A stretch of 64,000 nt of DNA, taken from assembly GCF_002873335.1 (NCBI RefSeq), contig NZ_MCUW01000012.1, forward strand, positions 348,840-412,839. The letters are read 5' to 3'. Shown here one piece after another: positions 1 to 64,000 of this stretch (position 1 is the first letter of the stretch; every line of letters begins with the position of its first letter). Origin of the DNA: Vibrio sp. 10N.286.49.B1. GTDB taxonomy: Bacteria > Pseudomonadota > Gammaproteobacteria > Enterobacterales > Vibrionaceae. A program made the position numbers and the translations under genes. A model generated the notes under the pieces. The model was not told where the DNA came from, ran no database searches, and worked only from the letters and a program-made list of their open reading frames with translations.

Positions 1-75
1 CGGCTTTGTTGTTTGTCTTACCTTGAATCAGAGTACTAGTGCGGCCTCGTAAACTGGTGCATTAACTATCAACTA

Positions 76-837
76 TTAACTATTAAAGTATAAACACACG
101 CGGCGCCCATCAATTTCTCTGATATCGAAAGGGATTTCGTAGATAGATTCCATGACGGCTTGATCAACAACCTCATTGACACCCCCTGACTTGATGACCT
201 TACCGTTTTTCATCGCGACAATGTTGTCTGAATAAGACGACGCAAAATTAATATCATGGATAACAATCACCACCGCCTTGTTAAAATCATGAGCTAGGCG
301 ACGCAAGGTATGCATGATCTCTACCGAATGTTTGATGTCCAGGTTATTAAGCGGCTCATCAAGGAAGACATACTCGGTATCTTGAGCGACCACCATTGCA
401 ATAAATGCCATTTGACGCTGCCCGCCACTGAGCTGATCCAGATATCTATTCTGGATATCTTCAATGCCCAAGTGACCTAATGCGCGATCAATAATGTCAT
501 TGTCTTCATCGGTCAAACGACCTTGGGAGTGAGGAAAACGACCAAACGATACCAACTCACGAATCGTGAAACGCATATTAATATTGTTAGATTGACGTAA
601 CACCGCCAATCGCTTTGCCAGTTCTTTGCTGTCCCACTCCGCTAGCAGTTTGTCAGCAATCAATACTTCTCCCGCATCGCTTTGTGTCAGGCGACTCGCC
701 ATCGACAACAAGGTGCTCTTCCCTGCTCCATTGGGACCAATAATTGATGTCACCTCACCTTGTGGGAATAAGGCATCGGCATCTTGTACAACAAATGTCT
801 TCCCGTATTTTTTGCTCAATCCAGTTAATTTAATCAC
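76..837 (-). CDS. Iron-siderophore ABC transporter ATP-binding protein (VctC/FatE-like)
   Basis: Cytoplasmic ATPase expected to power ferric-siderophore import through the two permeases encoded just upstream. The 253-residue protein has a Walker A motif GPNGAGKST near residue 34, the ABC signature LSGGQRQ near 136, Walker B ending in FLDEP near 160 and a switch histidine in VIHD near 194, so it should be active. Length and order match the FecCD/BtuC-class importers, with ATPase last in the operon. The gap to the preceding permease gene is 10 bases, so it is probably co-transcribed and co-regulated by iron. Closest named relatives by eye are VctC of Vibrio and CeuD/FatE types; the actual siderophore cannot be read from the sequence. 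Confidence 0.9.
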   Translation of the reverse strand: MIKLTGLSKKYGKTFVVQDADALFPQGEVTSIIGPNGAGKSTLLSMASRLTQSDAGEVLIADKLLAEWDSKELAKRLAVLRQSNNINMRFTIRELVSFGRFPHSQGRLTDEDNDIIDRALGHLGIEDIQNRYLDQLSGGQRQMAFIAMVVAQDTEYVFLDEPLNNLDIKHSVEIMHTLRRLAHDFNKAVVIVIHDINFASSYSDNIVAMKNGKVIKSGGVNEVVDQAVMESIYEIPFDIREIDGRRVCLYFNS

Positions 838-847
838 ACTAACACCT

Positions 848-1798
848 TTAATTAATTCTGTTTCTTAGCAATAAAAACAGGAAGTATGTACCACCAACTA
901 GGTTGATAATTACGCTAATTGTGGTTTGAAACACGAGTACTTTTTCAACAAACCATTGCCCTGTAACAAGCAATAACACCGCAAGCAAACTACTGGCTAT
1001 CATCAAGAATCGATGCTGATATCGATTGAAGATCTCGCGAGTCAAACTCACCGTAATCAACCCAAAGAACAGCACCGGCCCCACCAAGGCCGTTGAAACG
1101 GCAATCATGACGGTAATAATCATCATAACGCGTTGAGTAAGTTGCTTAGTGTTTACCCCTAAGCTGGTTGCGTTATCAATGCCTAGCCACAACACATCTA
1201 ACTTCGGTGCGTAATAAAACAAAGCGGCCAAACACAGTCCAAGTGGGATTAAGCTCCAATAAACCAGCGTTGAATTCACATTATTGAAGCTCGCAAACAT
1301 TGACGTTTGTATCGTTGCAAATTCATTAGGATCCACCAACATAGTTAAGAAACCCGTCACACTGCTAAACAAGCTTCCGCAAACAATCCCGATCAAAAGC
1401 AGGGTGAAGACGTTGTTGTCTTGACGCTTAAAATAAAAATGGAAGAGTAATAAAGAGAAGAAGACCATCACGGAGGTCGACAGCAGGAAATTACTCATCG
1501 CATGAATAACCCAGTAACTCGTACTGCCTAATATGACCACCATGAGTACTTGAATCATCAAATACAAGCTATCAAAACCCAAAATAGACGGCGTCAGTAT
1601 TCGGTTATTGGTGATCGTCTGAAATACGAGGGAAGACGCGGAGATCGCCACCGCGGCTAATACAATCGCAAGTACCTTAGGGATACGACGAGACAAGAAA
1701 AACTGATAGTTGTCTGCCGTTAAGCCCTGACCAACAAACCAACCAATGATTGCAAGGCAGCCTGCTACCAATAAAATAACTTTATATGAATCACGCAT
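848..1798 (-). CDS. Iron-siderophore ABC transporter permease (VctG/FatC-like)
   Basis: Inner-membrane permease of the FecCD family, second of two in this importer. I chose the ATG at 1798 (MRDSYK...) because the reading frame extending to 1843 only adds residues overlapping the upstream permease. With this start the two permease genes overlap by 8 bases, typical of translational coupling. The protein is about 316 residues, almost wholly hydrophobic, with the RRIPK-like motif after the first transmembrane segment and a GPVLFFGLITV segment near the C-terminal third, both usual in this family. It should form a heterodimer with the permease encoded at 1791-2750 and dock on the ATPase encoded downstream. 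Confidence 0.88.
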   Translation of the reverse strand: MRDSYKVILLVAGCLAIIGWFVGQGLTADNYQFFLSRRIPKVLAIVLAAVAISASSLVFQTITNNRILTPSILGFDSLYLMIQVLMVVILGSTSYWVIHAMSNFLLSTSVMVFFSLLLFHFYFKRQDNNVFTLLLIGIVCGSLFSSVTGFLTMLVDPNEFATIQTSMFASFNNVNSTLVYWSLIPLGLCLAALFYYAPKLDVLWLGIDNATSLGVNTKQLTQRVMMIITVMIAVSTALVGPVLFFGLITVSLTREIFNRYQHRFLMIASSLLAVLLLVTGQWFVEKVLVFQTTISVIINLVGGTYFLFLLLRNRIN

Positions 1799-2750
1799 TG
1801 GATCGGTCTCGCAACACCAAGAAAATAAATACAGCGCCGCCAAAGATACTGATAATCATGGAGATCGGCATTTCATAAGGGAAAATAATAAGGCGCCCTA
1901 AGATGTCAGAGGATAAAACCAGTATCACCCCCCAATACGCCGTCCACGGCAGGATTTTTTTCATGTTATCCCCCATAAACAACGACACAATATTTGGCAC
2001 AATCAAGCCTAGAAACGGGATAACACCAACAATCATGACTACGGTTGAGGCGCTCACCGCGACTAAAATCACGCCTAAAAACACAATTTTTTGATAATCC
2101 AAACCAATATTTTTCGCGAAACTTTCACCCACACTTGCCGCACTAAATTGGCTAGCGTAATAGTAAGCGAGTAAGCATGCTGGTACGGCTAAATATAAGA
2201 TTTCGTAGCCGCCTTGTAACACGCTGGCAAAGTTAGCGACAGTCCATGCTGACATGGTCTGGACGAGGTCATATTTATAAGCAATAAAGGTCGTCAGCGC
2301 TGAAATAACATTGCCGTACATGATGCCAATTAACGGCACAAGCACTGCGTTTTTAAATTGAAGGCGTTGTAAGAAGCGAACAAAGAGCAGCGTTCCCGCC
2401 ACTGCGAAGGCAAAAATGACACCCAAATGAGTCCATTGAGACGCACCGCCAAGAAATATCAGCCCAACAACATAGCCCAGTAGCGCACAATCAATGGTTC
2501 CCGTCGTTGAGGGAGACGCAAAGCGGTTTTGGACGATTTGCTGCATAATAAGCCCTGCAACACTTAGTCCCGCACCCGCGAGAACGATCGCAAGAAGACG
2601 GGGGATACGGCTCACTACATAAATGGAGTAGGCATGCTCGTCACCATTAAACAAATCAACGAGAGACACATTGGCAGCGCCAATTAGCAGCGATGATACG
2701 GCCAATACAGCGAGTAAAATTAGGGCGAAAAAGTACTTATGAATAGCCAT
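1791..2750 (-). CDS. Iron-siderophore ABC transporter permease (VctD/FatD-like)
   Basis: First permease of the importer, 319 residues, FecCD family. It has the SRIPRLLAIVLAGAGLSVAGLIMQ segment type (given here only as the family hallmark: arginine-rich turn, then a glycine/alanine-rich helix) near residues 48-70 and the IPFLGLIVPNIV-type motif near residue 245 that contacts the ATPase. Eight or more transmembrane helices are visible. It follows the binding-protein gene by 100 bases that contain a strong hairpin, and runs into the next permease gene with an 8-base overlap. The hairpin should lower permease transcription relative to the binding protein. Confidence 0.88.
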   Translation of the reverse strand: MAIHKYFFALILLAVLAVSSLLIGAANVSLVDLFNGDEHAYSIYVVSRIPRLLAIVLAGAGLSVAGLIMQQIVQNRFASPSTTGTIDCALLGYVVGLIFLGGASQWTHLGVIFAFAVAGTLLFVRFLQRLQFKNAVLVPLIGIMYGNVISALTTFIAYKYDLVQTMSAWTVANFASVLQGGYEILYLAVPACLLAYYYASQFSAASVGESFAKNIGLDYQKIVFLGVILVAVSASTVVMIVGVIPFLGLIVPNIVSLFMGDNMKKILPWTAYWGVILVLSSDILGRLIIFPYEMPISMIISIFGGAVFIFLVLRDRSNA

Positions 2751-2812
2751 GGAACAACATTAGACTCGGATAAATTCAGTGTTGGCGTGCACGCCATTGT
2801 TTTTATAATAAA

Positions 2813-2832
2813 AGCGAGCCCGCTGGCTCGCT
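2813..2832 (-). terminator. Intercistronic hairpin after the binding-protein gene
   Basis: Arms AGCGAGCC (2813-2820) and GGCTCGCT (2825-2832) form a perfect 8-bp GC-rich stem with a 4-base loop. On the minus strand it is followed by TTTATTAT, an imperfect U-tract. It lies between the binding-protein gene and the first permease gene, so it is more likely a partial terminator or mRNA stabiliser than a full stop. A separate 14-base palindrome (TGGCGTGCACGCCA, 2783-2796) lies 16 bases away and is unexplained. Confidence 0.6.
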
Positions 2833-2850
2833 TATGGGGTCGTGCAGTGG

Positions 2851-3771
2851 TTAATTTAAAGCGCTATTAATATCAGAAATCATGGTCTGGGTTGCCGTTA
2901 CACCACCGCCAGAGAGGTACCATGCATTAGGGTCAATGAACACGACCTTTTTATTTTGAGCGGCTGGTGTTGAATCCACTAATGGGTTGTTAAACATTTC
3001 CTTGGCTTTACCTACGCTACGGCCAATGGCTTGCTCTCTGTCTAGAATAAAAATGACTTCTGGCTTCGCGTCGGCGATGTATTCAAACGAAATTAAATTA
3101 CCGTGTGAGCCTTCAACTGCAGCGACATTTTGGCTGCTCGATTCTGTGAATTTAAAGTCATCAAAAATAATCGAAAAACGGCTACCTTTATTAAACATCG
3201 CAACATTGTTGCCATTGTTCATCACCATAAGTGCATTTAAGTGATCTTTTTGAACATGATCAGCGGTAGCGGTAAACTGCGATTGCGTTTCGGTAATCAA
3301 CGCTTCCACTTCGTTTTCTTTGTCGAAAAGTTGCCCCAGCATGCGCCAGTTTGCTTGGCTATCTTTCCAGTATTGACCGTTATCAACGTAAAACATCACC
3401 GTAGGCGCAATTTGGTTCAGTTCATCGTAAACACGTAACATGCGGTTTTCAGCAATGATGACATCCGGTTTTAGCATGTATATTGCTTCAAAATCTGGTT
3501 CGCTGACCGAGCCCGTATTGCTCGTCGATTCTTTATATTGGCTAAGGTAAGGCGGCAACAGGCCATGGGGAGCACCAATCGGTTGAATTCCGATACGATC
3601 CAAGACATCGAGACTACCGTTTCCAAGCACCACGACTCGTTTAGGGGTTTCTTTAAATTCTACCGTTCCCTTGTAGTGATCAATAGTTACCGCAAAAGCT
3701 TGCGCAGTTAATGCACAGCACGTGGCCAACACTAACGTGGTACGCTTGATTAAACTATAAACCTGACTCAT
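2851..3771 (-). CDS. Periplasmic iron-siderophore binding protein (VctP/CeuA-like)
   Basis: Delivers ferric siderophore from the outer-membrane receptor to the permeases. I place the start at the ATG at 3771 (MSQVYSLIKRTT...), not at the frame's upper limit near 3879, because this gives a clean signal peptide ending TAQAFA before VTIDHYKG, because AGGG lies 9 bases upstream, and because the upstream extension would run through the Fur-like box. The mature part opens with the VEFKETPKRVVVLGNGSLDVLDRIG pattern typical of FepB/FatB-class proteins and has KPDVIIAENR near the middle of the first lobe. Final size is about 306 residues. It is the first gene of the operon running to position 76. There is no lipobox, so it is soluble in the periplasm. 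Confidence 0.87.
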   Translation of the reverse strand: MSQVYSLIKRTTLVLATCCALTAQAFAVTIDHYKGTVEFKETPKRVVVLGNGSLDVLDRIGIQPIGAPHGLLPPYLSQYKESTSNTGSVSEPDFEAIYMLKPDVIIAENRMLRVYDELNQIAPTVMFYVDNGQYWKDSQANWRMLGQLFDKENEVEALITETQSQFTATADHVQKDHLNALMVMNNGNNVAMFNKGSRFSIIFDDFKFTESSSQNVAAVEGSHGNLISFEYIADAKPEVIFILDREQAIGRSVGKAKEMFNNPLVDSTPAAQNKKVVFIDPNAWYLSGGGVTATQTMISDINSALN

Positions 3772-3831
3772 TCCTAAACACCCTATATATCTTGTGGTTA
3801 TATTAAACAAAGTCATTATCACCTCAATATA

Positions 3832-3853
3832 AATAGGAATCAATATCATTTTC
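3832..3853 (-). promoter_or_regulatory. Fur-like box upstream of the siderophore importer
   Basis: Read on the minus strand the stretch contains GAAAATGATATTGATTCC, which resembles the Fur consensus GATAATGATAATCATTATC in its first half and partly in its second. It sits about 60-80 bases upstream of the chosen start of the binding-protein gene, a normal place for a Fur operator. Iron repression is what this gene family would lead one to expect; the match itself is imperfect. Confidence 0.5.
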
Positions 3854-4044
3854 ATGTTTAATTGCATTTTTATTGTCATTGATCATTTTTTCATCGTAGA
3901 AGCAACGGTATGAAGACCGAAAAAGTCGACATATCCTAAGGCAAAGACTAACTGTTTTTATAATGGTTCAGCAGTGTGGAAAACTTGAGAACGCTCTAAT
4001 ACCTGTTACATTCAATAACAAGTAGTCACTTTTCAAGGTCCCCC

Positions 4045-4950
4045 ATGGCAGGTTTAAGTCTTCTCACTCTTCTTGATGATATTACGACCGTTCTCGATGA
4101 TGTCGCAGTGCTCTCTAAAGTCGCCGCCAAGAAAACAGCAGGTGTACTTGGTGACGACCTTGCACTCAATGCCCATCAAGTTTCGGGGGTGACAGCAGAA
4201 AGAGAGCTTCCCGTTGTCTGGGCAGTCGCCAAGGGATCCTTTAGAAATAAGTGCATATTAGTCCCCGCCGCCTTGATTATTAGTGTTGTTGCACCCTGGT
4301 TGATCAATCCTCTTTTGTTACTTGGAGGATTATTTTTATGTTTTGAAGGCGCAGAAAAAATCATTGAAAAGCTGTTCCACCGTGACGAGGAGCCTGCAGA
4401 GGCCGCACCGGACTTAAATGGTGACTCAATGGCGGAATATGAGAAAAAGAAAGTAGCCGGTGCCATTCGTACTGACTTCATTTTGTCCGCTGAGATCATT
4501 GTTATTGCACTGGGCACGGTGCAAGGGCAACCGATCACCACTCAGATTTTGGTCGTCTCTTTAATCGCAATCATCATGACGATTGGGGTTTACGGCCTCG
4601 TCGCCGGCATCGTTAAACTCGATGATCTTGGCTTTTTTCTGGAGCGAAAGTCGCAGGGAAAGGGGCCATTACTAGTGATAGGGAAAGGGTTGATCGCTTT
4701 TGCTCCTAAACTGATGCGAACGCTAACCATTGTCGGAACCGCGGCGATGTTTTTAGTTGGGGGCGGTATCGTTGTCCACAATGTCCCAGCCGTGCATCAT
4801 TTGATTGAGCCCATCATTATGGACATCCCTAACCTTTCACTAGCGAAAGCCATCATTCCTATTTTATTAAACGGGCTCGTCGGTATTATCGCGGGTATCG
4901 CTGTCGTGGGCATCATCGAAGCCATGGCCAAAGTTAGAGCGGCATTCTAA
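4045..4950 (+). CDS. DUF808 (YedI-type) inner-membrane protein
   Basis: Integral membrane protein of 301 residues belonging by pattern to the DUF808/YedI family, whose function is not established. The N-terminus MAGLSLLTLLDDITTVLDDVAVLSK, the KKTAGVLGDDLALNA segment and the CFEGAEKIIEKL stretch near residue 103 are the family's conserved landmarks. Several hydrophobic helices follow (about residues 74-100, 150-190, 225-250, 270-295). The start is supported by AAGG 7 bases upstream. It stands alone, with about 270 bases before it and about 210 after it, so the context does not suggest a role. Confidence 0.85.
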   Translation: MAGLSLLTLLDDITTVLDDVAVLSKVAAKKTAGVLGDDLALNAHQVSGVTAERELPVVWAVAKGSFRNKCILVPAALIISVVAPWLINPLLLLGGLFLCFEGAEKIIEKLFHRDEEPAEAAPDLNGDSMAEYEKKKVAGAIRTDFILSAEIIVIALGTVQGQPITTQILVVSLIAIIMTIGVYGLVAGIVKLDDLGFFLERKSQGKGPLLVIGKGLIAFAPKLMRTLTIVGTAAMFLVGGGIVVHNVPAVHHLIEPIIMDIPNLSLAKAIIPILLNGLVGIIAGIAVVGIIEAMAKVRAAF

Positions 4951-5164
4951 CCATCGCTTTCCTTTTTGGGTAAGGTGGTGCTCATAACACTGACTCCATC
5001 GGTCAGTCGTTTCCCTCCGCACCTTAGACCGTTCATAGAATTGGTACGTGATATTGTAAAGAATGGCCGCGGTGGTACAGAAACGTAAATTTACGAAAAA
5101 TTTCACCATAACCTTAAACAGGCCGTTATAATCACTCACCTCTCACTCGTTTGTACCCTTCTCT

Positions 5165-6337
5165 ATGTCACAACCCTTTAATTGGAAAGCGCTTTTCCTT
5201 GCCTGTTTTATCGTCAGTATCGGGCAATTTAGCGTTGGTCTCGTGTTTCCGTCTTTGCCTTGGATCGCTCGCGATTTCGCTATTTCAGCGGATGATACAC
5301 AGCTACTTATTTCCATCTATTTACTTGGGTTTGGTCCTTCTCAATTTTTTTACGGCCCTATATCAGATGCGTTAGGCCGCAAACCTATTCTAATCATAGG
5401 ATTATCCTTGGCTTTGCTTGGGTTAACGGTTGTCATTCTTGGCTCTAACCATTTCAACATGCTGTTGCTAGGACGGTTTATTCAAGGGTTAGGTGCAGGA
5501 TGCTGCGCGGTATTGGCGAGGGCATCCATTAGAGACAGTTTCAACAAAGACGAACTGCCACAAGCATTGTCTTGGCTTGCCATTGTTGCGTCTTTTACTC
5601 CTATCGTTGCTCCGGTATTTGGCGGCGTGATAAACCACCATTGGGGGTGGTTAGCGGTGTTTGTGACATTATTTAGCTACATCGCGCTCGTATTGTTCCT
5701 GTTGTTATTTCTATTCAAAGAAACACTCGTCGCAAAATCTTCTATGCCGTCAATGACACAAGCCATTAATGGTTATAAGTCATTGCTCGCCTCACGATAT
5801 TTTTGCAGCTTTGCCGCAGTCGGCTGGCTTAACTTTAGTTTGGTCATCATTTCCATCTCTGTTATGCCATTTATCATGCAAGAACAAATTGGCATGACCT
5901 CTGAACAATATGCCGCATGGGCGCTGATTCCAGCCTTTGGGCTGCTAACAGGGGGATTCATTTGTAACCGTATCCGACCTAGAATCGGCACGGAGAAAAT
6001 GGCTTTTGTATCACCTCTCATTCACCTTATTTCTGGATGTTGGCTGCTTGTCGCGCCACTGCACCCATTGGCCATGATGGCGGGACAGTTCTTAATGGCA
6101 ATGGGCAATGGTATCGCACTGCCATGTTCTCAATCTAAATTATTAGCACCGTTTGGCAAGCAAGCAGGCTCGGTTGCTGCATTGTCCGGCGGGTTACAAA
6201 TGATCATCGCCTCCCTCCTCAGCATGCTACTGATGAACCTTGGTCTACAATTTCCATGGCAACTCGGCATAATCATTGCCTTGTTCGGCATTGGTAGCTT
6301 TACTTGCTTCAAGATTGGATTCCAGATCAAAGAGTAA
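5165..6337 (+). CDS. MFS drug-resistance transporter, Bcr/CflA (EmrD-like) family
   Basis: Twelve-helix major facilitator protein of 390 residues. The motif-A region between helices 2 and 3 reads GPISDALGRKP (about residues 63-73) and the helix-4/5 region has RFIQGLGAGCCAVLARASIRD, characteristic of the Bcr/CflA/EmrD antiporter group, which exports drugs or small metabolites in exchange for protons. There is no clear Shine-Dalgarno before the ATG at 5165, though it follows a pyrimidine-rich stretch. A hairpin terminator follows at 6350. Substrate unknown; could also export a metabolite rather than a toxicant. Confidence 0.85.
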   Translation: MSQPFNWKALFLACFIVSIGQFSVGLVFPSLPWIARDFAISADDTQLLISIYLLGFGPSQFFYGPISDALGRKPILIIGLSLALLGLTVVILGSNHFNMLLLGRFIQGLGAGCCAVLARASIRDSFNKDELPQALSWLAIVASFTPIVAPVFGGVINHHWGWLAVFVTLFSYIALVLFLLLFLFKETLVAKSSMPSMTQAINGYKSLLASRYFCSFAAVGWLNFSLVIISISVMPFIMQEQIGMTSEQYAAWALIPAFGLLTGGFICNRIRPRIGTEKMAFVSPLIHLISGCWLLVAPLHPLAMMAGQFLMAMGNGIALPCSQSKLLAPFGKQAGSVAALSGGLQMIIASLLSMLLMNLGLQFPWQLGIIIALFGIGSFTCFKIGFQIKE

Positions 6338-6688
6338 TCACTAAGAGAGCCACCCTATTGTATTGAATAAGGTGGTTTCATCACTTCAAAATAAAAAGTT
6401 GCCAGACTGCAATCAATGGTGGACTCGTCTTTGTCCTACTCACTTTTACACGTTAAAATGTTGTTTTTAGCAACAGTGAAAAGTCATTAAAATTCAATTA
6501 ATTAACTAAGTCTTTACTCACCTTTTTTATTACCTATTCCTTTACTCCACGCTCTCCATGCAACGATAAAAGAATTTTGTCGTTACGGTCATTTTTATTC
6601 GTTTTACAGTTGTTTAGCCAAGCCTCATAGTCGCGCTGATTTATTAATCAACTCACCTTCTATTTTATCGACTAATGAGGACCTTGCA
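6338..6688. other. Intergenic gap between two MFS genes
   Basis: 351 bases without a credible gene. It holds the terminator at 6350-6378 and, near its end, a GAGGA ribosome-binding site at 6677-6681. The middle is AT-rich and should hold the promoter of the next gene, but I could not pick a convincing -35/-10 pair. Confidence 0.6.
6350..6378 (+). terminator. Rho-independent-like terminator after the Bcr-family gene
   Basis: Arms CCACCCTATT (6350-6359) and AATAAGGTGG (6366-6375) pair at 9 of 10 positions over a 6-base loop; the tail is only TTTCATC, so termination may be weak. Confidence 0.55.
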
Positions 6689-7849
6689 TTGGAAAGCACA
6701 CACGATTTCGCAGTAAAATCTGGCTTTAAAGTGCCTGTTGTTGCGCTATCACTTTATGCCGTTGCATCAGGCTATTTAATGAGCTTGATCCCACTCATGC
6801 TGAATGAATATGGCATTGCTGCCAGTCATGCGAGTTGGTTGGCCAGTGTGTTTTATGCCGGATTACTTATCGGTGCTGTAATTATTGAACCCGCGGTAAA
6901 ATATGTTGGGCACCGTATCGCGTTTGTCGCCTGCTTGATCGTGTTTGTTATGACTATCGTGGTGCTACCGTTAGTACCCATAGCTGGCGTTTGGATGGCT
7001 GCGCGTTTTGTCGCAGGTATCGCCGTCGCAGGTGTCTTTGTTATTGTCGAGTCATGGCTTCTGACAGGTGATGAAACAAGCCGTGCAAAACGCCTCGGCC
7101 TTTACATGGGATCACTCTATGGCGGTTCAGCATTAGGACAACTCGGTATCGGCTTGGTTGGTGTTAATGGCGTTGCCCCATTCATCACTATTTTGTCAAT
7201 GTTAAGCGCTGCAATTTTAGTGTTGTTGTTCATCCCGACTCAGCAACCACAAAGCGCTCACTCAACGCCATTAACCTGGCGTCAAATGAGTAAACTAAAC
7301 CACGCTGCAATCATTGGCTGCATTGTGTCAGGGCTCACGTTAGGGTCAATCTACGGATTAATGCCTGTAGAGCTTTCGCACCGTAACGTTTCACAGGGAC
7401 ATTTGAGTGCATTAATGGCATTGGTGATTTTAGGCGGGATGGCGGTACAGCCAATCGTACCAAAGCTTATTCATAAGGTGGGTCGTACACCTCTAATGGG
7501 GATGTTTTGCTTAGTTGGTGTGTTCGGGATTGGATTAGTCGTATTAAGCAATGACCTAAATGTGCTAGCAGCAAGCTTGTTTCTGATTGGCTTTTCAACC
7601 TTTGCTTTATATCCAATTGCGATAAATTTGGGCTGCGACAAGCTCGATGAAAACAACATTGTATCAGCAACACAAGTGATGCTGTTCTGCTATAGCGTTG
7701 GTTCGGTCATTGGCCCTGTCATCGCGGATGGGTTTATGAGTGGTTCGCAAGGGTTAATGACTTACTTATTTGCAACGATGATGGCAACGGCTATTTATAT
7801 GATTATCGCAAGTATCACTACGAAGAAACATATGATGGCAGGCGAATAA
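6689..7849 (+). CDS. MFS transporter, YcaD-like
   Basis: Major facilitator protein of 386 residues, of the YcaD/UPF0226 type judging from FVAGIAVAGVFVIVESWLL near residue 110 and GLYMGSLYGGSALGQL near residue 138, which match the conserved RFVAGxxxAxxxVVxES and YYxGxxxGQL segments of that family. Translation probably starts at TTG (6689): GAGGA lies 7 bases upstream and no ATG is better placed. Twelve helices are visible. Substrate is unknown for the family. It converges on the DUF1501 gene, with a hairpin at 7897-7925 between them. Confidence 0.8.
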   Translation: MESTHDFAVKSGFKVPVVALSLYAVASGYLMSLIPLMLNEYGIAASHASWLASVFYAGLLIGAVIIEPAVKYVGHRIAFVACLIVFVMTIVVLPLVPIAGVWMAARFVAGIAVAGVFVIVESWLLTGDETSRAKRLGLYMGSLYGGSALGQLGIGLVGVNGVAPFITILSMLSAAILVLLFIPTQQPQSAHSTPLTWRQMSKLNHAAIIGCIVSGLTLGSIYGLMPVELSHRNVSQGHLSALMALVILGGMAVQPIVPKLIHKVGRTPLMGMFCLVGVFGIGLVVLSNDLNVLAASLFLIGFSTFALYPIAINLGCDKLDENNIVSATQVMLFCYSVGSVIGPVIADGFMSGSQGLMTYLFATMMATAIYMIIASITTKKHMMAGE

Positions 7850-7896
7850 TAGCTGCGAACACTTAACTCGTTAGCTGTTTATGCCTTTTAATCTGT

Positions 7897-7925
7897 GAAG
7901 CCATTGAAAAATGATCAATGGCTTC
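7897..7925. terminator. Hairpin between convergent genes
   Basis: Perfect 11-bp arms GAAGCCATTGA (7897-7907) and TCAATGGCTTC (7915-7925) over a 7-base loop, followed on the plus strand by TGTCTTG. U-tracts are poor on both strands but the position between converging genes fits a bidirectional terminator. Confidence 0.6.
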
Positions 7926-7958
7926 TGTCTTGTATCCTCGATATAGACCCATCTATCG

Positions 7959-9113
7959 CTAAGTCACTTGCACATTTTTTTGTATTAAACCCGTTAGCGG
8001 AGAAACCGCGTCGCTATTGGGAAAGACCCGTTCAAGGGTAGTATTGTCAGCGTTATAATGTTCAGCTAACACTCCTTTGATAACAGAACGCACATCCGTG
8101 GTCGGCATCAGATCTCGGCCTTCATATTGTTTATCTTCCGCCAGACCAGGCCAATCGGCCACGACTTGAGCTTTGCTGAGCGCCCCACCTGCAAGTAACA
8201 TGGCATTTGCGGTACCATGGTCAGTGCCTTTAGTGCCGTTTTCTCTTACCGTTCGACCAAACTCACTTGCTCCCATCACTACCGTCGATTGCCATCGGTC
8301 CCCAAGTTCCATTTTTAGCGCCGCTAGCCCTTGATCCAAGATATTTAGTTGTCTCGCTAACCGGCCTTTTGTGGTCCCTTGGGCAGAATGTGTGTCCCAC
8401 CCCCCTAGCTCTAATATCGCAATGTTAGGCCCTTGAGGGCTATTAATAAAACGACCTGCTTGTTTCATCAAGTTGGTAAATTGTTTACTTTGGCTACCTT
8501 TTCCTGCCATATTTTCTAGTTTCATCGCCTCAGTAAAGTGATTCTCCAATGCCTCATCCGATTGAAATAATTCGGCCAAAATAACGGCTTGTTCTTCCTT
8601 AGATTTCAGCTTGTGTGGGTACCAACTGCTCACCTTAGTTTCGCCTTGTGCGATCAAAGGAAGGCCTGAATCGATGGCTATCGCGAGGTTAGTCTTTTCT
8701 CCTGTCAAAAACCGATTAAGCCAACCTTCTGGATCAAAGGGGTCATCTGACCCATTTTCCAAGATCTTTTGACCATCAAAATGAGATCGACTTCGATAAC
8801 CCGTCGCACAAGCTTGTACAAACATAGCTTCATTATTCTGATACCATTCATACACATTCTTTAATGCTGGGTGCAGAGCATAGCCTTTTTCCAATGCATT
8901 TAGCTCGTCAGGCTTGAGCGCCAGATTGGGTCTAAATCTAGAGTAGTCACTATCGAAAGTCGGCACCACGACATTGAGCCCATCCATCGCTCCTCGTAAC
9001 GTGATCCACACTAAGACGTTGGGACTTTGCGTTGAGGCAAATGACAAGTTAGGGAGAAAGCTCACCAACGATGTCGCCCCTATGCCTTTTAAGAAATGTC
9101 TACGCGACGTCAT
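7959..9113 (-). CDS. DUF1501 secreted protein with Tat signal
   Basis: Protein of 384 residues in the DUF1501 family (alkaline-phosphatase/sulfatase-like fold, function not established). The N-terminus carries a twin-arginine signal (SRRHFLKG at residues 3-10) followed by a hydrophobic stretch ending near SFA, so it should be exported folded, perhaps with a metal bound. Family landmarks include LRGAMDGLNVVVP near residue 38, LGGWDTHSAQG near 236 and EFGRTVRENGTKGTDHGTA near 285, with Asp/His residues suited to metal binding. Its start is 7 bases downstream of the DUF1800 gene, so the two form an operon, the usual arrangement for this pair. Confidence 0.88.
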   Translation of the reverse strand: MTSRRHFLKGIGATSLVSFLPNLSFASTQSPNVLVWITLRGAMDGLNVVVPTFDSDYSRFRPNLALKPDELNALEKGYALHPALKNVYEWYQNNEAMFVQACATGYRSRSHFDGQKILENGSDDPFDPEGWLNRFLTGEKTNLAIAIDSGLPLIAQGETKVSSWYPHKLKSKEEQAVILAELFQSDEALENHFTEAMKLENMAGKGSQSKQFTNLMKQAGRFINSPQGPNIAILELGGWDTHSAQGTTKGRLARQLNILDQGLAALKMELGDRWQSTVVMGASEFGRTVRENGTKGTDHGTANAMLLAGGALSKAQVVADWPGLAEDKQYEGRDLMPTTDVRSVIKGVLAEHYNADNTTLERVFPNSDAVSPLTGLIQKNVQVT

Positions 9114-9120
9114 ACTGCAC

Positions 9121-10488
9121 CTACCTATATTGAAACTGAGGACTCATCCATAACACTACAAACTTCGTGACGGCATCTTGTGCTTTGTCCAACGCAACCA
9201 ACGTATGCTCATCAACATAACCGCCATACAATTGCTGAAGGATGTAATCGATCTTATCCTGAGCGCGTTGCTTATCACGCTTCAGTTGTGTCACGGTCAA
9301 CTGTGCGACTTGGTTCGCGACTTGCCATTTCTGAGTGAGTGCAGAGGCGCTATTGTAATCGGCGTCTTTGTCGGGCCAACCCGCTGGCGATCCTGCCATA
9401 AAGGGCTCTTGTCCTAGCTGCCGCAGCATAAAATGCATCTGCTTTTGATTCGGTTCAACATCTGCGCTGCGTAGCACAGCAAAATACCACTCTTGCGGGG
9501 TTCTAAATCTGAGGTGTTGCGGCGTTTTAGCAATAGGACTTGCAATGAGAGCTTGATAAACGGGGACTAGCTGCCCATTGTTGGCTAACCAAACTTGCGT
9601 GAGTACCTCGGTTAGCTCTTGGTGATTTTCGCCATAAAAATGCTGCACGAGTTTGCCGCAAATATGCTGTGCTGTTTTCGGGTTTGACGCTAAATCTCGC
9701 AAGCAAGCAATACCTTGCGCTTCCCCTTCTTGATCATACACGGTATCAAGAACACGTATTGCTCCTGGCTCATGCAGAGCCGGTTTAAACAGATAGCCTG
9801 GCGCATTCGCGCTCATGCTCACCGTCCAACCCGTAATACCTTGCGCAAGCTCAATAACATCATTTTGTGTATAGCCTGCATTAACGCCAAGCGTATGCAG
9901 CTCTAAAATCTCTCGAGCTAAATTCTCATTTAACCCTTTGTTGCGTTTGAGGCCGGCCTTAGAGTTGGGTCCTATTGATTGGTGATTGTCTAAAAACATC
10001 AACATCGTGGGATGCTGGCATACAGCAATAAGCATTGACGTAAAATCACGATTCCAGCCGGAACGAATCACTTCGTTCTCCACCCCAGACACAATCGGTT
10101 TGATACGCCGAGTGTCCGCCGATATCGCAAAATGATTGCTCCAAAATTGAATCAATCGCTCTTGAAAACTCACGGGGGAGTACAAAGACTGAAGGTTACG
10201 GGCATGAACCAGATTGCGATACGCTTCTTGAAAAAATGCATTGTTTGACTTGGTAAAAAGTTGCTTATCCTCTTTAGAAGTCGCTTCTTTTCTTCTTCGG
10301 TTCAGATCGCCAAGATGAGCGAGCATTTCGGTTGTGGCGGGTAAAGCATCAACCGAAGCGTGGCGATACTCGGCAGCCTTAAGTTGCTTGACGAGTGACA
10401 ACTCAGTGTTGGCATCCCCAACTCTTGTACCCAAGCCAAACCGCTGGAGAGTCATAATTCTAGGGTATTGTGTATTATCCGTAACCAA
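9121..10488 (-). CDS. DUF1800 family protein
   Basis: Protein of about 455 residues with the DUF1800 layout: RFGLGTRVGD near the start, RLIQFWSNHFAIS near residue 117, LNENLAREILELHTLGV near residue 185 and FRTPQEWYFAVLRS near residue 325. The molecular role of DUF1800 is not known; it is nearly always paired with DUF1501, as here. I keep the TTG start at 10488 because AGGTG lies 5 bases before it, whereas the internal ATG at 10455 has no ribosome-binding site. I see no obvious signal peptide with this start, which is odd beside a Tat-exported partner; it may be exported with that partner. Confidence 0.85.
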   Translation of the reverse strand: MVTDNTQYPRIMTLQRFGLGTRVGDANTELSLVKQLKAAEYRHASVDALPATTEMLAHLGDLNRRRKEATSKEDKQLFTKSNNAFFQEAYRNLVHARNLQSLYSPVSFQERLIQFWSNHFAISADTRRIKPIVSGVENEVIRSGWNRDFTSMLIAVCQHPTMLMFLDNHQSIGPNSKAGLKRNKGLNENLAREILELHTLGVNAGYTQNDVIELAQGITGWTVSMSANAPGYLFKPALHEPGAIRVLDTVYDQEGEAQGIACLRDLASNPKTAQHICGKLVQHFYGENHQELTEVLTQVWLANNGQLVPVYQALIASPIAKTPQHLRFRTPQEWYFAVLRSADVEPNQKQMHFMLRQLGQEPFMAGSPAGWPDKDADYNSASALTQKWQVANQVAQLTVTQLKRDKQRAQDKIDYILQQLYGGYVDEHTLVALDKAQDAVTKFVVLWMSPQFQYR

Positions 10489-10684
10489 CCGAACACCTCA
10501 TATATCTTCTACTACAAGTACTTTCATCTTAGTCTGGAACCTGCAACATAAACACCAACCTTAAGTCAGTTTGATGTCATCGTGAATTTATATAAAACTT
10601 AGCTCACAAAAGACACGGCAAATTGTTGCCAAATTGTTTCCTTGACGTTAAAAACTAGATTGTACCTTAGAGGAGGGAAAAGAC

Positions 10685-10846
10685 ATGGACGACTTACAAT
10701 TTTATGTTACGCATGATTACTGCCCAAACTGCAATGCCGTCACAACTCACGATATATTTGAGTTTCAAGACAATACTCGTGATGGAAAAATAGACAATGA
10801 ACTTAAATTGGAACAAACCTGTGAGCGCTGCCAAGCCTCTCGTTAA
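10685..10846 (+). CDS. Small zinc-ribbon-like protein, 53 residues
   Basis: Open frame of 53 codons with an unusually good ribosome-binding site (AGGAGGG at 10671-10677, 7 bases before the ATG) and its own terminator at 10879-10912. The peptide has one CPNC motif at residues 13-16 and one CERC motif at 46-49, the 2+2 cysteine spacing of a small zinc ribbon or rubredoxin-like knuckle. It is acidic, with no signal peptide, so it is probably cytoplasmic. I do not recognise a named family. It is divergent from the DUF1800 gene and converges on the gene at 10928-11278. Confidence 0.75.
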   Translation: MDDLQFYVTHDYCPNCNAVTTHDIFEFQDNTRDGKIDNELKLEQTCERCQASR

Positions 10847-10878
10847 AGGCTGATTGCTAGTCTTCGTCAATTTTCATC

Positions 10879-10912
10879 AAAAAAAACGGCGCTCCAAAGG
10901 AACGCCGTTTTT
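10879..10912. terminator. Bidirectional terminator
   Basis: Arms AACGGCG (10885-10891) and CGCCGTT (10903-10909), extended by an inner TCC/GGA pair, with A-runs on the left and T-runs on the right. It can stop transcription of the zinc-ribbon gene from the left and of the minus-strand gene at 10928 from the right. Confidence 0.85.
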
Positions 10913-10927
10913 CTCACATTTTTAAAT

Positions 10928-11278
10928 TTACGCACGTTTAGGCTGCATGTACGTTTTGCCTGCGGCTTTATAAGTGTCGCTCTGCTTTACATCGAATAAC
11001 GCATCGAAGAACCAAGCAACAAACTTAATCACATCATCACCATCGTTCATGATGTGCTCTACGTACTCTTCATCTTCGCCAGCTTCATTGGTGCGGACAG
11101 AAACATGATAGATACGCTGAGCGCCATCTACATCGGCCAAAGCAAACTGGCCGCTTAAACTCTCGGCAGCTTCTGCCACATCGGTATCATCCGACGCTTT
11201 TAAGGCATTAAGGGCGTCAGGCAGTGCATTAAATTCGCACAATGATTTTACCAATTTTTCAAATTCATCTTGTTGCAT
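10928..11278 (-). CDS. Hypothetical acidic protein, 116 residues
   Basis: I do not recognise the family. The protein is strongly acidic (many Asp/Glu through residues 25-85), has no membrane segment and no signal peptide, and ends in a short basic tail (MQPKRA). A central segment, RIYHVSVRTNEAGEDEEYVEH, looks like a beta-hairpin. AGG 8 bases before the ATG supports the start. It lies 25 bases downstream of the M23 peptidase gene on the same strand and before a strong terminator, so the two are probably an operon. Confidence 0.75.
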   Translation of the reverse strand: MQQDEFEKLVKSLCEFNALPDALNALKASDDTDVAEAAESLSGQFALADVDGAQRIYHVSVRTNEAGEDEEYVEHIMNDGDDVIKFVAWFFDALFDVKQSDTYKAAGKTYMQPKRA

Positions 11279-11303
11279 TATATAACCTATTTTCCAGCTA
11301 CGA

Positions 11304-12626
11304 TTATAGACTCGCGAGCTTTGTTTCTTGTTGTTTCAGCATCGCATCCAGTTCATCTCGACGCGCTATAAATTGCTTGAGCTCACTCTTTGGCACAGAG
11401 TCTGCCATAGGAATGTTGGCACGCATAGCGTTAACAGGCCTACCACGTACAATTAGTTCATAATGCAAATGTGGTCCTGTCACGCGTCCCGTCTTACCAG
11501 ACAAGCCAATTCGTTGTCCACGCGTGACTTTCTGGCCTTTTTTTACCAGTATTTTGCTCAGATGCAAATAACGTGTTTTATAAGGACCACCATGATCCAC
11601 TACGATATATTTGCCTGCATAAGGATGGTTTCTCACCATCGCCACTACACCATCACCCGTGGTCAAAACAGGCGTCCCCACACCGACGCCAAAATCGGTA
11701 CCATTATGCGGCGACACTCGCCCTGTTACTGGATGGCGACGATTTGGATTAAAGCTGGAGGTAATGCGATGATTGCTAACTGGGTAGCGCATAAAGGCAC
11801 GCTGTAGGCTTTCACCAGACGCGTCGTAATATTGCCCATTGGAATGTAAATACGCCGAGAACATTGCGCCGCGATTAAATATCTTGATCGCTTGAATCTC
11901 TGAATTACCCGTCGCGACTCCATCTACCGACTGACTACTTTTGACAACTTCAAACTGGTCACCCGCACGCAAATCGCGAGCAAAGTTAATCTTATCCTTC
12001 AGCAGGGTCACAACTTGATTGATTTCATTCGGACCAAGTCCCAGTTTGTTCGCTGACGCCGAAAAGCTGCCGTGTATCTCACCCACTAATGCGAGGTTTT
12101 CCCAAACACCCGGTATAGAAATGTCACGAAACTCAAAACTGCCATCATCTAAACGGCTATAGACTGCTTTTTCTGCGACGTTTCTGCCTAACTCTAATTT
12201 GGTCAGTGCTTGAGTGTCTTCATCTTGCCAAAACCGAATTTTGTCACCTGGACGAAGTGTATCCAAGACTAAGAAATTTAAATCGGTTTCCATTACAGCC
12301 ATCATATCCTGGTAAGGAAAGCCAAGCTGATCGAAAATTTGGCTCAAGCTGTCACCCGATTGAACGACATAAGCGTATTTAGGAGGTTGCACCTGCGTCG
12401 ACGGTTTTGCCACGAGTGTTTCAACAATAGGAGATTCATTAAGATCTAAATCTACCGTACCTTTTAACGTTGAATCAGGCAGGCTGTTTAAGAATGCAAA
12501 CGCCGCCAAAAACGGGACGGTGAAAGCAATGCTTTTTTTAAATGTTGAGTTACGAGCTAGAGTGCTTGCCACACTAGGTTCGCCCGGTATTTGATTCGAT
12601 TGCACAATGGTTCCAATGCAGCTCAT
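11304..12626 (-). CDS. M23 peptidoglycan DD-metalloendopeptidase (MepM/YebA-like)
   Basis: Cell-wall endopeptidase expected to cut peptidoglycan cross-links to allow wall growth. The 440-residue protein has a cytoplasmic start, a membrane anchor around residues 32-48, a LysM/OapA-like domain (YVVQSGDSLSQIFDQLG, 86-102), an intermediate domain and a C-terminal M23 domain. Zinc ligands are visible: H307 and D311 in HNGTDFG and H388 in HLHYE, with H355 in RYLHLS as catalytic helper. The ATG at 12626 lacks a clear ribosome-binding site, so the exact start is uncertain, but the anchor requires nearly all of this N-terminus. The gene at 10928 follows 25 bases downstream. Confidence 0.9.
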   Translation of the reverse strand: MSCIGTIVQSNQIPGEPSVASTLARNSTFKKSIAFTVPFLAAFAFLNSLPDSTLKGTVDLDLNESPIVETLVAKPSTQVQPPKYAYVVQSGDSLSQIFDQLGFPYQDMMAVMETDLNFLVLDTLRPGDKIRFWQDEDTQALTKLELGRNVAEKAVYSRLDDGSFEFRDISIPGVWENLALVGEIHGSFSASANKLGLGPNEINQVVTLLKDKINFARDLRAGDQFEVVKSSQSVDGVATGNSEIQAIKIFNRGAMFSAYLHSNGQYYDASGESLQRAFMRYPVSNHRITSSFNPNRRHPVTGRVSPHNGTDFGVGVGTPVLTTGDGVVAMVRNHPYAGKYIVVDHGGPYKTRYLHLSKILVKKGQKVTRGQRIGLSGKTGRVTGPHLHYELIVRGRPVNAMRANIPMADSVPKSELKQFIARRDELDAMLKQQETKLASL

Positions 12627-12712
12627 AAGAAGGTCAATAGAGTAAACTTTTCTGCCGTTGATTGCATTAGCCGTTAGGGAAAGAAAACGTAAAACATGTG
12701 ATTGGAATGTAA

Positions 12713-12739
12713 AAAAGCGAAGCCTGACGCTTCGCTTTT
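12713..12739 (-). terminator. Terminator after the CBM48-like gene
   Basis: Arms AAAAGCGAAGC (12713-12723) and GCTTCGCTTTT (12729-12739), 11 bp perfect, 5-base loop; the minus-strand reading ends in a T-run. Confidence 0.85.
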
Positions 12740-12792
12740 CATTTAAAACAGTCGATTTATAGAAGTATAATTATCTATACAACACCAACAGT

Positions 12793-13086
12793 CTATGCCG
12801 TAGTAATGATGCAATTGTCTGCACCAAAACCGTTTGGCACATACTGGTCCGCCTCGGCATCGTTAACCCATTCAGTGTCATTGACTAAGTAACGGAACTG
12901 ATACTCTGCACCTTTTGGTAAACGTGTTTTATATTTGAATGACTTGGTTTTCGCCACTTTCTTCATTTGAATTGGCTGCCAATCGTGAAATTCCGCCATC
13001 AATACCACGCTATCTACATTGGTCGCATCTAGCTCAAACGTTACTTCTACTTCATCTTTAGTCTTAAAAAATCGCTTATTGATCAT
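12793..13086 (-). CDS. Stand-alone CBM48/AMPK-type (isoamylase early-set) domain protein
   Basis: Small protein of about 97 residues made of one E-set domain of the kind found before glycogen-branching and isoamylase catalytic domains and in AMPK beta subunits. The hallmarks VTFELDATNVDSVVLMAEFHDWQ and YQFRYLVNDTEWVNDAEADQYVPNGFGADN are present. I place the start at the ATG at 13086 (MINKRFF...) because GGAG lies 7 bases upstream; residues upstream of that in the frame are not supported. It has its own terminator. No glycogen enzymes lie nearby, so a carbohydrate-binding or regulatory role is only inferred. Confidence 0.82.
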   Translation of the reverse strand: MINKRFFKTKDEVEVTFELDATNVDSVVLMAEFHDWQPIQMKKVAKTKSFKYKTRLPKGAEYQFRYLVNDTEWVNDAEADQYVPNGFGADNCIITTA

Positions 13087-13207
13087 CCCAAGCTCCATTT
13101 GTACAAAAAATAACAACATCAACGTTGCATACTATTCAATTAATCTCACATTCACAACACCGTCTGCGCCAGATTTTCATGGACTCACGTAATAATTGAG
13201 ATGAGAA

Positions 13208-13852
13208 TCAGCATTTTAGTTGCGTATTCTTTACAACATCACATGTCAACACGACGCTATCCGACGGCGCCTCACTCATTGCTTGGCTGTCTTCGTGCTG
13301 TTTAAAACGGACGTTTATCTGATTTTCCCAATCCAGATGCGACACCGCTATACGATCGCCAAGTAAAACAGAGTCGACCAAAATAATACGCTGTCGACTG
13401 ACATCCCAATGAAACAGCCCTAAATAATAAAAAACACCCGACCCTTGGTTACTCACGGAAAAAGGAGCAACGACCTGAGTCAATACACCTTGCTCAAACC
13501 GTTGTTGTTTAAATTGATACAATAAGTGAACGTAGCCACGCTCCATGCCATTATCATAGCGTCCGGTCGCGACATGCTGAGTGTCATCAATATCGGTCAA
13601 TAATGAGAACGCACTTGTCTCTGGCACTTGAATCGTCCAAGGGTTTGGCGTCGAAATATCGAGTATCTGCTTCACCACTTCATCCGCTTGGATTTGCTGG
13701 GACGGAAATTTCGCCAAAATCTCTTCATCGGTCATAGAGAAGCGATACACGCCTGCGATGACGACAATCAACAACAACACAATGGGCGTTAGCAGTATTA
13801 ACGGAATGGGTAATTTCTTTCGAGACATAACGTTCTTGGACTCACGGTTCAA
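13208..13852 (-). CDS. Membrane-anchored hypothetical protein, 214 residues
   Basis: I do not recognise the family. A single transmembrane helix near residues 15-35 is preceded by basic residues (RKK), so the rest (about 180 residues) should lie in the periplasm. The C-terminal part is beta-rich with no catalytic motif that I can see. The TTG start at 13852 is preferred over the ATG at 13828 because AGAGGT lies 5 bases before the TTG while the ATG has no ribosome-binding site. It stands alone between the CBM48-like gene and the divergent YjiH-family gene. Confidence 0.7.
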   Translation of the reverse strand: MNRESKNVMSRKKLPIPLILLTPIVLLLIVVIAGVYRFSMTDEEILAKFPSQQIQADEVVKQILDISTPNPWTIQVPETSAFSLLTDIDDTQHVATGRYDNGMERGYVHLLYQFKQQRFEQGVLTQVVAPFSVSNQGSGVFYYLGLFHWDVSRQRIILVDSVLLGDRIAVSHLDWENQINVRFKQHEDSQAMSEAPSDSVVLTCDVVKNTQLKC

Positions 13853-14113
13853 TTTCGACCTCTATTGTAGCGGGTTACGCGTGACTCTCAAACTACTCGT
13901 TTGCCGCTATACTCTTAACCATACAGACATCCATCGTGAATAGCGTAAGGCTTGCCTCCCAGAAATTATGAATATTTAGTCTTCATTGGTGAATAGTATT
14001 GCTTCGAAGCGTAAAAAAAAGTAATCTTTGCCCCACTTGAGCAAATACGGATGTTTAGTGAATAATCGGGCGAAGGACACGCTGATATTAACTAGTTGTA
14101 ACACGAGATAAAA

Positions 14114-15484
14114 ATGCAAAATAGCGCTCAATCTGCCCCAGAGGCAGGTAAAAAAGGCAATTTCTTAATCTTCCTTATTCCGTCATTAATAGGCTTATTT
14201 CTATTTATGGCGCCGATTAGCTACGATGGGGGCCTAACCATTCCCGTCGCTGTCTTAGCGAAATCGCTACAAGCAGCGGTTGGTGACTTCATTGTTCCCC
14301 TCGTTACCGCAATTATTGCCTTGATGGCTGCAGCCTCTATTTTATCTCGCATTTTTAAGCCTGCTTTTATCAACAATAATGAATTTTTAAACGGTCTATT
14401 CAACCCTAGTCCAATGTGGTTAGCAGTACGTGTCATTGGTGGTATAGCAGTATTGATGACCTACTTCCAATTTGGTCCTGAGGCGATATGGGAAGAAAAT
14501 ACTGGCGGCTTGGTGTTAGAAGGCCTTTTGCCAACCCTCTTTTCTGTCTTCATTTTCGCGGGTCTTTTACTGCCTCTATTACTCAATTTCGGTTTGCTGG
14601 AATTATTCGGTGCGCTACTCAGTAAAATTATGCGTCCAATATTCAACCTACCAGGACGTGGTGCTATCGATTGCATGGCCTCTTGGTTAGGGGACGGCAG
14701 TGTCGGTATATTGCTGACGAGTAAGCAATACGAAAGCAAATTTTACACCATGCGCGAAGCCGCGGTCATTGGTACCACATTCTCAGCAGTTTCTATTACT
14801 TTCAGCCTCGTTGTGATTGCACAAGTTGAACTCGAGCATTTGTTCTTGCCATTTTATGGCGCCATTTGCCTTGCTGGTATTGTGGCAGCGATCATCATTC
14901 CTCGCCTGCCACCACTAAGAAACAAGAAAGACGTTTATATTGATGGCACTCTACCGGCGGCAGACGCAGAAGTCACACCAAAGGGACACTCGACGTTCTC
15001 TTGGGGCCTTGATATGGCGCTAAAGCGCGCTGGTACCGTCACATCCGTTAAATCAGTGTTTGGTGAAGGCATTAAAAATGCCGTTGACATGGTATTTGGG
15101 GTTTTACCTGTGGTTATGGGGCTAGGCACCGTTGCACTGGTCATTGCTGAATATACCTCGGTATTCGAAATACTCGGCACGCCTTTTATTCCTTACCTTG
15201 AGTTACTCGGTGTACCCGAAGCGGTCGCGGCCTCTAAGACGATTGTTGTCGGTTTTGCAGACATGTTCATTCCGTCAATCTTAGCGGCATCGATAGACAG
15301 TGAAATGACACGTTTTGTCATTGCCGCAATGTCAGTCACACAGCTTATCTATATGTCTGAAGTGGGTGCCTTACTGCTTGGCAGCCGTATTCCTGTCAAT
15401 ATTATTGAGCTGTTTGCTATATTCATCTTGCGTACGTTGATTACATTACCGGTGATAGCTGGTGTAGCGCACCTTATATTCTAG
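14114..15484 (+). CDS. YjiH-family inner-membrane protein with nucleoside-recognition (Gate) domains
   Basis: Membrane protein of 456 residues with about ten helices. The segments GLLELFGALLSKIMRPIFNLPGRGAIDCMASWLGDGSVG (residues about 155-195) and the C-terminal AASKTIVVGFADMFIPSILAA are the repeated Gate-domain pattern shared with nucleoside transporters and spore-maturation proteins SpmA/B; overall it matches the YjiH group. Transport substrate is unknown. The ATG follows ACGAGATAAAA, a weak ribosome-binding site. It is transcribed alone and ends at a strong terminator. Confidence 0.82.
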   Translation: MQNSAQSAPEAGKKGNFLIFLIPSLIGLFLFMAPISYDGGLTIPVAVLAKSLQAAVGDFIVPLVTAIIALMAAASILSRIFKPAFINNNEFLNGLFNPSPMWLAVRVIGGIAVLMTYFQFGPEAIWEENTGGLVLEGLLPTLFSVFIFAGLLLPLLLNFGLLELFGALLSKIMRPIFNLPGRGAIDCMASWLGDGSVGILLTSKQYESKFYTMREAAVIGTTFSAVSITFSLVVIAQVELEHLFLPFYGAICLAGIVAAIIIPRLPPLRNKKDVYIDGTLPAADAEVTPKGHSTFSWGLDMALKRAGTVTSVKSVFGEGIKNAVDMVFGVLPVVMGLGTVALVIAEYTSVFEILGTPFIPYLELLGVPEAVAASKTIVVGFADMFIPSILAASIDSEMTRFVIAAMSVTQLIYMSEVGALLLGSRIPVNIIELFAIFILRTLITLPVIAGVAHLIF

Positions 15485-15520
15485 ACACGGATAACTGGAC
15501 AAAGATGTGACAATGCAAGG

Positions 15521-15541
15521 CCCACCTCGGTGGGTCTTTTT
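15521..15541 (+). terminator. Terminator of the YjiH-family gene
   Basis: CCCAC (15521-15525) and GTGGG (15530-15534) frame a tight CTCG loop, followed by TCTTTTTAA; a classic rho-independent terminator. Confidence 0.85.
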
Positions 15542-15542
15542 A

Positions 15543-15983
15543 ATGCCCGTCGTTTACTCCCTCCTCGCCATTCTGCCGCCGAAGCCATCAACCGCTATCG
15601 TTATCTGTATTTAAAGCGTTAAAGCTCACCTTGGCACGCACAGCGAGCTTTACTTTGAGCAATGCCGACCGGCTATAGGCTTGTATTCAATGACCTCTTT
15701 TCGCACCGGTATTATTGCGTGCCTCTCCATGACTGACTGGCGGCGTGCTGACTTTTTTATCTCCATGATGGTATTTACGCTTCTCAATAATCAAAGCGAC
15801 ACCACCCGAATCATATAACTGACCGGTTAGGAAAGGTGACGGAATAACAACGGGAGCGCTAGCTAGAAAATCCCTTAATGACACACCAATGGGTCTAGGG
15901 TTAGGGAATGGGTAGGAATGCGTCAACAACGCAGAATAAAAAACATCAACGTATCTTTCATCTTTTAAGTAAGCATTCTAAAC
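15543..15983. other. Non-coding gap, possibly decayed sequence
   Basis: About 440 bases between two terminators with no frame I would call a gene. One minus-strand frame of 80 codons (15687-15929) starts with TTG, has no ribosome-binding site and has an implausible composition. The stretch is locally richer in GC than its surroundings and could be the remains of a lost gene. Confidence 0.5.
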
Positions 15984-16010
15984 AAAAAAACGGAGCCTTA
16001 ATGGGCTCCG
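15984..16010 (-). terminator. Terminator of the porin gene
   Basis: CGGAGCC (15991-15997) and GGCTCCG (16004-16010) form a 7-bp GC-rich stem; on the minus strand it is followed by seven T residues. Confidence 0.88.
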
Positions 16011-16056
16011 CTTATCTTAGGTTAGCAGTGTTTTTCTGTTCTATGCGATGTTTGGC

Positions 16057-17175
16057 TTAGAAGAAGTATTTGAAACGAACACGAACACCTTTGTCTGTGT
16101 CTTCTTCGAAAATTTTATCGACTGTTTGATCGTCTACTGTTGTGTAGTACGCACCTAAGTAGATAGAAAAATCATCAACTGTTAATACGTCCGCAAATTC
16201 GTAAGATGCGTAAACGGTATCTACTTTTGCTTTACCTGTTGTAGATGTGGCAATTTTCTCACGCTCATAGTCATTGTCCGCGTGGATATAACCCAACCCA
16301 AAACCTTTATACAAAGCATTCACGCCAACAGTCATATTGGTTTCGTCAACTGCGTCCATATAAGCGAAGTTAGCGATCAAGTTCCAGTCCGTCGTCGTAT
16401 AGTTTGCCGTAACACCGTAACCTAAACGGTCTGAAACATCTACGTCACCATCGATACCTGAAACTACTACCGCGTCCTTGACAAGGTTTGCTTCCATAGA
16501 TGCTGCGATACCGAAGTTACCTGCTTGATACCCAACAACTGGACGAAGTAACATCGCGTCTTTACTACTAGTAACATCCGCACCATGGTAAGCTGGTACA
16601 TCATTCGCTCCTGTAGCAAACAGTACCGAACGATCACCAATCATTGAGCCAAGCTCGACATAAAGGTTGTTGAAAGACTGGCTATACATGATTTGGCCAT
16701 CAGAACCACGACCACGGCCTTCTTTCATTTGATAAACATAAGGCGCATCGCCTGAAACTAGTTCGTTAGATGTATCACCAGAATACTCTAGAAATGTATC
16801 TTGACCGACAGGGAACATATCGAATGCTTCGAAACGACCCATACGAAGGTTCCAGCCTTCTTGCTTACCAAATGCAAACCATGCATCATCGAGAGCAACG
16901 GTACCGTCACTTTGCATTAGTGGTTGGACGTTAACCTGTAGAACGTGACCATTTTCAGTATAACGTTCACCTGCGAACTCTAGTAAAATACGGCCAGATT
17001 GGTTGAATTCATTATTTTCTTGGCCTTCACGATCTTGGAAGTTGAAATCAAATTCAACATCACCACCGATTGAGAAGTTACCTGTTTCGTTATCAGCGAT
17101 ACTGATACCTGCGTTCGCACCCATTGCTGTTGACACTAGGACTGCAGCAAGTGAAAGCTTAAATGTATTTTTCAT
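16057..17175 (-). CDS. Outer-membrane porin (carbohydrate-porin-like)
   Basis: Outer-membrane beta-barrel of 372 residues. The start at 17175 gives a standard signal peptide (MKNTFKLSLAAVLVSTAMGANA) with GGGGT 5 bases upstream; the frame above it has no support. The mature protein shows alternating aromatic/polar strands, the typical RMGRFEAFDMFPVGQDTF stretch near residue 115 seen in carbohydrate-type porins of marine gammaproteobacteria, and ends in FKYFF with the terminal phenylalanine needed for BAM recognition. A strong terminator and a 600-base upstream region suggest an abundant, well-regulated product. Substrate class is inferred. Confidence 0.85.
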   Translation of the reverse strand: MKNTFKLSLAAVLVSTAMGANAGISIADNETGNFSIGGDVEFDFNFQDREGQENNEFNQSGRILLEFAGERYTENGHVLQVNVQPLMQSDGTVALDDAWFAFGKQEGWNLRMGRFEAFDMFPVGQDTFLEYSGDTSNELVSGDAPYVYQMKEGRGRGSDGQIMYSQSFNNLYVELGSMIGDRSVLFATGANDVPAYHGADVTSSKDAMLLRPVVGYQAGNFGIAASMEANLVKDAVVVSGIDGDVDVSDRLGYGVTANYTTTDWNLIANFAYMDAVDETNMTVGVNALYKGFGLGYIHADNDYEREKIATSTTGKAKVDTVYASYEFADVLTVDDFSIYLGAYYTTVDDQTVDKIFEEDTDKGVRVRFKYFF

Positions 17176-17774
17176 TTTGGACCCCGAGAAATGTAATAAA
17201 TTATTATTTTTATCGGCTTTCTTGTTCGCCTTTGTATACATGACTTCTACGAGTCAAATTATTCACAATGCGAATAACCAAGATGCCTTAAAGTTATATA
17301 TCGAATGAACGAGATGAATTTTGGCCAAAAAAGTTCTACGCGACAATCCTAATAATTTAAAAATGCCTATCTAAATCACGCTTTTATATTTATCATTAAA
17401 CCCTTACTAATCAATCTCTTATATATAAATAAATATACCTTTAGCTTAAAGAATGTTTTTTAATACAATTTAGGGGAACTTTTTGTCATCAATAATATAT
17501 TCAGTGATTGAGATCACGAACTGGTTATCTGTAACATTACGAAACCTTGTTTCAAAAATGTTACTTGATAGATCTATTTTGGTAGGTAATTGGCAGTTGT
17601 CATTTTTGCTCGTTGGTAAAAATGATAATCATCGCTTTCGGATAGAGCGCTCAGACTCCAACTTTTGCTGCTCCTGAACAAAGAAGGCATATGTAACTGG
17701 TTCCTTAATAATTTCTTGCTATTGTCCAAGATTGAACTAGTTTAAAGATATCCCCCCCTTTTACGGAGCTGAAC
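17176..17774. other. Divergent regulatory region between porin and small-protein gene
   Basis: 600 AT-rich bases with no convincing gene; a 64-codon plus-strand frame at 17483-17677 starts with TTG and lacks a ribosome-binding site. It contains a CRP-like palindrome at 17504-17517 and must carry promoters for the porin on the minus strand and for the 60-residue protein on the plus strand. Confidence 0.6.
17504..17517. promoter_or_regulatory. CRP-like palindrome
   Basis: GTGAT-TGAG-ATCAC is a perfect 5-4-5 palindrome matching the GTGA-N6-TCAC core of CRP sites, though the outer bases are A and G rather than T and A. It lies about 330 bases upstream of the porin start, which is far for direct activation. 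Confidence 0.35.
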
Positions 17775-17957
17775 ATGGTTGAACGAAGGTTAGAAAAAGA
17801 AATTACCCATGCCATGCACTGTTTGAACCATGCTCAGCTACTCGAACTTAAACGCTTCCTTGATACGATGACCGACGAAAAGCGAAGCTGTAGCCTACTA
17901 AACGATGAAGAGTTAGAGATGCTCATGTCTCTCAATATGAGAGTCCGTCAAAAGTAA
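17775..17957 (+). CDS. Small hypothetical protein, 60 residues
   Basis: Not recognised. A 60-codon frame with GGAG 6 bases before the ATG and a very strong terminator 28 bases after the stop. The peptide is predicted to be mostly helical, with heptad-like leucines (ITHAMHCLNHAQLLELKRFLD, DEELEMLMSLNMRV), no signal and no membrane segment, so it could form a coiled coil or bind a partner protein. It stands alone as a single transcription unit. Confidence 0.7.
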   Translation: MVERRLEKEITHAMHCLNHAQLLELKRFLDTMTDEKRSCSLLNDEELEMLMSLNMRVRQK

Positions 17958-17984
17958 TGGTAAGTCTTAACTAACACGGGTCAA

Positions 17985-18036
17985 CACGCACAAAAAAGGA
18001 GCAGCCTTCGGCTACTCCTTTTTTGTGCGTGTTTTT
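17985..18036. terminator. Long-stem bidirectional terminator with UUCG loop
   Basis: Arms of 21 bases at 17985-18005 and 18011-18031 pair with one mismatch. The top closes as C-UUCG-G, an extra-stable tetraloop. A-run and T-run sit within the stem and GTTTTTAT follows on the plus strand. It separates the 60-residue protein from the convergent GNAT gene. Confidence 0.88.
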
Positions 18037-18114
18037 ATATGTATTAGTGACACCAAACGATCAAGTGACAACGTCACTAATTAATCATTAGAATTCATTG
18101 AAAACTGATTACAA

Positions 18115-18651
18115 CTAATGTGCTCCAGACGCCGTTAGTAAATCATGAGGGGTTGGCCACGTATAAACAAATTCATCGACCTTTTTACCGCACGGAGAAT
18201 CTCCTCGCCGACTTTCTGCGCGCTTCCCACCGACAAGCTCATAAAACTTAATCGCATCGTCATTTTCAGCGAGCACTTCTAGGAACACGCCATTATCTGG
18301 GTAATATTTTTCTGCCCACCCCATCGCTTGGCCAAGTAGTGTATGCCCGACGCCTTGCCTTTGCGCGATTGTCGATACGTGTAAGTTATCGATAATGGTT
18401 CCAAACTCAGCACTGTGATTTCCAAACAAGCAGACAAATCCTAGTAATTCACCCGCCTCCTCAGCAATGATCACATGCTGACTAAAAGGAGGATTTAGCA
18501 AACGAGCTTGCCAAATCAGTAGCTTATCGTCTAGAACTTGCTCATCAAGATAAGATTGTCTCATCATACCTTGATAATTTGTCTGCCAACTCTCTGCGTG
18601 GAGTTGGGCGATACGTTTATAATCAGAATATTCTGCTATTTTAAAATCCAT
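18115..18651 (-). CDS. GNAT family N-acetyltransferase
   Basis: Single-domain acetyltransferase of 178 residues. The acetyl-CoA loop reads RQGVGHTLLGQAM (about residues 96-108), preceded by the beta-4 segment NLHVSTIAQ and followed by LEVLAENDDAIKFYELVGGKRA, the standard GNAT motif B. The N-terminal IAEYSDYKRIAQLHAESWQTNYQGMM is typical of small-molecule or ribosomal-protein acetyltransferases. Acceptor unknown. It stands alone, convergent with the upstream small gene. Confidence 0.85.
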   Translation of the reverse strand: MDFKIAEYSDYKRIAQLHAESWQTNYQGMMRQSYLDEQVLDDKLLIWQARLLNPPFSQHVIIAEEAGELLGFVCLFGNHSAEFGTIIDNLHVSTIAQRQGVGHTLLGQAMGWAEKYYPDNGVFLEVLAENDDAIKFYELVGGKRAESRRGDSPCGKKVDEFVYTWPTPHDLLTASGAH

Positions 18652-19124
18652 TTAATAGTACCTACTGCTTAACTATTGTCATATCCATTGATTACATACT
18701 AATAAAATGTAAACAAATTGCAATCCATGCTAGTCAAAGAAAGAGACTGGCGCAATAAACAAGTGAACCATGCCCAAGGCGCAAACACCAGCGTGTAAAC
18801 ACGGCTACTCGATTTAAGTCACTGCAATACTCAATATTGTGTTCCGGCTTTTGCCTCACAAACTGATCTGCTCCAGTTAGACTGGTCACCTAAAAACGAC
18901 ACTGGCAACCTTAGGCTAACGATAAGTCCTTATGATTGAAAAGAATTTAATCATATAAGCCATTCTCTAGCCAAATTGAAATCAGCGCGAATGAAACGAC
19001 TTCAGCGACAACTACAATCTTTAGCGTCATAGCCTCTCTCGCTATAACATATAAAAGATGCTCCGTTTCACTCACATTGAGAACACGTTACTATCTCAGT
19101 AACGCCTCTTATTGTTCATCAACC
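18652..19124. other. Intergenic region
   Basis: About 470 bases upstream of both the GNAT gene and the DMT exporter gene. I see no credible gene, strong repeat or clear promoter; some stretches look like untranslated or decayed sequence. Confidence 0.5.
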
Positions 19125-20000
19125 ATGACATCAAATTATCTACTTGCCACCACGACTATGACAGCATTTGCACTCAATTCATTGTTTGCGCGTTATGCAC
19201 TCGGTTACCAAGCTATTGATCCAATGAGTTTTACCCTACTTCGCCTCTTAAGTGGTGCCGTGACTTTAGTTCTTCTTTACGCCGTGTTTTTTAAACAAGG
19301 TTCTGCTCATAAAAAAGAGACACTAACCCGGAAGCACTCTGCAAGCCTTGGAGCGTCCCTTTTTAGTTATGCGTTATTGTTTTCTCTGGCATATCATCAG
19401 CTCGATACCGGCACCGGGGCGTTAATTCTTTTTGGTACCGTACAACTGGCATTAATTGCTTACCATCGATTAAGTGGTCACGCTATTAATCGATTGGAAT
19501 GGGTAGGGATATCGGTCTCTTTAGTCGGTTTTGTCGTACTGCTCCAGCCATCAAGTCACCAACCCGATATCGGTGCCGCGATATTAATGGGTTTGTCCGG
19601 TTTAAGTTGGGCGATCTTCACCCTACTTGGAAAACATGCATCTGTGCCTATTGTTGCTACCAAACAAGGTTTTATGTACGGTGCGACGATGATGGTATTG
19701 GTATATTTGATTGTCGCAATGGTATCAATCGACTCGTTCTATCTATCCAAAACGGGCGTTGGTTTCGCACTTCTTTCAGGTGTAGGCGCTTCCGCCATTG
19801 GATATTACTTATGGTATCAATTACTACCAAAAATAGACTTATTGCAAGCCTCATTACTGCAGCTTACAGTGCCAGTCATCGCACTAGCACTGGGTATCAT
19901 TTTTATCGACGAACAGTTCTCACTTTACTCGTGCATTGCAACGCTCTTTATTTTGAGCGGAATCGCACTTGTTTCTTTTAGTAAATGGCGAAATCAGTAA
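19125..20000 (+). CDS. EamA/DMT-family transporter
   Basis: Ten-helix drug/metabolite transporter of about 291 residues. The first EamA repeat begins at FALNSLFARYAL, and the second at DIGAAILMGLSGLSWAIFTLLGKHA, a duplication typical of the RhaT/YdcZ-like family; the C-terminal half has the usual PVIALALGIIFIDEQ segment. I chose the ATG at 19125 (MTSNYLL...) rather than the TTG at 19077, since the extra residues are polar and unlike the family; neither start has a clear ribosome-binding site. Role is export of amino acids or other metabolites, substrate unknown. Confidence 0.82.
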   Translation: MTSNYLLATTTMTAFALNSLFARYALGYQAIDPMSFTLLRLLSGAVTLVLLYAVFFKQGSAHKKETLTRKHSASLGASLFSYALLFSLAYHQLDTGTGALILFGTVQLALIAYHRLSGHAINRLEWVGISVSLVGFVVLLQPSSHQPDIGAAILMGLSGLSWAIFTLLGKHASVPIVATKQGFMYGATMMVLVYLIVAMVSIDSFYLSKTGVGFALLSGVGASAIGYYLWYQLLPKIDLLQASLLQLTVPVIALALGIIFIDEQFSLYSCIATLFILSGIALVSFSKWRNQ

Positions 20001-20104
20001 TCAAATCAATACTAAGCCACCATGCGATACAAAAGGATAATTGGTAACATTAAACGAATTGGTCTAACTTAAGCTGCGTTAACGCTCTTTTTCTAGGATT
20101 AATT

Positions 20105-20725
20105 ATGTTGAAGCCATTATTCAAACTATTTCTATTTAGCCTGCTGCTGCCCTTGATTTTCTCAACTCGCGCTGTCGCTAGCAGCGAAGAAAAAACGGAA
20201 ACGTCATCAGAGCAGCCTCTTGTTAATTTTACAATGATGCTGGATCTAAACGGAATTGAGAGTTCAATAAGCCAATCAAGTGAGGCTATCAATAATCTTG
20301 CCGTTTCCTTGACGCTTCTTTCTAACAACGAAAGCCTAAATGAAGAACAAAAACAGGTACTTGTTGATACTATTGAGAATATCAACGAATTGACAGAGAT
20401 GTCGAAAGAATCATTGGTCGCTCTGCCTGGAGCCCTAGAACAATCACAAAACTCCATAGCCAACAGTACTGCAGCATTTGTTTATGACGTTAGATTCAAT
20501 GTCTTGTTGCTACTTGGTGTTGTCGTCATTGCGATCGTACTGGCACTCATTGCAGCTTACTGGTTTATCTTAAGACCAATGCAAGGCACCATTTTATTGG
20601 CAACTCGCAATGTTTCCAAAATGGCGAGTGCCATTCAAAAAACGGCTGATGCGTTAGAAACGACAACCGCAAACCAAAAGGTGATTACTCAGCGTCTCGA
20701 AAACAACGATGATCCTATCATTTAG
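20105..20725 (+). CDS. Membrane-anchored hypothetical protein with helical domain
   Basis: Not recognised. The 206-residue protein has a signal peptide (cleavage likely after AVAS near residue 26), a periplasmic helical stretch rich in Ser/Asn/Glu (about 30-125), one transmembrane helix at about 132-157 and a short cytoplasmic helical tail of about 45 residues rich in Thr/Ala/Lys. The topology recalls a chemoreceptor or sensor lacking its signalling domain, but no HAMP or MA domain is present. The stop overlaps the end of the convergent SgrR-family gene by 4 bases. Confidence 0.68.
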   Translation: MLKPLFKLFLFSLLLPLIFSTRAVASSEEKTETSSEQPLVNFTMMLDLNGIESSISQSSEAINNLAVSLTLLSNNESLNEEQKQVLVDTIENINELTEMSKESLVALPGALEQSQNSIANSTAAFVYDVRFNVLLLLGVVVIAIVLALIAAYWFILRPMQGTILLATRNVSKMASAIQKTADALETTTANQKVITQRLENNDDPII

Positions 20726-22560
20726 TCGTCCGACCAAACTTCTCGTAACTGAGGCCACCCCCACGTGGTCATTGCGACACCTTTGATTACGTCATGAAAG
20801 CTCAATGTTTGCCTATGGTGGAACATTGGGCTCACCAGTCCCTCATAAATTAATGCGGAACAAATAGGTTCAAGATAATCAAGGTAGTCTTTGGCTTCTA
20901 TCCTTTCCCGTATCGCTTTTATTTGATCTCGTAACCATAACATTGACTCATCATCCATTGCCGCCTGTATGACAGGATCACTCGTAAAAGCTAAAAGAGC
21001 GGATACATGGCGATTGTCATCTAGGTTAACGTTACTCAAAATCAAATCATAATCGAACGCTTTGGCTGTCGCTTGCGACAAAAACGCCTCGTGAGGCATC
21101 ACCGTAACAGATGTTGTCACGTCAAGATTCGCAAGTAATCGTTGGATCGCTTTGCTGCATCGCACCAACCCCGGATGATCATAAACGACAATCGATAATG
21201 AATCAGGTAATGAAACAGGACTGGCGTTCAATCGTTGAACAGGATGCCAAAATGGGAAAAAATTCTTCGCGACTTGAGCACCAAATGTCACGTTATTTTC
21301 ACTTAAGTCCTGCCAAATAACATCGCCATTCAAACACTCACTGAGCCATTTTCTTTGCTCAGCGTTTAATCGAAGTTGGCTCTTTCGTCGGTTGAACAGA
21401 ATAAATAGACAACCGTCTTCGATGCGTATTTGTGACTCTTGGTATGACGCGACCCTTTTATCTGGGCGCAACGAAACCATATCGGGGACGGCGTTATCCA
21501 ATAATGAATTGCTATGGACATCGATCAAAGGTCCGTCATTACCAAGGTTGCTATCGTTCGCACCTAGAACTTTTTCTGAGGTTATTGCATGCTCACAGGC
21601 GGATGATTTAGTGTGTGACGCCGCTTTATTTAACAGCCAAATTGTCACTTCATCGGTGAGCGCGCGAGCTGAATAGTAACGCTCATTAGCAACGAGAACC
21701 ACTTTGTGTTCGGTGTGCTCTTTTAGTTCAAAAATACCAGAGCCTGTCACTTGATTCTCAAGATCCCATGCATCATTGAGCTGCTCTGAAGGTTGAATGG
21801 AATATTTGAGATCACTTAATAACGCGCTAAACCCCCGATCTGGTCGAGATAACGTCACAACAATTTTGAGTCCATGGACGGCTTCAACAGACAGCAAGTG
21901 GTCCAACTCATGTCGATAGTGTGGGCGTTTTGCTAAATGACGCACTAATTTGGCGACACCGCTTGCCGTGATCTCCTCACCATTGTCAAAATACAAAGAA
22001 GGTCTGAGATAAAACGTCCAGGTTTGATAGCCTGGATCGCTCTCCCAATAATGCGCAAGATCGGGTTTTACATCTCCAGCATGATCCATTGACACCAAAC
22101 AAGAATAAAGCTGGCGGATCAAAAACCGTTCACTGTTTCGATGCGAGTAATGGGGCAACAACCGTTTAAAAGGACGGTCGTAGGTGAGCTGAACATTCAC
22201 CCGCCCTTCTTTGAAAGAGGCACCGGATAATTGCTGCAACAAAGAACCAAATAACACCTGATCACGGTCCAAAAAGTCTAGCGCTTTTTCGTATTTCCCA
22301 TCCACCATCCACCGCTTGGCAATCTGTTTTTTTACTACGTCAACGTCTAATACACGAACGAGCACGGAACGTTGATTGCGTCCCGCTTTCGGCAGCCAGC
22401 GTACCCAACCAAACTCCGTCATCTGTTTTAACAAGGTTCTGGCATGCCTAGGACTTGTAAATAGTTGCTCGGCAACATCCGCCAACACCACTTTACATTC
22501 CTCATTGACGGGATAACTCACCAAGCGTAAGTAGTAACGAAACAGGTTTGAACCTTCCAA
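20722..22560 (-). CDS. sgrR: SgrR-family transcriptional regulator
   Basis: Two-part regulator: an N-terminal winged-helix DNA-binding domain (LADVAEQLFTSPRHARTLLKQMTEFGWVRW near residues 25-60) and a C-terminal solute-binding-like domain of the SBP_bac_5 type (YDRPFKRLLPHYSHRNSERFLIRQLYSCL, then W.FYLRPSLYFDNGEEI). In Escherichia coli SgrR senses sugar-phosphate stress and activates the divergent sRNA SgrS; here the ligand is unknown. I start at TTG 22560 because AGGTGG lies 5 bases before it; the GTG at 22569 has none. The C-terminus GVAMTTWGWPQLREVW matches the end of SgrR. A 16-base palindrome and a divergent small ORF lie upstream. Confidence 0.82.
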   Translation of the reverse strand: MEGSNLFRYYLRLVSYPVNEECKVVLADVAEQLFTSPRHARTLLKQMTEFGWVRWLPKAGRNQRSVLVRVLDVDVVKKQIAKRWMVDGKYEKALDFLDRDQVLFGSLLQQLSGASFKEGRVNVQLTYDRPFKRLLPHYSHRNSERFLIRQLYSCLVSMDHAGDVKPDLAHYWESDPGYQTWTFYLRPSLYFDNGEEITASGVAKLVRHLAKRPHYRHELDHLLSVEAVHGLKIVVTLSRPDRGFSALLSDLKYSIQPSEQLNDAWDLENQVTGSGIFELKEHTEHKVVLVANERYYSARALTDEVTIWLLNKAASHTKSSACEHAITSEKVLGANDSNLGNDGPLIDVHSNSLLDNAVPDMVSLRPDKRVASYQESQIRIEDGCLFILFNRRKSQLRLNAEQRKWLSECLNGDVIWQDLSENNVTFGAQVAKNFFPFWHPVQRLNASPVSLPDSLSIVVYDHPGLVRCSKAIQRLLANLDVTTSVTVMPHEAFLSQATAKAFDYDLILSNVNLDDNRHVSALLAFTSDPVIQAAMDDESMLWLRDQIKAIRERIEAKDYLDYLEPICSALIYEGLVSPMFHHRQTLSFHDVIKGVAMTTWGWPQLREVWSDD

Positions 22561-22621
22561 AACACCCACCTAAAACAGGAAAATCAGTTCCGCATATTAC
22601 CCTAAGTCACGAAAATACGCC

Positions 22622-22637
22622 TTATTGACGTCAATAA
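22622..22637. promoter_or_regulatory. Perfect 16-base palindrome, candidate SgrR operator
   Basis: TTATTGACGTCAATAA reads the same on both strands. It lies about 62 bases upstream of the sgrR start codon and about 40 bases before the -35 element proposed for the divergent small ORF, as expected of an operator shared by a regulator and its target. Confidence 0.5.
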
Positions 22638-22676
22638 ACTGATAACCGGAACAAGTCTTTATTCAATTACTCTCTT

Positions 22677-22704
22677 TTTACATTCCCTATAAAGAGCATA
22701 ATAA
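22677..22704 (+). promoter_or_regulatory. Candidate sigma-70 promoter for the divergent small ORF
   Basis: TTTACA (22677-22682) and TAATAA (22699-22704) with a 16-base spacer; transcription would start near 22711, about 60 bases before the small ORF. Confidence 0.4.
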
Positions 22705-22772
22705 ATACAAGTCAACGGACATTGATGCTCCCATGACGGTCTTAAATCCTACACAAAATTGGCAGGTACTGT

Positions 22773-22913
22773 ATGAATAAGCACACACCTCAGGCGAACA
22801 ACAAAGCTCGCCCATTGGCTAAATTTTACCTAGCTCAACTGAACAAAAGTAGCAGCGAACAAGAAAAGCTTACTTTGGCTATGTTGGTTGAATTGTGTCA
22901 ATTACGACGCTAG
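22773..22913 (+). CDS. Small ORF divergent from sgrR, 46 residues
   Basis: Frame of 46 codons with AGGT 5 bases upstream of the ATG. The peptide is basic and helical, beginning MNKHTPQANNKARPLAKFY and ending CQLRR, with no signal peptide. Position (immediately divergent from sgrR, with its own promoter-like sequence) is the position of sgrS and its 43-residue peptide SgrT in enterobacteria. Sequence similarity to SgrT is too faint to claim homology. A 15-codon frame (22732-22779) overlaps its start and might act as a leader. Confidence 0.5.
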   Translation: MNKHTPQANNKARPLAKFYLAQLNKSSSEQEKLTLAMLVELCQLRR

Positions 22914-23087
22914 CTTCTCTATGATTTAGATTAAATTTGCAATGGCTTCATCACTAACGGTTTATGCTCCAACCCCCAAAAATCAACATGGTGTTGCCAT
23001 TGCCCCCCTTAAAAGATGCGATACATGTCACCGTCATTGATGAATTAAATGCGGCCGCCTAAAACCGCCACATTCCGGCTCTCTTTA
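22914..23087. other. Gap downstream of the small ORF
   Basis: No terminator with a T-run is seen. GCAATGGC (about 22937) and GCCATTGC (about 22995) could pair over a long loop, which might belong to a structured RNA tail. Confidence 0.3.
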
Positions 23088-23759
23088 TTACCAGCGTATA
23101 TAAATTGGGGTACCTATTTTCACCAATGTGATTAATTCATCCATTTCAGTATTGGTGATCGCAATACAACCATTCGTCCAATCAAAGCTCTGTATAAACT
23201 GTTCCGGTTTCGTATAGCCATTTTTTAAGCCGTGAATTTTGATATTCCCTCCTGCACTGACCCCTAGGTCTTTAGCGTTCCGCTTATCTCTCAGATTAGG
23301 ATAGCTGATATGCATAGATCGATAAAAAGACGAGTCATTCATTACAAAATCTAGGTAGTACTTGCCTTCAGGCGTGCGATTATCCCCTTCTTGGACTTTA
23401 TGCCCACGTGGGTTAGGCCCCAGCGAGATTCTGTATTCTTTAATCACTGTATCGCCTGCCATCAAAAACATTCTGCGAGTTGATTTTTTGACTTCAACGC
23501 GATCAATCAGCCACTCTCCTGCCGCCACTTCATCCGTAACATCAGACGTTATCATGTCGAGTGTCTGCGCACTTTCCTGTTCCGGGGGTGATATTACGGA
23601 AGGAGGTACAACGGCTCTTTGAAGTAAGGCTGGCTGAGAAGTCGACAACTCACTTGCCGGAGTTGGATTACTCACTTTTTCATCGGTACGTAATTCAAAC
23701 GCTTGAACCATTAGCGTCAAACACATCGCCATGAACGTGGCAACGAACCTAAATAGCAT
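23088..23759 (-). CDS. L,D-transpeptidase (YkuD domain)
   Basis: Periplasmic enzyme of 223 residues that makes 3-3 cross-links in peptidoglycan or attaches proteins to it; relatives also cleave. A signal peptide (residues 1-21) is followed by a low-complexity Pro/Ser linker to about residue 70, then the YkuD domain, with catalytic H176 (KIHGLKN) and C198 (TNGCIAI) in the expected HG-x-SNGC arrangement. It resembles the ErfK/YafK group more than the LysM-bearing ones because no LysM domain is present. It is a single gene; the M23 peptidase encoded at 11.3 kb is another wall enzyme in the window. Confidence 0.87.
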   Translation of the reverse strand: MLFRFVATFMAMCLTLMVQAFELRTDEKVSNPTPASELSTSQPALLQRAVVPPSVISPPEQESAQTLDMITSDVTDEVAAGEWLIDRVEVKKSTRRMFLMAGDTVIKEYRISLGPNPRGHKVQEGDNRTPEGKYYLDFVMNDSSFYRSMHISYPNLRDKRNAKDLGVSAGGNIKIHGLKNGYTKPEQFIQSFDWTNGCIAITNTEMDELITLVKIGTPIYIRW

Positions 23760-23981
23760 CTGTCTTCCTTAATTTTTGTAGTTCGCGATTTTATACCGAC
23801 TGAGAGCACAATCCAAGATACCGATCACCCTATGAGTATAGGAAACTCAGCAAAAATTATATTGTTGCAGTACAGCAACACAGAATAGTTAAAACCACTA
23901 TATATCAACAATAAATTCTCACCTACACTGTATCTGTCGTCAATAAAGAGGGGCTCACCTCTTAACTCAATATAAGGCTAT

Positions 23982-24704
23982 ATGATGAAAAAACTCGTGG
24001 TTATTACAGGTGCAAGTTCTGGTATTGGTGAAGCTATCGCGCGTCGTTTAAGTAATGCTGGACACCCTCTTTTATTGCTTGCTCGTCGTGTTGAAAAACT
24101 AGAAGCATTACAGCTACCAAACACACTTTGTGAAAAAGTTGATGTCACAGATAAGGCAACGTTTGAAGCGGCAATTGAAAAAGCTGAGGCTCAATTTGGC
24201 CCTGCCGATGGTTTAGTTAATAACGCTGGTATGATGCTGCTAGGCCAAATCGATACTCAAGATGCATCAGAATGGAAAACGATGTTTGATGTTAATGTCA
24301 TTGGCTTACTAAATGGCATGCAAGCGGTGCTAGCGCCAATGAAAGCACGCAACTCAGGCACGATTATCAACATCAGCTCAATTGCAGGTCGCAAAACATT
24401 TGGCAATCATGCTGCTTATTGCGGAACTAAGTTCGCCGTTCATGCAATATCTGAAAATGTCCGTGAAGAAGTGGCCGAATCTGACGTTCGCGTTGTAACA
24501 ATCGCACCAGGCGCAGTAGAGACAGAGTTGTTATCGCATACTACGTCACAAGATATCAAAGACGGTTATGACCAATGGAAAGACGTAATGGGTGGTGTAT
24601 TAGCCGCTGATGATGTAGCAAGAGCGGTTGAGTTTGCTTACTCGCAACCACAGAATGTCTGTATCAGAGAGATTGTCTTAGCCCCTACTCGCCAGCAACC
24701 TTAG
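23982..24704 (+). CDS. SDR family NAD(P)-dependent oxidoreductase (YdfG-like)
   Basis: Classical short-chain dehydrogenase of 240 residues. Cofactor motif TGASSGIG at residues 8-15, NNAG near 85, catalytic Ser in INISS near 135 and YCGTK (Y and K of the YxxxK pair) near 149. The arginine after the Rossmann beta-2 strand (LARRVEKLE) favours NADPH. The closest characterised relatives act on serine/3-hydroxy acids (YdfG type), but the substrate is not fixed by sequence. AAGG lies 5-6 bases before the first of two adjacent ATGs. Two hairpins follow the stop codon. Confidence 0.85.
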   Translation: MMKKLVVITGASSGIGEAIARRLSNAGHPLLLLARRVEKLEALQLPNTLCEKVDVTDKATFEAAIEKAEAQFGPADGLVNNAGMMLLGQIDTQDASEWKTMFDVNVIGLLNGMQAVLAPMKARNSGTIINISSIAGRKTFGNHAAYCGTKFAVHAISENVREEVAESDVRVVTIAPGAVETELLSHTTSQDIKDGYDQWKDVMGGVLAADDVARAVEFAYSQPQNVCIREIVLAPTRQQP

Positions 24705-24730
24705 TTGTCAAACGGGCAATAACAAACCGA

Positions 24731-24765
24731 AGTCTTGAGCGCTCATGAGTCAGTGGCTCAAGACT
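24731..24765. repeat. Inverted repeat after the SDR gene
   Basis: AGTCTTGAGC (24731-24740) and GCTCAAGACT (24756-24765) are perfectly complementary over a 15-base loop; no T-run follows. It precedes the stronger terminator at 24772. Confidence 0.55.
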
Positions 24766-24771
24766 CCACTA

Positions 24772-24796
24772 ATAAAGCGACCTATGGTCGCTTTAT
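24772..24796. terminator. Terminator between convergent SDR and cupin genes
   Basis: ATAAAGCGACC (24772-24782) and GGTCGCTTTAT (24786-24796) form an 11-bp perfect stem with a TAT loop, overlapping the last codons of the cupin gene. It can act on both strands. Confidence 0.7.
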
Positions 24797-25449
24797 GTCG
24801 TTTCAGGCAAATGGCCTGATTTAAACCAAATGGTTGTAGGCCCACTCACATACGGTTCATGGTGACTTGCATGAGGGTTACGTGTCCAAGTTCCTACGGG
24901 ATAATCTCCAAGGTCATCACATAGCTTTCCTTCTAAAACAAATATCTCTTCGCCACCAAAATGGCCATGCGAATGATAATTGTCAGCATCAGACCAACGA
25001 ATTAACGCAACTTGTTCATATCCATGCTGATGAAGCGGCATAATTTCAAGCTTACCCACACTTTTTTGCCACTCTTGCTGCCTCGTATCAACACGCACAT
25101 ATTTTGTATCGTCCGGCGCAAATTGATTGAGCTTAACCAAAATCACGCAGCCATGCTGACTAAACGGCGAATGACAGCTACCCGGTGGGTTTCGAAGATA
25201 CGTACCCGCAGGGTAGTCACCGTCCTCATCAGAAAATACCCCTTGTAGTACCAATATCTCTTCACCTAATGGGTGACAATGCTCAGAAAAGCTAGCACCC
25301 GGCAAATATTCTACGATGCTAGTAACATGCCCGGACTCTGCTGATTCTCTTTCTAATGGCTTTCGGCGAACCCCTATAGAAGGAGACTCAACCCACTGCT
25401 GTGATTGTGTATCGATAACGACGCGTTTTGAAAACTCCATGTTCAACAT
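24793..25449 (-). CDS. Tandem ChrR-type cupin protein
   Basis: Protein of 218 residues made of two ChrR-like cupin domains. Repeat 1 has FSEHCHPLGEEILVLQG...NPPGSCHSPF and repeat 2 has YHSHGHFGGEEIFVLEG...NPHASHHEPY, each with the His-x-His, Glu and His pattern of a metal-binding cupin. In ChrR itself a single such domain follows a zinc anti-sigma domain; here the anti-sigma part is missing and the cupin is doubled, so the protein is more probably an enzyme or stand-alone metal-dependent sensor. Starts at 25449 and 25440 are both possible, neither with a strong ribosome-binding site. No sigma factor gene is adjacent. Confidence 0.8.
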   Translation of the reverse strand: MLNMEFSKRVVIDTQSQQWVESPSIGVRRKPLERESAESGHVTSIVEYLPGASFSEHCHPLGEEILVLQGVFSDEDGDYPAGTYLRNPPGSCHSPFSQHGCVILVKLNQFAPDDTKYVRVDTRQQEWQKSVGKLEIMPLHQHGYEQVALIRWSDADNYHSHGHFGGEEIFVLEGKLCDDLGDYPVGTWTRNPHASHHEPYVSGPTTIWFKSGHLPETT

Positions 25450-25762
25450 TTCGACGACTTTTCCCTTGTTGATACTGCTATGGCCCCGTGCACTTCTTTG
25501 TCGTGGAAGTCACGATAGGCATTCCTTATGCTATTTATGAAATTATAACAAAGAATTCATAATAAATAAGCATAAGCCCATCAATCTAATTGAATCAGTC
25601 AAGGTCTATGAAAGAAACTATCTTGGTGTGTATTACGGTAAAATGAGAAGGCTTGAACACTGAAATAGAGAATAGGACACTTCAAACTCAGCATAGTTAG
25701 TGAGCTCGCGCGTAATATCCGATACAATTTGAGCCACTTTATATTCTCTTTTAAGGCACCCC
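25450..25762. other. Divergent promoter region
   Basis: 313 bases between the cupin gene and the TSUP gene. AAGG at about 25753 is the ribosome-binding site of the TSUP gene. No repeat or operator was found. Confidence 0.5.
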
Positions 25763-26491
25763 ATGCTTAATGACTGGTTCAGTCAGCCTGCGCTTATTGC
25801 CATGTTGTTGATCTTCATTGGATCGTTTGTACAAACCGCCATCGGCTTTGGTTTGGCCATTGTCGCTGCTCCGCTGCTTTTTCAGGTATCTGCCGATTAT
25901 GTCCCTGCCCCTATTTGTTTAGTGGCATTGTTTATCTCCATACTCAATGCAGCCAAGCACCGTAGCAGTATTGCATTAGGTGGACTGAAAATGGCATTGA
26001 TAGGACGGGTCCCTGGCTCTATCGCGGGGGCAGCGTTACTGGTTTACGTTTCAACTCAGGTACTGTCTTTATGGCTGGGCTTTTTAGTCGTATTTGCCGT
26101 CATCGTGAGTTTACTGCCTTTTAGAATCGAACCTACACCAACAAAAATGGGTGTGGCTGGGTTTTTCTCTGGTTTTTTTGGCACTAGCTCCGGTATTGGA
26201 GGCCCGCCAATGGCGCTGTTACTTCAACACCAAGAAGCGAATCAACTTCGGGGCAATCTGTCGGCCTTCTTTGTGTTTAGTTCTGTTATCTCGTTGTTGG
26301 TACAAGCCCCAATTGGTTTTTTAACCGTGCATCACTTGTATATTACGGTGCCTCTTATTCCAGCGGCTTGGCTTGGTTATAAGCTAGCGTTACTAACAAC
26401 TCACTCATTACCAAAAGAAAAAATAAGAACGGGTGCGTTATTTTTATGCTCACTGAGCGGTTTAACTGCCATTTGGCAGGGTCTGTCGTAA
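25763..26491 (+). CDS. TSUP-family (TauE/SafE) anion exporter
   Basis: Membrane protein of 242 residues with eight or so helices and the two repeats of the TauE/SafE family: GSFVQTAIGFGLAIVAAPLL near residue 20 and GFFSGFFGTSSGIGGPPMALLLQ near residue 130. Members move sulfite, sulfoacetate or other organosulfur anions. AAGG about 6 bases before the ATG supports the start. It is a single gene closed by the hairpin at 26525. Confidence 0.87.
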   Translation: MLNDWFSQPALIAMLLIFIGSFVQTAIGFGLAIVAAPLLFQVSADYVPAPICLVALFISILNAAKHRSSIALGGLKMALIGRVPGSIAGAALLVYVSTQVLSLWLGFLVVFAVIVSLLPFRIEPTPTKMGVAGFFSGFFGTSSGIGGPPMALLLQHQEANQLRGNLSAFFVFSSVISLLVQAPIGFLTVHHLYITVPLIPAAWLGYKLALLTTHSLPKEKIRTGALFLCSLSGLTAIWQGLS

Positions 26492-26524
26492 TTATAAGAA
26501 ACGTACGGAGATAATAGTCCAAAC

Positions 26525-26556
26525 AATAATGGAGCAAATCATTGCTCCATTATTTA
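26525..26556. terminator. Bidirectional terminator
   Basis: AATAATGGAGCAA (26525-26537) and TTGCTCCATTATT (26542-26554) form a perfect 13-bp stem with an ATCA loop, between the TSUP gene and the convergent small secreted-peptide gene. Confidence 0.8.
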
Positions 26557-26604
26557 ATTCTAACACTATCACATCGTTAACCCGTCATCATATGCCAGCG
26601 AATA

Positions 26605-26760
26605 TTACAGCTTAGTCATATTTTTCGGGCATGTTTGAAGGTGTGTCGTCACAACGGCACCAGAGTCCATCAAGCAGATAGTTCCAGGTGCCCCTCCTTC
26701 TTCAGCGATACTATTAAAAGACATAAACAAAAATCCAAATACAATCAACATCGTTTTCAT
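26605..26760 (-). CDS. Small secreted peptide with two cysteines, 51 residues
   Basis: Not recognised. The frame codes for a signal peptide (MKTMLIVFGFLFMSFNSIA, 19 residues) and a 32-residue mature part with exactly two cysteines, C29 and C44, that could form a disulfide. AGGA lies about 9 bases before the ATG, and a 13-bp terminator lies 50 bases after the stop. These signs make a real gene likely in spite of its size. It might be a small periplasmic or secreted effector; nothing nearby indicates a role. Confidence 0.62.
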   Translation of the reverse strand: MKTMLIVFGFLFMSFNSIAEEGGAPGTICLMDSGAVVTTHLQTCPKNMTKL

Positions 26761-27048
26761 ACTTCACTTCCTTCTCTTCATTGTTATAGGTCATTGCCTT
26801 TCACCTATATACAAAGTCTAGGTAGGAATTGAGCTAATTCAATTATTCTTAAGGCAATAAATAACTTCCGGGATTAACATCACTAATTTCGTTTTAAAAC
26901 ATAAGGTTAAATATCCACGACAAATAAAAAACACCAATTAATAAGTCATATTTATATTAAAAATGATTGTTATTTTACTCTGGCATAACATTTTAATATA
27001 AATCACACCATACAATGCTAGCCTGAATGAATAATAGGACGGCTTAAC

Positions 27049-28146
27049 ATGCGATTAAAACTTGGTGTCTTGGGTATTATTGCAAGCGTCTGTTTAGTGA
27101 CAGGTGCTACCGCCGTTCATTTCGACTCTCTGAGCTCTCCTAAATCATTCAATACCTACGCCGACATCATTAAACGTACCTATGAATCACAGCTTTATAC
27201 GCTTTCAGTATACAAACAAGGCCATTACGGTCTACGAATGTATCGTCAAACTCAAGACCCTAAATACGCTACTGTCGTCCAAAACGATATGACTAATGTC
27301 GTCAGTCGCCTCAATGTTTTATCTGCTGAAATCAACACTAACAAAGCGATTAGGGCCTATTCAACCGAACGTTTAAATGATTATAAAAAATCCAAAGACG
27401 AGCGTAGTCAGCGACGCTATAGCGCGACGAAGTCCGATCCTGACTATTTCTATATGGGGTTGGATTTACTACGTTATATGGCGAGATTAAACGAATATGG
27501 TTTACAGCATCAAGATGACAAAAAGCTGCGAGCACTGCTACGTCGTTATGATTTTAAATCAGCGTTAACCGATCCAACAATGATCAAAGCGTGGGCAGCT
27601 CAACTCGCCAATCAAGCCTATTGGCTGAAACAAATTGGCGAGAAAGATTTCACCAAAGAGTTCATACAAGCCTTTCAAGAGACCTACCCGAAAGGGGAAG
27701 ACTATCGACTCAATGAACAGCAATTCAACAACAAACTTTATGGCATGACCCACATTATCCTAGCCGACTCGCAATACTATCAGCGTACCGTTAGCGAGTC
27801 TGAGCATCAATGGATATTCGACTATTTTAGAAAGAACATCGACGACATCATCGCTCACACTAAGGAAGATGTGATTGCGGAAGTCGGGTTATCTTTTTTG
27901 TTGGCCGGATTAGACGATGATCCCGTGGTACAAAAAACCAGACTGGCGATCAGTAAGGCGGTCAACAAAGAAAAAGGGATGATCCCATCGGCCTCTGGCG
28001 ACTTTGACTTTGCGTACGGTGAACATAGAAATGTACTGGCGATTATGTTGCTGAGCTGGCAACCGCCTCAACTAGGCCCCAATGTGGAAGTAACGCCTAA
28101 AATATTTTCGAACCTACCCTATGGCGTTGAGCATAAACCGAACTGA
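27049..28146 (+). CDS. Secreted hypothetical protein (possibly DUF3541)
   Basis: Protein of 365 residues with an N-terminal signal peptide or anchor (about residues 1-22, ending near ATAVHF) and a long helical periplasmic part with many Tyr, Arg and Gln. I believe it resembles the DUF3541 group found in marine gammaproteobacteria, but I am not certain and no function is known to me. There are no catalytic motifs that I can recognise. The upstream region (26761-27048) is AT-rich and probably holds its promoter. It stands alone between the small peptide and the agl locus. Confidence 0.7.
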   Translation: MRLKLGVLGIIASVCLVTGATAVHFDSLSSPKSFNTYADIIKRTYESQLYTLSVYKQGHYGLRMYRQTQDPKYATVVQNDMTNVVSRLNVLSAEINTNKAIRAYSTERLNDYKKSKDERSQRRYSATKSDPDYFYMGLDLLRYMARLNEYGLQHQDDKKLRALLRRYDFKSALTDPTMIKAWAAQLANQAYWLKQIGEKDFTKEFIQAFQETYPKGEDYRLNEQQFNNKLYGMTHIILADSQYYQRTVSESEHQWIFDYFRKNIDDIIAHTKEDVIAEVGLSFLLAGLDDDPVVQKTRLAISKAVNKEKGMIPSASGDFDFAYGEHRNVLAIMLLSWQPPQLGPNVEVTPKIFSNLPYGVEHKPN

Positions 28147-28149
28147 TCA

Positions 28150-28179
28150 AATCGCTCCCAGCAAAAACTGAGAGCGATT
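28150..28179 (+). terminator. Hairpin after the secreted hypothetical gene
   Basis: AATCGCTC (28150-28157) and GAGCGATT (28172-28179) pair perfectly with an inner CAG/CTG; no T-run follows, so termination is uncertain. Confidence 0.45.
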
Positions 28180-28254
28180 GGCTAAATATTGAAGAAGTTG
28201 GTCATCGGTGATTCCACTCGGCCCTGATAACAATCAATGGTTGTTGAGCATTCC

Positions 28255-29349
28255 CTAGTCGAGGTACTTGAGAGATATACCTTCATCAGTAAACAAATGA
28301 ACTTTTTCCGGGTTAGCCGTTAAATGAATACGCTCTCCTTTGTGGAAGTCCAAAATGCCTGGAAGCTTGGCGACAACGGTTTCTTCATGATTCGCCACTT
28401 TTATATGAAGAAGTGTCACTTCACCAAGTGACTCAACAAATAACACCTCACCCGATATTAGTGCCTCATGTTCGTCGGCAACAAGAAAGTCCTCAGGTCG
28501 AATACCCATGCTTATCGCTGCATCGTTTAGCGCTTCTGATGATGCGATCGGTAGCTCAATGTCTACACCACTATCCGCTCGTACTCGTGACCGTTCACCT
28601 GTTTTAAGCATTGATGCAGGACTGATGTTCATCGAAGGCGAGCCAATAAACTGCGCGACAAAAATATTTGAAGGATTAGTATACAGCTCCAACGGTGTAC
28701 CCACTTGTTCTATTTTCCCTGCAGACAAGACCACAATACGATCGGCCAGCGTCATGGCTTCGACCTGATCATGCGTCACGTAGATCATAGTTGTTTCGGT
28801 CATTGCCTCTTTTAGATTGGCAATTTCTATTCGAGTTTGTACTCGCAATGCTGCATCTAAGTTAGACAGCGGCTCGTCGAATAAAAACACCTTCGGTTGA
28901 CGCACAATCGCCCGTCCAATCGCCACTCGTTGACGTTGGCCTCCTGATAACGCCTTGGGTAAACGCCCTAAATAGGGTTCAAGCTGGAGCATACGAGCGG
29001 CTTCCATGACGCGCTCATCAATTGCTTCTTTTGACTCTTTGGCAATGCGCATGGCAAAAGCCATGTTGTCATACACCGTCATATGTGGATACAGCGCGTA
29101 CGTTTGAAATACCATCGCAATACCGCGCATAGCCGCAGGGAGTTCATTCACTCGTGCGTCTTCAATGCATAGCTCACCAGCGGTGATCTCTTCAAGGCCC
29201 GCGATCATACGAAGCAATGTTGATTTACCACAACCCGATGGGCCAACAAACACAATGAATTCACCTTGATCGATCTCAAGATCAATCCCATGAAGTACCT
29301 GTGTTTCACCGTATGATTTTTGTATGTTTTTTAAAGATAATCCAGTCAT
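28255..29349 (-). CDS. aglK: Alpha-glucoside ABC transporter ATPase (AglK/MalK type)
   Basis: ATPase of the CUT1 sugar-importer class, 364 residues. Walker A GPSGCGKST near 36, signature LSGGQRQRVAIGRAIVR near 133, Walker B FLFDEPLSNLDA near 155, switch His in YVTHDQVEAMTLADRI near 190, then a MOP-like regulatory domain in the last 130 residues, as in MalK/UgpC. It is the last gene of the aglEFGK set on the minus strand, 32 bases after aglG. It should energise uptake of trehalose, maltose or sucrose; the exact sugar is inferred from homology to the Sinorhizobium agl system. Confidence 0.88.
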   Translation of the reverse strand: MTGLSLKNIQKSYGETQVLHGIDLEIDQGEFIVFVGPSGCGKSTLLRMIAGLEEITAGELCIEDARVNELPAAMRGIAMVFQTYALYPHMTVYDNMAFAMRIAKESKEAIDERVMEAARMLQLEPYLGRLPKALSGGQRQRVAIGRAIVRQPKVFLFDEPLSNLDAALRVQTRIEIANLKEAMTETTMIYVTHDQVEAMTLADRIVVLSAGKIEQVGTPLELYTNPSNIFVAQFIGSPSMNISPASMLKTGERSRVRADSGVDIELPIASSEALNDAAISMGIRPEDFLVADEHEALISGEVLFVESLGEVTLLHIKVANHEETVVAKLPGILDFHKGERIHLTANPEKVHLFTDEGISLKYLD

Positions 29350-29381
29350 CTAATTATTCTCATCGTTGAATCAAGTACTGC

Positions 29382-30578
29382 TTATTTAACAGAACCAGAA
29401 AGAAGTCCGCGTACCAAATAACGCTGCAAAGTAAAGAACACGCCTAAAGGAACCGCAATAGAAACAAAAGCCGACGCGGTCAAAATTTCCCAATTACCCC
29501 CACGAGAACCCAATAGTTCACGTAACCGTGCGGTTAACACCATATGCTCTTCGCCTGTTCCTAGAAAGACCGTGGCAACCAACAGGTCGTTCCAAACCCA
29601 CAAGAATTGGAAAATAGCAAACGAAGCCAAGGCTGGAAATGAGAGCGGCAAGACAATACGCATGAATATTTCGAAGTCTGTCGCCCCATCAACCCGAGCC
29701 GACTCAATAATTTCCCTCGGTAAACTAGAGATGTAATTGCGCAATAGATAAATCGCTAATGGCAGCCCAAAGCCCGTATGTGCAAGCCATATCCCTAGAT
29801 AGGTTTTGGCCCCGACACCAAAGAACGCCCCAACATCGTTATACAGACGTAAAAGCGGTATCAATGACATTTGCAGTGGCACTACTAGCAAGCCCACAAC
29901 CACCGCAATGAGTAGATTTCGTCCCGGCATCTTCATCCATGACAATGCATAGGCTGCATACGCCGCAATCAATATAGGGATAATGGTTGCGGGAATCGTC
30001 ACTGTCAGAGAATTAATAAACGAACGACCAATGCCTTCCGCAGTGAGTACCTCTCGATAGTTATCCAACCCAAACTTAGGCGGCACTACCGCTGTGTAAA
30101 ACACTCGCTTACCACGTTTACCTTTAAACGGCTCTAAAGCCGTCATTTTGTAATGACCATCTTTTGTCACGGTTAGCGTACCGCCATTTTTCATCTCGGC
30201 AACGTCACCCGGCGTATAAGCCGTTGGCGCACGTGAAGAAAAGCCAAATGCTTGAATAACGGTTTCTTTACCTTCGACCAATATTTGTCCCGTTAAGACA
30301 TACGCCTCCCCTTCTTGGATTTGTGTATCGGGCGCGCCCGTTCTGTCGACAAGGTTTTGTTCTGAGTTGGTTAATGACGTCCACCAGCCTGTCAGTGCAA
30401 GCTGATCTTTATCTCGAAATGATGAGATGAAGAGCCCCGCCGTTGGGAGCGTCCATAAGATCACGATCAAAAGGACCGACAAATGCACCAATATCGTTAA
30501 TGGCGAACGGCGAAGTTTACTCAAGCTAAATTTAGCTTTGCTGCTATCAGAAGGCGAAGCGACCACTTTCTCACTCAT
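29382..30578 (-). CDS. aglG: Alpha-glucoside ABC transporter permease AglG
   Basis: Inner-membrane permease of 398 residues. It has one N-terminal helix (about 30-52), a long periplasmic insertion of about 125 residues that is a hallmark of AglG proteins, then five helices containing the EAA-like loop YISSLPREIIESARVDGATDFEIFMRIVLPL. GGAGG about 8 bases before the ATG supports the start. The stop of aglF and this start are adjacent (TAG-ATG), so the two are translationally coupled. Confidence 0.88.
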   Translation of the reverse strand: MSEKVVASPSDSSKAKFSLSKLRRSPLTILVHLSVLLIVILWTLPTAGLFISSFRDKDQLALTGWWTSLTNSEQNLVDRTGAPDTQIQEGEAYVLTGQILVEGKETVIQAFGFSSRAPTAYTPGDVAEMKNGGTLTVTKDGHYKMTALEPFKGKRGKRVFYTAVVPPKFGLDNYREVLTAEGIGRSFINSLTVTIPATIIPILIAAYAAYALSWMKMPGRNLLIAVVVGLLVVPLQMSLIPLLRLYNDVGAFFGVGAKTYLGIWLAHTGFGLPLAIYLLRNYISSLPREIIESARVDGATDFEIFMRIVLPLSFPALASFAIFQFLWVWNDLLVATVFLGTGEEHMVLTARLRELLGSRGGNWEILTASAFVSIAVPLGVFFTLQRYLVRGLLSGSVK

Positions 30579-31589
30579 CTATCTTCCCTCCATTTGTGAA
30601 TGCGCTTGGCGCATATTCCACACCATCACTGGTATGACCGCGACCATGATAATGACGGCAATAGCCGCGCCACGCCCAAAATCACCACCGCCTCGGAACA
30701 TCCAATCAAACATCATATTGGCAAGAACCTGTGTACTCCATTGACCATTCGTCATGGCAAGAACAATATCGAATACCTTTAGCACCAGAATCGTGATAGT
30801 CGTCCAAACGACCGCAATCGTGCCCCAAATTTGTGGTATCAATATTTTGAAGAATATCTGTACACCACTTGCGCCGTCTAGCACCGCGGCTTCTACCGTT
30901 TCTTCAGGGATTCCTCTCAACGCAGCCGACAATATCACCATCGCAAAACCCGTCTGTATCCAAACGAGGATGATCATGAGAAAAAAATTATTCCAAAAAG
31001 GCATAGTGACCCAGGCTTCCGCTGTTCCACCAAAAAACTCCACAACGGCGTTCAAAATACCGATTTGGTCAGAGCCCGGCGCACGGTAATCATAAACAAA
31101 CTTCCAGATAATGGACGCACCAATGAATGAGATGGCCATTGGCATAAAGACTAAGCTTTTAGCGATGTTGCCCCAGCTTACTTTATCTGTCAGAGCCGCT
31201 ATCACTAACCCAAAAAATGTTGAGGCGGCCGGCACAACCAATAACCACAATACATTGTTGAACAAAGACTCTCTAAATTCGCCATCGTTAAACAACCAAA
31301 TATAGTTGCTCATTCCAACAAATTTATCGCCATTACGGTCATGCAACGACAAAAAGACCGATTCAAACACCGGGTAAACCAGGTATAAGCCAAGAAAGGC
31401 CAATGCAGGCCCCAAAAATAACCACGGACGTACCGATGCAGCACGACGTAAGTTCTGAGCCATTTTCTGGTTGGAGACATGCCTAGTGGGAAAGATAATA
31501 CCCAATAGCCAGTTACTGCCGACAAAATAGAGAACGCAGATCGCGACGCCAAGTGCCATGATAAATAAAGAGGAATAAAGTTGTTCCAT
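30579..31589 (-). CDS. aglF: Alpha-glucoside ABC transporter permease AglF
   Basis: Permease of 336 residues pairing with AglG. I set the start at the ATG at 31589 (MEQLYSSLFIM...), since GAGGC lies 5 bases upstream and the region above it is non-homologous and overlaps the intercistronic hairpin. Several helices are visible (about 8-28, 66-88, 130-150, 165-185, 215-240, 295-320), and the EAA loop reads GIPEETVEAAVLDGASGVQIFFKILIPQI. It follows aglE by 122 bases containing a hairpin. Confidence 0.88.
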   Translation of the reverse strand: MEQLYSSLFIMALGVAICVLYFVGSNWLLGIIFPTRHVSNQKMAQNLRRAASVRPWLFLGPALAFLGLYLVYPVFESVFLSLHDRNGDKFVGMSNYIWLFNDGEFRESLFNNVLWLLVVPAASTFFGLVIAALTDKVSWGNIAKSLVFMPMAISFIGASIIWKFVYDYRAPGSDQIGILNAVVEFFGGTAEAWVTMPFWNNFFLMIILVWIQTGFAMVILSAALRGIPEETVEAAVLDGASGVQIFFKILIPQIWGTIAVVWTTITILVLKVFDIVLAMTNGQWSTQVLANMMFDWMFRGGGDFGRGAAIAVIIMVAVIPVMVWNMRQAHSQMEGR

Positions 31590-31640
31590 TACTGCCTCGC
31601 TTGCGAAAAGAGCGCCACGACAAAAAATCACAATACAAAA

Positions 31641-31673
31641 CTGGCGAACGGTTCACGGTGAAACGTTCGCCAG
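31641..31673 (-). terminator. Intercistronic hairpin between aglE and aglF
   Basis: CTGGCGAACG (31641-31650) and CGTTCGCCAG (31664-31673) are perfect 10-base arms, extended inward by TTCAC/GTGAA. Minus-strand continuation is TTTTGTATTG. Probably an attenuator or stabiliser that gives more binding protein than permease. Confidence 0.65.
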
Positions 31674-31711
31674 TGGTTATGTACTTACTTCAACGGTATG
31701 AATCGATGCAT

Positions 31712-33064
31712 CTATTTAAGCGCATCCCACGTTTTTTGGATGTCATCAGCGACTTCTTGTGCTGGCTTACCACCACTGTAGTCCACCATACCCGTCCAAA
31801 ATGCACCCGCGCCTACTTTTCCTGGCATCAGATCTGAACCATCAAAGCGGAATGTCGTCGCATCAAGCAAGATTTGCCCTTGTTTCTTCAACGTGTCATT
31901 GCCATACGTTTCTACGTTTGCACCTTTATGCGGCGTTAAGAAACCAGACTGAGCCATCCATACCTCATGAGCCAGTGGGGATTGCAAGTATTCCATGAAA
32001 GCGCGAGAGGCTTTGGAGTCTTTTGTAATACTCCATAGCGTGCCAGCGCCCAGTACAGGTTTACCCAGGTCCTTAGACTCATACGAAGGGAAATAGAAGA
32101 AGTCCGCATCTTCACCCAACTCTGTACCTTCAGGGAAGAAACTTGGAATGAACGACGCTTGACGATGCATGTAACACTTCGCCGGAGACGTAAACAAACC
32201 TTTTGGTGAATCTCGGAAATCTGTCGCCGCTACCGCACGTGCGCCACCGTCAACAAATGCATCATTGAGAGTAAACCAGCCATATTCTTCAATGGCTTCC
32301 ACGACTTTTTTATCATTAAATTTGAGCTCGTTCGTGGTCCACTTGTCGTAATCTGTTGGGGATTGAGTACGAAGCATCATGTCTTCTACCCAGTCCGTTG
32401 CAGGCCAGCCAGTCGCACCGCCAGATCCTACGCCAACACACCAAGGTGTTTCGCCGTCTTTAACAATTTGCTCAGTTAATGCTTTTAACTCTTCCATCGA
32501 TTCAGGGACTTCATAGCCCGCATCTTCAAAGTTTTCTGGTACATACCAAACTAAGGACTTCAAATCCACTTTGTAAAAGAAACCAAACAATTGATCGTTG
32601 CCTTTCTCATCGGCAAACGTTCCTAGGTCAACCCAAGAGGAACCCGCTGCGTAGTTCTCTTTGACCCAATCGCCGGTTTTAGGATCAAGTGGCGAAAGGA
32701 ACCCTTTTGAAGCAAGATCCGCCGCTAACCCTGGTTGTGGAAAAATAACAATATTAGGGGCACTACCTGCTTGGACATCGATCGCAATTTGTTGCTCAAA
32801 TGAATCCGATCCCGAGTACTTCACTTCAGCGCCTGTCGCTTCTTCGAAGTAGGCAATCACGCTTTCAACCAGTTCTTTATCTTCGGTTAACCACGGACCG
32901 AAAATAGTCACCGTTTCGCCCTTAAGATCCATGGCCTTAAGTTCTTCATAGTTTTGCCACGAGAAGCGGTCATCATCACCTGGGGTAAATTTGAGGTCAG
33001 CAGCAAATGCAGAGGAAGCAGAGATCGCCACAGCGATAGCTCCAGCAAGTAGAGAGGTTTTCAT
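31712..33064 (-). CDS. aglE: Alpha-glucoside periplasmic binding protein AglE
   Basis: Sugar-binding protein of 450 residues with a signal peptide (residues 1-21, ending SSAFA). It has the type-1 binding-protein architecture (DLKGETVTIFGPWLTEDKELVESVIAYFEEATGAEVKYSGSDSFEQQI as the first lobe's start). It is the first gene of the importer operon. GGAG lies 8 bases before the ATG. Upstream it faces the LacI-type regulator gene across 368 bases that hold CpG-centred palindromes. Confidence 0.88.
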   Translation of the reverse strand: MKTSLLAGAIAVAISASSAFAADLKFTPGDDDRFSWQNYEELKAMDLKGETVTIFGPWLTEDKELVESVIAYFEEATGAEVKYSGSDSFEQQIAIDVQAGSAPNIVIFPQPGLAADLASKGFLSPLDPKTGDWVKENYAAGSSWVDLGTFADEKGNDQLFGFFYKVDLKSLVWYVPENFEDAGYEVPESMEELKALTEQIVKDGETPWCVGVGSGGATGWPATDWVEDMMLRTQSPTDYDKWTTNELKFNDKKVVEAIEEYGWFTLNDAFVDGGARAVAATDFRDSPKGLFTSPAKCYMHRQASFIPSFFPEGTELGEDADFFYFPSYESKDLGKPVLGAGTLWSITKDSKASRAFMEYLQSPLAHEVWMAQSGFLTPHKGANVETYGNDTLKKQGQILLDATTFRFDGSDLMPGKVGAGAFWTGMVDYSGGKPAQEVADDIQKTWDALK

Positions 33065-33166
33065 CAGTAAGACTCCATGTATTAGATACTTTGATTATTT
33101 AGTCGATTCTTTGACTATTTTTATAATGTGTCACTTACGTCTTAGACCTGACCGTTGATTAGCACT

Positions 33167-33180
33167 CTTAATCGGTTAAG
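33167..33180. promoter_or_regulatory. LacI-family operator, agl side
   Basis: CTTAATCGGTTAAG is a 14-base palindrome, mismatched only at the pair flanking a central CG, the layout typical of LacI/GalR operators. It lies about 103 bases upstream of aglE. Confidence 0.6.
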
Positions 33181-33237
33181 CCCTTATTTAATACCTTAAA
33201 ACCTTATTAATACTTCAACCAGTTCTTATCCCCACCT

Positions 33238-33253
33238 TGTGCCTGAGATCATG
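33238..33253. promoter_or_regulatory. CRP-like site in the agl control region
   Basis: TGTGC-CTGAGA-TCATG matches 4 of 5 and 3 of 5 positions of the TGTGA-N6-TCACA consensus; sugar operons of this sort are usually under CRP control, but the match is only fair. Confidence 0.35.
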
Positions 33254-33334
33254 TTTTATAAGACTTCACATCCCATAAAGTGATGACGATCAAAGTACTG
33301 ATTATCGCCATGAAATTTCGTGTGCTTTTTATTT

Positions 33335-33348
33335 CTTAAACGTTTTAG
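33335..33348. promoter_or_regulatory. LacI-family operator, aglR side
   Basis: CTTAAACGTTTTAG pairs at six of seven positions around a central CG and shares the CTTAA-CG core with the operator at 33167, 168 bases away. Placement 85 bases before the regulator start suggests autoregulation. Confidence 0.55.
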
Positions 33349-33432
33349 ACTCTAAAGCAAAGTTTGGGTAATCTAGACATTGATACAACGACTCTTCCCA
33401 ACATTTCAATACGCTCAGTAAACGTGGTGAAT

Positions 33433-34464
33433 ATGGAACGTAAAAAGCCAACTTTAAAAACAGTAGCGGCCAAGCTAGGCGTATCTACTGCGACTGTATC
33501 GAATGCTTTTAACCGCCCTAGCCAACTCTCCACAGCGCTGCGAGCCAGTATACTTGAAGCATGCGACCAGCTTGGTTATACGGGGCCGAGCATAACCGCT
33601 CGCAGTTTACGGACCGGTAAAACAGGCATCATTGGTGTATTGTTGGCTGACAAATTGGCTTATAACTTTACTGACCCGGTCGCGACCACCTTCTTATCCG
33701 GTGTTTCAACAATGCTAGATGAAGCACACGTCAACATGCTGCTGCTCCCATCTGATGGCGCGAACTACCAAAATACTCAAGTAGAAACTATTCCCGACAG
33801 TTTTATCGTTTATGGAAAGCCGGTTGATATCAAAGTTATCAATGTCCTCTTGAAACAACACAAACCCATCATCACCGTCGATTTTTCGTTACCTGATATT
33901 GCCTCCGTCCATGTTGATAACCAACAAGCAAGCTATGACATCGCCAATCACGCGATTCATACTGCGGATGACAACGTACTGATATTAGGATTGCGGCTAG
34001 AGCCCTCTACCTCGTTAGGGCTTGCTAATCTCGATAATCTCTTTACTCGCGATGTGTCCATTTCTCGGTGTCGGTTTGAAGGTTATCAGCAAGCACTCGC
34101 GGACAACGGCATAACCTTGTCACCCGACAATGTGTGGCAAATTCATGATCTAGACGATGCCACCTTAAAAACCATGCTCCGAGGTGCCCTAACGGCCCCA
34201 AAAAAAGTCGATGTCTTGCTCTGCATGAGCGATAAAATCGCCTTAGCCGCAATAGAAGTGGCCCACGAAATTGGTCTGACCTTACCTAATAATATTAGAA
34301 TCGTTGGTTTTGACGGCATTCCTAGTTCAGCTAAAGCCGGTTTGACGACGGTTCAGCAGCCGATGTTTGATAAGGGCCAAGTAGCGGCAAAAATCGCATT
34401 GGGGCTACAACCCTATGAATCAGTTCAGTTAGAAACCACCTTAATTATTCGAACCAGCAGTTAG
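33433..34464 (+). CDS. aglR: LacI-family regulator of the agl locus
   Basis: Repressor of about 343 residues with an N-terminal LacI helix-turn-helix (PTLKTVAAKLGVSTATVSNAFNRPSQLS near residues 6-33) and a periplasmic-binding-like effector domain. I choose the ATG at 33433 (MERKKPT...) because it puts the HTH at the very N-terminus as usual; the frame extends upstream without support. It is the first gene of a plus-strand operon with the alpha-glucosidase gene, 29 bases apart, and diverges from aglEFGK. It probably binds the sugar or its phosphate and lets go of the two operators. Confidence 0.87.
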   Translation: MERKKPTLKTVAAKLGVSTATVSNAFNRPSQLSTALRASILEACDQLGYTGPSITARSLRTGKTGIIGVLLADKLAYNFTDPVATTFLSGVSTMLDEAHVNMLLLPSDGANYQNTQVETIPDSFIVYGKPVDIKVINVLLKQHKPIITVDFSLPDIASVHVDNQQASYDIANHAIHTADDNVLILGLRLEPSTSLGLANLDNLFTRDVSISRCRFEGYQQALADNGITLSPDNVWQIHDLDDATLKTMLRGALTAPKKVDVLLCMSDKIALAAIEVAHEIGLTLPNNIRIVGFDGIPSSAKAGLTTVQQPMFDKGQVAAKIALGLQPYESVQLETTLIIRTSS

Positions 34465-34493
34465 GCTTATCTCACTTGTGAAGGAGTATGACC

Positions 34494-36191
34494 ATGAGTA
34501 TGGAACCGCGATGGTGGCACGATGCCGTTGTCTACCAAATCTATCCACGAAGCTTCAACGATTCCAACGGTGACGGCATCGGAGACATTCCCGGTATCGT
34601 AGAAAAACTCGACTATATCCAATCTCTTGGTACCAACGTGATCTGGCTTAGCCCTGTTTACCAATCCCCCATGGAAGATAACGGCTATGATATCTCTGGT
34701 TATCGAGATATCGCCCCTGAATTCGGCACCATGGCTGATATGGAAAAACTCTTATTTGAAGCGGACAAGCGACATATCAAAATCGTCATGGATTTAGTGG
34801 TAAATCACACCTCAGACCAACATCCATGGTTTCAAGAATCCAAAAGCAGCCTCGATAATCCCAAACGAGACTGGTACATCTGGAAGGATCCGAAAAGCGA
34901 CGGCACCGAGCCAAACAACTGGGAGTCATTTTTCGAACCCAAAGCTTGGACGTTGGACGAAGCAACGGGGCAATATTACTTGCACCTATTCAGTCATCAG
35001 CAGCCCGACTTAAACTGGGCAAACCCCGATGTACGTGATGCTGTGTACGATATGATGCACTTCTGGCTTAAAAAAGGCTTAGGTGGTTTTCGGATGGATG
35101 TCATTAACATGATAGGCAAGCCATCCGATTTCCCTGATGCTACTATTTTTGATGCGGGCGTCGCGGGGTGGGAGCATTGGTCAAACAACCTACTGGCTCA
35201 CCAATACTTACGTGAGATGTACGATCGTGTATTGCAACACTACGATGTATTAACCGTAGGTGAAACCCCTTTCACCTCCACGTTAGATGGCCGTTATTAT
35301 TCCCATCCCGATCGCAAAGAAATCAGTATGATCTTCCAGTTCGAGCATGTCAGCATCGATCGAGAAGAGCACAACGCGGTCAAAAAACCTTTCGATTTAG
35401 TTCAATACAAAGAAATCATGTCGCGTTGGCAAAATGATTTGTATCAGAAAGGCTGGAACAGTGTGTATTGGAGCAATCACGATCAACCTCGCGCCGTTTC
35501 CCGTTATGGCTCAGATTGCGCTCAATATCGAGTAATCAGCGCAAAGATGCTAGCAACCGTGCTTCACTGCATGAGCGGAACGCCTTATATCTATCAAGGT
35601 GAAGAGCTGGGGATGACCAATAAACACTTCAATTCCATTGACGAATTCAACGACCTGATGGCTAAATTTCACTATGAAAAAATGATGAAGAAAGGCGTAT
35701 CACCAGAAGATGGCCTTGCTTTTCTCAATGATTTTTCACGTGACCATGCTCGAGTCCCGATGCACTGGGACACCAGCCACAATGCGGGGTTCACCACTGG
35801 GCAACCATGGCTACCATTAAATACCAATTACGCCGATATTAACGCCGAACAAGCGGTGACGGATGAACACTCCATCTACCACCATTACCGTCAGTTGATT
35901 GAATTACGAAAAAATAGCCCTTATCGCGATGTGATTGTTTATGGTCGCTATCATCTGCTCGACCCAGATGACCATGAGGTTTACGCCTATATTCGTGAGC
36001 ACAACCAGCGTGCGATTCTTGTTATTAGTAACTTTACGGCGCAGCCTCAGGTTCGTCAGTATGATTACGACCTCGAACGCACAGTGTTAGATAACGACTT
36101 ATCTAACACTGCTGAGTTAATAACATTAAATTCGCTAACGTTGACGCCATATCAATCTGTGATTGTCGAAATCAAAGCCACCAACTCATAA
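34494..36191 (+). CDS. aglA: GH13 alpha-glucosidase (AglA type)
   Basis: Glycoside hydrolase of about 565 residues. Catalytic motifs: GGFRMDVIN with nucleophile Asp near residue 200, VGETPFT with acid/base Glu near 256, SNHDQPR with transition-state Asp near 329; DLVVNHTSDQHPWF is region I. Of the start codons at 34488, 34494 and 34500, the middle one has AAGGAG at the ideal 7-base distance. No signal peptide, so it cleaves imported disaccharides in the cytoplasm, matching the importer across the divergent promoter. Sucrose, trehalose and maltose hydrolases of this kind share these motifs; which is preferred cannot be decided. Confidence 0.9.
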   Translation: MSMEPRWWHDAVVYQIYPRSFNDSNGDGIGDIPGIVEKLDYIQSLGTNVIWLSPVYQSPMEDNGYDISGYRDIAPEFGTMADMEKLLFEADKRHIKIVMDLVVNHTSDQHPWFQESKSSLDNPKRDWYIWKDPKSDGTEPNNWESFFEPKAWTLDEATGQYYLHLFSHQQPDLNWANPDVRDAVYDMMHFWLKKGLGGFRMDVINMIGKPSDFPDATIFDAGVAGWEHWSNNLLAHQYLREMYDRVLQHYDVLTVGETPFTSTLDGRYYSHPDRKEISMIFQFEHVSIDREEHNAVKKPFDLVQYKEIMSRWQNDLYQKGWNSVYWSNHDQPRAVSRYGSDCAQYRVISAKMLATVLHCMSGTPYIYQGEELGMTNKHFNSIDEFNDLMAKFHYEKMMKKGVSPEDGLAFLNDFSRDHARVPMHWDTSHNAGFTTGQPWLPLNTNYADINAEQAVTDEHSIYHHYRQLIELRKNSPYRDVIVYGRYHLLDPDDHEVYAYIREHNQRAILVISNFTAQPQVRQYDYDLERTVLDNDLSNTAELITLNSLTLTPYQSVIVEIKATNS

Positions 36192-36292
36192 CCTGTAATT
36201 TGTATTAGCAAGTCCCCTGCAGTGTGATGTGTCACACTGCGGGGATTTACACATGGCTAGGTATACTAGTCACCCACCAAATTGGAGACGAC

Positions 36293-36601
36293 ATGACGAA
36301 TACAACAGAAAAAACTCACCTAACCATTGTTGCCAACATTATTGCTAAAGCCGACAGTATAGAGCTGGTCAAGGCTGAGCTTCTTAAACTGATCGACGCA
36401 ACTCGCGCAGAAGAAGGTTGCATCAACTACGACTTGCACCAAGACAACAATAACCCGGCTCATTTTGTTTTCTACGAAAATTGGCTAACAGAAGAATTAC
36501 TACAAACGCATTTGGCCAGTCAGCATATCACCCAGTACAAATCGGCAACCGAAGGCGCAACGGAGTCCTTTACAATAAATAGAATGACCAAACTGGCATG
36601 A
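36293..36601 (+). CDS. Antibiotic-biosynthesis-monooxygenase (ABM) domain protein
   Basis: About 102 residues, one ABM domain (YgiN-like): LTIVANIIAKADSIELVKAELLKLIDATRAEEGCINYDLHQDNNNPAHFVFYENWLTEELLQTHL gives the ferredoxin-like fold order. Relatives are quinol or small-substrate monooxygenases needing no cofactor. The start at 36293 has GGAG 5 bases before it; the longer frame from 36224 is not supported. It is about 100 bases after aglA and probably separate from it. Confidence 0.82.
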   Translation: MTNTTEKTHLTIVANIIAKADSIELVKAELLKLIDATRAEEGCINYDLHQDNNNPAHFVFYENWLTEELLQTHLASQHITQYKSATEGATESFTINRMTKLA

Positions 36602-36681
36602 ACGCATGCTGCTATGAAACCGATGTTAATATAAGATCGACCTTATAACGTTGCACATCGTTCATTATTCTAGACTCCAAT

Positions 36682-36712
36682 TAGGCGTGTCTATTATTTT
36701 CCACCACGCCTA
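36682..36712 (+). terminator. Hairpin after the ABM gene
   Basis: TAGGCGTG (36682-36689) and CACGCCTA (36705-36712) form an 8-bp stem over 15 bases; TTGTTTTC follows. Confidence 0.5.
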
Positions 36713-36734
36713 TTGTTTTCTACCACGCCCATTA
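36697..36734. repeat. Two tandem 19-base repeats
   Basis: TTTTCCACCACGCCTATTG (36697-36715) and TTTTCTACCACGCCCATTA (36716-36734), 16 of 19 bases identical, directly following each other and overlapping the hairpin's right arm. Confidence 0.6.
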
Positions 36735-36870
36735 CCTTCACTCAACCGCTTGTCAACATTCCACCAACCACCATTACGTTAGCAACAAAAACAACACAAT
36801 CACTTTTATATCAATAAGATAAATTACAAATAAACACACATTAATAATAGTGATAATAGTATCTCGATCA

Positions 36871-36898
36871 TATAATGCCAATCGTTATCATTATCGAT
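36871..36898 (+). promoter_or_regulatory. Promoter with overlapping Fur box
   Basis: TATAAT at 36871-36876 is a consensus -10 element, with a weak AGTGAT -35 near 36849. AATCGTTATCATTATC at 36879-36894 (reverse strand GATAATGATAACGATT) matches the Fur 19-mer at 14 of the 16 positions compared. The Fur site lies on the transcription start, so bound Fur would block the TonB-receptor gene. Confidence 0.75.
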
Positions 36899-36942
36899 AC
36901 TGTTTTTATTAACTATTCGCTTTATCTTAAATTGGACTTGAT

Positions 36943-38940
36943 ATGCTCCGTACAACGTATGCTCTTACCCCAGTAGCTGTGGCCATTACCGCCCTTTGTT
37001 CTTCACCGCTTTTTGCTCAAAATGACGCTTCAATTCGTACAGATGAGCAAATGGTCGTAACGGCGACGCACACTGAAGTTTCAACAACCAAAGCACCTGC
37101 TTCAATTTCAGTCATTACTGAAGAAGACATTCTTTCGGAACCCGGCCTTGCGCTTAATGATTTCGTAAAGAACATCGCTGGTGTTGAGAGCCAAATGGAC
37201 GGAGGTCGAGCTGGGCGTGAAATGATCTCTATACGGGGTATGGACTCTGGTTTTACCATGATCCTTGTTAATGGCCGTAAAATGAGTTCATCGAATGCGG
37301 TGTTCCGTGGCAATGACTTTGATCTATCAGCTATTCCAAAGGAAAGTATTCAGCGTATAGAGGTCATTCGTGGCCCAATGTCTGCGTTATATGGTTCAGA
37401 AGCGTTAGGTGGTGTCATCAATGTCATTACCAAAAAACCAACTAATGAGTGGAACTCACAAATCAGCGGTGATTATGGATACCGTGATGATGATGGCGGA
37501 AGTGAGTACACCGCTGGCTTTACCACGTCTGGAGCCTTACTTGACGATCAGTTATTCATGTCTTTATCGATGAATAAATCCTCACGTGATGCCTGGAAAC
37601 CATTTTCTGGAGACGCGCAGGACGAAGACGGAAATACCTATGACCGTTCATTGGCGACAGCGCTAGAACAGCGTGACACACTAACAGCCAGCGGCAGCCT
37701 ATTGTGGTATATCAATAATGACCACGATCTTGCTTTTGACTTTACCTACGCCGATGATCAACGAGATGGTGTTATTGAATCAACGAGTGGTTTGACCGAC
37801 TCTGAGGCAAAGGTAAAACGTAACACCCAAGCCTTAACGTATAACGGATCTTATGACTGGGGAGACGCATTACTTCGTTATAATAGAGATGCGATTGAAA
37901 CCCAAGATAACTTTAATTCAAAAAATCCTGAACTGGGTTTTTATGACATTAACGAAATCAACCAGTCTATTGATGGACACGGAACGACAGAACTGGCTAA
38001 TCATACGGTCACTTTCGGTGGAGAGCTGAGATACACCGAATTAAAAAACCCAGACAGCTTAACCGTAACCGGTGATGAAAACGTAAGCCAGCAGGCCCTT
38101 TTTGTTCAAGATCAATGGATGCTAAGTGAGAAAGATACACTCACCTACGGTACACGCGTTGATATGCATGAAAACTTCGGTACGCACTGGAGTCCCCGAG
38201 CTTACCTTGTGCACTCAGCGACCAATAATTGGACAATAAAAGGCGGCGTAGGTACTGCATTTAAAGCGCCTTCTTTAACCCAATTGTCTGAGCAAAATAT
38301 TATCAATAGCTGTAAAGGGGGCTGCTTGTTGGTCGGTAACCCTGACCTTCAACCAGAAACCAGTACAAACTATGAAATATCGACGAGCTATGTGGAAACA
38401 TTTTGGTCTGTTGAATTTGGCCTTTTCCAAAACAATATCTCTAACTTAATTGATAGAGACCTAGATAACGCCGTCGGTACAGAACCCGATGGCCGCGATA
38501 TTTATACTTACAAAAACATCGACGAAGCAGTTATTCAAGGGGCAGAACTGAGCGCTGAGTATGACTTTACATCTTCTATTAGAATGAATGGTACTTATAC
38601 GCACCTCGCCACTGAAGATAAGTCGACGGGTAACGAGCTTGAAAATCGCCCAGACCATACCGCGATGGCCCGTCTCATTTGGGAGCCTATTGACGCGTTA
38701 AGCACGTTTGCTCGCGTAAACTACACCAGTCAAACCCTAATATCGGTGGATGATAACGTTTATCGTCCAGCCTATGTAACGGCTGACTTAGGACTTAACT
38801 ATCTTGTGAACACTGATTGGCGCCTTAGAGCTGGTGTAAAAAATGTCACTAATGTCGGATTCGACGACCTAGCCATTACTCAGCGAGGTTATGTCATCAC
38901 GCCACGAAATTGGTATGTCGGTACGACGTTAAACTTTTAA
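36943..38940 (+). CDS. TonB-dependent outer-membrane receptor (IrgA/CirA-like)
   Basis: Receptor of 665 residues. Signal peptide (residues 1-25, ending LFA) is followed by the TonB box region (DEQMVVTATHTEV), a plug domain with GVESQMDGGRAGREMISIRGMD and RIEVIRGPMSALYGSEALGGVINVITK, and a 22-strand barrel ending YVGTTLNF with terminal Phe. By layout it belongs to the catecholate/linear-siderophore IrgA-CirA group, but a heme or other iron carrier is not excluded. Fur box directly upstream. The only ferric importer in this window is at 0-4 kb, which could be its partner. A single cysteine pair (NSCKGGC) lies in the barrel, probably a disulfide-linked loop. Confidence 0.9.
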   Translation: MLRTTYALTPVAVAITALCSSPLFAQNDASIRTDEQMVVTATHTEVSTTKAPASISVITEEDILSEPGLALNDFVKNIAGVESQMDGGRAGREMISIRGMDSGFTMILVNGRKMSSSNAVFRGNDFDLSAIPKESIQRIEVIRGPMSALYGSEALGGVINVITKKPTNEWNSQISGDYGYRDDDGGSEYTAGFTTSGALLDDQLFMSLSMNKSSRDAWKPFSGDAQDEDGNTYDRSLATALEQRDTLTASGSLLWYINNDHDLAFDFTYADDQRDGVIESTSGLTDSEAKVKRNTQALTYNGSYDWGDALLRYNRDAIETQDNFNSKNPELGFYDINEINQSIDGHGTTELANHTVTFGGELRYTELKNPDSLTVTGDENVSQQALFVQDQWMLSEKDTLTYGTRVDMHENFGTHWSPRAYLVHSATNNWTIKGGVGTAFKAPSLTQLSEQNIINSCKGGCLLVGNPDLQPETSTNYEISTSYVETFWSVEFGLFQNNISNLIDRDLDNAVGTEPDGRDIYTYKNIDEAVIQGAELSAEYDFTSSIRMNGTYTHLATEDKSTGNELENRPDHTAMARLIWEPIDALSTFARVNYTSQTLISVDDNVYRPAYVTADLGLNYLVNTDWRLRAGVKNVTNVGFDDLAITQRGYVITPRNWYVGTTLNF

Positions 38941-38958
38941 GCATTAACGCTCACGATA

Positions 38959-38992
38959 AACGTCAATCCTCTAGCGGTTGGCGTTTTTTTTA
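38959..38992 (+). terminator. Terminator of the TonB-receptor gene
   Basis: AACGTCAA (38959-38966) and TTGGCGTT (38978-38985), one G-U pair, followed by a run of T residues. Confidence 0.82.
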
Positions 38993-39236
38993 ATCCTTTA
39001 GTTTACTGCCCATTCATCGACCTGCCCGCTCTCTTCCCCTCATCTTTGTGCTTCGACCTCTTTCCATCGTCATTCATGATACTTAGCCCCGCTTTGCTCA
39101 CTACTTTCAGATAGTTAACTGTAACGCAACATGAGCAAATGTAATCAAAGTGTTAGTCTACGTAAAGCTATTGCTACGTTAAACTATTGGGCACTGCCCA
39201 ACCTTTATCCCCTACAAAATAATAATTGGAGTTAAT

Positions 39237-40430
39237 ATGTCGAAACGAGAAGTTGTTGTACTCAGCGGCGTTCGTACCGCAATCGCTGATTTTGGCGGAG
39301 CGTTAAAAGACATCGCACCGACAGAGCTCGCGGGTCAAGTCATTGCTGAAGCCGTAAAGCGGGCAAAAATCGAGCCAGAAGATATTGGCCACTGCGTAAT
39401 CGGTAGTGTCACGCACAGCGACCGACGAGATATGTACATGAGCCGAGTCGCGGCTTTAAAAGGCGGCTTGCCAATTGAAACCCCTGCACTCACCGTCAAC
39501 CGCCTTTGCGGTTCAGGCCTCCAATCTATTGTCTCTGCCGCACAAATGATCCTACTGGGTGATTGCGATGCCGCCGTTGCTGGCGGAGCAGAGTCTATGA
39601 CTCGTGTACCTTATTGGTCACCCACCACGCGCTTTGGCTCAAAGATGGGAGACTCACAGTTAGTTGACCCTATGGTCGGCGCCCTAACCTGCCCTATCAA
39701 CGACACACACATGGGCATCACCGCAGAAAACTTAGCTGAGCAATATGATATAAGCCGAGAAGAACAAGATGCTTGCGCACTTGAAAGCCACCGACGTGCG
39801 CAGCGCGCTATAGAAGAAAATCGATTTGGCGACCAAATCCTGCCGATTGAACAAACATCACGTCGTGGGACAGTCGTGTTTGATCAAGACGAACACGTAC
39901 GTTTTGACTCTAACGCTCAAGATTTTTCAAAATTACGGCCTGCCTTTAAAAAAGACGGGACTGTGACGGCTGGTAACGCTTCTGGTATTAACGACGGTGC
40001 AGCGGCATTGGTATTGATGGAAAAACAAGTCGCATTAGAGAAAGGTCTAGCACCCATGGCGACAATGGTCGGTTATGCCATTGCAGCGGTTGATCCCGCG
40101 ATTATGGGTATTGGTCCAGTCCCAGCAGTCAAACAGTTACTTGCGAAGACAGGGGTTGATGCCAATGACATTGATATTTGGGAAGCCAATGAAGCATTCG
40201 CGGCGCAAGCACTATCTGTCATAAAAGCGTTGGAGCTTGATCCTGAGAAAGTAAACCCAAACGGTTCAGGTATCAGCCTCGGTCATCCAATCGGTGCCAC
40301 CGGATCGCTCATTTCGGTTAAAGCACTGTATGAACTACAGCGCACTGGGGGACGCTACGCCATTGTGACAATGTGCATTGGCGGCGGGCAAGGTATCGCT
40401 GCTTTATTTGAACGCTACAACGGCGCTTAA
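39237..40430 (+). CDS. phaA: Acetyl-CoA acetyltransferase (thiolase II)
   Basis: Biosynthetic thiolase of 397 residues condensing two acetyl-CoA to acetoacetyl-CoA or the reverse. Catalytic C91 in NRLCGSGLQSI, H350 in GHPIGATG and C380 in MCIGGGQG are all present, and GGAG lies 6 bases before the ATG. The gene lies a few kb from the PHA synthase and phasin genes, which supports the use of its product for PHA; it could equally serve short-chain fatty-acid or ketone turnover (AtoB). It is followed by tandem repeats and a terminator, so it stands alone. The symbol is a functional guess. Confidence 0.85.
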   Translation: MSKREVVVLSGVRTAIADFGGALKDIAPTELAGQVIAEAVKRAKIEPEDIGHCVIGSVTHSDRRDMYMSRVAALKGGLPIETPALTVNRLCGSGLQSIVSAAQMILLGDCDAAVAGGAESMTRVPYWSPTTRFGSKMGDSQLVDPMVGALTCPINDTHMGITAENLAEQYDISREEQDACALESHRRAQRAIEENRFGDQILPIEQTSRRGTVVFDQDEHVRFDSNAQDFSKLRPAFKKDGTVTAGNASGINDGAAALVLMEKQVALEKGLAPMATMVGYAIAAVDPAIMGIGPVPAVKQLLAKTGVDANDIDIWEANEAFAAQALSVIKALELDPEKVNPNGSGISLGHPIGATGSLISVKALYELQRTGGRYAIVTMCIGGGQGIAALFERYNGA

Positions 40431-40437
40431 GATACCT

Positions 40438-40485
40438 TAATATCTTGATGCACTAATATCTTGATGCATTAATATCTTAACGCTT
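40438..40485. repeat. Three 16-base tandem repeats
   Basis: TAATATCTTGATGCAC (40438-40453), TAATATCTTGATGCAT (40454-40469) and a diverged TAATATCTTAACGCTT (40470-40485). They start 8 bases after the thiolase stop codon. Confidence 0.75.
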
Positions 40486-40516
40486 TCGCTACCTGTATAA
40501 AGCCTTAAATCTTATC

Positions 40517-40556
40517 AATGACCTTAGGTACCAGACCACACCAAGGTCATTTTTTA
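40517..40556 (+). terminator. Terminator of the thiolase gene
   Basis: AATGACCTT (40517-40525) and AAGGTCATT (40543-40551) pair perfectly, followed by TTTTT. Confidence 0.8.
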
Positions 40557-40967
40557 ACCACCATTCGTTCTTTTTTCTCCTCAAAATCTTCCGATCCTGA
40601 GCAATAATAACGCAACAAATATTCAGTGTTAGGGCGTGTACTTCGTTCTATTCCTGTCTTTTAGTCCAAATTAAACGAATTTTAACACTTTTGTCTTTCC
40701 AACACATAAACCAAGTGTATCCCGCCACATCATGGAAACTAACTTACGCTGAAAGCCCTCAATACCTAGGTTTACTCACTGACCACGATCGTTTAATACG
40801 TCACTTATTCGATGTTTTAATGTACATTTAAAACGGTTTTCTATTGCTTTTATGCAAATAAATGAGACATAGGGACGGTTTCCGCGTATTTGCGATTGCT
40901 AAAATTGAAACAGACGTATATTCTTAATCGCATATAAAGTCATACAATAATACGTTAGGAGTTAGAC
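40557..40967. other. Long leader/promoter region of the dehydrogenase gene
   Basis: About 410 bases, no gene found. The next gene shows signs of high expression, so this is where its promoter or leader must be; I could not fix a promoter by eye. The ribosome-binding site is TTAGGAG at about 40955-40961, 6 bases before the ATG. Confidence 0.55.
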
Positions 40968-41849
40968 ATGACAAAACCAGTCATTGGTTTCATCGGCCTT
41001 GGCCTTATGGGCGGCAACATGGTTGAAAACCTACAAAAACGTGGCTACCACGTAAACGTAATGGATCTTAGCGCTGAAGCAGTTGCTCGCGTTACAGACC
41101 GTGGCAACGCGACAGCATTCACTTCAGCTAAAGAACTCGCTGCAGCAAGTGACATTGTTCAGTTCTGCCTTACTACTTCAGCGGTTGTAGAAAAAATCGT
41201 TTACGGTGAAGACGGCGTTTTAGCTGGTATTAAAGAAGGCGCAGTTCTTGTTGACTTCGGTACTTCTATCCCTGCTTCTACTAAGAAAATCGGCGCAGCT
41301 CTAGCTGAAAAAGGCGCGGGCATGATCGACGCACCTCTAGGTCGTACTCCTGCACACGCTAAAGATGGTCTTTTGAACATCATGGCTGCTGGCGACATGG
41401 ACACTTTCAACAAGGTTAAACCTGTTCTTGAAGAGCAAGGCGAAAACGTATTCCACCTAGGCACGCTAGGTTCAGGTCACGTGACTAAGCTTGTAAACAA
41501 CTTCATGGGCATGACGACTGTTGCGACTATGTCTCAAGCTTTCGCTGTTGCTAAGCTTGCTGGTGTTGACGGTCAACAACTATTTGACATCATGTCAGCT
41601 GGTCCTTCTAACTCTCCGTTCATGCAGTTCTGTAAGTTCTACGCTGTAGACGGCGAAGAAAAACTAGGTTTCTCTGTTGCTAACGCAAACAAAGACCTTG
41701 GTTACTTCCTTGCACTTTGTGAAGAGCTAGGTACTGAGTCTCTAATCGCTCAAGGTACTGCTGCAAACCTACAAGCTGCTGTTGATGCTGGCCTAGGTCA
41801 AAACGACGTACCAGTTATCTTCGATTACTTTTCTAAACTAGAAAAATAA
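40968..41849 (+). CDS. NAD-dependent beta-hydroxyacid dehydrogenase (YihU-like motif)
   Basis: Dehydrogenase of 293 residues: Rossmann motif GFIGLGLMGGNM at 7-18, catalytic K174 in GHVTKLVNNFMGM. The substrate loop reads DAPLGRTPAHAKDG, closer to the GRTxA loop of YihU (sulfolactaldehyde/gamma-hydroxybutyrate reductase) than to the DAPVSGG loop of 3-hydroxyisobutyrate and tartronate-semialdehyde enzymes. TTAGGAG precedes the ATG. Codon use is unusually biased (mostly AAC, TTC, TAC, CGT/CGC, CTT/CTA, GGT/GGC, ACT, TCT), unlike the neighbours, pointing to very high expression. Alone between terminators. Confidence 0.82.
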   Translation: MTKPVIGFIGLGLMGGNMVENLQKRGYHVNVMDLSAEAVARVTDRGNATAFTSAKELAAASDIVQFCLTTSAVVEKIVYGEDGVLAGIKEGAVLVDFGTSIPASTKKIGAALAEKGAGMIDAPLGRTPAHAKDGLLNIMAAGDMDTFNKVKPVLEEQGENVFHLGTLGSGHVTKLVNNFMGMTTVATMSQAFAVAKLAGVDGQQLFDIMSAGPSNSPFMQFCKFYAVDGEEKLGFSVANANKDLGYFLALCEELGTESLIAQGTAANLQAAVDAGLGQNDVPVIFDYFSKLEK

Positions 41850-41919
41850 TTCGAATTCAGTTCAAGTGAGACGTGTTAGTAGCACATGTTGCTAAATAAC
41901 CCTCACCTTTAACTGCAAG

Positions 41920-41946
41920 AGCCTCTGTCTAACAGGGGCTTTTTTA
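41920..41946 (+). terminator. Terminator of the dehydrogenase gene
   Basis: AGCCTCTGT (41920-41928) and ACAGGGGCT (41932-41940), followed by TTTTTTA. Confidence 0.88.
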
Positions 41947-42080
41947 CGTCTGTGCCTCGCACCTTTTCCAACCCATTCAATTTATGCCGCCAAGCCTGAA
42001 CCTACGCCATCAAAACTGAACGTAAAATAATACAATATAATAATACTGCAAATCAAAGTTGATTTTGGCCATCTCATTAG

Positions 42081-42476
42081 CTAAACAAACTTCCCCGATG
42101 CCTTTGACAACACCTTCCCATCACAAGTAATCGTACTTTGCAGATAATAAATGCCTTTCTTAGTCGTGGTCAGCATCGCTTCTAGCATCAATTTTTGACC
42201 CAACGGCACTGGAGAAATGAATCGAACCGACAACTCAGCGGTATAAGCCACTATTTCTTGATAGAACAAGCAGTGCACCATCATACAGTCATGAAGTGTC
42301 GAAATTATCCCTCCTTGTACGATACCTTGATAGCCTTGCGTTTTATCTGTTGTTATAATTTCTGCAATAACACGCCCATCTGGTAGTGCTACAACATCGA
42401 TAACACTTTCTTCTGTAAAAAATGGCTTGCTGCATATCGAGCATTGCTTATGGTTGTTAGGTATATGAGTAGACAT
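42081..42476 (-). CDS. PaaI-type hotdog thioesterase
   Basis: About 131 residues, single hotdog domain: QGYQGIVQGGIISTLHDCMMVHCLF is the central helix, with a Gln where the HGG motif usually has His, and AELSVRFISPVPLGQKLMLEA the following strands. It should hydrolyse a CoA thioester. The N-terminus has a CSIC motif that may bind metal. I start at the ATG at 42476 with GGTGG just upstream; residues above it are not supported. It diverges from the DUF134 gene with only 27 bases between the two starts. Confidence 0.78.
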   Translation of the reverse strand: MSTHIPNNHKQCSICSKPFFTEESVIDVVALPDGRVIAEIITTDKTQGYQGIVQGGIISTLHDCMMVHCLFYQEIVAYTAELSVRFISPVPLGQKLMLEAMLTTTKKGIYYLQSTITCDGKVLSKASGKFV

Positions 42477-42503
42477 TCCACCACCTATCACTAGAGAATA
42501 AAA

Positions 42504-42791
42504 TTGGCACGACCTAAAAAACAACGACGGATCTGCAGCCATGCCCCCTACCAATGCTTCAAACCTAATGGCATTGAACTAAGCGCATTGACCCAGATTG
42601 ACCTCATGCCTGATGAGTTAGAAGCGTTACGTTTAGCCGACCAAGAAGGATTGAGCCAACTAGAAGCGGCAACGAAAATGAATGTATCTCGGCAGACATT
42701 TGGAAATATTGTCAATTCAGCTCGGCATAAGGTAGCGCTATGTTTAGTGAATGGACATGCCTTGATGATGCACCATCAAAACCACGAGTAG
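42504..42791 (+). CDS. DUF134 HTH regulator
   Basis: Protein of 95 residues of the DUF134 family, a predicted helix-turn-helix DNA-binding protein: MARPKKQRRI...FKPNGIEL at the start, MPDELEALRLADQEGLSQLEAATKMNVSRQTFGNIVNSARHKVA across the HTH. The start is TTG at 42504, with a weak AGAGAA upstream, but the MARPKK start is the family's own. It commonly lies next to a NifX/NifB-family protein, as here (convergent neighbour). Targets unknown. Confidence 0.85.
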   Translation: MARPKKQRRICSHAPYQCFKPNGIELSALTQIDLMPDELEALRLADQEGLSQLEAATKMNVSRQTFGNIVNSARHKVALCLVNGHALMMHHQNHE

Positions 42792-42846
42792 GCACTCCCT
42801 ACCCGAGAGTCACCGCTCAACTCGTTGGCGATCACCTGCGAGTCAT

Positions 42847-43317
42847 TCATTTTGTATCGCTTTCAATTTTTAACACCTTCTTAAGTTTTGACATCGTTCG
42901 CGGCGCTAAGCGATTATTCGGTGTTGATAAAGGTTGATAGCAAGAAGACTGATGGCAAGATGGCGCTTTCTTAGGAGGCCGATTGGAGCGCTTGCCGTAA
43001 CTCACTTCCGTGACAAGAGATAACTGTTTTGGGTGTAATGTCGTGATGCCTTGTTGGCGATTCGCGCTATAGACACCAATACCATCTTTAAAGAGAGCAC
43101 TTAACATGTTCTGCCCAATGTTTCGCACAATAACAGCGTCAACGTGGTAATGATGCAACACCGTTAACCACTTTTCTTTTTTCCCACATGAGTCTGCATC
43201 AAGGTTTAGGCTAACGATTTGATCGGTTTCTCTACAATCATCAATAATTTTTAGTGCCTTCGCTCGTGCAAAATGACTCGATAAATTACCATTGCTAACT
43301 GGTATTGCATAAATCAT
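42847..43317 (-). CDS. Dinitrogenase iron-molybdenum cofactor (NifX/NafY) family protein
   Basis: Protein of about 156 residues. The N-terminal 100 residues have the NifX/NifB cofactor-binding fold: MIYAIPVSNGNLSSHFARAKALKIID, KWLTVLHHYHVDAVIVRNIGQNMLSALFKDGIGVY. The C-terminus is a basic tail with a CHQSSC pair, possibly metal-binding. I start at the ATG at 43317 (AAGGAC 6 bases upstream). No nitrogenase genes are seen here, so it is likely an iron-sulfur or metal chaperone of the non-diazotroph type, paired with the DUF134 gene. Confidence 0.8.
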   Translation of the reverse strand: MIYAIPVSNGNLSSHFARAKALKIIDDCRETDQIVSLNLDADSCGKKEKWLTVLHHYHVDAVIVRNIGQNMLSALFKDGIGVYSANRQQGITTLHPKQLSLVTEVSYGKRSNRPPKKAPSCHQSSCYQPLSTPNNRLAPRTMSKLKKVLKIESDTK

Positions 43318-43500
43318 ATTCTGTCCTTTTCCCTTAAAAGATAACGACAAAAATACGCTTATTATTGGCATATGCCAATAATTAATTTTCAATACTATCT
43401 AAAATATATTCATTCTAGGGTCTGTAAAGGGCGATGCTCAACATGATAATTTCACATAAAAACAAATAGATAATGGGCTCTAGTTAAACCGCATCACGAT

Positions 43501-43530
43501 AAAAAAGACTAAGCCATTAGACTTAGTCTT
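43501..43530 (-). terminator. Terminator of the phaP-phaC-phaJ cluster
   Basis: AAGACTAAG (43505-43513) and CTTAGTCTT (43522-43530), 9-bp perfect; minus-strand reading continues in a T-run. Confidence 0.85.
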
Positions 43531-43588
43531 TTCAAACAATTCGCGACCTGAACTAACAAGAGAGTTCTATTGCCTAATAGTTAGGACG

Positions 43589-43987
43589 TTAGTTAGGAAG
43601 CATCACGGTCGCTTCACCTTGTATTGCCACTTGGCCTTCTTCCGTGGTGACTTCTGTCGCCAAGGTAACGATCGGTTTATCTTCTCGGATATGTGTCACC
43701 TCTACACGAGCTGTGACAGTCTCTCCTACTCGGATTGGACAGGTGAACTTAAGCGTCTGTCCCAAATAAATCGCCCCCGGACCCGGAAGTTTCGATGCGA
43801 GTAGGCCTGAGACCAAACTTGCCGCTAACATACCATGCACAATTGGCACTTCAAATGGCGTCATCGCCGCGAAAGCTTCATCCAAATGCACGGGGTTATA
43901 ATCTTCAGCGAGAGACGCAAAGGCTTCAACCTCAACCTTGCCCAACGTTTTAGTAATGCTCGTGTGTTGACCGACCTCAAGCGACAT
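43589..43987 (-). CDS. phaJ: MaoC-like (R)-specific enoyl-CoA hydratase
   Basis: Hotdog enzyme of 132 residues. The hydratase motif DYNPVHLDEAFAAMTPFEVPIVHGML has the catalytic Asp and His of PhaJ. It would hydrate trans-2-enoyl-CoA to (R)-3-hydroxyacyl-CoA, linking beta-oxidation to PHA. The start at 43987 has GAGGAG 7 bases upstream and overlaps the end of phaC by 11 bases, so the two are coupled. It is the last gene of the PHA operon. Confidence 0.85.
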   Translation of the reverse strand: MSLEVGQHTSITKTLGKVEVEAFASLAEDYNPVHLDEAFAAMTPFEVPIVHGMLAASLVSGLLASKLPGPGAIYLGQTLKFTCPIRVGETVTARVEVTHIREDKPIVTLATEVTTEEGQVAIQGEATVMLPN

Positions 43988-45755
43988 TTTTGTTCTCCTC
44001 ACTCTGTGCATCTGCACTATTTGCAAGCACATCTTCAATACGCTGTTTCACATACGAACCTGGAGCATCGAGTTCGCCAACTAACGTTCTTGGCTCCAAC
44101 TTCTCTGAGAAATTACGCTCATCAAGCCATTCTTGCCAATGAGGCCACCACGAGCCGGTATTTTTCTTCGCTTTCTCTAACCAGGTATCCGCGTCAGTTT
44201 TCACATTTGGATTGGTCCAAAAGCCATACTTGGTTGAATTGGCATGATTCATTGGGCCGGCAATGTGGCCACTTTCCGCTAAAACGAACGTGCTCTGCCC
44301 ACCCAATAATTCGGTGCCCTTGTACGTCCCTTTCCAGAGCGCAATATGATCTTCAATCGCAGAGAGGAAATAAATCGACGACTTAACCTTACTCAAATCG
44401 ATGCCTACTCCATCAATTTCGATAGCATTAGGTTGGCTAAGCTTATTTTCCAGATAAAATTGGCGAAGCATTTGATTATGGCACGCAGCTGGGACATTCG
44501 TGTTATCACAGTTCCAATGCAGTAGATCAAAAGCGACAGGCTTCTCACCTTTTAGGTAGTTCGTGACATAGTAATTCCAGTACAAGCTATTTTCACGCAG
44601 CAAGCTAAATGATACCGCCATCTGTCTGCCATCCATATAACCCCTCATAGAGTTTTGCGATTCAATCGCAGAGATCATGGCGTCATTGATGAAGATGCCC
44701 AGTTCACCGGGTTGCTTGAAATCTAAAATCGTGGTCAGTAACGTAGCGGATTTAATGCGTTGCTTGCGTTTTTTACCCGCCATGTATGCCATGGTTGCCG
44801 TCAGTAAAGTTCCGCCAATACAATAACCTAAACCATTAACTTCTCGCTCACCTGTCACTGATTCAATCGCATCGAGAGCAGGGATGAGCCCGTCTGTAAC
44901 ATAAGTGCCAAAATCCGATTCGCTGTAGCTTTCGTCTGGATTTATCCAGGACACCATAAAGACGGTATGACCTTGGTCAACCAACCACTTCACGAACGAG
45001 CGTTTTTCGCTCAAGTCCATAATGTAATACTTGTTCACGAAAGGTGGAACAATCATCAATGGTCGTTTATACACCTTTTCGGTTGTCGGCTGATACTGTA
45101 TCAACTCGAACATGTGATTTTTAAAAACCACTTTCCCAGGTGTCGCCGCAATGTTCTCACCAAGCGTAAATGCTTCGGCATCGGTCATACGAATGTTCAA
45201 CATATCGACACTTCGCGTCATATCTTCTTGGAGTTGCTCTAGACCTTTAATCAAGTTAGAGCCATTTGATTCCAGTGTTAACTTCATGATTTCCGGGTTT
45301 GTCGTCACAAAGTTACTTGGCGACATCGCATTCAAAAATTGACGAGAGAAAAACTCGAGACGCTCTTTTGCATCTGGATCAAGATCGTCAGTATCATCAA
45401 TGGTTTTTTGAACGGACTCGCACACTAATTTGTAGCTTTCTTTGATATAGTGATACAGCGGATTTGAAGCCCAACTTTCATCTTTAAATCGCGGGTCCTT
45501 TTCCGGTGCATTCGGGCTACCAGCGCCTAAGATACAGTCATTAAAGAGATTGATTTGTTGGTTCCACCAATTCATCTGCTGCTCTAATACCGTTGTCGGG
45601 TTATTGGTCACTGAATGCGCCAATGCACTCCAATCTTCAACTTGTGATTTAAAGATTGTCGATTGAGTCGGCTTTTGGAAGGCACCGAGCCAGCTTTCAC
45701 TTGCCTGAAAGTAACTGTTTATAATGTCTTGAAAGGGTGGTTTATTGTTCATCAT
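43977..45755 (-). CDS. phaC: Class I poly(3-hydroxyalkanoate) synthase
   Basis: PHA polymerase of 592 residues, acting on the granule surface. Lipase-like box GYCIGG with nucleophile C312, catalytic D469 (SAIEDHIALW) and H497 (ESGHIAG). The N-terminal segment MMNNKPPFQDIINSYFQASESW and FVNKYYIMDL in the core are as in class I enzymes using C3-C5 monomers. It lies between phaP and phaJ on the minus strand; no PhaE or PhaR partner is present, as expected for class I. Probably co-transcribed with phaP. Confidence 0.92.
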   Translation of the reverse strand: MMNNKPPFQDIINSYFQASESWLGAFQKPTQSTIFKSQVEDWSALAHSVTNNPTTVLEQQMNWWNQQINLFNDCILGAGSPNAPEKDPRFKDESWASNPLYHYIKESYKLVCESVQKTIDDTDDLDPDAKERLEFFSRQFLNAMSPSNFVTTNPEIMKLTLESNGSNLIKGLEQLQEDMTRSVDMLNIRMTDAEAFTLGENIAATPGKVVFKNHMFELIQYQPTTEKVYKRPLMIVPPFVNKYYIMDLSEKRSFVKWLVDQGHTVFMVSWINPDESYSESDFGTYVTDGLIPALDAIESVTGEREVNGLGYCIGGTLLTATMAYMAGKKRKQRIKSATLLTTILDFKQPGELGIFINDAMISAIESQNSMRGYMDGRQMAVSFSLLRENSLYWNYYVTNYLKGEKPVAFDLLHWNCDNTNVPAACHNQMLRQFYLENKLSQPNAIEIDGVGIDLSKVKSSIYFLSAIEDHIALWKGTYKGTELLGGQSTFVLAESGHIAGPMNHANSTKYGFWTNPNVKTDADTWLEKAKKNTGSWWPHWQEWLDERNFSEKLEPRTLVGELDAPGSYVKQRIEDVLANSADAQSEENKNVA

Positions 45756-45851
45756 CTCATCCCTGTACTGTGAATGAAGTCGCGGTCATCGTTAATCAGC
45801 AATAAGCGAACTAGCAAGCTCATTGACTAACAAAAGTGACCGCCTTTAGTC

Positions 45852-46202
45852 TTATTTGCTTTTTGCGGTGTTGATTGTAGTCGCTGAAATTTCATCAACA
45901 GCGGCTTTAAACTCATTACCGATTTCGCTAAGTTTTTGACCATCTTCAAGCAAGCGCTGGCTCACTTTAGTCATGATTTCAAGCTGTTTACTACCGTGAT
46001 TAGCAAGGTCTTGCGGCTGCTTAATCGCAACTAGGCTTTGCAAGTTTTCGTTTGAAAGCTCGCTGTACGCTGTGAGTGTTTCTAGTTGCATTTTCGACAA
46101 CGTTTCCATGTTTTTGGCAACCAGTGAGCCAAAGTTTGCGAATGGATTAATGACGGTTTGTAGTTGTGCGTTTACTGCTTCGAATGCTGCTTGGTTAGAC
46201 AT
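45852..46202 (-). CDS. phaP: Phasin family protein
   Basis: About 116 residues, helical, PHA-granule surface protein: SNQAAFEAVNAQLQTVINPFANFGSLVAKNMETLSKMQLETLTAYSELSNENLQSLVAIKQPQDL is the phasin fold. The start at 46202 has AAGGA 7 bases upstream; the frame above it is not supported. It is the first gene of phaP-phaC-phaJ, 96 bases before phaC. A PsrA-type palindrome sits 86-109 bases before its ATG. Confidence 0.87.
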   Translation of the reverse strand: MSNQAAFEAVNAQLQTVINPFANFGSLVAKNMETLSKMQLETLTAYSELSNENLQSLVAIKQPQDLANHGSKQLEIMTKVSQRLLEDGQKLSEIGNEFKAAVDEISATTINTAKSK

Positions 46203-46287
46203 AGTATGTTCCTTTTTTAATATGGCCCGAGGCGTACCTGCGAAGCTCCAAATGACTTTATTAATGTTCATTGATCTAAATCAACGA

Positions 46288-46311
46288 ATATTCAAACAAG
46301 CGTTTGAATAT
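46288..46311. promoter_or_regulatory. PsrA-type palindrome upstream of phaP
   Basis: ATATTCAAAC (46288-46297) and GTTTGAATAT (46302-46311) are perfect 10-base arms around AAGC. The core CAAAC-N4-GTTTG is the PsrA consensus known from Pseudomonas. Confidence 0.75.
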
Positions 46312-46941
46312 GGCCATTCTGTACAAAGCATTTTGTTTTGTCACCACAAATAATTGTCATGAAATAATGGAGTAAATACAGAAATCGTAAACTTCCGTTT
46401 GAAATAATAATCATCCCATCAGATTGATGCATGGCTAACAAGGGGTTAAGTATGAACTTGGTAGCATTTCATGTTTGAATATTTATATATGCAACTGATA
46501 GGGATGTTTTAAAAATAAAACATTGATCACAAATTAATATGTACCGCTAATTATTTCTCATAACTTATATATATTAATCGCAACTCAACATATATAAAAA
46601 CTCAATACCAAATCCATCAATACATTCGAAATACATATAGCTAGGTGCCACTACATAAATTATACACATGACTGTTTCGCGTAAAATACAAGCCATACAG
46701 TCTGGTTATTATTCAATCGACAATTAAAAAAACAATGTATGAAAAATCAAAGAGAACAATATAACTCATTGTTTATATTGGGTAATTTTAATTTCATATA
46801 AATAAGTCAATTTAATTTAAAAATAATTCACAGGTAAAAATACTTATGTTTCATATAGTTAATCGTTAAATAAAACCGCTACCGCTTGTTAAATTTAAAA
46901 ACATGATGTTAATCACTTGTTGTGTTAATTTTTAACCGATA
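46312..46941. other. AT-rich gap between phaP and psrA
   Basis: 630 bases, visibly very AT-rich, without a credible gene. It must hold both divergent promoters. No repeat other than the two PsrA-type sites was found. Confidence 0.6.
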
Positions 46942-46964
46942 GTATTAAAACAAGTGTTTAATAC
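46942..46964. promoter_or_regulatory. PsrA-type palindrome upstream of psrA
   Basis: GTATTAAAAC and TGTTTAATAC pair at 9 of 10 positions around AAG. It shares AAACAAG-GTTT with the phaP site and lies 16 bases before the psrA start codon, a position expected for autorepression. Confidence 0.65.
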
Positions 46965-46979
46965 AGGTGCTTTAATCGC

Positions 46980-47627
46980 ATGGAATATAAAACAGAAACC
47001 AGAGATAAAATTTTAGATGTTGCTGAGGCTTTATTTACTGAACATGGATATAAAGGAACATCATTACGTACTCTAACCAGTAAGGCTAAAGTCAACGTGG
47101 CTTCAGTTAACTACCATTTTGGTGATAAAAAGAGTTTGATCCGTCAATTACTTAATCGCTACTTAAGCGAATTGATGCCAGCGATTAACGAGTCGCTGCT
47201 CTGTTTAAATCAAAGGGAAAGCTACAACCTTGATGATGTATTCCATGCAATTAAGGCACCGTTGTGTTCACTAAATAATATCAAGGCTAACGGTATGAAC
47301 CGCTTCTTATTGCTCCTGAGTAAAGGCTATTCAGATATTCAAGGACACTTACGTTGGTTCATTTTAACTCGATATAAAAGCACCTTAGACCTTTTTGTCG
47401 AATCCGTTCGTTCGTGTTGCGACGACATTGATGACGCTGAGTTATTTTGGCGCCTTCATTTTTCTCTGGGTACCTTTATTTTTGCTATCGGTTCGAGCAA
47501 GGCGCTCACCGAAATTGCATCCAGTACATTTGATCAACACGACGCGGATGTTGAAGCCATCATCGATCGTCTCATCCCTTATCTGTCTGCTGGTGTTTTA
47601 GCGCCGCCCAATTTGGGGAAGCTCTAA
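46980..47627 (+). CDS. psrA: TetR-family regulator PsrA
   Basis: Regulator of 215 residues. The HTH (ILDVAEALFTEHGYKGTSLRTLTSKAKVNVASVNYHFGDKKSLIRQLLNRYL) and the ligand domain (QGHLRWFILTRYKSTLDLFVESV, ELFWRLHFSLGTFIFAIGSSKALTEIA, IDRLIPYLSAGV) match Pseudomonas PsrA, a long-chain fatty-acid sensor. AGGTG 10 bases before the ATG. It sits immediately before fadE (152 bases), and copies of its binding motif precede itself and phaP. It probably represses phasin/PHA and fatty-acid degradation genes until acyl ligands are bound. Confidence 0.85.
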   Translation: MEYKTETRDKILDVAEALFTEHGYKGTSLRTLTSKAKVNVASVNYHFGDKKSLIRQLLNRYLSELMPAINESLLCLNQRESYNLDDVFHAIKAPLCSLNNIKANGMNRFLLLLSKGYSDIQGHLRWFILTRYKSTLDLFVESVRSCCDDIDDAELFWRLHFSLGTFIFAIGSSKALTEIASSTFDQHDADVEAIIDRLIPYLSAGVLAPPNLGKL

Positions 47628-47779
47628 ATGCACTCAACATACACATTCACTTTACACCAATGTGCATCAAACCGTGCTCTTTTTTTAAGCCCCGGTGCAC
47701 CTTTAACCTCCTGCGCTAGCGCATACACATTCGCCTTAGTCATAAACAATGACTCAATTGAACACAAGGAACAGTACTT

Positions 47780-50062
47780 ATGAGTTTCATCAGCCAAAAA
47801 TTAATCAGTGAACCTGCATTTAGCTTGTTTAAAAAAGTACTTCCACCCCTTTCCGCTACCGAAAGAGAGGCAATGGAAGCGGGCAGCGTATGGTGGGATG
47901 GTGAACTATTTTCTGGTAACCCTGATTTCTCGACCCTTCATCAGTATCCAAAACCGACACTGACGCAAGAAGAACAATCATTCATCGATAACGAGCTTGA
48001 AACACTACTGTCGATGCTTGATGATCATAAAATGGTCAAAGAAGATCGCGATCTTCCGGCCGAAGTATGGGCGTATCTGCGAAAAGAGCGATTCTTCTCT
48101 CTCATTATTTCTAAAGACTATGGCGGCCGTCATTTTTCCGCGCTGGCTAACTCGACCATCGTATCTAAGATTGCATCGCGTAGTATGAATGCCGCGATTA
48201 CCGTTATGGTTCCCAACTCACTTGGGCCAGGCGAACTCCTGTCTCATTACGGTACACAAGAACAAAAAGATTATTGGTTACCACGCCTTGCCAACGGCAC
48301 GGATACACCTTGCTTCGCACTAACGGGCCCAGAAGCGGGCTCTGACGCTGGTGGCATTCCGGATACTGGCACGGTTTGCTACGGCATGCACGAAGGTCAA
48401 GAAGTACTCGGTATTCGCCTAAGCTGGAATAAACGCTATATCACATTGGCGCCTGTTGCGACGGTCCTGGGGCTCGCGTTTAAGCTGCAAGACCCAGACC
48501 TGCTATTGGGTGATAAAAAGAACATTGGTATTACCTGTGCGTTAATTCCAACTGACCACGATGGCGTAATCATTGGGGAGCGTCATGACCCGATGCACCT
48601 TGCGTTCATGAACGGTACTATTCGCGGTAACGATGTATTCATCCCGATGGACTGGCTCATTGGTGGTGCAAACTACGCCGGTCGCGGCTGGAGAATGTTA
48701 GTAGAATGTCTATCAGCAGGGCGTGGCATCTCACTTCCGGCACTTGGCACAGCCGTTGGTCATTTGACAGCGCGAACAACCGGTGCTTATGCTTATGTGC
48801 GTAAACAGTTCGGGATGTCGATTGGTAAATTTGAAGGTGTCGCAGAGGCAATGGGTCGCATCGGCGGTATGACATACCTTCTTGAAGCCAACCGCACCCT
48901 GACTACGACATCATTAGATATGGGTGAAACCCCAGGAATCGTTACCGCCATTGCGAAATACCACATGACGGAAATCTCACGAACTATCCTAAATGACTCA
49001 ATGGATATCCATGCTGGCCGCGCTATTCAATGTGGTCCAATGAATTATCTCGCTTCCCCATATATGTTCATGCCAGTCTCTATTACTGTAGAGGGAGCGA
49101 ATATACTCACACGTAACCTTATGATCTTTGGTCAAGGGGCAACACGTTGTCATCCTTATGTCTTACAAGAGATGGAAGCGGCGGCCAACCCTAACCACGA
49201 AGAAGGTGTAAAAGCTTTCGATAACTTGTTGTTCAAGCACATCGGCCATGCCACGAAAAACTCCATAGGCGGTTTGTTTGCTGCCCTGACTGGCTCCGCA
49301 TTTACGTCTTCTCCTGTTAGCGGTGAAACGGCACGTCATTATAAGAGCTTAAAGCGTTTAAGTAAGGCATTAGCAGTGAGTGCTGACTTTGCAATGCTCA
49401 CTCTTGGCGGGCAACTAAAGCGTAAAGAGTTGATTTCAGCTCGATTAGGCGATGGTTTGGCGTACCTGTACTTGGTTTCAGCCGTACTGAAAAAATTCCA
49501 TGACGAGGGACAACCAGCCGCCGATCTTGATTATGTGCATTATGCCGCTGAGCATTGTTTCTACCACGCCGCTAAGTCGTTAAACGAAGCCTATCGCAAT
49601 TTCCCAAGCGGGTTTGCCGGAAAAACACTGAAGGCGCTGCTGTTTCCAATTGGCAATCACTTCAAACAACCGGCTGACAGCCTAAGTCTTAAGATTGCTG
49701 AAAAGCTGATGATCCCTGGGGAAGACCGTGATCGTCTAACGCACCTTTGCTATATCGGAGAACATGAAGATGACAACGTCGGTATTATGGAACGAGCATT
49801 CATCGCGATGTATAACATAAGAGATCTCGAAGCAAAGCTCTTTAAAGGTGTTAAAGCAGGGAAAGTGGCGAAAAAAGGATTACTTTTCGATCGACTACAG
49901 CAAGCATTAGAAGCCGACGTTTTGACACAAGAAGAAGTGGATAAGATCGTTGCCGCTGATACACTGCGTTATCGTGCTATTCAGGTCGACCACTTTAGCC
50001 ATGATATGAAGCAAACCCTGACCAATGAACCTGATTCGCAGGACCTGACTCGTGTCGCATAA
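47780..50062 (+). CDS. fadE: Acyl-CoA dehydrogenase FadE
   Basis: FAD enzyme for the first step of beta-oxidation, 760 residues, typical for the long FadE of gammaproteobacteria. Core: SLIISKDYGGRHFSALANSTIVSKIASRSM, CFALTGPEAGSDAGGIPDTGTV (FAD binding loop), YAYVRKQFGMSIGKFEGVAEAMGRIGG, and DIHAGRAIQCGPMNYLASPYMFMPVSITVEGANILTRNLMIFGQGA. The C-terminal 230 residues are the DUF1974 part. AGGA 9 bases before the ATG. It follows psrA on the same strand and may be co-transcribed or under PsrA control. Confidence 0.92.
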   Translation: MSFISQKLISEPAFSLFKKVLPPLSATEREAMEAGSVWWDGELFSGNPDFSTLHQYPKPTLTQEEQSFIDNELETLLSMLDDHKMVKEDRDLPAEVWAYLRKERFFSLIISKDYGGRHFSALANSTIVSKIASRSMNAAITVMVPNSLGPGELLSHYGTQEQKDYWLPRLANGTDTPCFALTGPEAGSDAGGIPDTGTVCYGMHEGQEVLGIRLSWNKRYITLAPVATVLGLAFKLQDPDLLLGDKKNIGITCALIPTDHDGVIIGERHDPMHLAFMNGTIRGNDVFIPMDWLIGGANYAGRGWRMLVECLSAGRGISLPALGTAVGHLTARTTGAYAYVRKQFGMSIGKFEGVAEAMGRIGGMTYLLEANRTLTTTSLDMGETPGIVTAIAKYHMTEISRTILNDSMDIHAGRAIQCGPMNYLASPYMFMPVSITVEGANILTRNLMIFGQGATRCHPYVLQEMEAAANPNHEEGVKAFDNLLFKHIGHATKNSIGGLFAALTGSAFTSSPVSGETARHYKSLKRLSKALAVSADFAMLTLGGQLKRKELISARLGDGLAYLYLVSAVLKKFHDEGQPAADLDYVHYAAEHCFYHAAKSLNEAYRNFPSGFAGKTLKALLFPIGNHFKQPADSLSLKIAEKLMIPGEDRDRLTHLCYIGEHEDDNVGIMERAFIAMYNIRDLEAKLFKGVKAGKVAKKGLLFDRLQQALEADVLTQEEVDKIVAADTLRYRAIQVDHFSHDMKQTLTNEPDSQDLTRVA

Positions 50063-50611
50063 TACCGGCGACTTTCTCATTCAATAGTAAAAGTTAACCG
50101 CCCCCCTACCCCGATGATGATTTTACATCTCATTGGGGTAATTTTACCCCTCAATTTAAACAAACATTCCCTGAGCAAATATCATTGTCATTTCACCTTT
50201 TTTGCCTCCTTCAAGCAAATTTCTATCTTTGAATCGCTCTATGCTAAATCAACGTAGTTTAAAAAATCATTGTCAAAATAGTGAAAACAAGGGTCACACC
50301 GACTCTCCAAGAGGAAAACAGTGAGTGGTAAGACCAGACTAAAATAATGAGTCGCGCCAATGCTTGCTCATTAGGTCCAGTACAAACATGCCCTCAACGT
50401 CTAAAATTTTTGCTTTTCACTGAACGTTTTGTGCTTACACTTAAATAGTCACTCGTCATTATGTCTAAATAATTTCTTCTTCTTATGTTATTTAGCAAAT
50501 AAATAAACAGTGCCGAGATATAACGAAATTCAAACAAAAAAATCATTCTAATAATAATTGTCTCCAAAACATGCAGTGAGACTCAGCGACTCAATAACCA
50601 AAGGAAGATTC
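50063..50611. other. Intergenic region after fadE
   Basis: 549 bases without a gene. TACCCCGATGA (50107-50117) pairs with TCATTGGGGTA (50130-50140), and GGGGTAA (50135-50141) with TTACCCC (50144-50150), giving two mutually exclusive hairpins right after fadE. The rest is AT-rich; a half PsrA-like motif (ATTCAAACAA, about 50528) lies before the next gene. Confidence 0.55.
50107..50150 (+). terminator. Terminator region after fadE
   Basis: Two overlapping hairpins as described for the surrounding gap; the first is followed by ATTTTA, a weak T-run. Confidence 0.55.
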
Positions 50612-51373
50612 ATGAATATTAAAGATTCTGTTGTCGTCATCACCGGTGGCGCACAAGGCCTTGGCTTTGCTACAGCGAACATGCTCTCTAAAGCAGGTGC
50701 ACACATTGCTATCATTGACAGCAATGAAGAACAACTGGTCTCTGCGGCTGCCGACCTTCAAGCAAACGGCACCAAAATAGGCACCTACTGCGCCAATATT
50801 ACCGATGAAGCTGCAACCATTAATGTCTTCAACGATATATTAAATGACTTTAACAAAGTCAATGTTTTGATTAATAACGCCGGTATATTGCGCGATGGTT
50901 TGATGATAAAAGCAAAAGACGGAGAAATATTAAACGAGATGTCGCTTGAACAATTTAATGCCGTGATTAATGTGAACCTAAGTGGCACATTTTTGTGCGG
51001 TAGAGAAGCTGCAAAAGCGATGATTCGCTCCAATCAACAAGGAGTGATTATCAATATTTCATCTGTCGCACGTGATGGCAATATGGGTCAAAGCAACTAC
51101 AGTGCTGCAAAAGCCGGCGTCGCATCATTGGCGATGGTTTGGGCAAAAGAACTCTCTCGCTATAACATCCGCGCCGCTGCTATTGCACCTGGGGCTTGCT
51201 ATAGCGCCATGACAGCGTCAATGAAACCTGAAGCACTGACTCGCCTCGAACAGATGGCACCGGTTAAGCGTCTTGGCCAAGACGTTGAAATAGCAAAGTC
51301 AGCGCAGTTCATCATTGAAAACGATTTTTACAACGGCAAGGTGCTGGCGGTTGATGGTGGGTTAGTGTTGTAA
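50612..51373 (+). CDS. SDR family oxidoreductase (FabG/HSD10-like)
   Basis: Short-chain dehydrogenase of 253 residues. TGGAQGLG cofactor motif near residue 10, Asp at the end of beta-2 (IIDSNEEQL) favouring NAD, NNAGILRDG, catalytic Ser in INISS, and SNYSAAKAG with the Tyr/Lys pair. Probably oxidises 3-hydroxyacyl-CoA or a related alcohol; NAD use and the fadE neighbourhood fit beta-oxidation better than fatty-acid synthesis. I start at the ATG at 50612 with AAGGAAG about 6 bases upstream; the frame above it is not supported. Confidence 0.83.
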   Translation: MNIKDSVVVITGGAQGLGFATANMLSKAGAHIAIIDSNEEQLVSAAADLQANGTKIGTYCANITDEAATINVFNDILNDFNKVNVLINNAGILRDGLMIKAKDGEILNEMSLEQFNAVINVNLSGTFLCGREAAKAMIRSNQQGVIINISSVARDGNMGQSNYSAAKAGVASLAMVWAKELSRYNIRAAAIAPGACYSAMTASMKPEALTRLEQMAPVKRLGQDVEIAKSAQFIIENDFYNGKVLAVDGGLVL

Positions 51374-51487
51374 TCGCTCCTTGTTTAGTAAAACCGCGAC
51401 TGGCTAAAAACTATTGAGCGAAGCGATCAGCGGAACAAGAACCCAGTATTTAATGTTTTTCCATCCAAAATCAGAAAACTTAGATTT

Positions 51488-51523
51488 AGCCTCCTGTACT
51501 TAGACTACAGGGGCTTTCTTTTA
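51488..51523 (+). terminator. Hairpin directly before the S30AE-like gene
   Basis: AGCCTCCTGTA (51488-51498, one bulge) and TACAGGGGCT (51506-51515), then TTTCTTTT. A good terminator for the SDR gene, yet it ends one base before the next ATG. Confidence 0.75.
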
Positions 51524-51524
51524 T

Positions 51525-51932
51525 ATGTACGATGGTTCAAAAACTCTTCACCTCAATAAACATGTATCAACGACACAAAACATCCCTGCTTCGTTAGAAA
51601 GTAAGTCGCTTATCCAAGCAGAAAATGTACAAATAAATCAACACTATCCCGACATATTGTCATCAAAATGTCACGTGGCGTTTCACACAGGATTCGAGGA
51701 TTTCGAAGTCGAATTAACAGTACATCTTGATAATCAGTCAATATTTATCATTCGAACTGACAGCGACGCAAATACTGCGATAGAAGACGCCTTTCAAGCG
51801 CTCACACACAAACTCACTCAGTATGATAATAGACAAAAAGTAAAACAGCGCCTTTTCAAGCATTGTCGCGCTCTATTTCAGCGACTAGGGTTGGCTCCGG
51901 TGTCTTCACCTATCAAGAGTACTCGATATTGA
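51525..51932 (+). CDS. S30AE-like (ribosome-hibernation type) protein, degenerate
   Basis: 135 residues. The segment PDILSSKCHVAFHTGFEDFEVELTVHLDNQSIFIIRTDSDANTAIEDAFQALTHKLTQYDNR resembles the beta-strand plus helix of the HPF/RaiA (S30AE) domain, but the first strand-helix is poor and the protein has an extra basic C-terminal tail. Relatives bind and protect idle ribosomes. The ATG at 51525 has no ribosome-binding site and abuts the upstream terminator hairpin, so translation may start later or expression may depend on the hairpin. Could be a divergent functional paralogue or a decaying gene. Confidence 0.55.
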   Translation: MYDGSKTLHLNKHVSTTQNIPASLESKSLIQAENVQINQHYPDILSSKCHVAFHTGFEDFEVELTVHLDNQSIFIIRTDSDANTAIEDAFQALTHKLTQYDNRQKVKQRLFKHCRALFQRLGLAPVSSPIKSTRY

Positions 51933-52048
51933 TGACTGAAAAGAGCATCGTTCATTCTTACTTGTTTGACGTGACGTTTTCGAACCGGGCGTCAGTGGCA
52001 ATCGATTGGCGTGATAGAAGACTCGAGCACTGAAAAAAACCGTTGGCG

Positions 52049-54526
52049 CTAGGTAAACAGCGCCTCTGGTTTTTGTGGCTGACTAAACACATACCCTTGC
52101 CCATATTCACAACCGCGCTGATTTAAATAATCAGCTTGTTGCCAGCTTTCTACGCCCTCGGCCACCACTTTTAATGATAATGCTTGCCCCATCGCGATGA
52201 TGGCGTTCACGATCGCGTTGCTGTCTCCATTTTCAGGGACATCTTTAACAAAAGATTGGTCAATCTTGAGTTTATTTATAGGCAATCCTTTCAAATAAGA
52301 CAATGAGGAATACCCCGTACCAAAATCATCCAATGAAATCTCTATGCCCAGTAAACTCAACTGCTCTAGCGCAGCAATGGCTTTTTCAGGGTCAAACAAC
52401 AAAAAACTCTCGGTTATTTCAATATCTAATCGCTCAGGAGGAAATCCCGTCTCTTTTAAGATCTGTTTAAGTACTGAAAAGAAGCTTAAATTCTGCAACT
52501 GTAACGCTGATACATTAACCGCTATTCGACCAAACTCTTTACCTTCTGCTAGCCAGCGAGTGCCTTGTATACAAGATTCACGTAATACCCAAGTACCAAT
52601 TTTTTGGATTAATCCCGTTTTTTCGGCGATGGGAATAAAGTTCAATGGTGATATCAAGCCAAGCTCGGGATGCTGCCAGCGTAATAACGCTTCGACACCG
52701 ACGACTGAATGATCAACCAATGAGTATTGAGGTTGATAAGCCAAATAAAATTGGTTTTTTTCTAATGCGTCGTGTAAAGCAGACTGGATCCGAACATGCA
52801 ATACAGAGCGGTAAGTCAGATCAGGAGAATAAAATGCGTATCCATTGCGACCATTCTTCTTAGCCAAGTACATCGCTGTATCTGCATTTTTTAATAAGAC
52901 CTCACTGCTGGTGCCGTCTTTAGGATACAACGCGACACCAATACTGGCCGATACCCGCAATGAATCCTCGGCTTCTAACATAAATGGCGGATTGAAAACG
53001 CCCATAATGCTATCAATATTGTCCAGCAACTCGTCTTCAGATTCAAAGTCAGACAGAACTATAACGAACTCATCCCCTCCAATTCGACCAATATGGGCTT
53101 TAAGCTCAAGCACCTGACTGAGTCTATCGGCGACTTGCTCTAACAGCCGGTCACCATACAAATGCCCTTTGCTGTCATTAATATGCTTAAAATGGTCCAG
53201 GTCTAGGAACAAGGTTGCAAATTGCTTTTGATGCTTATGACCCAACTCAATATGTTGAACCAGCAAACTTCCAATATGCGGGCGATTGGGGAGGTTTGTT
53301 AACGGATCATAAAACGCCATTTGACGCAGGTTTTCTTCATCCGCTTTTTGAGCAGATATATCCTCAAAAACGCAAATGTGATGCATTAAGGCATTTTCTT
53401 CATCCGTAATCGTATTGATTGTTGTCATCTGTGGATAAAGAGAGCCATCCTTTTTACGATTGATAATCTCGCCTTTCCACTGTCCCGAAGAAACAAGATT
53501 ACGCCACATGTTTTGATAAAAAGTAAGATTATGGTGCCCAGACTGTAGGAAACGTGGGTTTTTACCGAGAACGTCGGATAATGTATAGCCAGTAATCCGA
53601 ACAAACGCGCTATTCACATCGAGAATATTGCCAGTACTGTCCGTAATCATCATGCCCTCTTGGAAATTATCAAAAATTTCCCCACTCACAGACAACCAGG
53701 TCTCAACGACTTTTCGACGTGTTACGTTGCGAGTCATCCCCAATACACCAACCAGTTCGCCTGAATCGTTTCGGATTGGAGACTTGATCGTTTCTAGCCA
53801 GATCTTCTCTTGGTTCTCGTCTAGGACGGGGCACTCTTCAATCACAACTTGTTCGTTTTTATCAATAACGGTTTGGTCCGCAGCGGTATACATTTGCGCA
53901 CGTTTCTCATCAAACAGCTCTAAATCGGTTTTACCATAGACATGCGCCTTGGTGTAATTCCATGCTGTCATTACGCTGTCATTAATCATGACATAGTGGC
54001 CATCGACATTCTTAATCCAAGTGTGATCGTCTAACGCATCAATAAACTCTTGTAAGGTCGGGACCCGTGCAGGTTCGATTGCAACCTTGTCTTTATTTGT
54101 CGCTAAAGCCCAATCAGGTTTCGGGCGCTGCGCACTTCCTAGCTGCATACAGACATCAAAGCTAATTCGCCCTGCCGTTGATTCTATAGAGCGTAAATCA
54201 TCCTCTCGAAATATTGATCGGGAGGACATAACAAGGACTGCAAACAAATTTTGATTCTCGCCCCAAATGGGCGCAAAACAAAAGAATGTTTGTTCAGCTG
54301 CAACAGACACGGCATTAAGATGAGGGAAGGCAAATGATGACATTGCTTCTGGCAAAGCAACGTCAAACGATTCATTTTGAACAAATAACGTAAATTCACA
54401 TAAGCATTTATTAGAGGGCTCTACCCGTTTAAGCAACCCGTTTGATTGAGTCACTTGGCTGAGTGATTCGATGGAGGATTGCCACTTGGCGTTAAGTTCT
54501 AAGGAAGGCGCACTGCTGTAAGTCAT
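52049..54526 (-). CDS. GAF-like/PAS/PAS/GGDEF/EAL cyclic-di-GMP protein
   Basis: Signalling protein of 825 residues, apparently soluble. Order: an N-terminal GAF-like region (about 1-135), PAS (155-270), PAS (280-395), GGDEF (405-565), EAL (580-825). GGDEF is intact at 483-487 (RIGGDEF), and no RxxD inhibitory site is seen before it. The EAL domain has VEALLRW at 611-617 and DDFGTGYSSL at 733-742, the residues of active phosphodiesterases. It may make or destroy c-di-GMP depending on sensor input. Single gene. Confidence 0.9.
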   Translation of the reverse strand: MTYSSAPSLELNAKWQSSIESLSQVTQSNGLLKRVEPSNKCLCEFTLFVQNESFDVALPEAMSSFAFPHLNAVSVAAEQTFFCFAPIWGENQNLFAVLVMSSRSIFREDDLRSIESTAGRISFDVCMQLGSAQRPKPDWALATNKDKVAIEPARVPTLQEFIDALDDHTWIKNVDGHYVMINDSVMTAWNYTKAHVYGKTDLELFDEKRAQMYTAADQTVIDKNEQVVIEECPVLDENQEKIWLETIKSPIRNDSGELVGVLGMTRNVTRRKVVETWLSVSGEIFDNFQEGMMITDSTGNILDVNSAFVRITGYTLSDVLGKNPRFLQSGHHNLTFYQNMWRNLVSSGQWKGEIINRKKDGSLYPQMTTINTITDEENALMHHICVFEDISAQKADEENLRQMAFYDPLTNLPNRPHIGSLLVQHIELGHKHQKQFATLFLDLDHFKHINDSKGHLYGDRLLEQVADRLSQVLELKAHIGRIGGDEFVIVLSDFESEDELLDNIDSIMGVFNPPFMLEAEDSLRVSASIGVALYPKDGTSSEVLLKNADTAMYLAKKNGRNGYAFYSPDLTYRSVLHVRIQSALHDALEKNQFYLAYQPQYSLVDHSVVGVEALLRWQHPELGLISPLNFIPIAEKTGLIQKIGTWVLRESCIQGTRWLAEGKEFGRIAVNVSALQLQNLSFFSVLKQILKETGFPPERLDIEITESFLLFDPEKAIAALEQLSLLGIEISLDDFGTGYSSLSYLKGLPINKLKIDQSFVKDVPENGDSNAIVNAIIAMGQALSLKVVAEGVESWQQADYLNQRGCEYGQGYVFSQPQKPEALFT

Positions 54527-54713
54527 GATAAACCACGAAACGGGCCCTAAATCTGCCCTTTAATAATTGAGGATCCGGGCTATCGTACCGAATCCTCAAT
54601 CATTTCCAAAGCAATGCGAACAATTTATTGGGCAAATTGTCGCATACGTGCTATTTGCGCCGTTAATCAACAAACCAAACCATGGGACGCAACTTGTTTT
54701 GACACCGGCTTAA

Positions 54714-56888
54714 CTAGTTGACGTTAACGTTCTGGTCACGCTCATCATACATATCTGGTGTGGTGTGTAACCCCCCCGTATAACCCGCTTTTTCTAAGGT
54801 CTCACGCACTTGCTTGACCTGCTCGGCAGTAACGGCTGACTCGCGCGCCCCCAAATGTAAGCGAACAAATGAGATGAGTTCTGATAACGCTGTATCCGAT
54901 AACACGTCATCAAAGCTCACCATTGGCATAAAGTTTCTTTCTTCATCTAAATAGGTTGGCTGCAGTCCTCTTAAGGTTACCGCGATTGTATTGAATGGAT
55001 CACTATGCATAATAATGCCGTTATTTAGCAATGTAGGTGCTATAGGATCGCGTCCCTTACCATCCTCGCCATGGCAAGCGCCACAGGTTTGATTGTAAGT
55101 AGCGTAGGTCTCATCAGCGTACGCGGCTTCCGTAAAACCAGTAGGCTTCAAGGTCACCGCCCTACTTTCGATGACATTATTTTTGTCTCCCATCAACAAA
55201 TAATAAGACATTGACTCGATGTCTTCTCGCGTCATCAAACTCAAGCTATTTTTCACAACGTCGGCCATCCCAGCGAAAGCTGAACCCTTATCAGAATGCC
55301 CTGTATGTAAAAAATCAGATAGTGTTGATTCATCCCAACCATCAACGAATAATTCATTAGCGCTGATATTGGGGGCATTCCAGCCATCAATTAGGTTGCC
55401 TTGAAAAATCCTATCCGTATCGAGTGCCTGTGCGATATTTCTCGGCGTGTGACACTCAGAACAATGTCCCAACCCTGCCACCCAGTACTTTCCCTTTTTC
55501 CATTTATCAATATCGTCGATATTGCTTTCGAGTTCAGCAGGAGGTGTGTACTCCAACTCGGCGGTGTCCATAAAGACTATGTTCCAACCCAATAATCCCA
55601 ATCGAATGTTCGAAGGGAACATCATCTGGTTTTGATCGTTTTGCCGCGAGACCGCGTCGATTGATTGCATGTACTCCCACAAATCATGCATGTCTTGATC
55701 ATTAACATACTGATAAGAAGTATACGGCATAGCCGGATACAAATAACCGTGCTGTCCTTTACCATCCACTAGCGCCGCTTCAAAATCTTCAAATGAATAG
55801 AGACCAATCCCTTCCGTTGTATGTGGGGTAATGTTCGTTGAATAAATTGTACCAAATGGGGTCACAAATGGCAGGCCACCAGCAAAGGGTTCTCCCCCTT
55901 CTGCGCTGTGACAAGCGACACAATCACCTGCGTGGGCAAGGTATTCGCCTCGCTCCACTGACTCAGGATCCAACCTCGCGAGTTTCGCGTCTTCGTCCAA
56001 TCTGGACTTAGTCATGTAGGCCCCGAGTGCCAAAATTTCATTCGATGTAAGCTGTTGTCCAAACGCCGGCATCACGTTATTAAGCCCGTTTCTAATCGTG
56101 TGCTGAATCTCCTCTATACTGCCTCCATGAAGCCAGATACTATCGGAAAGATCAGGGACGCCAAGCTGTGCATTGGCAACGGAACCGTCACCGTGACACG
56201 ATGAACAGTATTGAATAAACAGTTCTTTGCCTAATGTCACTTTTACTGCTGGAACGTCTGTATGTCTTTGATTCAATGACGCCAAGTAATAAGACATTTT
56301 GGCAATATCATCGGGTTTGATTGCATCGACCCAACCCGGCATCGCCCCGTTTCGTCCTTGTGTAATAGAATGAATAATGGCTTCATCATCGCCGCCATAT
56401 AACCATTCATTGTCAATCAAGTTAGGGAAGTGCTTCGCCCCTTGCGCATTATTGCGGTGGCAGGCTGCACAATGCGTTTGGAATAAAATTCGCCCCGAAT
56501 CAACCACCACATCGTTTAGTGCTAATTCCGTAAAGTTTTTCTCCGGTATTTGCGCCATTTGTTCATCAAGATTGGTGCTCACACTACTGAGTTTGTCATC
56601 GCTTTGTTTCCAATCGACGAGTCCTTGCCAGTTCCCCATGCCTGGGTACAGGATTAGGTACCCAACAGAAATTGAGAACGCGATAAAGTAAGACACAAAC
56701 AGAATCTTAGGCGGAGGGGCGTCATTTTCATCAATACCATCAAAGGTCCCTATGGTTTTGTTTTCATTAGCACTGTGGTTATTTCGCCAATATTTGATCA
56801 CGACCACAACCATCAGCACGAAGAATACACAGGTTCCTATGACGGCCCAAAGATTCCAAAATACACTCATTTCATTGCTGTCCATCAC
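54714..56888 (-). CDS. ccoP: Fused cbb3 oxidase subunit CcoP with dehydrogenase-type triheme cytochrome
   Basis: 724 residues with five CxxCH heme motifs. Residues 1-95 are the CcoP anchor (two helices around TFDGIDENDAPPPK and YLILYPGMGNWQGL); hemes at C140-H144 and C228-H232 complete the CcoP part. From about 310 to 705 the chain looks like the cytochrome subunit of membrane-bound alcohol/gluconate dehydrogenases (AdhB type) with hemes at C323-H327, C476-H480 and C602-H606, and landmarks RGEYLAHAGDCVACH, TPFGTIYSTNITPH, MQSIDAVSRQN. The start overlaps ccoO by 4 bases (ATGA). Such a chain could pass electrons from a periplasmic dehydrogenase straight into the oxidase; inference. Confidence 0.88.
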   Translation of the reverse strand: MMDSNEMSVFWNLWAVIGTCVFFVLMVVVVIKYWRNNHSANENKTIGTFDGIDENDAPPPKILFVSYFIAFSISVGYLILYPGMGNWQGLVDWKQSDDKLSSVSTNLDEQMAQIPEKNFTELALNDVVVDSGRILFQTHCAACHRNNAQGAKHFPNLIDNEWLYGGDDEAIIHSITQGRNGAMPGWVDAIKPDDIAKMSYYLASLNQRHTDVPAVKVTLGKELFIQYCSSCHGDGSVANAQLGVPDLSDSIWLHGGSIEEIQHTIRNGLNNVMPAFGQQLTSNEILALGAYMTKSRLDEDAKLARLDPESVERGEYLAHAGDCVACHSAEGGEPFAGGLPFVTPFGTIYSTNITPHTTEGIGLYSFEDFEAALVDGKGQHGYLYPAMPYTSYQYVNDQDMHDLWEYMQSIDAVSRQNDQNQMMFPSNIRLGLLGWNIVFMDTAELEYTPPAELESNIDDIDKWKKGKYWVAGLGHCSECHTPRNIAQALDTDRIFQGNLIDGWNAPNISANELFVDGWDESTLSDFLHTGHSDKGSAFAGMADVVKNSLSLMTREDIESMSYYLLMGDKNNVIESRAVTLKPTGFTEAAYADETYATYNQTCGACHGEDGKGRDPIAPTLLNNGIIMHSDPFNTIAVTLRGLQPTYLDEERNFMPMVSFDDVLSDTALSELISFVRLHLGARESAVTAEQVKQVRETLEKAGYTGGLHTTPDMYDERDQNVNVN

Positions 56889-57493
56889 AACGCCCCCTCT
56901 GAGGTATCAACGCCTAGGCTTTGCAGATAGTGAATCAATGCTTCGCCCTTCGTTTTGCCACGAACTTGCAATCGAGCATCGGCAATATCATCATCAGTAT
57001 AAGGAACGCCCAGCGTGCGAAGCGTTTCCATCTTCCCGGTAATAGCATCACCAGACAATTTCTGTTCAAACAGCCATGGATAAGACGGCATGATAGAGGT
57101 AGGGACCACTTGACGAGGATTGATCAAATGAATGATGTGCCATTGGTCAGAATATTTGCGCCCCATATTGGTTAAATCTGGCCCAGTACGCTTCGAACCC
57201 CAAAGATTCGGGAACTCGTAGATATCATCAGATTCTTTGTTAGCGCGACCATTTCGCTTGGTTTCAGGGTCAAGAGGACGAACCATTTGCGTGTGACAAA
57301 CATGACAACCTTCGCTAATGTAAATATCTCGCCCTGCTACTTGAATCGCCGTTAATGGTAACGCCATGCTACCTTTTGCAATCTCCGGTCCTCTCACAAT
57401 ATTTGGTACAACCCAAACGAGCAGCGAGAAAGAGGCCACCACAACAGTGGTAACAATGAGAATGCCAACAGACTTAGTAAAATCAGCCGTCAT
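56885..57493 (-). CDS. ccoO: cbb3-type cytochrome oxidase subunit II
   Basis: Monoheme subunit of 202 residues: N-terminal membrane anchor (about 10-30) and a periplasmic cytochrome c domain, heme motif CHVCH at residues 63-67 with the RPL and PNLWGSKRTGPDLTNMG segments typical of CcoO. It passes electrons from CcoP toward the heme b site of CcoN. One base separates it from ccoN; it overlaps the next gene by 4 bases. Confidence 0.93.
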   Translation of the reverse strand: MTADFTKSVGILIVTTVVVASFSLLVWVVPNIVRGPEIAKGSMALPLTAIQVAGRDIYISEGCHVCHTQMVRPLDPETKRNGRANKESDDIYEFPNLWGSKRTGPDLTNMGRKYSDQWHIIHLINPRQVVPTSIMPSYPWLFEQKLSGDAITGKMETLRTLGVPYTDDDIADARLQVRGKTKGEALIHYLQSLGVDTSEGAL

Positions 57494-57494
57494 C

Positions 57495-58904
57495 TTATGC
57501 CTCCTTTGCTACAGGCACCGCTGCAGAGCGGACTGTTTTATATAAATTAAATGCCATCAACAATAAGCCGAGTACAAACAAGGCCCCACCGAAGAAGCGT
57601 AAGAATAACCATGGTGCTTTGAAGTCCATAGCCTCAACAAAGCTGTAAAGTAACGCGCCATTCTCACTTTGTGCTAGCCACATGTAGCCTTCTCCAATTC
57701 CTGCTACCCACAATGCAATGGCATAAATCGCCACCCCTGCATGTGCGAGCCAGAAATGCCATTTGATCAAACGCCTCGACCACAATGCTTCTTTCCCCCA
57801 CAGTCTTGGTATGAAGTAATAGAAAACAGCGATGCCCGACATTCCAACCCAACCTAATGCGCCAGAATGAACATGCCCAATGATCCATTCCGTATTATGA
57901 GCGACCATATTGAACCAACGAATGGCGAGCAACGGCCCTTCGAACGTTGCTAAACAGTAGTAAAGAATGGCAGAAAAGAAGAAAAGCATGATGTAGTCCG
58001 TTTTGAGCTTTTCCTTATTTTGTAGCAATGTCATGGCGCTGTTGAATGCCCCCCCCCAAGAAGGCAGCCATAAAATCAATGACATGACGATACCAATATT
58101 TTGAACCCAGATGGGTACGGAAGAATAGATAAGATGATGTGTCCCAGCCCAGGTGTAGAAACCCACTAATCCCCAGAAGTGGATGATAGACAGTCGATAA
58201 GAATAAATAGGTCTTTCTGATATTTTCGGTATGAAATAGTAGTTCATACCAATCACGCCCGCCGTCAACAAGAACCCAACGGCGTTGTGGCCCCACCACC
58301 ATTGAACAATGGCATCTTGAGCGCCCGCAAACACCGAATAAGACTTCATAAATGAAGCGGGCATAGCCAGGTTATTAACAACAAAAATCATCGCTACGAC
58401 AATAATGAAGGCAGCAAAAAACCAGTTTGCTACGAAGATGTGTTGCACTTTTCTTTGCCCGATTGTGCCAAAAAATAGCACCGCGTACAGTACCCAGACC
58501 AACACTATCAATAAATCAATTGGCCACTCTAATTCAGCGTATTCTTTTGAAGTGGTGTAACCCATCGGCAGCGTCAACACAGCCAACAATAGAACTAGCT
58601 GCCAGCCCCAAAATACCATCCAAGCCAAACTTTTATTGTATAGACCACACTGCCCAGTTCTTTGGGCGATATAGAGTGAGGTACCCATAAGAATATTGAC
58701 GACAAAGCCGTAGATCACACCTGAAGTGTGCAGCGGGCGCAAGCGGCCAAACTGAATGTATTCTGAGTCGAAATTCAACACTGGCCAGTATAATTGGGCA
58801 GCAAGCGCCACCCCAATAAACATTCCCACGATTGCCCATATCAAAGAGGCAACCACAAAATATTTGACGACTTTTACGTTAAACTGCGTTGACGCATCTT
58901 CCAT
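57495..58904 (-). CDS. ccoN: cbb3-type cytochrome oxidase subunit I
   Basis: Catalytic subunit of about 469 residues with twelve helices and the heme b/b3-CuB histidines: RPLHTSGVIYGFVVN, WWWGHNAVGF, THHLIYSSVPIW and NTEWIIGHVHSGALGW. High-affinity terminal oxidase. I choose the ATG at 58904 (MEDASTQFN...), GGAG 7 bases upstream, rather than 58925. CcoN order at the head of ccoNOP is standard; ccoQ is missing and no maturation genes (ccoGHIS) are nearby. Confidence 0.92.
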   Translation of the reverse strand: MEDASTQFNVKVVKYFVVASLIWAIVGMFIGVALAAQLYWPVLNFDSEYIQFGRLRPLHTSGVIYGFVVNILMGTSLYIAQRTGQCGLYNKSLAWMVFWGWQLVLLLAVLTLPMGYTTSKEYAELEWPIDLLIVLVWVLYAVLFFGTIGQRKVQHIFVANWFFAAFIIVVAMIFVVNNLAMPASFMKSYSVFAGAQDAIVQWWWGHNAVGFLLTAGVIGMNYYFIPKISERPIYSYRLSIIHFWGLVGFYTWAGTHHLIYSSVPIWVQNIGIVMSLILWLPSWGGAFNSAMTLLQNKEKLKTDYIMLFFFSAILYYCLATFEGPLLAIRWFNMVAHNTEWIIGHVHSGALGWVGMSGIAVFYYFIPRLWGKEALWSRRLIKWHFWLAHAGVAIYAIALWVAGIGEGYMWLAQSENGALLYSFVEAMDFKAPWLFLRFFGGALFVLGLLLMAFNLYKTVRSAAVPVAKEA

Positions 58905-58930
58905 GTCAGAGCTCCCTGTAAACACTGTTC

Positions 58931-59305
58931 TTATTTAACTGTGTCGGCCTTACTATTAGTAGACTCGTGTACTTTAGAACCGAGCATGGAGTAGTAATAG
59001 GCAATATCTGAAATATCGCTGTCCGACAGTGCATCGGCTTGTTGCTGCATTAAAACCGCAAGGCCAGCAGAACGCTCTCTGGATTGATAACTTTTCAAAG
59101 AGGTGATGAGGTAAGCCATTTTCTGACCCCTCAGATTTGGGTAGGATTCGATACTGGAAATACCGCCTTCACCATGGCACGTCATGCATACTTTGGCTTT
59201 TTGTTCACCAAGATCAAATTTTTCGTCGGCAAAAACGTAGGGCGAAATAAAAAAAGTAACTAAAACAGATAGTCGGGTTAAACGATGAAGCGTGCTTCTT
59301 ACCAT
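58931..59305 (-). CDS. Small monoheme cytochrome c (c5/c4-like)
   Basis: Secreted cytochrome c of 124 residues with a signal peptide (1-26, ending VFA) and heme motif CMTCH at 40-44; the distal Met is probably the M of GQKMAYL or VLMQQ. I start at the ATG at 59305 (MVRSTLHR...) with AAGGA 8 bases upstream. It lies 26 bases before ccoN and is likely the first gene of the oxidase operon, as electron carrier to it. Confidence 0.83.
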   Translation of the reverse strand: MVRSTLHRLTRLSVLVTFFISPYVFADEKFDLGEQKAKVCMTCHGEGGISSIESYPNLRGQKMAYLITSLKSYQSRERSAGLAVLMQQQADALSDSDISDIAYYYSMLGSKVHESTNSKADTVK

Positions 59306-59692
59306 GACACAATTCCTTATATGGCACGTTGTGTTACTTGCGCTATCACGCGCAATTTTCCTTTGATCGAGTCGTGTAAAATAAAACATAATCAAAATCA
59401 AAGTGTTGCTATCATAAGTGCAGTAAAAACTGCACGCTTCGACTCATCCTAAGCCTGTTGTACGTATAAATACTTAGAATAGAACAATAGAGAGTACTGT
59501 TTAAAAACATAGAAGCGAGAAGAGGGATTGGCAAATCAATCTAGGTCAAAGGCGCAGATAATATATAAATGAGTCAAAGAACGTGCTTATACGAAGTCGG
59601 TTTTCACCAGCCATTTCAGTTTCCAGCGTTATTTGCGCTTTATTTTCGAACTTAGCATGACATTTCACCGTCAATTAAGGTATAACGATGCG
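59306..59692. other. Divergent region between the oxidase operon and the RIO kinase gene
   Basis: 387 bases without a gene. On the minus strand TTGAT-TTTG-ATTAT (59388-59401) is half a good FNR-like box (TTGAT-N4-ATCAA), which would fit an oxygen-responsive cbb3 operon; the second half is weak. Confidence 0.4.
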
Positions 59693-60580
59693 ATGAAAAT
59701 ACCTAAACGAATACAGCCTCTGGTTGACGATGGTCTCGTCGACGAGGTGAAGAGCCAGTTAATGAGTGGCAAAGAGGCATCGGTGTACATTGTGCAGTGT
59801 GGCGATACAATCCGCTGCGCCAAAGTGTACAAAGAAGCCAGCCAACGCAGCTTTAAAAAAGCGTCCGCTTACCGTGAAGGTCGTAAAGTGCGTAATAGTC
59901 GCCGAGCACGTGCGATGGAAAAAGGTTCCGGGTTTGGCCGCGAGCAACAAGAAAAAGTTTGGCAAAGTGCCGAAGTGGACGCGTTGTACAAACTTGCTGA
60001 AGCAGGCGTACGTGTGCCTGTTCCTTACGGTTGCTTTGACGGCGTGTTATTGATGGAATTGGTCACCGATGACGAGGGTTACGTTGCCCCACGACTCAAC
60101 GATGTAGTGATGCCTGCTGAGCAAGCCATTGAAGACCATGATGTCATGATGAATTATGTGGTTAAAATGCTGTGTGTCGGCCTTATCCACGGTGATTTGT
60201 CAGAGTTCAACGTTTTGGTCGATGAATATGGTCCCGTTATCATTGATTTACCTCAGGCTGTCGACGCGTCTGCGAATAACAATGCAGAATGGATGTTGAC
60301 GCGTGATGTCAACAACATCCGCGACTATTACAGCCAATTTGCCCCAGAATTAAGCACGACTGAATATGCCAAAGAAATGTGGGCATTGTACGAAAAAGGC
60401 GAACTGACACCAGAAACGGAATTAACCGGAAAAGTTCAAGAGAATAATGTTGAAGCAGATCTTGCCGCGATCATGCAGGAAATTGATGCTGCTCGCAGTG
60501 AAGAAAATTTCAGACAAGAGCGCTTAAAAGAAGCAAAAGACGGCGTAGACGAGAGTAAGTTTAACTGGGCGGATAATTAA
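59693..60580 (+). CDS. RIO-type serine protein kinase
   Basis: About 295 residues. Nucleotide loop ISGKEASVYIV-like segment (MSGKEASVYIVQCG), YKEASQRSFKK, catalytic loop LIHGDLSEFNVLV and metal-binding VIIDLPQAVDASANNNA. RIO1-like kinases are found in some gammaproteobacteria with unclear targets. I choose the ATG at 59693 (MKIPKRIQ...); AAGG lies 12 bases before it, and upstream ATG at 59657 remains possible. C-terminal basic/acidic helix from about 255. A 12-bp terminator follows. Confidence 0.83.
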   Translation: MKIPKRIQPLVDDGLVDEVKSQLMSGKEASVYIVQCGDTIRCAKVYKEASQRSFKKASAYREGRKVRNSRRARAMEKGSGFGREQQEKVWQSAEVDALYKLAEAGVRVPVPYGCFDGVLLMELVTDDEGYVAPRLNDVVMPAEQAIEDHDVMMNYVVKMLCVGLIHGDLSEFNVLVDEYGPVIIDLPQAVDASANNNAEWMLTRDVNNIRDYYSQFAPELSTTEYAKEMWALYEKGELTPETELTGKVQENNVEADLAAIMQEIDAARSEENFRQERLKEAKDGVDESKFNWADN

Positions 60581-60613
60581 CCCGCCACCTGTCTAATAGA
60601 CGAATCATTCTTT

Positions 60614-60628
60614 AGGTAAGCCTTACCT
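60614..60628. repeat. Perfect 7-1-7 inverted repeat
   Basis: AGGTAAG-C-CTTACCT, between the RIO gene and its terminator. Purpose unknown. Confidence 0.45.
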
Positions 60629-60639
60629 CATTGATAAAT

Positions 60640-60675
60640 AAAAATCGACTAACTGTAATCAGCTAGTCGATTTTT
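60640..60675. terminator. Terminator after the RIO kinase gene
   Basis: AAAAATCGACTA (60640-60651) and TAGTCGATTTTT (60664-60675), 12-bp perfect with flanking A and T runs; works on both strands. Confidence 0.85.
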
Positions 60676-60827
60676 AATGTTCAAACATACTCAAGCGATG
60701 TTATTTAGATCAAATACTAATAAACGTCAACGCTACTTAGTTTCAAAACCATTCAGCTTCAAGGCTATGTCGTCTCAAAGCGACTTAACGGCGATTGCTA
60801 AGCCGGCAAGGCACCGTTTGATAGCCA

Positions 60828-61283
60828 CTATTTCTGGCTTTCTGCCTCAGCAAACCGCTGCGAAAATTCGCTATAACGGTTTCTGTTTAATCCCTTATCA
60901 CTGTAGCCTGTTCGTGATTGAGAACGATACTGCAGCGTGTTGCTGTCAGCATCAAAGTAGAGCTCAAGATCGTCGCGATATTTCATGGTGGGGGTGGTAA
61001 ACACCACATGCATATAGTCGCCTGAATCCTCCACAATCTCATTGTTACCCATTTTATCTAATACCATTACGACACTATTTTTTGCATGACTCTTATCTGA
61101 AAAAATAAGGGGCTCAACTTTTTTTTCTGCATCACTGGTTTGAGTCGAGACCGCATTAGGCGTCGTTGGCATAGGTGCAAACTGTCCATCATTAACCCCT
61201 AAGTAAGACGGCGTTGTATTATTTTTGTAAACCATATAGGCAATCAGCGCCACAAGTGCAGTCAGAATTACTTTAGCTATCAT
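60828..61283 (-). CDS. DUF1499 family protein
   Basis: 151 residues with an N-terminal membrane helix (1-20) and the DUF1499 pattern: LGVNDGQFAPMPTTPNAVSTQ near residue 28 and DDLELYFDADSNTLQYRSQSRTGYSDKGLNRNRYSEF near residue 104. Function unknown; the family is common in gammaproteobacteria. Usual members have CPSSPNCVSS; here both cysteines are replaced (PMPTTPNAVSTQ), an oddity. It stands alone. Confidence 0.82.
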   Translation of the reverse strand: MIAKVILTALVALIAYMVYKNNTTPSYLGVNDGQFAPMPTTPNAVSTQTSDAEKKVEPLIFSDKSHAKNSVVMVLDKMGNNEIVEDSGDYMHVVFTTPTMKYRDDLELYFDADSNTLQYRSQSRTGYSDKGLNRNRYSEFSQRFAEAESQK

Positions 61284-61520
61284 CGATCAATCCTTTGTTA
61301 ATGAGATGGTTAGAGTACAGTGCCCTGTCCTTCAATGATAATCAACCTCAATAGTATGAAATATTATCAGCCTAAAAGGACTGCTCGCCCCTACTGAGAA
61401 AAACACACATGTCCTGCGGTCAATGATAAATTAAGGGAGTCAATACTTACACGCTAGGCTTATAAGCAGTGCAGTACAACGTGATAACGTATTTATATCG
61501 GCAGGCAAAAAAGCACGCTA

Positions 61521-62096
61521 TTACGCACGCGCACTAATATGGTGGTGGCCATCATTTGCCAAAAGTAGATGCTTACATTCAGGTTCTGGGTGAAAATCAA
61601 TAATGCCCTCACGGCCAAATTCCATATTGCAATAATCGATCAAGATATCTTTTAGCTTCACACGGCCCCGTTGGATGCGACTTTTCGTTGCAGATAAGGA
61701 TAGCTCGAGCTGGTCGGCAACTTGCTGCTGAGAAAGTCCTTCAAGCTCAGATAACACCATTGGTCTGCGATATTTTTCTGGCAAGCACTCAAGTATTGGA
61801 CGCAAACACTGACCGACTTCCTGAAGGTTAGTTTGTACAACAGTGAGTTCTTCCTCCGCATGGTCGTCATTCAGTTCATCGTGTATTTGCTGGGAACGAT
61901 AGAAGTCCATGATCGCGTTGTGAGTAATACGAAACAACCAGCTTTTCAAATGATCTTGGGACTTAAGTTGATGTTGTTTTTGGCTGGCTTTAAGGTAAAC
62001 ATCTTGCAAGATATCATCGGCGACGTCGGGGCTTTTCATCTGCTTTACAATATAGCCTCGTAGTTGATCATGATGCTCCAACCATTGCGTTAACAT
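61521..62096 (-). CDS. ECF sigma factor SigZ-like
   Basis: 191 residues. Region 2 (YIVKQMKSPDVADDILQDVYLKASQKQHQLKSQDHLKSWLFRITHNAIMDFYRSQ) and region 4 (LPEKYRRPMVLSELEGLSQQQVADQLELSLSATKSRIQRGRVKLKDIL) are complete. A C-terminal tail of about 40 residues after region 4 has Cys, His and Glu (DYCNMEF, PEPECKHLL, DGHHHISARA), like other SigZ proteins, and may sense metal or redox state. No anti-sigma factor gene is adjacent; the genes upstream (rhodanese, C-S lyase) are separated by 133 bases. Confidence 0.85.
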   Translation of the reverse strand: MLTQWLEHHDQLRGYIVKQMKSPDVADDILQDVYLKASQKQHQLKSQDHLKSWLFRITHNAIMDFYRSQQIHDELNDDHAEEELTVVQTNLQEVGQCLRPILECLPEKYRRPMVLSELEGLSQQQVADQLELSLSATKSRIQRGRVKLKDILIDYCNMEFGREGIIDFHPEPECKHLLLANDGHHHISARA

Positions 62097-62229
62097 ATCT
62101 TATTGCCTGCTTGTTTAATCATTCAAAAAATATATTTCCATAATACCAGAATTGTAATTACTTATCATCACTCGATGAATGTAACGCCTCACCCGCTAGA
62201 ATATTGGTAAGGCGTTAAGCATTTTTTAG

Positions 62230-62628
62230 TTAGTGTTCGTTTTCAAACTGTCCACCCTTTTCTAACCATTGTGCAAACCCGCCAGCCAGATTCATCACAG
62301 GGCTGAGTCCCATCTCCTGCGCCAACTGCGCAGCATAAAGAGAGCGTAGCCCATGAGCACAATAAAATACGTAGGTTTTATCTTGATTAAAAACCTCGTT
62401 GTGGGCAGGGCATGCAGGGTCAATCAAAAACTCCAACATGCCTCGAGGACAAGTAAATGCCCCGGGAATTAAACCCAACTTTTTTCTCTCCAAGGCTTCT
62501 CGTACATCAACGAAGACATAACGCTCGTCGTTAAATAGGGTTTTAGCGTCATCAATCGACAAATCAATGACAGAGCGTCGTGCTTCTTCGGTGAGCGAGG
62601 CGATCCCTCTGGTAATACTCTGTGCCAT
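62230..62628 (-). CDS. Rhodanese-domain protein
   Basis: 132 residues, single rhodanese domain: ISIDDAKTLFNDERYVFVDVREALERKKLGLIPGA and the active-site loop FYCAHGLRS with C90. Six-residue loop (CAHGLR) suits a sulfurtransferase. It is 7 bases downstream of the C-S lyase gene, so the two should be one operon; the pair suggests sulfur from a thioether being handed to the rhodanese, though this is inference. Confidence 0.87.
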   Translation of the reverse strand: MAQSITRGIASLTEEARRSVIDLSIDDAKTLFNDERYVFVDVREALERKKLGLIPGAFTCPRGMLEFLIDPACPAHNEVFNQDKTYVFYCAHGLRSLYAAQLAQEMGLSPVMNLAGGFAQWLEKGGQFENEH

Positions 62629-62635
62629 TGGTGTT

Positions 62636-63898
62636 CTACTCTTCAGTTTTTAACGTCGGTGATAATTGTGTTGTCGCACCGCGCCCAAGGCGATTGATGG
62701 CGGACTCTAAAAGCGCTAAAGACGCTTGAATTTGATCTAAGGGAGAAGCAAAATTCATCCGATAGAAGTTCTCATCAGGCTCACCAAACCAAGTCCCCGG
62801 AGTAAGGGCTAGCTTTGCTTCCTTCGTCAATAATACCTTTAGTGATTGTGAGCCTAATCGTAAATCAGAAAAATCAAACCAGATCTGGTTGGTTCCCTCT
62901 GGTATAAACACCTTCACGTGCGGCACTTTATCAGCCATAAAGGCCACTATCCAATTACGAGTATTTTGCGTATAGGCCAAAAACGCATCAAACCAAGCCT
63001 TACCGTGCTGGTAAGCCGCAACCGTTGCATACGTGGTAAAAACATTACCGTGGTCAAGAGACATAGAGGCTGCGGTTGCTTTAATCTTATCTCGCAGCAA
63101 CTCATTATCGCTGTATATGTAACCGTTCGATAAGCTATTTAAGCCAAAGTTTTTCGCTGGCGAACCAATGATGGTTAAACTCTTGTCATAGCCTAATGTT
63201 GTCATGCTGGTAAACGTTGCTCCATCAAACACGATGTCCCCGTGCACCTCGTCGCTAATAATAATAACCTGATATTTTTTCGCGATTGAGGTCAAGCGTA
63301 CTAACTCTTCTTTTGTCCATACTCGGCCGACTGGATTATGAGGATTGCAAAGCAGTACCATTTTCACTTTTCCGCTTTGCAATTTCGTTTCGAAGTCCTC
63401 AAAATCAATCACATAACGACCACCTTCCACCTTCAATGTGTTATTCACTGCTTGGCGACCAGCAGACTCTATGAGTCGACGAAACTGATGATAAACCGGA
63501 GTTTGAATTAACACCCCGTCACCCTCTTGAGTGAAATCACGAATCAATAATGCGATGGCACTCAATACACCCGGAACTTGAACAAAATGATCGGCGTTAA
63601 GTTTGAGGCCATGACGTTCTTTATTCCATGCAGAAATCGCTTGAAATACCGTTTTAGAGTCAAATTCATACGAGTAGGTTTCTCGGCTTACCAGTTGCTG
63701 CATTGCTTGTGTAATGGGTGATGCAATCGGAAAATCCATATCGGCAATCCAATAAGGCACAACCTCTTGACTGCCATAAATTTGACTAAGCATGTTTTCA
63801 TCATGCTTGATAAATTTATCGGCAATATCAGTGCGGCTCGGCGTGACGTTGAACGCCGTAAATGAATCTGGTAAAGCGTTAGGTTTTGAGTAAGGCAA
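62636..63898 (-). CDS. PatB/MalY-family PLP C-S lyase
   Basis: 420 residues, fold-type I PLP enzyme. Cys/Asn region CNPHNPVGRVWTKEEL near 186, ISDEVHGDIVFDG near 218 with the PLP Asp, and the Lys of GSPAKNFGLNSLSNGYI near 250. It matches cystathionine beta-lyase/MalY types; could also be a methionine-gamma-lyase-like or other beta-C-S lyase. The left end of the gene is complete; the promoter lies at 63899-64000. Operon with the rhodanese gene. Confidence 0.87.
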   Translation of the reverse strand: MPYSKPNALPDSFTAFNVTPSRTDIADKFIKHDENMLSQIYGSQEVVPYWIADMDFPIASPITQAMQQLVSRETYSYEFDSKTVFQAISAWNKERHGLKLNADHFVQVPGVLSAIALLIRDFTQEGDGVLIQTPVYHQFRRLIESAGRQAVNNTLKVEGGRYVIDFEDFETKLQSGKVKMVLLCNPHNPVGRVWTKEELVRLTSIAKKYQVIIISDEVHGDIVFDGATFTSMTTLGYDKSLTIIGSPAKNFGLNSLSNGYIYSDNELLRDKIKATAASMSLDHGNVFTTYATVAAYQHGKAWFDAFLAYTQNTRNWIVAFMADKVPHVKVFIPEGTNQIWFDFSDLRLGSQSLKVLLTKEAKLALTPGTWFGEPDENFYRMNFASPLDQIQASLALLESAINRLGRGATTQLSPTLKTEE

Positions 63899-64000
63899 GG
63901 GGTTTCTCCAGTCTAAGTCGTTTTATACTAATAAGACGAAATAAAGAGAAAAAAGACGCAAAACGATCGTATGTAATTAAGGGAAATATAGAGACATGAT
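63899..64000. other. Window end, upstream of the C-S lyase
   Basis: 102 bases, no gene; AT-rich, likely promoter of the minus-strand operon. Confidence 0.4.

Follow-up and report, generated by a model that had tools for sequence, protein, structure and literature searches.

A cbb3-type oxidase operon of Vibrio sp. 10N.286.49.B1 encodes a CcoP subunit with five heme c motifs, in which the CcoP sequence is continued by a triheme cytochrome module of the kind found in dehydrogenases. The gene lies in the window, by which we mean the whole 64,000-nucleotide stretch of DNA that was analysed. This five-heme CcoP with its dehydrogenase-type triheme module is real. As to its role, the sequence and gene-neighborhood comparisons presented below make it on balance probable that the attached triheme is an electron-input module, which would pass electrons from a periplasmic dehydrogenase to the cbb3 oxidase.

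One Open Frame Encodes a CcoP with Five Heme Motifs

The fused gene is one open frame on the minus strand (Table 1), and the same stretch read on the plus strand contains many stops. The frame opens with GTG (56888) followed by ATG (56885). The latter shares one base with the stop codon of ccoO (TGATG) and has a AGAGGGGG run upstream of it, and because of this overlap and this run it is the likelier start. The five CxxCH motifs of the protein compare with a mean of 0.005 and a maximum of one in 5,000 shuffles of its sequence. The motifs are invariant, and an invariant methionine is a candidate ligand for each heme (M183, M273, M387, M541, and M654 or M656). Third-position GC is about the same in both halves of the gene (0.473 vs. 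0.466).

A first-pass annotation of the window had described one chain with CxxCH motifs at C140, C228, C323, C476, and C602. These positions are exact, and the strand, for which it gave nothing, is minus. It had also called the first part of the chain CcoP-like and the last 400 residues AdhB-like. Both assignments were borne out: the first part scored above the cut-offs of the profile models TIGR00782 (194.7 bits; cut-off 179.95) and FixP_N (32.3; cut-off 24.9), and ∼395 residues match cytochrome subunits of dehydrogenases, as described below. The usual CcoP/FixP pattern, with two heme c and ∼300 residues, does not describe the fusion, which has five CxxCH motifs in 724 codons; a two-heme CcoP of 324 aa is also encoded in the same genome.

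Structure prediction, which the annotation had proposed as a check, gave a confident single-chain AlphaFold2 model in which both modules are predicted to be folded and helix 281 to 303 continues into helix 307 to 319. The input for this model was 110 mixed rows; 38 fused sequences alone led to a pLDDT of 55, and the resulting model was discarded. The 24-residue tail of the fusion is polar and stands where FdhC and AdhB have a hydrophobic C-terminal segment.

Table 1. Coordinates, in the window, of the fused gene, its modules and heme motifs, and the other genes of the operon
Feature	Position	Strand	Details
Fused five-heme CcoP ORF	54714..56888	-	GTG 56888; 724 codons; from the likelier start ATG 56885, 723 aa
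CcoP module, residues 1-297	55998..56888	-	helices 8-38 and 60-79; FixP_N; two heme domains (C140/Met183, C228/Met273)
CxxCH 1, CAACH, residue 140	56457..56471	-	
CxxCH 2, CSSCH, residue 228	56193..56207	-	
Triheme dehydrogenase-type cytochrome module, residues 306-700	54789..55973	-	C323, C476, C602; Met387, Met541, Met656
CxxCH 3, CVACH, residue 323	55908..55922	-	
CxxCH 4, CSECH, residue 476	55449..55463	-	
CxxCH 5, CGACH, residue 602	55071..55085	-	
C-terminal tail, residues 701-724	54717..54788	-	partly conserved; low pLDDT
ccoO, monoheme subunit, 202 aa	56885..57493	-	FixO Pfam 1.5e-59; NF011055 230 (cut-off 218)
ccoN, catalytic subunit, 476 aa	57495..58925	-	GTG start; TIGR00780 594.2 bits (cut-off 583.15)
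Small monoheme cytochrome c, 124 aa	58931..59305	-	apparent signal peptide; first operon gene; ATG 59305 after AAGGA

The Fused Gene Closes a cbb3 Operon

On the minus strand, the gene order is small cytochrome c, ccoN, ccoO, and fused ccoP. This is the coupled ccoN–ccoO operon that the annotation had described, with the gene for a small monoheme cytochrome c added in first place; the ORF of the latter, as listed, extends to 59401. CcoO scored 196.6 with the equivalog model TIGR00781, slightly below the cut-off of 200.65. CcoN matches 3mk7_A at 1.3e-171, and an alignment with 9g6b_A indicates that it retains the conserved histidine motifs, which we take to be ligands. Judged from its sequence, the oxidase is of the cbb3 (C-family heme-copper) type and a working one.

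Regulation of the fused operon by an FNR-type protein was considered and set aside: the best site at the window's own locus has two mismatches. A one-mismatch site is present in 4 of the 57 related loci, and one mismatch or none was reached in 2.7% of shuffles. Elsewhere in the window, a perfect FNR-type palindrome, TTGATCTAAATCAA, lies at 46271 to 46284, distant from the cbb3 operon; FNR-type sites with at most one mismatch number 11 in the window, compared with 4.6 expected. A gene with a Ribosomal_S30AE (hibernation factor) domain is located at 51525 to 51932.

The Fusion Is Conserved in Several Genera

Among the 120 top homologues listed, which come from several genera and all have E = 0, 118 span at least 97% of the chain. 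Matches to the fusion were found at 57 loci, in Vibrio, Photobacterium, Aliivibrio, Shewanella, Psychromonas, and one genome labelled Vibrionales, and the five-motif frame is intact in 53 of them. The operon is conserved along with the gene (small cytochrome c in 56, ccoN in 55, ccoO in 57, and the fused gene in 56 of the 57 loci), and among the 40 commonest neighbor clusters no further neighbor occurs in more than 20 loci. Four loci gave no five-motif frame and are outside the 56 fused sequences used for spacing: L059, at a contig end, and L050, L051, and L052. The latter three are from Vibrio variabilis/V. maritimus; the lengths of their matches are indivisible by three, and the frame looks broken or the sequence faulty.

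The distribution is patchy. In the order-level survey, 17 of 394 genomes and 4 of 114 genera have the fusion (E ≤ 1e-100), while the class-level survey of 369 genomes returned it in the window's own genome only (E ≤ 1e-85) and the phylum-level survey in 5 of 398 genomes (E ≤ 1e-70), all of the window's own genus. The remaining matches of the phylum survey span the triheme part only; ten triheme matches lie within frames of 660 to 1,037 codons and start at query residue 280 or later. More distant five-motif members, 42 to 55% identical, are present in the protein collection and include one Gammaproteobacteria MAG and one Photobacterium sequence. All 22 fused sequences used in two trees form one group, which fits a single fusion event.

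The spacing between the motifs of hemes 2 and 3 is 95 residues in 56 of 56 fused sequences and, among nine more distant sequences, 95 in six and 93 to 94 in three. This nearly fixed distance suggests a fixed electron-transfer geometry between the two hemes, which is measurable. The triheme part is the better conserved portion of the chain, with 44 to 52% invariant positions compared with 34 to 35% in the CcoP heme domains (54 sequences, the divergent L101 and L102 being excluded); junction residues 297 to 307 include no invariant position.

Thus, the fused gene is not an assembly error or a readthrough that joins two genes. The annotation had argued against readthrough and had named misassembly as the finding that would overturn it. 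We looked for misassembly and found near full-length homologues and constant spacing, which, together with the equal third-position GC and the confident single-chain model, refute a DNA artefact and make its probability negligible.

The C-Terminal Module Is Related to the Trihemes of Periplasmic Dehydrogenases

The last ∼395 residues of the fusion match cytochrome subunits of glucose, fructose, alcohol, and aldehyde dehydrogenases, the PDB matches being 8hdd_B (6.4e-61), 7w2j_C, 8gy2_B, and 8gy3_A. As in these AdhB/FdhC/AldF-type subunits (8gy2_B, 7w2j_C/8jej_C, 8hdd_B, 8gy3_A), the module has the three-heme dehydrogenase-type fold, with its three CxxCH motifs at matching positions. AdhB- and FdhC-type cytochromes are separate subunits of their dehydrogenases, whereas the module here is fused to CcoP and is missing the hydrophobic C-terminal segment; its alignment to FdhC (486 residues) stops at ∼440 to 445. 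The highest PDB scores belong to FAD- and PQQ-dependent enzymes. Lower Foldseek and VIA-align rows (nitrite reductase, c6, and others) were taken as single-domain likeness and rejected.

Standalone trihemes from related genomes place the module in another context. The only one in the window's own genome is 41% identical to it and is preceded by genes for a Mo hydroxylase large subunit and a 2Fe-2S protein and followed by an XdhC-like gene. The eleven top-scoring standalone trihemes from 295 genomes of the order all follow Mo large-subunit and 2Fe-2S genes, and the lower-scoring ones fetched occur alternately with Mo hydroxylases and with FAD (GMC) dehydrogenases. In tree 1, the fused module and the Mo-associated rows are separated from the GMC/PQQ rows with support of 98/97, with 8gy3_A, the cytochrome of a solved Mo aldehyde dehydrogenase and a long branch, on the GMC/PQQ side. 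The same division received 100/100 in tree 3, from which 8gy3_A and OTH_L144 had been removed; OTH_L144 had been assigned to the GMC rows in trees 1 and 2 although its upstream gene encodes a cytochrome. The fused module falls inside the Mo group in tree 1 (88/95) and in tree 2, in which 56 standalone rows carry the Mo label with no check of their partner genes, and outside it in tree 3. An AU test of its nesting within the Mo group gave P = 0.132.

Candidate Electron Donors

A Mo hydroxylase operon adjoins the fused operon in two genera, in two different arrangements. In Psychromonas marina, a complete operon and the fused gene converge, with 377 bp between them. In Photobacterium profundum ATCC BAA-1252 (L049 461–5174), genes for a Mo hydroxylase, a 2Fe-2S protein, a triheme, and a partial XdhC are divergent from the small cytochrome gene of the fused operon, 450 bp apart. 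Unlike AdhB/FdhC-type genes, the fusion thus has a dehydrogenase operon at its side in only 2 of 57 loci; since each of the two includes its own standalone triheme, the hydroxylase need not use the fusion. Among 13 fusion genomes, a standalone triheme at E ≤ 1e-40 is absent in 10 and present in three, whose Mo hydroxylase, having a triheme of its own, need not use the fusion either. A further case is a one-contig genome that is Shewanella by genus label (G213). Its Tat-type Mo large-subunit and 2Fe-2S genes (L186 5818–9281), whose products share 65 and 66% identity with their P. marina counterparts, have no triheme gene alongside, and the CcoP fusion is its only triheme match (E ≤ 1e-40). The same genome has two more Mo hydroxylase gene sets, one of them followed by a protein with two CxxCH motifs.

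A Tat-type hydroxylase was found in 4 of 17 fusion genomes and in 1 of the 20 fusion-free genomes used for comparison. Only a xanthine-dehydrogenase type of ∼800 aa is present in 11 of the 17, and neither type in two; the Tat motif is absent from the four xanthine-dehydrogenase-type N termini that were read from these 11 genomes. Neighbor clustering and searches with Mo, GMC, and PQQ references revealed no conserved dehydrogenase neighbor across the 57 loci (the clustering covering the 40 commonest clusters, with six of the neighbors scanned), and no GMC or PQQ reference match lies beside the fusion in any of them. An NAD-type aldehyde dehydrogenase (PF00171) near 7 of the 57 loci is an ordinary cytosolic-type enzyme and was rejected as a candidate. 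The only near-constant partner of the fusion is the small cytochrome c of its operon.

The annotation had proposed a PQQ- or flavin-dependent dehydrogenase as the partner. Full-length PQQ matches occur in 2 of the 17 genomes with the fusion and in 2 of the 20 lacking it, and their length fits the membrane glucose dehydrogenase; there is thus no association with the fusion, and we discarded the PQQ partner. The flavin partner kept some ground: 15 of the 17 genomes with the fusion and 13 of the 20 without it have GMC matches, and two or more are present in 10 of 17 vs. 4 of 20. However, the three GMC N termini inspected by eye have no signal peptide, and a flavin (GMC) dehydrogenase is weakly placed as the donor.

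Sister Oxidases Carry Four-Heme CcoPs beside Dehydrogenase Genes

In a CcoN tree, the fusion type (11 sequences) and a type with four-heme CcoP (5) stand apart from 25 others with support of 100/100; these 25 were assumed to be canonical, and a two-heme CcoP was confirmed for five of them. The window's own genome has an operon of the four-heme type (L061 6196–10748), which lies ∼3.4 kb beyond the end of the window and ∼8 kb past the fused operon. It consists of ccoN, ccoO, and a gene for a 484-aa CcoP with four CxxCH motifs, whose C terminus is a cytochrome c4-like diheme, followed by a TsdA-like gene (5lo9_A, 232 bits; Pfam SoxA-TsdA 21.6, below the cut-off of 27). In four genomes that probably belong to Moritella (G144, G087, G157, and G049; loci L177 to L180), a second cbb3 operon with a four-heme CcoP is followed by genes for a SorA-type sulfite dehydrogenase and a diheme cytochrome. 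The SorA-type protein matches 2blf_A with 410 bits in one genome, and those of the other three are 91 to 98% identical to it. The CcoP extension of this group is also cytochrome c4-like, and its four-heme CcoP shares 83% identity with a protein of Shewanella psychropiezotolerans. A protein of different build, P0132 from Marinicella (517 aa), appears to repeat the CcoP heme-domain pair and so has four CxxCH motifs.

A paper on Halomonas (PMC9237845) describes TsdB as an electron acceptor of TsdA and c4 cytochromes as donors of cbb3, and considers that TsdB might itself supply the oxidase. The location of the sister oxidases beside genes for thiosulfate or sulfite dehydrogenases strengthens the reading of direct electron input.

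A Proposed Electron-Input Module and Its Alternatives

Given the four-heme sister operons beside dehydrogenase genes, the role that best accounts for the fused triheme is, on present weighing, that of an input module. Electrons would enter at the triheme from a periplasmic donor and might pass from heme 5 to heme 4, heme 3, the two CcoP hemes, CcoO, and finally CcoN and oxygen, so that no soluble carrier and, as far as that substrate is concerned, no bc1 complex would take part. The C-terminal heme of homologous dehydrogenases lies closest to their catalytic subunit. As the ancestral donor, a Mo hydroxylase exported by the Tat pathway, of either the aldehyde-dehydrogenase or the isoquinoline-oxidoreductase type, is most likely; such an enzyme may still be the donor in P. 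marina, P. profundum, and one Shewanella. In most vibrios, some other enzyme or the operon's small cytochrome c would have to serve; 13 of 17 fusion genomes show no Tat-type hydroxylase. The suggestion of the annotation that a dehydrogenase could feed cbb3 directly stands in its core, as direct input is the best reading and gains from the sister operons, but no conserved dehydrogenase neighbor accompanies it in the 57 loci. Its further suggestion, that this happens without bc1, found no support: cytochrome c1 is present in all 37 genomes (17 with the fusion and 20 for comparison), and the Tat-type hydroxylase is missing from the 13 fusion genomes just mentioned.

These last observations would also suit a triheme that acts as a general docking antenna, accepting electrons from the small cytochrome c encoded in the operon, the gene for which is present in 56 of 57 loci, and from other soluble cytochromes, including those fed by the bc1 complex; the 10 of 13 genomes without a standalone triheme (E ≤ 1e-40) fit it as well. 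We nevertheless consider such an antenna rather doubtful, as a complete dehydrogenase-type triheme of ∼395 residues, more conserved than the CcoP domains, is a superfluous fold for a plain antenna, and the genes that adjoin the sister oxidases are those of specific dehydrogenases. In acetic acid bacteria, trihemes of the dehydrogenase type and ubiquinone exchange electrons at the surface of the membrane, and the Gluconobacter alcohol dehydrogenase reportedly has a ubiquinol-oxidising site. By analogy, the fused triheme, held at the membrane by the CcoP helices, could oxidise ubiquinol and make the cbb3 oxidase independent of bc1. Homology to 8gy2_B, 7w2j_C, and 8gy3_A, which pass electrons to quinone, speaks for this, as do two fusion genomes (G287 and G219) in which MoCoBD_2 is unmatched. 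The loss of the hydrophobic C-terminal segment, with the alignment ending near residue 445 of the 486-residue FdhC and a polar tail in its place, makes a quinol oxidase unlikely.

The extension could, finally, work in the opposite direction and deliver respiratory electrons to a periplasmic reductase, a role suggested for the Neisseria tri-heme CcoP, whose c5-derived third heme domain belongs, in the excerpted text of PMC2924362, to a pathway able to reach NirK/AniA. An output of this kind seems very improbable here: neither a reductase nor any other neighbor outside the operon is found in more than 20 of the 57 loci among the 40 commonest clusters, the trihemes homologous to the module work with dehydrogenases, and TsdA and SorA are the neighbors of the sister oxidases. 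TsdA-type enzymes can, however, also reduce tetrathionate (PMC5146829).

Extending the input reading to the related oxidases, we put forward, as a tentative proposal that may well prove wrong, a cbb3 subfamily of dedicated dehydrogenase oxidases in Vibrionaceae, Shewanella, Psychromonas, and probably Moritella, whose CcoP subunits would have captured lineage-specific acceptor cytochromes. The captured modules would be the triheme of a Mo hydroxylase, a c4 cytochrome beside a thiosulfate dehydrogenase, and a c4 cytochrome beside a sulfite dehydrogenase. On the same tentative footing, a covalent heme chain would join periplasmic oxidation to the oxidase, with neither bc1 nor a soluble carrier in between.

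Discussion

The fusion is a new addition to the extended-CcoP cytochromes already known from Neisseria. Among the titles and abstract openings listed by searches of the open-access literature, none concerns a CcoP with five hemes or with a dehydrogenase-type module. The tri-heme CcoP of Neisseria, as the excerpt of PMC2924362 presents it, is a fusion with cytochrome c5 that is linked to nitrite reduction. Like it, the protein described here carries a natural C-terminal c-type extension that would alter its periplasmic partners; in contrast to the one added c5 heme of Neisseria, which is proposed there to feed NirK, three dehydrogenase-type hemes are added here, five in total. An engineered c1–CcoP–cy fusion of Rhodobacter capsulatus yields a tripartite complex that has, in the excerpted text of PMC7876108, QH2:O2 activity without an added carrier. 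It too has a cytochrome c domain on the C terminus of CcoP, but, unlike the natural fusion here, it is man-made, adds one heme, and is also joined to bc1. The logic of the TsdA/TsdB pair (5lo9; excerpt of PMC9237845) is mirrored in the sister operon of the window's own genome, with its c4-like CcoP extension beside a tsdA-like gene, and differs from the fusion in the window in both module and donor.

The bacteria concerned are common in the sea and include many marine Vibrio and some relatives. If our reading is correct, they would possess a natural single-chain heme wire that connects a periplasmic substrate with a high-affinity oxidase, with the bc1 complex bypassed for that substrate. The fusion also points to a cbb3 subfamily in which the input modules of CcoP have been exchanged, so that the pairing of donors with cbb3 oxidases would be testable from sequence.
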